Origin: Halanaerobiales bacterium
GTDB taxonomy: Bacteria; Bacillota_F; Halanaerobiia; DY22613
DNA: 12,343 nt
Assembly: GCA_023128035.1 (NCBI GenBank)
Contig: JAGMES010000119.1
Span: 1-12,343 of the forward strand
Direction of reading: 5' to 3'
This document shows, piece after piece, positions 1-12,343 of the stretch. The notes beneath the pieces were generated by a model. The model saw only the letters and a program-made list of their open reading frames with translations. It did no database searches and had not been told where the DNA came from. Within the stretch, counting starts at the first letter, position 1. Every line of letters begins with the position of its first letter. The translations under genes and the position numbers were made by a program.

Positions 1-54
1 GGGTAGAATCCCCCACTGAAGCCCCGATGTTCAGCTTTAGCTGAACGAGTTCAC
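1..54 (+). mobile_element. Partial right end of an IS200/IS605-type element (omega-RNA-like scaffold end)
   Basis: Nearly the same sequence recurs in direct orientation at 12271-12325. It holds the 3' part of one hairpin (1-21; its 5' arm is off the window) and a complete small hairpin at 29-46 (GTTCAGC, loop TTTA, GCTGAAC), then ends in GAGTTCAC. A subterminal hairpin followed by a short conserved tail is typical of the right end of IS200/IS605 elements, where TnpB-carrying members encode their guide-RNA scaffold. The homology between the two copies stops at position 54, with at most one more shared base. The body of the element would lie to the left, outside the window. The assignment rests on structure and remembered resemblance, not on a visible transposase. 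Confidence 0.6.
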
Positions 55-1052
55 TCAGGAAAATGTAAGTTTTCGATATAGTGAAGACGTTCTTTTTCGT
101 GATTGATTATTTGGGTGATTTTTCGAGCAAAACGGTCGACTGGCCAAGGTTGTTTTTCGAAATAACGAGCGAAAGCTACTTGCCAAAAATCTTGTGGAAA
201 GAACATTATTGCTTTAATTACAGGTATCTCTTCTGGACGGAGGGGGTAGATTTGATGATAATTTGATAATATTGTTTCCCCTCGTTCGTTTTTCCAATTA
301 GAGCGTTTACCTGCTCGAATTAGGATACTTGCTAAATCATGCAGATGGGTATCGCAGAGTAAGTAATCGAAATCAATTACATAATATTGCTCTTGTGGAC
401 TAATTAGAAGATTGTGGTATTCAAAATCATGATGACAAATAGTGTGGAAACGCTGTTCATTGTACATTAAACGATTATAGTCTGTTAGGAGAAGACGACG
501 TAGAGCAACATTTGCTTGATTGAAGTAATAGGGATATTTTTCAGTAAAGATTTGGTCAAAGATATCCCAATTATTTTTGTGTTGCAATTGAAGCCTGAAG
601 GTATAGAGATGTTGAATTTTTTCCTTAAATCGCCGAGGCCAGAGACCCCAAAATGATTGAGGGTTAAGTTCTGATCCAGGTTCATAGCCATGAGATCCTA
701 GATGGAGTCCAGCAAGAATTCGAGCTGCTTGCGCTAATTCAGAAGGGTTATCATAATTGCTCTGTCTAAGGTTCATAAAGGGAGTCATAAAGAAAATATC
801 CTCAGCATAAGAGATATAGGGAATATCTTTTCGAGTTCGTTCCATAGGAATAATATAATCAAATCCTTGCTTAATCAAATGTTGCATGGCTCCATCAATA
901 AAACGAAGTCTAGATCCATCTTTAAAACAAAAGGGTTTAGAGAAGAAGGATCCTTGATTGGTTTGGAGTACCCATGCCTTTTTTAATGGTTTAAAATCGT
1001 TCACTCGAATTTCATATTCTTTTTCAATCAAGTGAATGAGTTGTTCATTCAT
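51..1052 (-). CDS. CotS-family spore coat protein, APH/kinase-like fold
   Basis: A 333-aa protein of the CotS/YutH/YsxE family, which has the aminoglycoside phosphotransferase-like kinase fold and is associated with the spore coat. The key kinase positions are present: a beta-3 lysine in FSKPF (K39), a catalytic loop HHDFEYHN (207-214, with D209 and N214) and a metal-binding IDFD (226-229). It may therefore be an active small-molecule or protein kinase, though the substrates of this family are poorly known. I chose the ATG at 1050-1052 because GGAG lies 8 bases upstream; a TTG 30 bases further upstream lacks a ribosome site. It is transcribed away from two paralogues at 1390 and 2415. The TGA stop (51-53) lies inside the mobile-element end, so the last residues (..HFPE) are set by the insertion. 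The C-terminus is a few residues shorter than in the paralogues. No convincing sporulation promoter was found in the 1053-1176 divergent gap. Confidence 0.85.
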   Translation of the reverse strand: MNEQLIHLIEKEYEIRVNDFKPLKKAWVLQTNQGSFFSKPFCFKDGSRLRFIDGAMQHLIKQGFDYIIPMERTRKDIPYISYAEDIFFMTPFMNLRQSNYDNPSELAQAARILAGLHLGSHGYEPGSELNPQSFWGLWPRRFKEKIQHLYTFRLQLQHKNNWDIFDQIFTEKYPYYFNQANVALRRLLLTDYNRLMYNEQRFHTICHHDFEYHNLLISPQEQYYVIDFDYLLCDTHLHDLASILIRAGKRSNWKNERGETILSNYHQIYPLRPEEIPVIKAIMFFPQDFWQVAFARYFEKQPWPVDRFARKITQIINHEKERLHYIENLHFPE

Positions 1053-1176
1053 AAATCCCACTCCATTCAGGTTATATAACAAAATATGACTTAGAGCTTT
1101 GAAAAATGACTATTATGATGAATAAGAATAAAATCATTTATATTAATTTTTCTTAAAAGTTGTGGAGGAGGTAATG

Positions 1177-1371
1177 ATGAAGACAAAATTAGATTGTTAT
1201 TCACAAGTTGAACTGGCGCGAAAACTAGAGGAGTTGAATTCTTATTTTTCAAGATATGGTTTGATTCCTACCGAGGAAAAATCAGTTGCTTTGCCTCAAG
1301 AATCGGTTGTAAGAATTCGTTTTGATGGGAATTCAGCGGAAGGTGTAGTGGATATTAGTATAGATTGGTGA
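1177..1371 (+). CDS. Small conserved-looking hypothetical protein (64 aa)
   Basis: I do not recognise this protein. It is preceded by a very strong ribosome site, AGGAGG at 1166-1171, which is 5 bases from the ATG at 1177 and only 2 from the ATG at 1174; I therefore start at 1177 (MKTKLDCYSQ...). The first 30 residues are predicted to be helical and charged; the second half looks like short beta strands ending in VVDISIDW. There is no signal peptide or membrane segment, and a single cysteine near the N-terminus. It is the first gene of the plus-strand CotS operon, 18 bases before the next start, so co-expression with the CotS paralogues and a spore-related role are inferred from position only. 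Confidence 0.7.
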   Translation: MKTKLDCYSQVELARKLEELNSYFSRYGLIPTEEKSVALPQESVVRIRFDGNSAEGVVDISIDW

Positions 1372-1389
1372 GTTTGAGGAGGTGGTAAG

Positions 1390-2415
1390 ATGGTTGGCCC
1401 TGATCAATTGAAAGAAGTATTGGGAAATAATTATTCTATGCAAGTTTTTGGAATAGTCCCTTTAGATCGGGATTTATATAGGATAGAGACAGATCAAGGT
1501 TTTAAAAGATTGGTACGGGTTCAAAGAAAAGCGTCTAGAATTCGATTTTCTCATTCGGTTATAGAGGCATTGAAAGATCAGGGAGAAGAAAAGTTACCAG
1601 TTTTAACATTGACAAAAACAGATGAGCCATATTTTAAGTTAGAGAATAGTAATTGGATTGTACTAGATTGGGTGAATGGACGTAAACCTGATTTGAATAA
1701 GATACAGGATATTGAACAAATCACCAGAGATTTAGCTAAGTTACACAAAAATATGAATGGAGTTCTACCCAAAGGAGGTAGTAAGGTCAGAGAGAAATGG
1801 GATCATTGGTCTAAAGATGTACTACACGATTTAAAGTTTTTTAAATTGTTTATAGCGAAAATTGAAAAAGAGAGCTCTTACTCTGACTTTGAAGAAATGA
1901 TTCTAAAGAATAATGAAATGATTATCCAACGTTTACAACAGGCCAAAAGTTTAGCTTACTCAAAAAAATGTCAAAAACTAATTAAAAAAGAGCGTAAAGA
2001 ACTAGGGATGATTTATCAGAGAATAAATGAAAAAGATCTTTTATTTGGGTTTGATGGGCGTATTTATTTTATTAATCCATTATGGATTAGTTATGATGTT
2101 AGAGTTAAAGATTTGGGAAAATGGATGGAAAGATTGATAAAAAAACGGCCTTCTTTAGGTAAAGATATTGATCAGGTTGTCACATGGTATGAAGAGGAGA
2201 GAGAATTGAATCTGGGAGAGAAAAACTGGTTACTTGCCTTTATAATATACCCAACAAAAATTATGAAGGTCATTGAAAGATATTATTTACATAAAAAAAG
2301 TTGGCCTGAAGAAGGCTTTGTCCGAAAATTACGTAAAGCTCTGAAAGTTGCTGAAAAGGAGATGGAAGTATATGAGAGATTGTTGATAAAATTCGAAGGA
2401 AAGGTGGAGTTGTGA
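1390..2415 (+). CDS. Degenerate CotS-family protein, predicted pseudokinase
   Basis: A 341-aa paralogue of the flanking CotS-like genes. It shares their layout, including the N-lobe pattern RIRF-hSV.AL at 50-61 (compare RLRF and CLRF in the others) and the C-terminal KSWPEEGFVRKLRKAL region. All three residues that make the fold a phosphotransferase are gone. The beta-3 lysine is V42 within RLVRVQ. The catalytic HxDxxxxN loop is replaced by a stretch around 207-217 (IYQRINEKDLL) with neither catalytic Asp nor Asn. The metal-binding DFD is NPL (229-231). The reading frame is intact over full length, so this is a maintained non-catalytic protein rather than a broken gene. ATG start with GAGGAGGTGG just upstream. 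The stop overlaps the next ATG by one base (TGATG), giving translational coupling. A scaffold or regulatory role beside the intact paralogue is an inference. Confidence 0.8.
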   Translation: MVGPDQLKEVLGNNYSMQVFGIVPLDRDLYRIETDQGFKRLVRVQRKASRIRFSHSVIEALKDQGEEKLPVLTLTKTDEPYFKLENSNWIVLDWVNGRKPDLNKIQDIEQITRDLAKLHKNMNGVLPKGGSKVREKWDHWSKDVLHDLKFFKLFIAKIEKESSYSDFEEMILKNNEMIIQRLQQAKSLAYSKKCQKLIKKERKELGMIYQRINEKDLLFGFDGRIYFINPLWISYDVRVKDLGKWMERLIKKRPSLGKDIDQVVTWYEEERELNLGEKNWLLAFIIYPTKIMKVIERYYLHKKSWPEEGFVRKLRKALKVAEKEMEVYERLLIKFEGKVEL

Positions 2416-3431
2416 TGCAACGGCCAGAAGTCAAGCAGATTCTTGAACTTTGGGGAATTGAAATGTATAAAGTACGGTTAGTCAGAAATATCTATAAAAT
2501 CTGGACAGATCAGGGTATTTATTGTTTAAAACCTGTTACAGAACGGGGAAGTTGTTTACGTTTTTTTGATTCAGTTTTAAGACATGTACAAAGTAGAGAT
2601 TTTCAAGTTCAAGCACATTATGAGTACACACAGAATGGAGAACCTTTTGGGGTTTTTAACGGGAATCGTTGGATCTTAACTCCCTGGATTGATGGAAAAG
2701 AGATTAAATATCGATCTTTTAAAGAGGTTATTGAAGGTGCAAGAGTTTTGGCAAAATTTCATCAAGCAGCAGAAGGATATGTACCTGAAATAGGAATTAA
2801 AGTTAAAGACAAACAAGGTAAATGGCCAGATAAATTAGTTCGCAGAGTTGGAGATATAAAGGATTACATCCAAACAGCTCAAGCGGAGGACTCAGATTTT
2901 GATCGTTATTTTTTAAAATATGCTGATTGGATTCTAAAATCAGCAGAAGAAACTTTAAAACTAATTTGTAATTCGAATTATGATCAAAAAGTTGAAGATA
3001 GTTTAGAGCAAGTTCAAATCTGTCATGGTGACCCCGCAAGTCGGAACTTTGTTATTGATAAAAAAGGGCAGATTCATATGATTGATTTTGATTCTATGAA
3101 ATTTGATCTACCAGTAGTGGATTTGTGGCGTTTTTTACGGAGAGTATTAAACAGAAATCAGTGGAATATGAGATTGGTTACAAAAATTATTGATGGGTAT
3201 AACAGTGAGCGAAGATTAGACCAGGATGATTATCGACTGTTAGCAATTTTTCTAGAATTTCCCGAAAAAATTTGGAGAGTGTTACATCATTACTATGAAA
3301 GACGTGGGAGAGAGAATTGGTCACAATATAGCTCTTTAAGGAAATTACTTAAATTGCTTGCTCAAGTTGAAGAGAGAGAAAAATTTTTAGCTGAGTTTAG
3401 GAATGCGTATTTAAAAACATTTTTGGAATAA
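2415..3431 (+). CDS. CotS-family spore coat protein, APH/kinase-like fold, intact motifs
   Basis: A 338-aa CotS-family protein. Kinase landmarks are complete: a lysine in CLKP (K39), the HGDPASRN catalytic loop at 204-211 and IDFD at 223-226, followed by the VDLWRFLRR helix typical of APH-like folds. I chose the ATG at 2415 because GGAG (2406-2409) is 5 bases away, whereas the in-frame GTG at 2412 would be only 2 bases from it. It is coupled to the preceding pseudokinase by a one-base overlap and followed 8 bases later by a phosphoesterase gene. Known members (CotS, CotI, YutH) are coat-associated and made in the mother cell. Their biochemical substrates are largely unknown, so the reaction is not assigned here. 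Confidence 0.88.
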   Translation: MQRPEVKQILELWGIEMYKVRLVRNIYKIWTDQGIYCLKPVTERGSCLRFFDSVLRHVQSRDFQVQAHYEYTQNGEPFGVFNGNRWILTPWIDGKEIKYRSFKEVIEGARVLAKFHQAAEGYVPEIGIKVKDKQGKWPDKLVRRVGDIKDYIQTAQAEDSDFDRYFLKYADWILKSAEETLKLICNSNYDQKVEDSLEQVQICHGDPASRNFVIDKKGQIHMIDFDSMKFDLPVVDLWRFLRRVLNRNQWNMRLVTKIIDGYNSERRLDQDDYRLLAIFLEFPEKIWRVLHHYYERRGRENWSQYSSLRKLLKLLAQVEEREKFLAEFRNAYLKTFLE

Positions 3432-3439
3432 GGTAAGGG

Positions 3440-4027
3440 GTGAGTAAGAAGATGCGTATTGGAGTGATAGCTGATACTCATATTCCAGATAAATTTCATG
3501 TATTAAGTTCACGGATTAAAGAGGCATTAGATGGAGTTGATATGATTTTACACTGTGGAGATCTGGTTCAAATGGAGATTTTGGATGAGTTACGAGAGAT
3601 TGCTCCTGTAGAAGCAATTGCGGGCAATCATGATTTGAATCGAAATCTAGATCTTCCTAGAAAAAGAGTTCTTGATATCTCTGGATACCGAATTGGGATG
3701 ATTCATGGTGATGAATTAAATGGTCTTCATGTAAATAAAACTCAATTAAAAGAGTGGCTTTATCAGGTATTGGTAGAACCTTTTATTTATGAAGATGGGG
3801 TCGATTTAATCGTTTTTGGTCATTATCATCAACCATTAATTGAGTCATTTAGGGTAGAATTTTTACCAAAAAATAATTCTTTTAAGAAACTGAAACAGGA
3901 TGTTCTAATTTTCAATCCGGGGATGCCTACTAGAAATCGGCATCTGTCCAGTATAGGTTTTATCGAGTTAAACAAGGATGAAATAAAGGTCGAATTAAAA
4001 ATTTTTACATATCCTAGAGAGTTGTAG
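3440..4027 (+). CDS. YfcE/MJ0936-family metallophosphoesterase
   Basis: A 195-aa calcineurin-like phosphoesterase with the full two-metal motif set: D12-x-H14 (IADTH), G40-D41 (HCGD), G62-N63-H64-D65, H89 (MIHGD) and G127-H-x-H130 (GHYH). Family members hydrolyse phosphodiesters or phosphomonoesters with Mn2+ or Ni2+ as cofactor; the physiological substrate is generally not known. There is a family-atypical stretch around 92-120 before the GHYH motif. It is predicted cytoplasmic, with no signal peptide. Start chosen as GTG at 3440 (AAGG 6 bases upstream); an ATG at 3452 giving MRIGVIADTH is a real alternative, with AGGGG 11 bases upstream. It sits in the CotS operon, so it may act on the product or substrate of the kinase-like neighbours during sporulation (inference). 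Confidence 0.88.
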   Translation: MSKKMRIGVIADTHIPDKFHVLSSRIKEALDGVDMILHCGDLVQMEILDELREIAPVEAIAGNHDLNRNLDLPRKRVLDISGYRIGMIHGDELNGLHVNKTQLKEWLYQVLVEPFIYEDGVDLIVFGHYHQPLIESFRVEFLPKNNSFKKLKQDVLIFNPGMPTRNRHLSSIGFIELNKDEIKVELKIFTYPREL

Positions 4028-4051
4028 TATATCGGAAATTAGGTGACATAC

Positions 4052-4279
4052 ATGCAGATAAAAGATGGTGTTTACATAAACTTAATTACTGCAAATGAAT
4101 TGAGTACAGAAATTCTTGTAGAGTTGGTAGACCTTTTTGCAAAACATAATCTGAATGAATTTAATATAGAACAAACCGGAAAAATAGGTTTTAATCTAAC
4201 ATCAGAAAAAAGGTTACCTGCAATTTTGGATGAAATTAGGAGTATAGGTTTAAATATTCATAAAAGCGGTATGGAATAA
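4052..4279 (+). CDS. Stand-alone nitrite/sulfite reductase-type ferredoxin-like half-domain (75 aa)
   Basis: The 75-residue protein reads like a single copy of the ferredoxin-like half-domain that occurs twice in nitrite/sulfite reductases. It has an opening beta strand (KDGVYINLITANELS), a helix LVELVDLFAKHNL, a strand FNIEQTGKIGFNL in the position of the 'LTxxQ-I-L' strand, and a closing helix LPAILDEIRSIGL. There are no cysteines, so it has no siroheme or Fe-S ligands and cannot be a reductase on its own. I chose ATG 4052 because AGGTGA (4041-4046) sits 5 bases upstream; the GTG at 4043 lies inside that site. It is the last gene of the CotS/phosphoesterase operon, directly before a terminator. 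A ligand-binding or protein-interaction role is speculative, and the fold call is from pattern only. Confidence 0.6.
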   Translation: MQIKDGVYINLITANELSTEILVELVDLFAKHNLNEFNIEQTGKIGFNLTSEKRLPAILDEIRSIGLNIHKSGME

Positions 4280-4288
4280 TAATGTAAG

Positions 4289-4320
4289 AGGAGTGCTTAT
4301 GGTAATAAGTGCTCCTTTTT
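4289..4320 (+). terminator. Rho-independent terminator of the CotS operon
   Basis: An 11-bp stem (4289-4299 with 4306-4316, including two G-T pairs) is followed by a run of T at 4316-4320. It lies just after the stop of the 75-aa gene. Confidence 0.88.
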
Positions 4321-4344
4321 AAATAGAAAATAATGGTAAACGTG

Positions 4345-4373
4345 TTGACAAAAATAAAAAAATATGGTAATAT
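4345..4373 (+). promoter_or_regulatory. Sigma-A promoter of the lipoprotein gene
   Basis: A perfect -35 box TTGACA (4345-4350), a 17-base spacer and the -10 box TAATAT (4368-4373). Transcription should start near 4380, leaving a leader of about 110 bases before the GTG at 4493. The octamer ATGGTAA(T/A) occurs at 4333, 4364 and 4376, so one copy overlaps the -10 box and one lies at the expected start point. These may form an operator. Confidence 0.8.
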
Positions 4374-4384
4374 TAATGGTAATA

Positions 4385-4452
4385 AACACACTTAAAGGAA
4401 TGTGTGTTAAAAATTAATTTTTACTAATGAAGGGAGGGGTGTAAGAATACAC
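4385..4452 (+). promoter_or_regulatory. Structured 5' leader with two small hairpins
   Basis: Hairpin 1 pairs AACACAC (4385-4391) with GTGTGTT (4402-4408); its loop contains AAAGGA. Hairpin 2 pairs GTGTA (4439-4443) with TACAC (4448-4452). A purine-rich, ribosome-site-like AGGGAGGGG lies just before hairpin 2. It matches no riboswitch class I know. Confidence 0.4.
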
Positions 4453-4492
4453 GATGATAGGTGATGGATCGAAAAAAAAAGGGGGTTTTAAT

Positions 4493-5407
4493 GTGAAAAA
4501 AATACTTATTGCTTTATTTAGTTTACTGCTTATTTCAGGTTGTTCTTTTATTAACAAAGATGTGGATAATGTAGGTCAAAGTATCTCTGAAATTAAAAAT
4601 ATTCAGGCTGCTAAAGAAGAAGCTCATGAAACCTTTGCTACAGCTCATGAGGAGTTTTTTGATGGTGTTCCTTCTATTGTTGACCGAGGAAGTGATGTAG
4701 AATCACTTTCTGTTGAAGAGTGGGGAGTTAAGGAATACATAATTGGTTATGCTTTTGAAGCTTATAATACTGGTAATGTAACAAAATTAGAAAACTTTCT
4801 TAAAGAACAGGGATTGTATGAAAAGTATAGAGCGGTTGTTGAGAAATATGACTTAGAAGAACAGCAGAATGTGTTGGACATGCGTCCTAGCACAATATCT
4901 ACTCAAAGTTTTCCGATTAATGATTTTGATAATTATTTAGATGGAGATGTTTTTGTGTGTTATGGTGGTAGCTCAAGTGCTAAGTTAATTGGATTTTTCA
5001 TTCCTGGAACATGGAAACATGCTGGATTTTTAGATACCCAGGCTCCAGATATGAATGCACCAATTTTAACTGCTTCTGATGAAACTACTTCTGGTTTTTG
5101 TGTTGGATATGAGACTAAACTAAAATGGTCTGAAAAAACTGCTGTTTCAGTGTGGAGACCATATGGAAGAACTTATACAAAAGCTAGAGCAGCTTTGAAT
5201 TATAGTAAACAGTTTGTTGGTAAACCTTATAGTGTATTTACTTCTAGAAGTAGTAATGATGACTGGTACTGTTCAAAAGTTGTTTATAGAGGATGGCTCT
5301 CACAAGGAATTAATCTTGAAGATGAAGGCTGGCTTGATACTTGGGTAACTCCTTCAAATCTAGCTGAAGATGGTATGACTTATTGGGTAGGGGGAGACTA
5401 TAATTAA
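4493..5407 (+). CDS. Lipoprotein with YiiX/YaeF-type permuted papain-like (NlpC/P60-related) domain
   Basis: A 304-aa exported protein. The N-terminus MKKILIALFSLLLISGC is a lipoprotein signal with lipobox LISGC, giving lipidation at C17. Residues about 20-135 are helical and charged and probably form a stalk. The C-terminal half fits the circularly permuted papain-like fold: a strand with LDGDVFVCYGG near 150, a candidate histidine in TWKHAGF (H176), and a candidate catalytic cysteine in WYCSKVVYRGW (C260), preceded by the usual GKPY. Family members are proposed amidases or peptidases acting on cell-wall peptides or lipid-linked amides. Start: GTG at 4493, with AAGGGGG 7 bases upstream. The frame extends in-phase to an ATG at 4454, which would add 13 residues before the signal. 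It has its own sigma-A promoter and is followed by a large inverted repeat rather than a T-tract terminator. Confidence 0.75.
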   Translation: MKKILIALFSLLLISGCSFINKDVDNVGQSISEIKNIQAAKEEAHETFATAHEEFFDGVPSIVDRGSDVESLSVEEWGVKEYIIGYAFEAYNTGNVTKLENFLKEQGLYEKYRAVVEKYDLEEQQNVLDMRPSTISTQSFPINDFDNYLDGDVFVCYGGSSSAKLIGFFIPGTWKHAGFLDTQAPDMNAPILTASDETTSGFCVGYETKLKWSEKTAVSVWRPYGRTYTKARAALNYSKQFVGKPYSVFTSRSSNDDWYCSKVVYRGWLSQGINLEDEGWLDTWVTPSNLAEDGMTYWVGGDYN

Positions 5408-5525
5408 TTAAGAATTAAGAGTTAAGAATTAAGAGTTAAAAACAAACTAAGAGGTAAGATTTAAAGTTAAGAATTGAGAATATAGATTTAAATAATTCTC
5501 AATTCTTAACTCTTAACTCTTAACT
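5405..5525. repeat. AT-rich inverted repeat built of GAATTAAGAGTTAA-type units
   Basis: The gap between the two lipoprotein genes is almost entirely repeats. The left side has tandem degenerate AAGAATTAAGAGTT units (about 5408-5440) and the right side has the complementary TTAACTCTTAACTC units (5500-5525). The core is a perfect 17-bp inverted repeat, 5465-5481 with 5495-5511, around a 13-base loop. Similar AGTTAAGAATTA-type intergenic repeats are common in AT-rich bacteria. No T-run follows the stem, so it is not a standard terminator, although it could impede transcription or protect the upstream mRNA. No open frame is present. Confidence 0.8.
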
Positions 5526-5545
5526 ATAAAAAGAGTGGTGATTTT

Positions 5546-6595
5546 ATGGTAAAAAAATATACAGTTTTTTTAATTTGTTTTTTAGTTTTATTTAGTGTTA
5601 TAGGTTGTACTGATATTATTAAGAACAATGATGCTGATCTTTCTGAAATTTTATTTTTTGATATTGGTAAAAAAATTATTGGTATTGATTCTGATTCTTA
5701 TGAAATTAAATTGGATTTTGAGTTTGATACGTATGTTGTATATGGAGATATAGCAGATGATGAGAGGATTTTTGTTGTTGATGACGGTAAACGGGTTGGG
5801 GTATGGGGGAAACAGTTTTTTGTACTTGATAAGAAGGGTGAAATAGAAGAAAAAATAAAAATTTTCCCCAATTCGCGGGTGTTTAAAATCATTGGAGATA
5901 AAATATTTATCAGCAATTCAGCATATACAGAAGATGGTTATACTGGTTTGCAAATTTTGGATTTGAACACTTATGAATTATTATATCAGTCAAAAAAAAT
6001 TGGTGAGATTATAAATAAAAAGAATATACAAAGGCATAACTCTAGCGTAATCATTGGGGTTCCGCCTTTTGTACCGCTGAATAGGAAAAGTTACATTATG
6101 AAATTTGATTTAGAAACTTTACAAAGGGAGAGTATTTATAAATTTACAGAAAGACATCCTTTTGAAAGATATGATATCCTGAGTTATAAGGATTATTTGG
6201 TAGTTACTTTTAACAATTCGCGAGAGGTATTAGTATTTGATCTTAAGAATAATCAGGTTGTGAAAACAATTTTGATTGATGAGTTGATCGATATACCTGA
6301 TAGAAATGATGATTCATTAATCTTAAACTTCTCTGATCCTATGATTATCGAACAAAATTTAGTTTTCTTTTTAAGAGATAATACACCAAATGTAGATTAT
6401 CAAAAATTACTTATATTCGATAAAGATAGTTTTGAGTTTAAAAAGGAGATTACTCTTAATTGCAAGTATGATCTGAGATTTTATACGATTAAGTATATTA
6501 GAGATAACAAAATATTTTTCCAAAATGGCAGAAATATTTGTGTTTATGATTATAGAAGTGGTAAGTTTTTGAAAGACTTTATTTTTCATAACTGA
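5546..6595 (+). CDS. Predicted lipoprotein, beta-propeller-like, function unknown
   Basis: A 349-aa exported protein with lipoprotein signal MVKKYTVFLICFLVLFSVIGC (lipobox VIGC, C21). The rest has no recognised catalytic motif. It shows repeated short strands with the pattern 'hhhFDLxTxxhxxxh', e.g. LQILDLNTYELLYQ, IMKFDLETLQRESIY, VLVFDLKNNQVVKTI, LLIFDKDSFEFKKEI and ICVYDYRSGKFLKDF, spaced about 35-70 residues apart. This is the look of PQQ/YVTN-type propeller blades. ATG start with GAGTGGTG 6 bases upstream. It lies 138 bases after the papain-like lipoprotein with a repeat between; whether the two share the 4345 promoter is not clear. Role inferred only as a surface or periplasmic binding protein. 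Confidence 0.65.
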   Translation: MVKKYTVFLICFLVLFSVIGCTDIIKNNDADLSEILFFDIGKKIIGIDSDSYEIKLDFEFDTYVVYGDIADDERIFVVDDGKRVGVWGKQFFVLDKKGEIEEKIKIFPNSRVFKIIGDKIFISNSAYTEDGYTGLQILDLNTYELLYQSKKIGEIINKKNIQRHNSSVIIGVPPFVPLNRKSYIMKFDLETLQRESIYKFTERHPFERYDILSYKDYLVVTFNNSREVLVFDLKNNQVVKTILIDELIDIPDRNDDSLILNFSDPMIIEQNLVFFLRDNTPNVDYQKLLIFDKDSFEFKKEITLNCKYDLRFYTIKYIRDNKIFFQNGRNICVYDYRSGKFLKDFIFHN

Positions 6596-6647
6596 TGGTA
6601 ATTTTTTATATCCTTATGATTTTTAAAAATTAATTTGTTAAAATCTT

Positions 6648-6696
6648 AACTGTCTTGAATCTTCAGAAACCTATTGGAGAGTAGAGACAGTTTTTT
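6648..6696 (+). terminator. Terminator with bipartite stem after the second lipoprotein gene
   Basis: Outer stem AACTGTCT (6648-6655) with AGACAGTT (6885-type pairing at 6685-6692), followed by a T-run to 6696. Inside it, TCTTCA pairs with TGGAGA around a 9-base loop, with a small asymmetric internal loop between the two stems. It lies 52 bases after the lipoprotein stop and 100 bases before the ECF gene, so it could end the former or act as an attenuator for the latter. Confidence 0.65.
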
Positions 6697-6796
6697 GTGT
6701 GGAATTTTATTTTTTATAAAATAATTTTATACTAGTAATAAAGGAATTTTATAGACGGTGTCGAAATACTATTTTAATAGATAGGAGGAGGATATT

Positions 6797-7366
6797 ATGA
6801 ATAAAAAAATTTCTACACAAGCTCTTGTTATTGCTTCACTATGTGTCGTAATTAACATTATTGGAGGCTATCTGGTAACAATGGTAAAAATCCCACTACT
6901 TTTTTTGGATGCTATTGGTACTATTTTTTCTGCAGTTATTCTGGGACCATGGGTTGGAGGTTTAGTTGGTGTAGTAACTAATCTAGTTTTAGGTATTATT
7001 CAGGGGCCAACAGCAATTCCTTTTGGTATTGTTAGTCTTGCGATTGGTGTGATAGTTGGTTTTATAGCAAAAAAAAGGAATTTCAGTTTAGGAACTGCTA
7101 TCATTACAGGTTTAATTATATCTGTTGTTGCACCATTGATAGGGACACCAATTGCTGTAGCTATATTTGGAGGATTAACAGGTGGTGGTACAGATATTTT
7201 TGTTATTTGGTTACTAAAATCTGGTCAAAAAATATTTACAGCGGCTTTTTTACCCCGAATTACTGGTAACTTAGTAGATAAAATTGGAAGTTGTATTATA
7301 GTTTATTATCTTGTTAAAGCCTTACCTATGGAATTAATGAAAGGAAAGAATAGTTGTGAAGCGTAA
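6797..7366 (+). CDS. ECF transporter S component (substrate-specificity subunit), substrate unknown
   Basis: A 189-aa, very hydrophobic protein with about five to six membrane segments (roughly 9-30, 35-52, 54-68, 74-91, 97-126 and 150-176). It contains the GPWVGGLVGVVTN stretch, which is typical of energy-coupling-factor S subunits that bind a vitamin-like small molecule in the membrane. No EcfA or EcfT gene is nearby, so it would have to share a housekeeping energising module. From memory it resembles the family NCBI names CD3073, found next to CD3072-type TudS-related proteins; here the next gene is exactly such a protein, overlapping by 11 bases. ATG start with a strong GGAGGAGG upstream. 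It is the first gene of a six-gene operon. The 100 bases upstream are AT-rich with only weak promoter candidates, e.g. TAAAAT at 6717-6722. Confidence 0.82.
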   Translation: MNKKISTQALVIASLCVVINIIGGYLVTMVKIPLLFLDAIGTIFSAVILGPWVGGLVGVVTNLVLGIIQGPTAIPFGIVSLAIGVIVGFIAKKRNFSLGTAIITGLIISVVAPLIGTPIAVAIFGGLTGGGTDIFVIWLLKSGQKIFTAAFLPRITGNLVDKIGSCIIVYYLVKALPMELMKGKNSCEA

Positions 7367-7838
7367 AAATAAGATTGTTCTTCTTGCTCATTGTATTCTA
7401 AATCAAAATAGTGTAATCAAAGGATGGGCCAGAGCCAGAGGTGCCTTCCCCACAGTCATAGAGTTTTTATTAAGAGAAGGAATTGGAATAGTTCAACTTC
7501 CCTGTCCTGAACAGCGTTTTTTGGGTTTGCAGAGGCCACCTATGACTGTAGAAGAATATGATACTTTAGATTATCGTAATCACTGCCAAAAACTATTAAA
7601 TGGATTGATGGAAGAATTGCTAAATTACAGGGAACATGGACTTGAATTAGTTGGGGTGATTGGAATAGGGAATAGTCCTTCTTGTTGTCCGAATCAGGGA
7701 ATTTTCTTTATAGAACTACAGCAACAATTGGAGGATAATGGATTTCAGATAAATGTAATTTCATTACCTCCAGATCATCAGGAGGATGAGATGAACGAAA
7801 ATTTTATAAGTAATTTAAGCCAGTTAAAGTCGAGGTGA
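7356..7838 (+). CDS. TudS-related (DUF523-type) putative desulfidase
   Basis: A 160-aa cytoplasmic protein related to TudS, a [4Fe-4S] enzyme that removes sulfur from thiouracil. The conserved cysteines are visible in their family contexts: C13 (AHCILNQNS), C50 (QLPCPEQR) and C110/C111 (NSPSCCPNQG). Three such cysteines hold the cluster in TudS, leaving the fourth iron free to bind sulfur. The sequence looks like the family called CD3072 TudS-related (name recalled, not searched). GTG start at 7356 inside the end of the ECF gene, with AAAGGAAAG upstream; an 11-base overlap indicates translational coupling. Its pairing with the ECF S component suggests that the imported compound carries sulfur that is removed after entry (inference). 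Confidence 0.82.
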   Translation: MKRKNKIVLLAHCILNQNSVIKGWARARGAFPTVIEFLLREGIGIVQLPCPEQRFLGLQRPPMTVEEYDTLDYRNHCQKLLNGLMEELLNYREHGLELVGVIGIGNSPSCCPNQGIFFIELQQQLEDNGFQINVISLPPDHQEDEMNENFISNLSQLKSR

Positions 7839-7842
7839 TTGT

Positions 7843-8478
7843 GTGTTAATAGATATTCATGTACATACATCGAAATATTCATCATGCAGCAGAATAGATT
7901 TTGAGGAAGCGATTATCCAGGCTAAAGGAATTGGACTTGATGGTATTTGTATTACTGACCATGAAAGTAATGGGATTATTGATGAAGCAAATGAACTATC
8001 AAAAAAACACAACTTTTTAGTAATTGTTGGCATGGAGTTATTAACCTATGAGGGCGATTTATTGGTTTTTGGCCTTGAAGAAGTTCCGCAGGCACATATA
8101 GCTGGGAAATCACATGCTAATGAATTAATTTCTTTAATCAATCAAAAAGGGGGAATTGCACTAAGTGCTCATCCTTTTAGGAACAATGGTCGAGGAATGG
8201 GAGAATTCATTCGACAAATAGATAATCTATCAGGAATTGAAGTTTTTAATGGTAATACAACTTTTGAAAATAATAGTCGAGCTTATCATCTGGGTCTTGA
8301 ATTAGGTATCCCATGTTTAGGTGGAAGTGATGCCCATAGAATCGAAAGAATAGGAAAATATGCGACTTCGTTTTCAGATGGAATTAGGGATTTGAAAGAC
8401 TTTATAAATGCTGTTAAGGAAGATGAATTTTTTCCTGTAGAATATAATAACAATAGGTTTGAGGAGGTCAAATTATGA
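7843..8478 (+). CDS. PHP-domain metal-dependent phosphoesterase
   Basis: A 211-aa PHP-family protein with the metal-binding residues in order: H6-x-H8 (DIHVHTS), D39-H40 (ITDHES), E65 (VGMEL), H110 (SAHPF), and D163 and H165 (GSDAH). It has the length of a bare PHP domain, shorter than TrpH/RNase AM proteins. PHP enzymes hydrolyse phosphoesters (nucleotides, histidinol phosphate, cyclic phosphates); the substrate here is unknown. Predicted cytoplasmic. GTG start at 7843, 4 bases after GAGGTGA, which overlaps the previous stop. The stop overlaps the next start as ATGA. Its place between a desulfidase and an importer suggests that it dephosphorylates the imported compound or a derivative of it (inference). 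Confidence 0.88.
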   Translation: MLIDIHVHTSKYSSCSRIDFEEAIIQAKGIGLDGICITDHESNGIIDEANELSKKHNFLVIVGMELLTYEGDLLVFGLEEVPQAHIAGKSHANELISLINQKGGIALSAHPFRNNGRGMGEFIRQIDNLSGIEVFNGNTTFENNSRAYHLGLELGIPCLGGSDAHRIERIGKYATSFSDGIRDLKDFINAVKEDEFFPVEYNNNRFEEVKL

Positions 8479-9485
8479 AAAAAAGTTTGGTATTATTAGC
8501 GATTATGTTATCAGTAGTTTTGGTAGGAACAGTATTTGCAACAAATATTTCTAAAAATTCTTTGGAAGGCACAAAGATTAAAGTATTTGCTGCATATGGT
8601 GGAAAAGATGTGATTTTTTCTGAGTTTGAAAAAGATACAGGTGTTAAAGTAGAATACTTAGATATGTCTTCAGGTGAAGTTTTAGCAAGAATTAGAGCAG
8701 AAAAGGGTAAACCACTCGGAGATATATGGTTTGGTGGTGGAGTGGATAGTTTTATTGCTGCAAAAAGAGATGGGTTGTTAGAGCAATATGTATCTAAAGA
8801 GGCTGAAAATATTCCTGCAAAGTACAGAGATAAAGATGGATATTGGACTGGAGTCTCTTTAGTAACTGTTAGTTTTATTGTTAATACAGATATTTGTAAA
8901 GAATTGGGTATTGAAGTACCCCAAAGATGGGTCGATCTGATAAAACCTGAGTTTAAAGATGAGATATTAATGTCTAATCCTTCTATTTCTGGTACTGCCT
9001 ATACTATTTTAACAGGCATTTTGCAATCTATGGGTGAAGAAGAAGGTTGGGCGTTCTTAGAAAAATTGAACAACAATATTGCCTATTATGCAAAGAGGGG
9101 TAGTGAACCTCCGAAGAAGGCTGCTTTAGGTGAAGTAATGGTAGGGTTAGCTCCTGATACTGGTGAAGGGTTAAAAGCGCAAGGGTATCCAATAGTTTCT
9201 GTGTTTCCTAAAGATGGTACTCCATGGTGGCCATCTCCAGTAGCAATATTAAAAGGTGCAAAGAATTTAGAAGGAGCTAAAGCTTTTGTGGATTGGTGTT
9301 TGTCAGAAAAAGGTCAGAATATTTTAAGAGATAATTGTATAAGAGTTCCTACTAGAATAGGAATAGAACCTCCAAAAGTATTAGAATCGATTAAAGATGC
9401 AAAATTACAAAAGATCGATTTTGAGATTGCTGGGGAAGCGAGGGATTTGATTGTTGAAGAATGGAAACAAAGATTTTATAACTAA
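8475..9485 (+). CDS. ABC transporter solute-binding protein (AfuA/FbpA-like family)
   Basis: A 336-aa secreted binding protein. Residues 1-22 are a Sec signal with a likely signal peptidase I site after VFA; there is no lipobox cysteine. The mature part has family 1/6 features: KVFAAYGGKDVIFSEFEKDTG near the start, then GDIWFGGGVDSFIAAKRDGLL around 82-102, DGYWTGVSL, a PPKKAALGE-VMVGLAPDTGE stretch, and PWWPSPVAILKGAKN at about 254-268, where related proteins have the 'EGTGYEIGG-ALIKGAKN' segment. This family includes ferric-iron, 2-aminoethylphosphonate/phosphoglycerate and thiamine-type binders. No tyrosine pair diagnostic of FbpA is evident in the binding region, so iron is not secure. ATG overlaps the PHP stop, with GAGGAGGT upstream. 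Confidence 0.85.
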   Translation: MKKSLVLLAIMLSVVLVGTVFATNISKNSLEGTKIKVFAAYGGKDVIFSEFEKDTGVKVEYLDMSSGEVLARIRAEKGKPLGDIWFGGGVDSFIAAKRDGLLEQYVSKEAENIPAKYRDKDGYWTGVSLVTVSFIVNTDICKELGIEVPQRWVDLIKPEFKDEILMSNPSISGTAYTILTGILQSMGEEEGWAFLEKLNNNIAYYAKRGSEPPKKAALGEVMVGLAPDTGEGLKAQGYPIVSVFPKDGTPWWPSPVAILKGAKNLEGAKAFVDWCLSEKGQNILRDNCIRVPTRIGIEPPKVLESIKDAKLQKIDFEIAGEARDLIVEEWKQRFYN

Positions 9486-11178
9486 AGTGTTTGGGGTATC
9501 TCGAAGAGATACCCCAATTTATGCTATCTTTGAAAAAGTCATTTATATAGTTGTCATTGGCGGTGTTTTGATTTTTACTCTATGGCCTATAGTAGCAGTA
9601 TTGCTTAAAAGTATTTTTAATAATGGATCATTGGATTTTAGTAGTTACAAGCAATTATTCACACAAAACCGAGAGTTATTATTAAATAGTCTTTTTGTGG
9701 CTGTACTAACTACTTTTTTTGCTTTAGTTTTAGGTTTGAGTATAGCTTTATATGTGACCCATTCCAATTTAAAGGGGAAAAAAATTGTTTTTGCAATTTT
9801 GCTTTTAACAATGATTTCACCACCTTTTGTTTCATCACTATCTTATATTATGTTATTTGGAAGAAGAGGTTTAATTATATATAAACTACTTGGCCTGAAG
9901 CTAAACCCTTATGGTTGGCACGGTATAGTCTTAATGCAGTCTATATCTCATGCCTCTCTAGCTGCATTATTAATAATTGGTGTTTTGAGAGGGATTGATA
10001 AAAGCATTGAAGCATCTTCACTTGATTTGGGAGCCAGTAGCTTTAAAACTTTAATGAAAGTAACAATTCCAATGGCAAAACCTGGTATTATTGCAGCAGC
10101 ATTAATTGTTTTTGTTAAGTCATTATCTGATTTTGGAACTCCTATTATTATAGGAGGTGGCTTTAGTGTATTGGCTACGGAAGCCTATCTTAATGTAATT
10201 GGATTGTATAATCTTTCGAAAGCTTCAGCTATGAGTACTTTACTGCTTTTGCCAGCTCTGATCGTCTTCTTTGTTTATCGACGGGTAATGAGTAAATCAC
10301 AATTTTTTACCAGTAAAACGGTCCAATCTGGGGATAGTAGTTTGAAATTACCTGGATGGCTTAAAATAATTTTAGCATCAATAACGTGGAGTTTTCTTAT
10401 TTTTGAGATCTTAAAGTATTCAACGATTTTTTGGGGAGCTTTTGCAAAAACCTGGGGAGTGAATTATTCTTTCAGCTTGATACATGTAAAAAACTTAAAT
10501 TATGTAAAATTAGAAAGTTTTCTTCGAAGTTTAAAGTATTCATTTATTGCAGGTTTTGTTGGGAGTATTATTGGTCTTTTTCTATCTTATATTCTTGAAA
10601 GAAAGAAGATCCCTGGAAGCCGGGTATTAGATTTTGTGGCTACTCTACCATTTATGATCCCTGGTACTTTTTTTGGAATTGGTTACATACTTGCTTTTCA
10701 TAACAAACCATTAGCATTAACTGGTACTGCATTTATTGTAGTAGTAAACTGTATTTATCGTCAATTACCTTTAGGAACGAAAACAGGTGCAGCAGTCTTA
10801 AGTCAGTTAAACCCTGATATTGAGTCTAGCGCAAAGGATTTAGGGGCCAGTGAATTTCATGTATTTAAAGATATCGTTCTTCCAAGCTTAAAACCTGCTT
10901 TTTTACTTAGTTTTATTAATACTTTTACATCGACAATGACAACGATTGGGGCTATCATATTTCTGATTTCACCAGGTTCAAAGGTTGCTACTGTAGAAAT
11001 GTTTGATGCTATTAAGAATGGTGATATTGGAATCGGAGCAGTATTTGCGAATCTTATTATTATCTCAGTATTAATTATTAACATTAGTTTTGCATGGTTT
11101 ATCTTAAAAAAGAAAAATTCAACTTTTTTTGTGGGTAGGGGGAAAACAAATGTATCTGCAATTGAAACAATTAACTAA
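9451..11178 (+). CDS. ABC transporter permease, fused two-domain (FbpB/ThiP-like)
   Basis: A permease of up to 575 aa with about 12 membrane helices forming two tandem permease domains. Each carries an EAA loop that docks the ATPase: EASSLDLGASSFKTLMKVTIP (approx. 187-207) and ESSAKDLGASEFHVFKDIVLP (approx. 458-478). The DFGTPIIIGGG segment is typical of the ferric-iron/thiamine/phosphonate permease group. The start is uncertain. No ATG exists in frame. TTG 9451 (AGGGA 5 bases upstream) overlaps the binding-protein gene by 35 bases, while GTG 9487, one base after the preceding stop, has no clear ribosome site. A perfect hairpin (9492-9516) lies within the first codons. The gene overlaps the ATPase gene by 29 bases. 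Confidence 0.9.
   Translation: MLKNGNKDFITKVFGVSRRDTPIYAIFEKVIYIVVIGGVLIFTLWPIVAVLLKSIFNNGSLDFSSYKQLFTQNRELLLNSLFVAVLTTFFALVLGLSIALYVTHSNLKGKKIVFAILLLTMISPPFVSSLSYIMLFGRRGLIIYKLLGLKLNPYGWHGIVLMQSISHASLAALLIIGVLRGIDKSIEASSLDLGASSFKTLMKVTIPMAKPGIIAAALIVFVKSLSDFGTPIIIGGGFSVLATEAYLNVIGLYNLSKASAMSTLLLLPALIVFFVYRRVMSKSQFFTSKTVQSGDSSLKLPGWLKIILASITWSFLIFEILKYSTIFWGAFAKTWGVNYSFSLIHVKNLNYVKLESFLRSLKYSFIAGFVGSIIGLFLSYILERKKIPGSRVLDFVATLPFMIPGTFFGIGYILAFHNKPLALTGTAFIVVVNCIYRQLPLGTKTGAAVLSQLNPDIESSAKDLGASEFHVFKDIVLPSLKPAFLLSFINTFTSTMTTIGAIIFLISPGSKVATVEMFDAIKNGDIGIGAVFANLIIISVLIINISFAWFILKKKNSTFFVGRGKTNVSAIETIN
9492..9516 (+). promoter_or_regulatory. Perfect 11-bp intercistronic hairpin between binding-protein and permease genes
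   Basis: TGGGGTATCTC (9492-9502) pairs perfectly with GAGATACCCCA (9506-9516) around a GAA loop, starting 7 bases after the stop of the binding-protein gene. It is followed by ATTTATGC rather than a T-run, so it is not a regular terminator. Hairpins in this position in importer operons commonly protect the 3' end of the binding-protein mRNA and lower expression of the membrane genes; that role is inferred here. Confidence 0.7.
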
Positions 11179-12097
11179 AAATTTTGGTTCAAATAATGTC
11201 GTTCATAATTTAAATCTGGATGTCAATCAAGGAGAATTGGTTTGTATTCTAGGGCCTAGTGGATGTGGAAAAACGACTACATTAAAAATGATTGGAGGAT
11301 TTTTATCTCCTTCTAGTGGTTCGATTATTCTTGAAAGTATAGACATAACGAGTTATCCTCCTAATCAGCGACCTACTGCAACAGTGTTTCAAAGCTATGC
11401 CTTATTTCCACATATGAATGTTATCAAAAATGTAGTTTACGGTTTGAAATTTAAGGGAATCAGTAAAAAAGAAGCTTTATATCAGGGAGAGAAGATGTTG
11501 GAGATGGTAGGGTTAGAACAATATCGTAATCAAGAGATTGCACAACTAAGTGGAGGGGAGCAGCAGAGGGTTGCTTTAGCAAGAGCATTAGTAATGAATC
11601 CAAAAGTTTTGTTATTAGATGAACCTTTGAGTAATTTGGATGCTAAACTTAGAATTAAAATGAGAAAAGAAATTAAGGATTTGCAAACCTATTTGGATAT
11701 TACAATGTTATACGTAACCCATGATCAAGAAGAAGCCCTTAGTATTTCAGATCGTATAGTTGTGATGAATAATGGTGAAATAGCCCAAATTGGACCTGCA
11801 AAGGAGATTTACCAGTATCCACAGAATCACTTTGTGGCTGATTTTATTGGAAGGGTCAACATAGTAAAAAAACAAAATGGTGAGGAGAGGTTTGTTAGAC
11901 CAGAACATGTAAATATTATAGAAAACAGCGGAGATGCTAGGGGGAAGATTATTCAAAAACAGTTTATGGGATCATTCACTACATACTTTTTAAATATCAA
12001 TGAGACTATTATTCAAGCAGATATTTTGAGTAGAGATGATAAAGAGTGGCAGTTAGGTGAAGAGGTTTCTGTTTCATTTTTTGAAAGCGCTTTATGA
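11150..12097 (+). CDS. ABC transporter ATP-binding protein (FbpC/PotA-like)
   Basis: A 315-aa ATPase of the importer. It has Walker A GPSGCGKT (35-42), a Q-loop in VFQSYALFPHM (Q81), signature LSGGE (133-137), Walker B LLLDE (154-158), a D-loop SNLD and a switch histidine in YVTHDQEEALS (H191). After the nucleotide-binding domain (to about 235) comes a short TOBE-like tail with RPEHVNII, the usual place of substrate or regulatory control. The group includes FbpC, PotA and ThiQ-like proteins, so it does not decide the substrate. I chose ATG 11150 because AGGGGG lies 7 bases upstream; an in-frame TTG at 11129 lacks such a site. It overlaps the permease end and is the last gene of the operon, whose terminator includes its stop codon. 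Confidence 0.92.
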   Translation: MYLQLKQLTKNFGSNNVVHNLNLDVNQGELVCILGPSGCGKTTTLKMIGGFLSPSSGSIILESIDITSYPPNQRPTATVFQSYALFPHMNVIKNVVYGLKFKGISKKEALYQGEKMLEMVGLEQYRNQEIAQLSGGEQQRVALARALVMNPKVLLLDEPLSNLDAKLRIKMRKEIKDLQTYLDITMLYVTHDQEEALSISDRIVVMNNGEIAQIGPAKEIYQYPQNHFVADFIGRVNIVKKQNGEERFVRPEHVNIIENSGDARGKIIQKQFMGSFTTYFLNINETIIQADILSRDDKEWQLGEEVSVSFFESAL

Positions 12098-12107
12098 AGC
12101 GCTTTTT
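12084..12107 (+). terminator. Rho-independent terminator overlapping the ATPase stop codon
   Basis: AAAGCGCTT (12084-12092) pairs with AAGCGCTTT (12097-12105) around the loop TATG, followed by a short T-run. The TGA stop (12095-12097) begins in the loop, so the last codons of the ATPase form the 5' arm. Confidence 0.9.
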
Positions 12108-12226
12108 ATTTTGGAATATTAAAACTTTTAAAATTATGAAGGATACTATTATATAATACCGAATTATATATAAGTCAAAGTATTTGCGAGAATGGAGAAT
12201 TCAGCATTTGATCTTTTGAGTTAAGA

Positions 12227-12325
12227 CCCCCACTTTTATAAGTGGTGGGCATTGTTTTTAATCTTCAGTGGGGATAGAATCCCCTACTGAAGCCCCGATG
12301 TTCAGCTTTAGCTGGACGAGTTCAC
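12227..12325 (+). mobile_element. Right-end / omega-RNA-like structure of an IS200/IS605-type element, no transposase alongside
   Basis: Three successive hairpins are seen. First, 12227-12249: CCCCCACTT with AAGTGGTGGG and one bulged T. Second, 12263-12292: CTTCAGT plus GGGGA with TCCCC and ACTGAAG, one bulge. Third, 12300-12317: GTTCAGC, loop TTTA, GCTGGAC. They are followed by GAGTTCAC, and the last 55 bases match the left-edge copy. In TnpB-carrying elements this region is the scaffold of the guide RNA and the guide follows directly; here that would be TTTTCCTTTCC onward. No TnpA or TnpB gene precedes it: the 120 bases after the ATPase terminator are AT-rich, without a recognisable gene. 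It may be a solo end, a decayed element or a non-autonomous derivative. Confidence 0.6.
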
Positions 12326-12343
12326 TTTTCCTTTCCTCTTTTC

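Follow-up and report, generated by a model that had tools for sequence, protein, structure and literature searches.

What could bring an ECF transporter S component, a TudS-like enzyme, a PHP phosphoesterase and a complete ABC importer onto the same transcript? This is the question raised by an operon in a stretch of 12,343 nucleotides from a Halanaerobiales bacterium, which was analysed as a whole and is called here the window.

Two gene sets in one operon

ORF calling on the window confirmed six same-strand ORFs as one operon, running from 6797 to 12097 on the forward strand. Genes 1 and 2 are the curated pair ECF_S_CD3073/TudS_rel_CD3072: a CD3073-family ECF transporter S component of 189 aa (6797..7366; NF045596, 234.9 bits for a cut-off of 180) and a CD3072-family TudS-related protein of 160 aa (7356..7838; NF045597, 157.4 bits for a cut-off of 130). 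As in the curated pair NF045596/NF045597, both members are above cut-off, here overlapping by 11 bases; the window differs from it by the lack of dedicated EcfA/EcfT genes and by the PHP gene and binding-protein-dependent ABC importer that come next. Within the six-gene operon the S subunit stands without its energising module, as the preliminary description had it, neither EcfA nor EcfT being encoded there. Genes 3 to 6 form a separate recurring cassette. It starts with a PHP-family metal phosphoesterase of 211 aa (7843..8478), in which PF02811 and PF13263 are above gathering score (PF02811 34.5 for a cut-off of 26.4, PHP_C 53.8 for 21.3), and continues with a periplasmic-type substrate-binding protein of 336 aa (8475..9485; SBP_bac_6, 119.2 for 24.6, and structural relatives), which has an AfuA-like phosphate cradle. 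The last two genes encode a fused permease of 575 aa with two BPD_transp_1 stretches (9451..11178, the exact start being uncertain; 75.5 bits for 26.4) and an ABC ATPase of 315 aa with a TOBE_2 domain (11150..12097; ABC_tran, 123.2 bits for 25). For the ATPase, the ORF list gives a TTG start at 11129, and the ATG at 11150 is preferred because a purine-rich stretch precedes it. The junctions that follow the first overlap are, in order, a 4-base gap and overlaps of 4, 35 and 29 bases.

An intrinsic-terminator-like stem-loop is found at the end of the operon (12083..12106, forward strand; 10-pair stem and T-rich tail, from refolding). Together with the ORFs and their junctions, it agrees with the initial view of six genes in one unit closed by a terminator. 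The region counts 6 terminator-like sites, against 2.6 +/- 2.0 in shuffles. Upstream of the operon, a forward-strand stem-loop followed by a T-run (6648..6692; positions 6640-6720 fold at -19.3 kcal/mol), near which Rfam gave no match, may be the terminator of the preceding gene or an attenuator. A strong stem-loop of 12 pairs (9491..9517, forward strand; -21.0 kcal/mol for 9480-9530) lies just past the stop of the binding-protein gene, within the first part of the permease frame, and could stabilise the binding-protein mRNA. Riboswitch control was rejected, since the only Rfam matches in the window were two weak ones to miRNA models, neither of them at the operon. Viral carriage was likewise rejected (7 pattern matches and 1 relative in IMG/VR).

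The TudS-like enzyme and its link to selenium genes

The S subunit and the TudS-like protein, thought at the outset to be a recurring pair, are indeed one in bacteria. An S subunit lies at most 3.5 kb from TudS in 70/80 (the best 80 of 432 relatives from a genome-contig search), 14/21 and 2/3 bacterial loci, and in 0/4 methanogen loci. In open-licence PubMed Central papers, no mention was found of CD3072, CD3073 or the TudS-related name.

The window protein shares the fold of TudS, the solved thiouracil and 4-thio-UMP desulfidase (DUF523; 6z92, 6z96), together with all six of its catalytic residues: the cluster cysteines Cys13, Cys50 and Cys110, as well as Glu52, Ser107 and Ser109. In an alignment of 34 rows, C50, E52, S107 and C110 are invariant, C13 is found in 33 rows (one gap), and position 109 has S in 24 rows and T in the other 10. 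The early suggestion of Fe-S-type cysteines and a relation to thiouracil desulfurase is thus borne out, and the protein is probably a [4Fe-4S] de-chalcogenase, as judged from its sequence. It nevertheless differs from TudS by an identity of only 17%, by the lack of PF04463 and by the linkage of its relatives to importers and selenium genes. Its relatives in the PDB were found through the fold only, a sequence-profile search of the PDB giving no match at E 0.1. The window protein matched neither PF04463 nor any other Pfam model; an identical protein (P0001) carries the precomputed Pfam entry PF27735, and some relatives carry PF04463. An in-frame TGA in the TudS gene of one relative (L133) was considered as a selenocysteine codon and rejected, since a near-identical relative has Trp, not Cys, at this position.

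Gene context connects this family to selenium. In 10/14 enterococcal and vagococcal loci, TudS/ECF-S sits at the 3' end of selD-yedF-selB-csd-selA. Altogether, SelA, SelB, SelD, YedF or YedE occur within the ~20 kb fetched in 12/80 TudS loci (again the best 80 of 432 relatives) and in 4/21 loci of an even sample of Bacillota. In this even sample, one locus has YedF, SelA, SelB, SelD and Se_S_carrier (L154), while two others have a selenium LysR regulator and SelD (L155 and L146). A split YedE precedes TudS in L159 and L199. These identities were verified for representative loci. As the selenium reference genes come partly from L050, L154, L155, L159 and L160, which match themselves, the genes of these loci were scanned against NCBIfam; L154, L155, L159 and L160 cover L127, L145, L065 and L124 at greater length, and do not count as extra loci. 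Within the 12.3-kb window, where most ORFs were scanned, no selenium gene was recognised.

The co-occurrence of SelD was counted with phylogeny and genome size ignored. On this basis, SelD accompanies TudS in 18/21 genomes against 244/377, and in 5/5 against 61/194 (genome G256 being present in both TudS samples, and the centre G411 being left out of the Bacilli test). For the PHP protein, the counts are 18/18 against 244/380 and 20/20 against 54/80, that is, with the same factors ignored, all 38 sampled genomes against 65% of the others. Three PHP matches of 140-147 bits were left out of the first PHP sample, and all three genomes have SelD.

The phosphoesterase and the ligand of the importer

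The PHP protein was rightly described as a metal phosphoesterase: besides its Pfam domains, the residues D4/H6/H8, D39/H40, E65, H110 and D163/H165 are invariant over 26 rows. Curated PHP families of named function stay below cut-off (CehA/McbA 69 for 80, NF041661 43.5 for 500, NF041577 31 for 400). Residue 15 alternates between Asp and Cys (34 Asp, 3 Cys and 2 unread, out of 39 counted). The cassette of PHP and ABC genes is found in 12/18 and 7/20 sampled PHP loci, from Bacillota and Synergistota. Core selenium genes are near only 1/40 PHP loci; in L160, genes for YedF, a double-cubane reductase and an activase come after the PHP-ABC set.

As for the importer, the nearest solved relatives of its binding protein are the glucose-6-phosphate (G6P) binders 8x1a and 4r73 and the pyridoxal-phosphate (PLP) binder 6wce. 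All ferric-binding proteins rank below ligand-bound binders of G6P and PLP, whether the comparison is made by sequence, with Foldseek or with VIA-align. The label "FbpABC-type" used initially is acceptable for the superfamily and misleading on the ligand, the nearest solved relatives binding phosphate monoesters and not iron. The phosphate cradle of AfuA is largely shared, with six of its seven phosphate contacts identical (Thr60 is replaced by Gly89), while none of the three sugar contacts is kept (His205, Asp206 and Glu229 become Thr229, Gly230 and Trp252). Because the phosphate contacts are kept and the sugar contacts are not, a phosphorylated, perhaps aromatic, ligand seems likelier than iron or a hexose phosphate. 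The window importer also differs from the AfuABC hexose-phosphate and P5PAB pyridoxal-phosphate importers in that its genes are accompanied by those for PHP, the S subunit and TudS. The best NCBIfam models for its three proteins are those of PhnS2-U2-T2, a putative 2-aminoethylphosphonate importer, but all three scores are under the cut-offs (TIGR03261 214 for 393, TIGR03262 251.6 for 593.25, TIGR03265 345.5 for 457.7). Thiamine import was rejected, TIGR01254 reaching 42 bits for a cut-off of 93, so that the thiamine-like compound entertained earlier has no support.

By the preliminary description, the idea of a shared pathway would fail if related genomes rarely kept the PHP and ABC genes next to the S subunit/TudS pair, and the outcome is mixed. 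No PHP gene was found within 9 kb of TudS in the 108 other TudS loci (105 distinct, three being one place fetched twice), 75 of which have 9 kb on both sides. The same type of importer, however, does join S subunits of the CD3073 type at 2 loci of Acidaminobacter and in the Methanococcus-like genomes L164 and L166; a third such genome (L165) has a single weak S subunit. Besides these S subunits, the operons of L164 and L166 encode a protein weakly resembling CbiQ, and their binding protein (46-48% identity), permease and ATPase are orthologous to those of the window. By gene content (annotation and order, not accession), they match MMJJ_09760-09790 of Methanococcus maripaludis, which is annotated with a PgtC-like binding protein, a PhnU permease and a "cobalt transport protein" (PMC11097638, in the excerpts cited here). 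Unlike the window, the fetched Methanococcus-like operons have neither a PHP nor a TudS gene, TudS sitting elsewhere in these genomes. According to the same excerpts, MMJJ_09770, 09780 and 09790 are up by 4.1-5.9 log2 under selenium depletion.

A possible route for selenium acquisition

The reading that we favour, by a slight balance of probability, is that the operon serves the acquisition of a chalcogen, most likely selenium. The AfuA-like importer would take in a small seleno- (or thio-) compound that carries a phosphate, which the PHP enzyme would strip off. Molecules that have lost their phosphate beforehand would enter through the CD3073 S subunit, with the help of an ECF module whose genes lie outside the operon. 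On its [4Fe-4S] cluster, the TudS-related enzyme would abstract the chalcogen, and the selenide (or sulfide) so freed would pass to SelD. All these parts would suit a selenonucleotide released in the turnover of tRNA, for instance 2-seleno-UMP. Sequence, fold or gene context shows the identities of the genes, the conserved active-site residues, the phosphate cradle and the linkage of the families to selenium genes; we infer that the scheme would apply to the window's own host, with these steps in this order and on such a compound. The reading is favoured because the TudS/ECF-S pair is linked to selD, selA, selB, yedF and yedE, because SelD co-occurs with both PHP and TudS, because the matching Methanococcus operon is induced by selenium starvation, because of the YedF, reductase and activase genes that follow the PHP-ABC set of L160, and because the TudS active-site and phosphate-cradle residues are conserved. 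Counting against it are the 7/42 TudS genomes of one set and 3/21 of another in which SelD is missing, the 1/40 PHP loci near core selenium genes, the window itself, where the ORFs scanned revealed no selenium gene, the Methanococcus-like operons with neither PHP nor TudS, and the outcome of the Methanococcus deletion described below. The earlier idea of salvaging a thiolated and phosphorylated small molecule is thereby kept in its sequence of import, dephosphorylation and dechalcogenation, which the phosphate-ester-binding relatives and the TudS residues fit, but its likely purpose shifts from pyrimidine salvage to selenium (chalcogen), since the families associate with selenium genes.

The same parts could also salvage a thio-nucleobase or thio-nucleotide for the sake of uracil or sulfur, which we hold to be rather doubtful. 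Canonical TudS prefers 4-thio-UMP (PMC10611767, as excerpted), and its catalytic residues are kept in the window protein. Moreover, of the 7/42 TudS genomes that lack SelD, 5 have two EcfA-like ATPases and an EcfT-like gene (CbiQ at 119 bits in the one examined) after ECF-S-TudS, so that selenoprotein synthesis is not required for the pair to work. This reading is opposed by the SelD enrichment, the linkage to selenium genes and the selenium-starvation response in Methanococcus, and, by eye, no pyrimidine-salvage gene appeared among the neighbour clusters inspected.

It appears quite unlikely that two unrelated modules simply share a transcript, the pair salvaging a chalcogen while the PHP-ABC genes import and dephosphorylate a sugar phosphate, a PLP-like compound or a phosphonate. 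The absence of PHP near TudS in the 108 other TudS loci, the recurrence of PHP-ABC alone in Bacillota and Synergistota, the G6P and PLP binders among its relatives and the rarity of selenium genes near PHP loci all speak for such a split. The AfuA sugar contacts are replaced, however, the scores are under the 2-aminoethylphosphonate cut-offs, every sampled PHP genome has SelD, and the same importer type adjoins CD3073-type S subunits in Acidaminobacter and the Methanococcus-like genomes. That the operon encodes an FbpABC-type importer of ferric iron whose neighbours are incidental is hardly credible, given the ranking of the binding-protein relatives and the conserved phosphate contacts.

Returning to selenium acquisition, a bolder form of this reading, which we consider unlikely as a whole, would be a dedicated high-affinity system that salvages selenonucleosides in phosphorylated form, such as 2-selenouridine monophosphates lost from tRNA. 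The PHP and TudS-type enzymes would feed SelD, and the CD3073 ECF and AfuA-like ABC systems would be the missing selenium transporters of bacteria and methanogens. According to excerpts of PMC11097638 and PMC9312934, selenium has no known transport system that is specific or of high affinity, and, judged by titles and abstract openings, none of the open-licence PubMed Central papers retrieved seemed to connect selenium with a PHP phosphoesterase, a TudS-like desulfidase or an ECF S component. Here, gene order in both bacteria and archaea, the co-occurrence of SelD across three genome samples and a published starvation response link selenium to two widespread and uncharacterised gene sets, CD3073/CD3072 and PHP with an AfuA-like ABC importer. 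Should the link be true, the uptake of selenium could be tested on named genes. The predicted ligand class, phosphorylated seleno-compounds, lies outside the selenium species that the excerpts of PMC11097638 name for their deletion tests. In these, deletion of MMJJ_09760-90 gave no clear transport defect and raised the reporter only with selenocystine, not with the other listed species, an effect of 18- to 60-fold across mutants, at low absolute values, that is common to three other transporter mutants.

Composition and setting of the operon

The preliminary description proposed a six-gene operon at 6797-12097, and this is borne out: the genes lie on a single strand, neighbours being at most 4 bases apart and overlapping by as many as 35, and folding of the window places a terminator-like hairpin at the operon end (12083-12106). 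Its most likely function is the acquisition of a phosphorylated selenium- (or sulfur-) bearing compound that, once imported, would be dephosphorylated and have its chalcogen removed inside the cell. In NCBIfam model scans, gene 1 is ECF_S_CD3073 and gene 2 is TudS_rel_CD3072, each above its curated cut-off. Gene 3 is a PHP/PHP_C phosphoesterase according to Pfam, and it reached none of the curated NCBIfam PHP families of named function. By model scan, genes 4-6 encode all parts of an ABC importer; their best models are those of a putative 2-aminoethylphosphonate importer set, all three scoring below cut-off.

Two details of these genes can be added. Shortly past the HxH motif, at a position where one might look for a metal ligand, the PHP protein of the window has Cys (residue 15, window 7885-7887), as do a few relatives, whereas most carry Asp. 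Folding also predicts a very stable hairpin at 9491-9517, directly 3' of the binding-protein stop codon and within the permease frame.

Upstream lie three genes that by eye resemble CotS/YsxE spore-coat kinases (51-1082 on the reverse strand, 1390-2415 and 2412-3431 on the forward strand), which suggest a spore-forming Firmicute host; the one of the three that was scanned (ORF 1390-2412) had no Pfam match. They are followed by a YfcE-family calcineurin-like phosphodiesterase (3440-4027; TIGR00040, 87 bits, cut-off 56) and a lipoprotein-like YaeF/YiiX C92 permuted papain-like amidase (4454-5407; PF05708, 35.5 bits, cut-off 27).

Two recurring modules and their joining

We gathered TudS loci from the best 80 of 432 relatives in a scan of genome contigs, from an even sample of one phylum, taken as Bacillota from its named members (21), from further Bacilli (3) and from methanogens (4). 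An S subunit lies at most 3.5 kb from TudS in 70/80, 14/21, 2/3 and 0/4 of these sets, respectively. No PHP gene was found within 9 kb of TudS in any of the 108 loci, which represent 105 distinct places and include the full 9 kb on both sides in 75 cases. A PHP protein above 200 bits occurs in 18 of 398 Bacillota genomes, a count that leaves out three further matches of 140-147 bits. Twelve of these 18 loci place it beside a window-type binding protein, along with permease and ATPase genes wherever these could be read; PHP is on the opposite strand in L114, L117 and L124, three of the 12. The adjacency rises to 13/20 once genomes G003 and G012 are added. In Synergistota, 20 of 100 genomes carry the PHP protein, and the series PHP, binding protein, permease is found in seven of the 20 loci, with the ATPase too in six of the seven. 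Since TudS/ECF-S and PHP-ABC each recur separately, the window is a union of two recurring modules. At the genome level, TudS is present in 6/18 PHP genomes vs 15/380 others (Fisher 1.3e-4).

The joining of a CD3073-type S subunit with an AfuA-like importer is not unique to the window. Two Acidaminobacter loci (L048, L077) carry ECF-S-TudS-binding protein-permease-ATPase without PHP, and two loci of Methanococcus-like genomes (L164, L166) carry binding protein-permease-ATPase together with two CD3073-type S subunits each (185.6 and 114.7 bits in L166, cut-off 180). A small protein of L164 is weakly CbiQ-like (21.8 bits, cut-off 25), and its L166 counterpart gave no match. TudS adjoins several other importer types, the unscanned members being assigned by eye: amino-acid-type ABC genes in L129, L130 and L137 (SBP_bac_3 in L129), a sugar-type set in L136 (SBP_bac_8), a NitT/TauT-type set in L156 and L168 (NMT1 in L156), the window-type AfuA-like importer in the Acidaminobacter loci, and ECF elsewhere. 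That one enzyme pairs with interchangeable importers suggests that the TudS substrate is brought in by these importers.

Association with selenium genes

A probable selenium link of these proteins is supported by association and by the expression of relatives. Among the best 80 of 432 TudS relatives, the single-strand order SelD, YedF, SelB, cysteine desulfurase-like, SelA, TudS, ECF-S is found in 10 of 14 Enterococcus/Tetragenococcus/Vagococcus loci (nine Enterococcus, one Tetragenococcus); SelD, YedF, SelB and SelA of L050 all exceed NCBIfam cut-offs. The other four loci show no such genes in the stretch fetched, and SelD is present in all four genomes. In the remaining 66 loci, only two stretches hold a core selenium gene: YedF in L051 (179 v 110 bits) and YedE in L065. 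Such a gene lies near TudS in 4/21 even-sample Bacillota loci (L127, L144, L145, L146; SelD confirmed by model scan in the last three) and in 0/3 further Bacilli loci. A longer fetch of L127 (L154) reads, on one strand, double-cubane reductase, ECF-S, TudS, C_GCAxxG protein, weakly TDT-like membrane protein, YedF, then a second double-cubane reductase, ABC set, activase, SelA, SelB, cysteine desulfurase-like, SelD and Se_S_carrier (DUF3343). L155 (L145 extended) and L146 carry SelD and a LysR regulator of selenium metabolism (276 and 263 v 250). A gene that by eye resembles TtcA, for tRNA thiolation, stands in the same stretches a few genes from ECF-S/TudS. A split YedE precedes TudS in Methanocaldococcus (L159, extending L065; each half below the whole-protein cut-off) and in L199. 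The gene-order link of the PHP cassette to selenium is weak, with a core selenium gene near it in 1/40 PHP loci: L160, where the cassette is followed by YedF (222 v 110), double-cubane reductase (518 v 350) and activase. For Slackia, PMC5322559 lists a 2-hydroxyglutaryl-CoA dehydratase subunit and activase as functionally associated with YedE/YedF.

SelD exceeds its cut-off in 262/398 Bacillota genomes, 67/200 of the class of G411 and 74/100 Synergistota. With kinship ignored throughout, SelD accompanies PHP above 200 bits in 18/18 Bacillota genomes vs 244/380 others (one-sided p 4e-4) and, at the same threshold, in 20/20 vs 54/80 Synergistota (one-sided p 1e-3); it accompanies TudS of at least 100 bits in 18/21 vs 244/377 Bacillota (p 0.035) and, again at this threshold, in 5/5 vs 61/194 genomes of the G411 class, centre excluded (p 0.004). 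When the samples are stratified, p is 2e-5 for PHP; for TudS it is 1.5e-3. SelD is also found in 35/42 genomes picked from TudS loci (20/26 of those assigned to Bacilli by record title). In five of the seven SelD-less genomes, two EcfA-like ATPases and one EcfT-like gene come directly after ECF-S-TudS (L019, L023, L026, L032, L040; EcfT of L023 is CbiQ, 119 v 25). SelD is absent there, yet the set is kept, so the pair likely has a selenium-free role in these genomes, and the arrangement is perhaps a sulfur-only version.

Expression and decay in Methanococcus

On selenium depletion, M. maripaludis induces MMJJ_09780 (PgtC-like binding protein, +5.88 log2), MMJJ_09770 (PhnU permease, +4.13), MMJJ_09790 (cobalt transport protein, +4.18), YedE (+5.28) and the amino-acid permease YecS, MMJJ_04340 (+3.90) (PMC11097638). 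In the class of G438, 7/31 genomes have a single orthologue each of the window binding protein, with 46-48% identity; one of them is M. maripaludis G645, whose orthologue is 96% identical to the L166 protein. The L164/L166 operon matches MMJJ_09760-09790 in gene content and order, the two being equated by annotation and gene order, not accession. In L197/L198, a binding protein and an amino-acid permease come after TudS; the permease is plausibly MMJJ_04340 because it is the sole match in genome G650 and one of two in G644. When MMJJ_09760-90 was deleted, the reporter rose with selenocystine only, a response also given by three further transporter mutants, and the deletion made no difference with the other selenium species listed (PMC11097638), which counts against a selenium-uptake reading. 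In G645 (L165, L201), TudS and the TudS-linked permease are both broken, and the ABC operon contains neither the better-scoring CD3073 S subunit nor the CbiQ-like gene: S subunit and TudS have decayed together, while the AfuA-like ABC set is retained.
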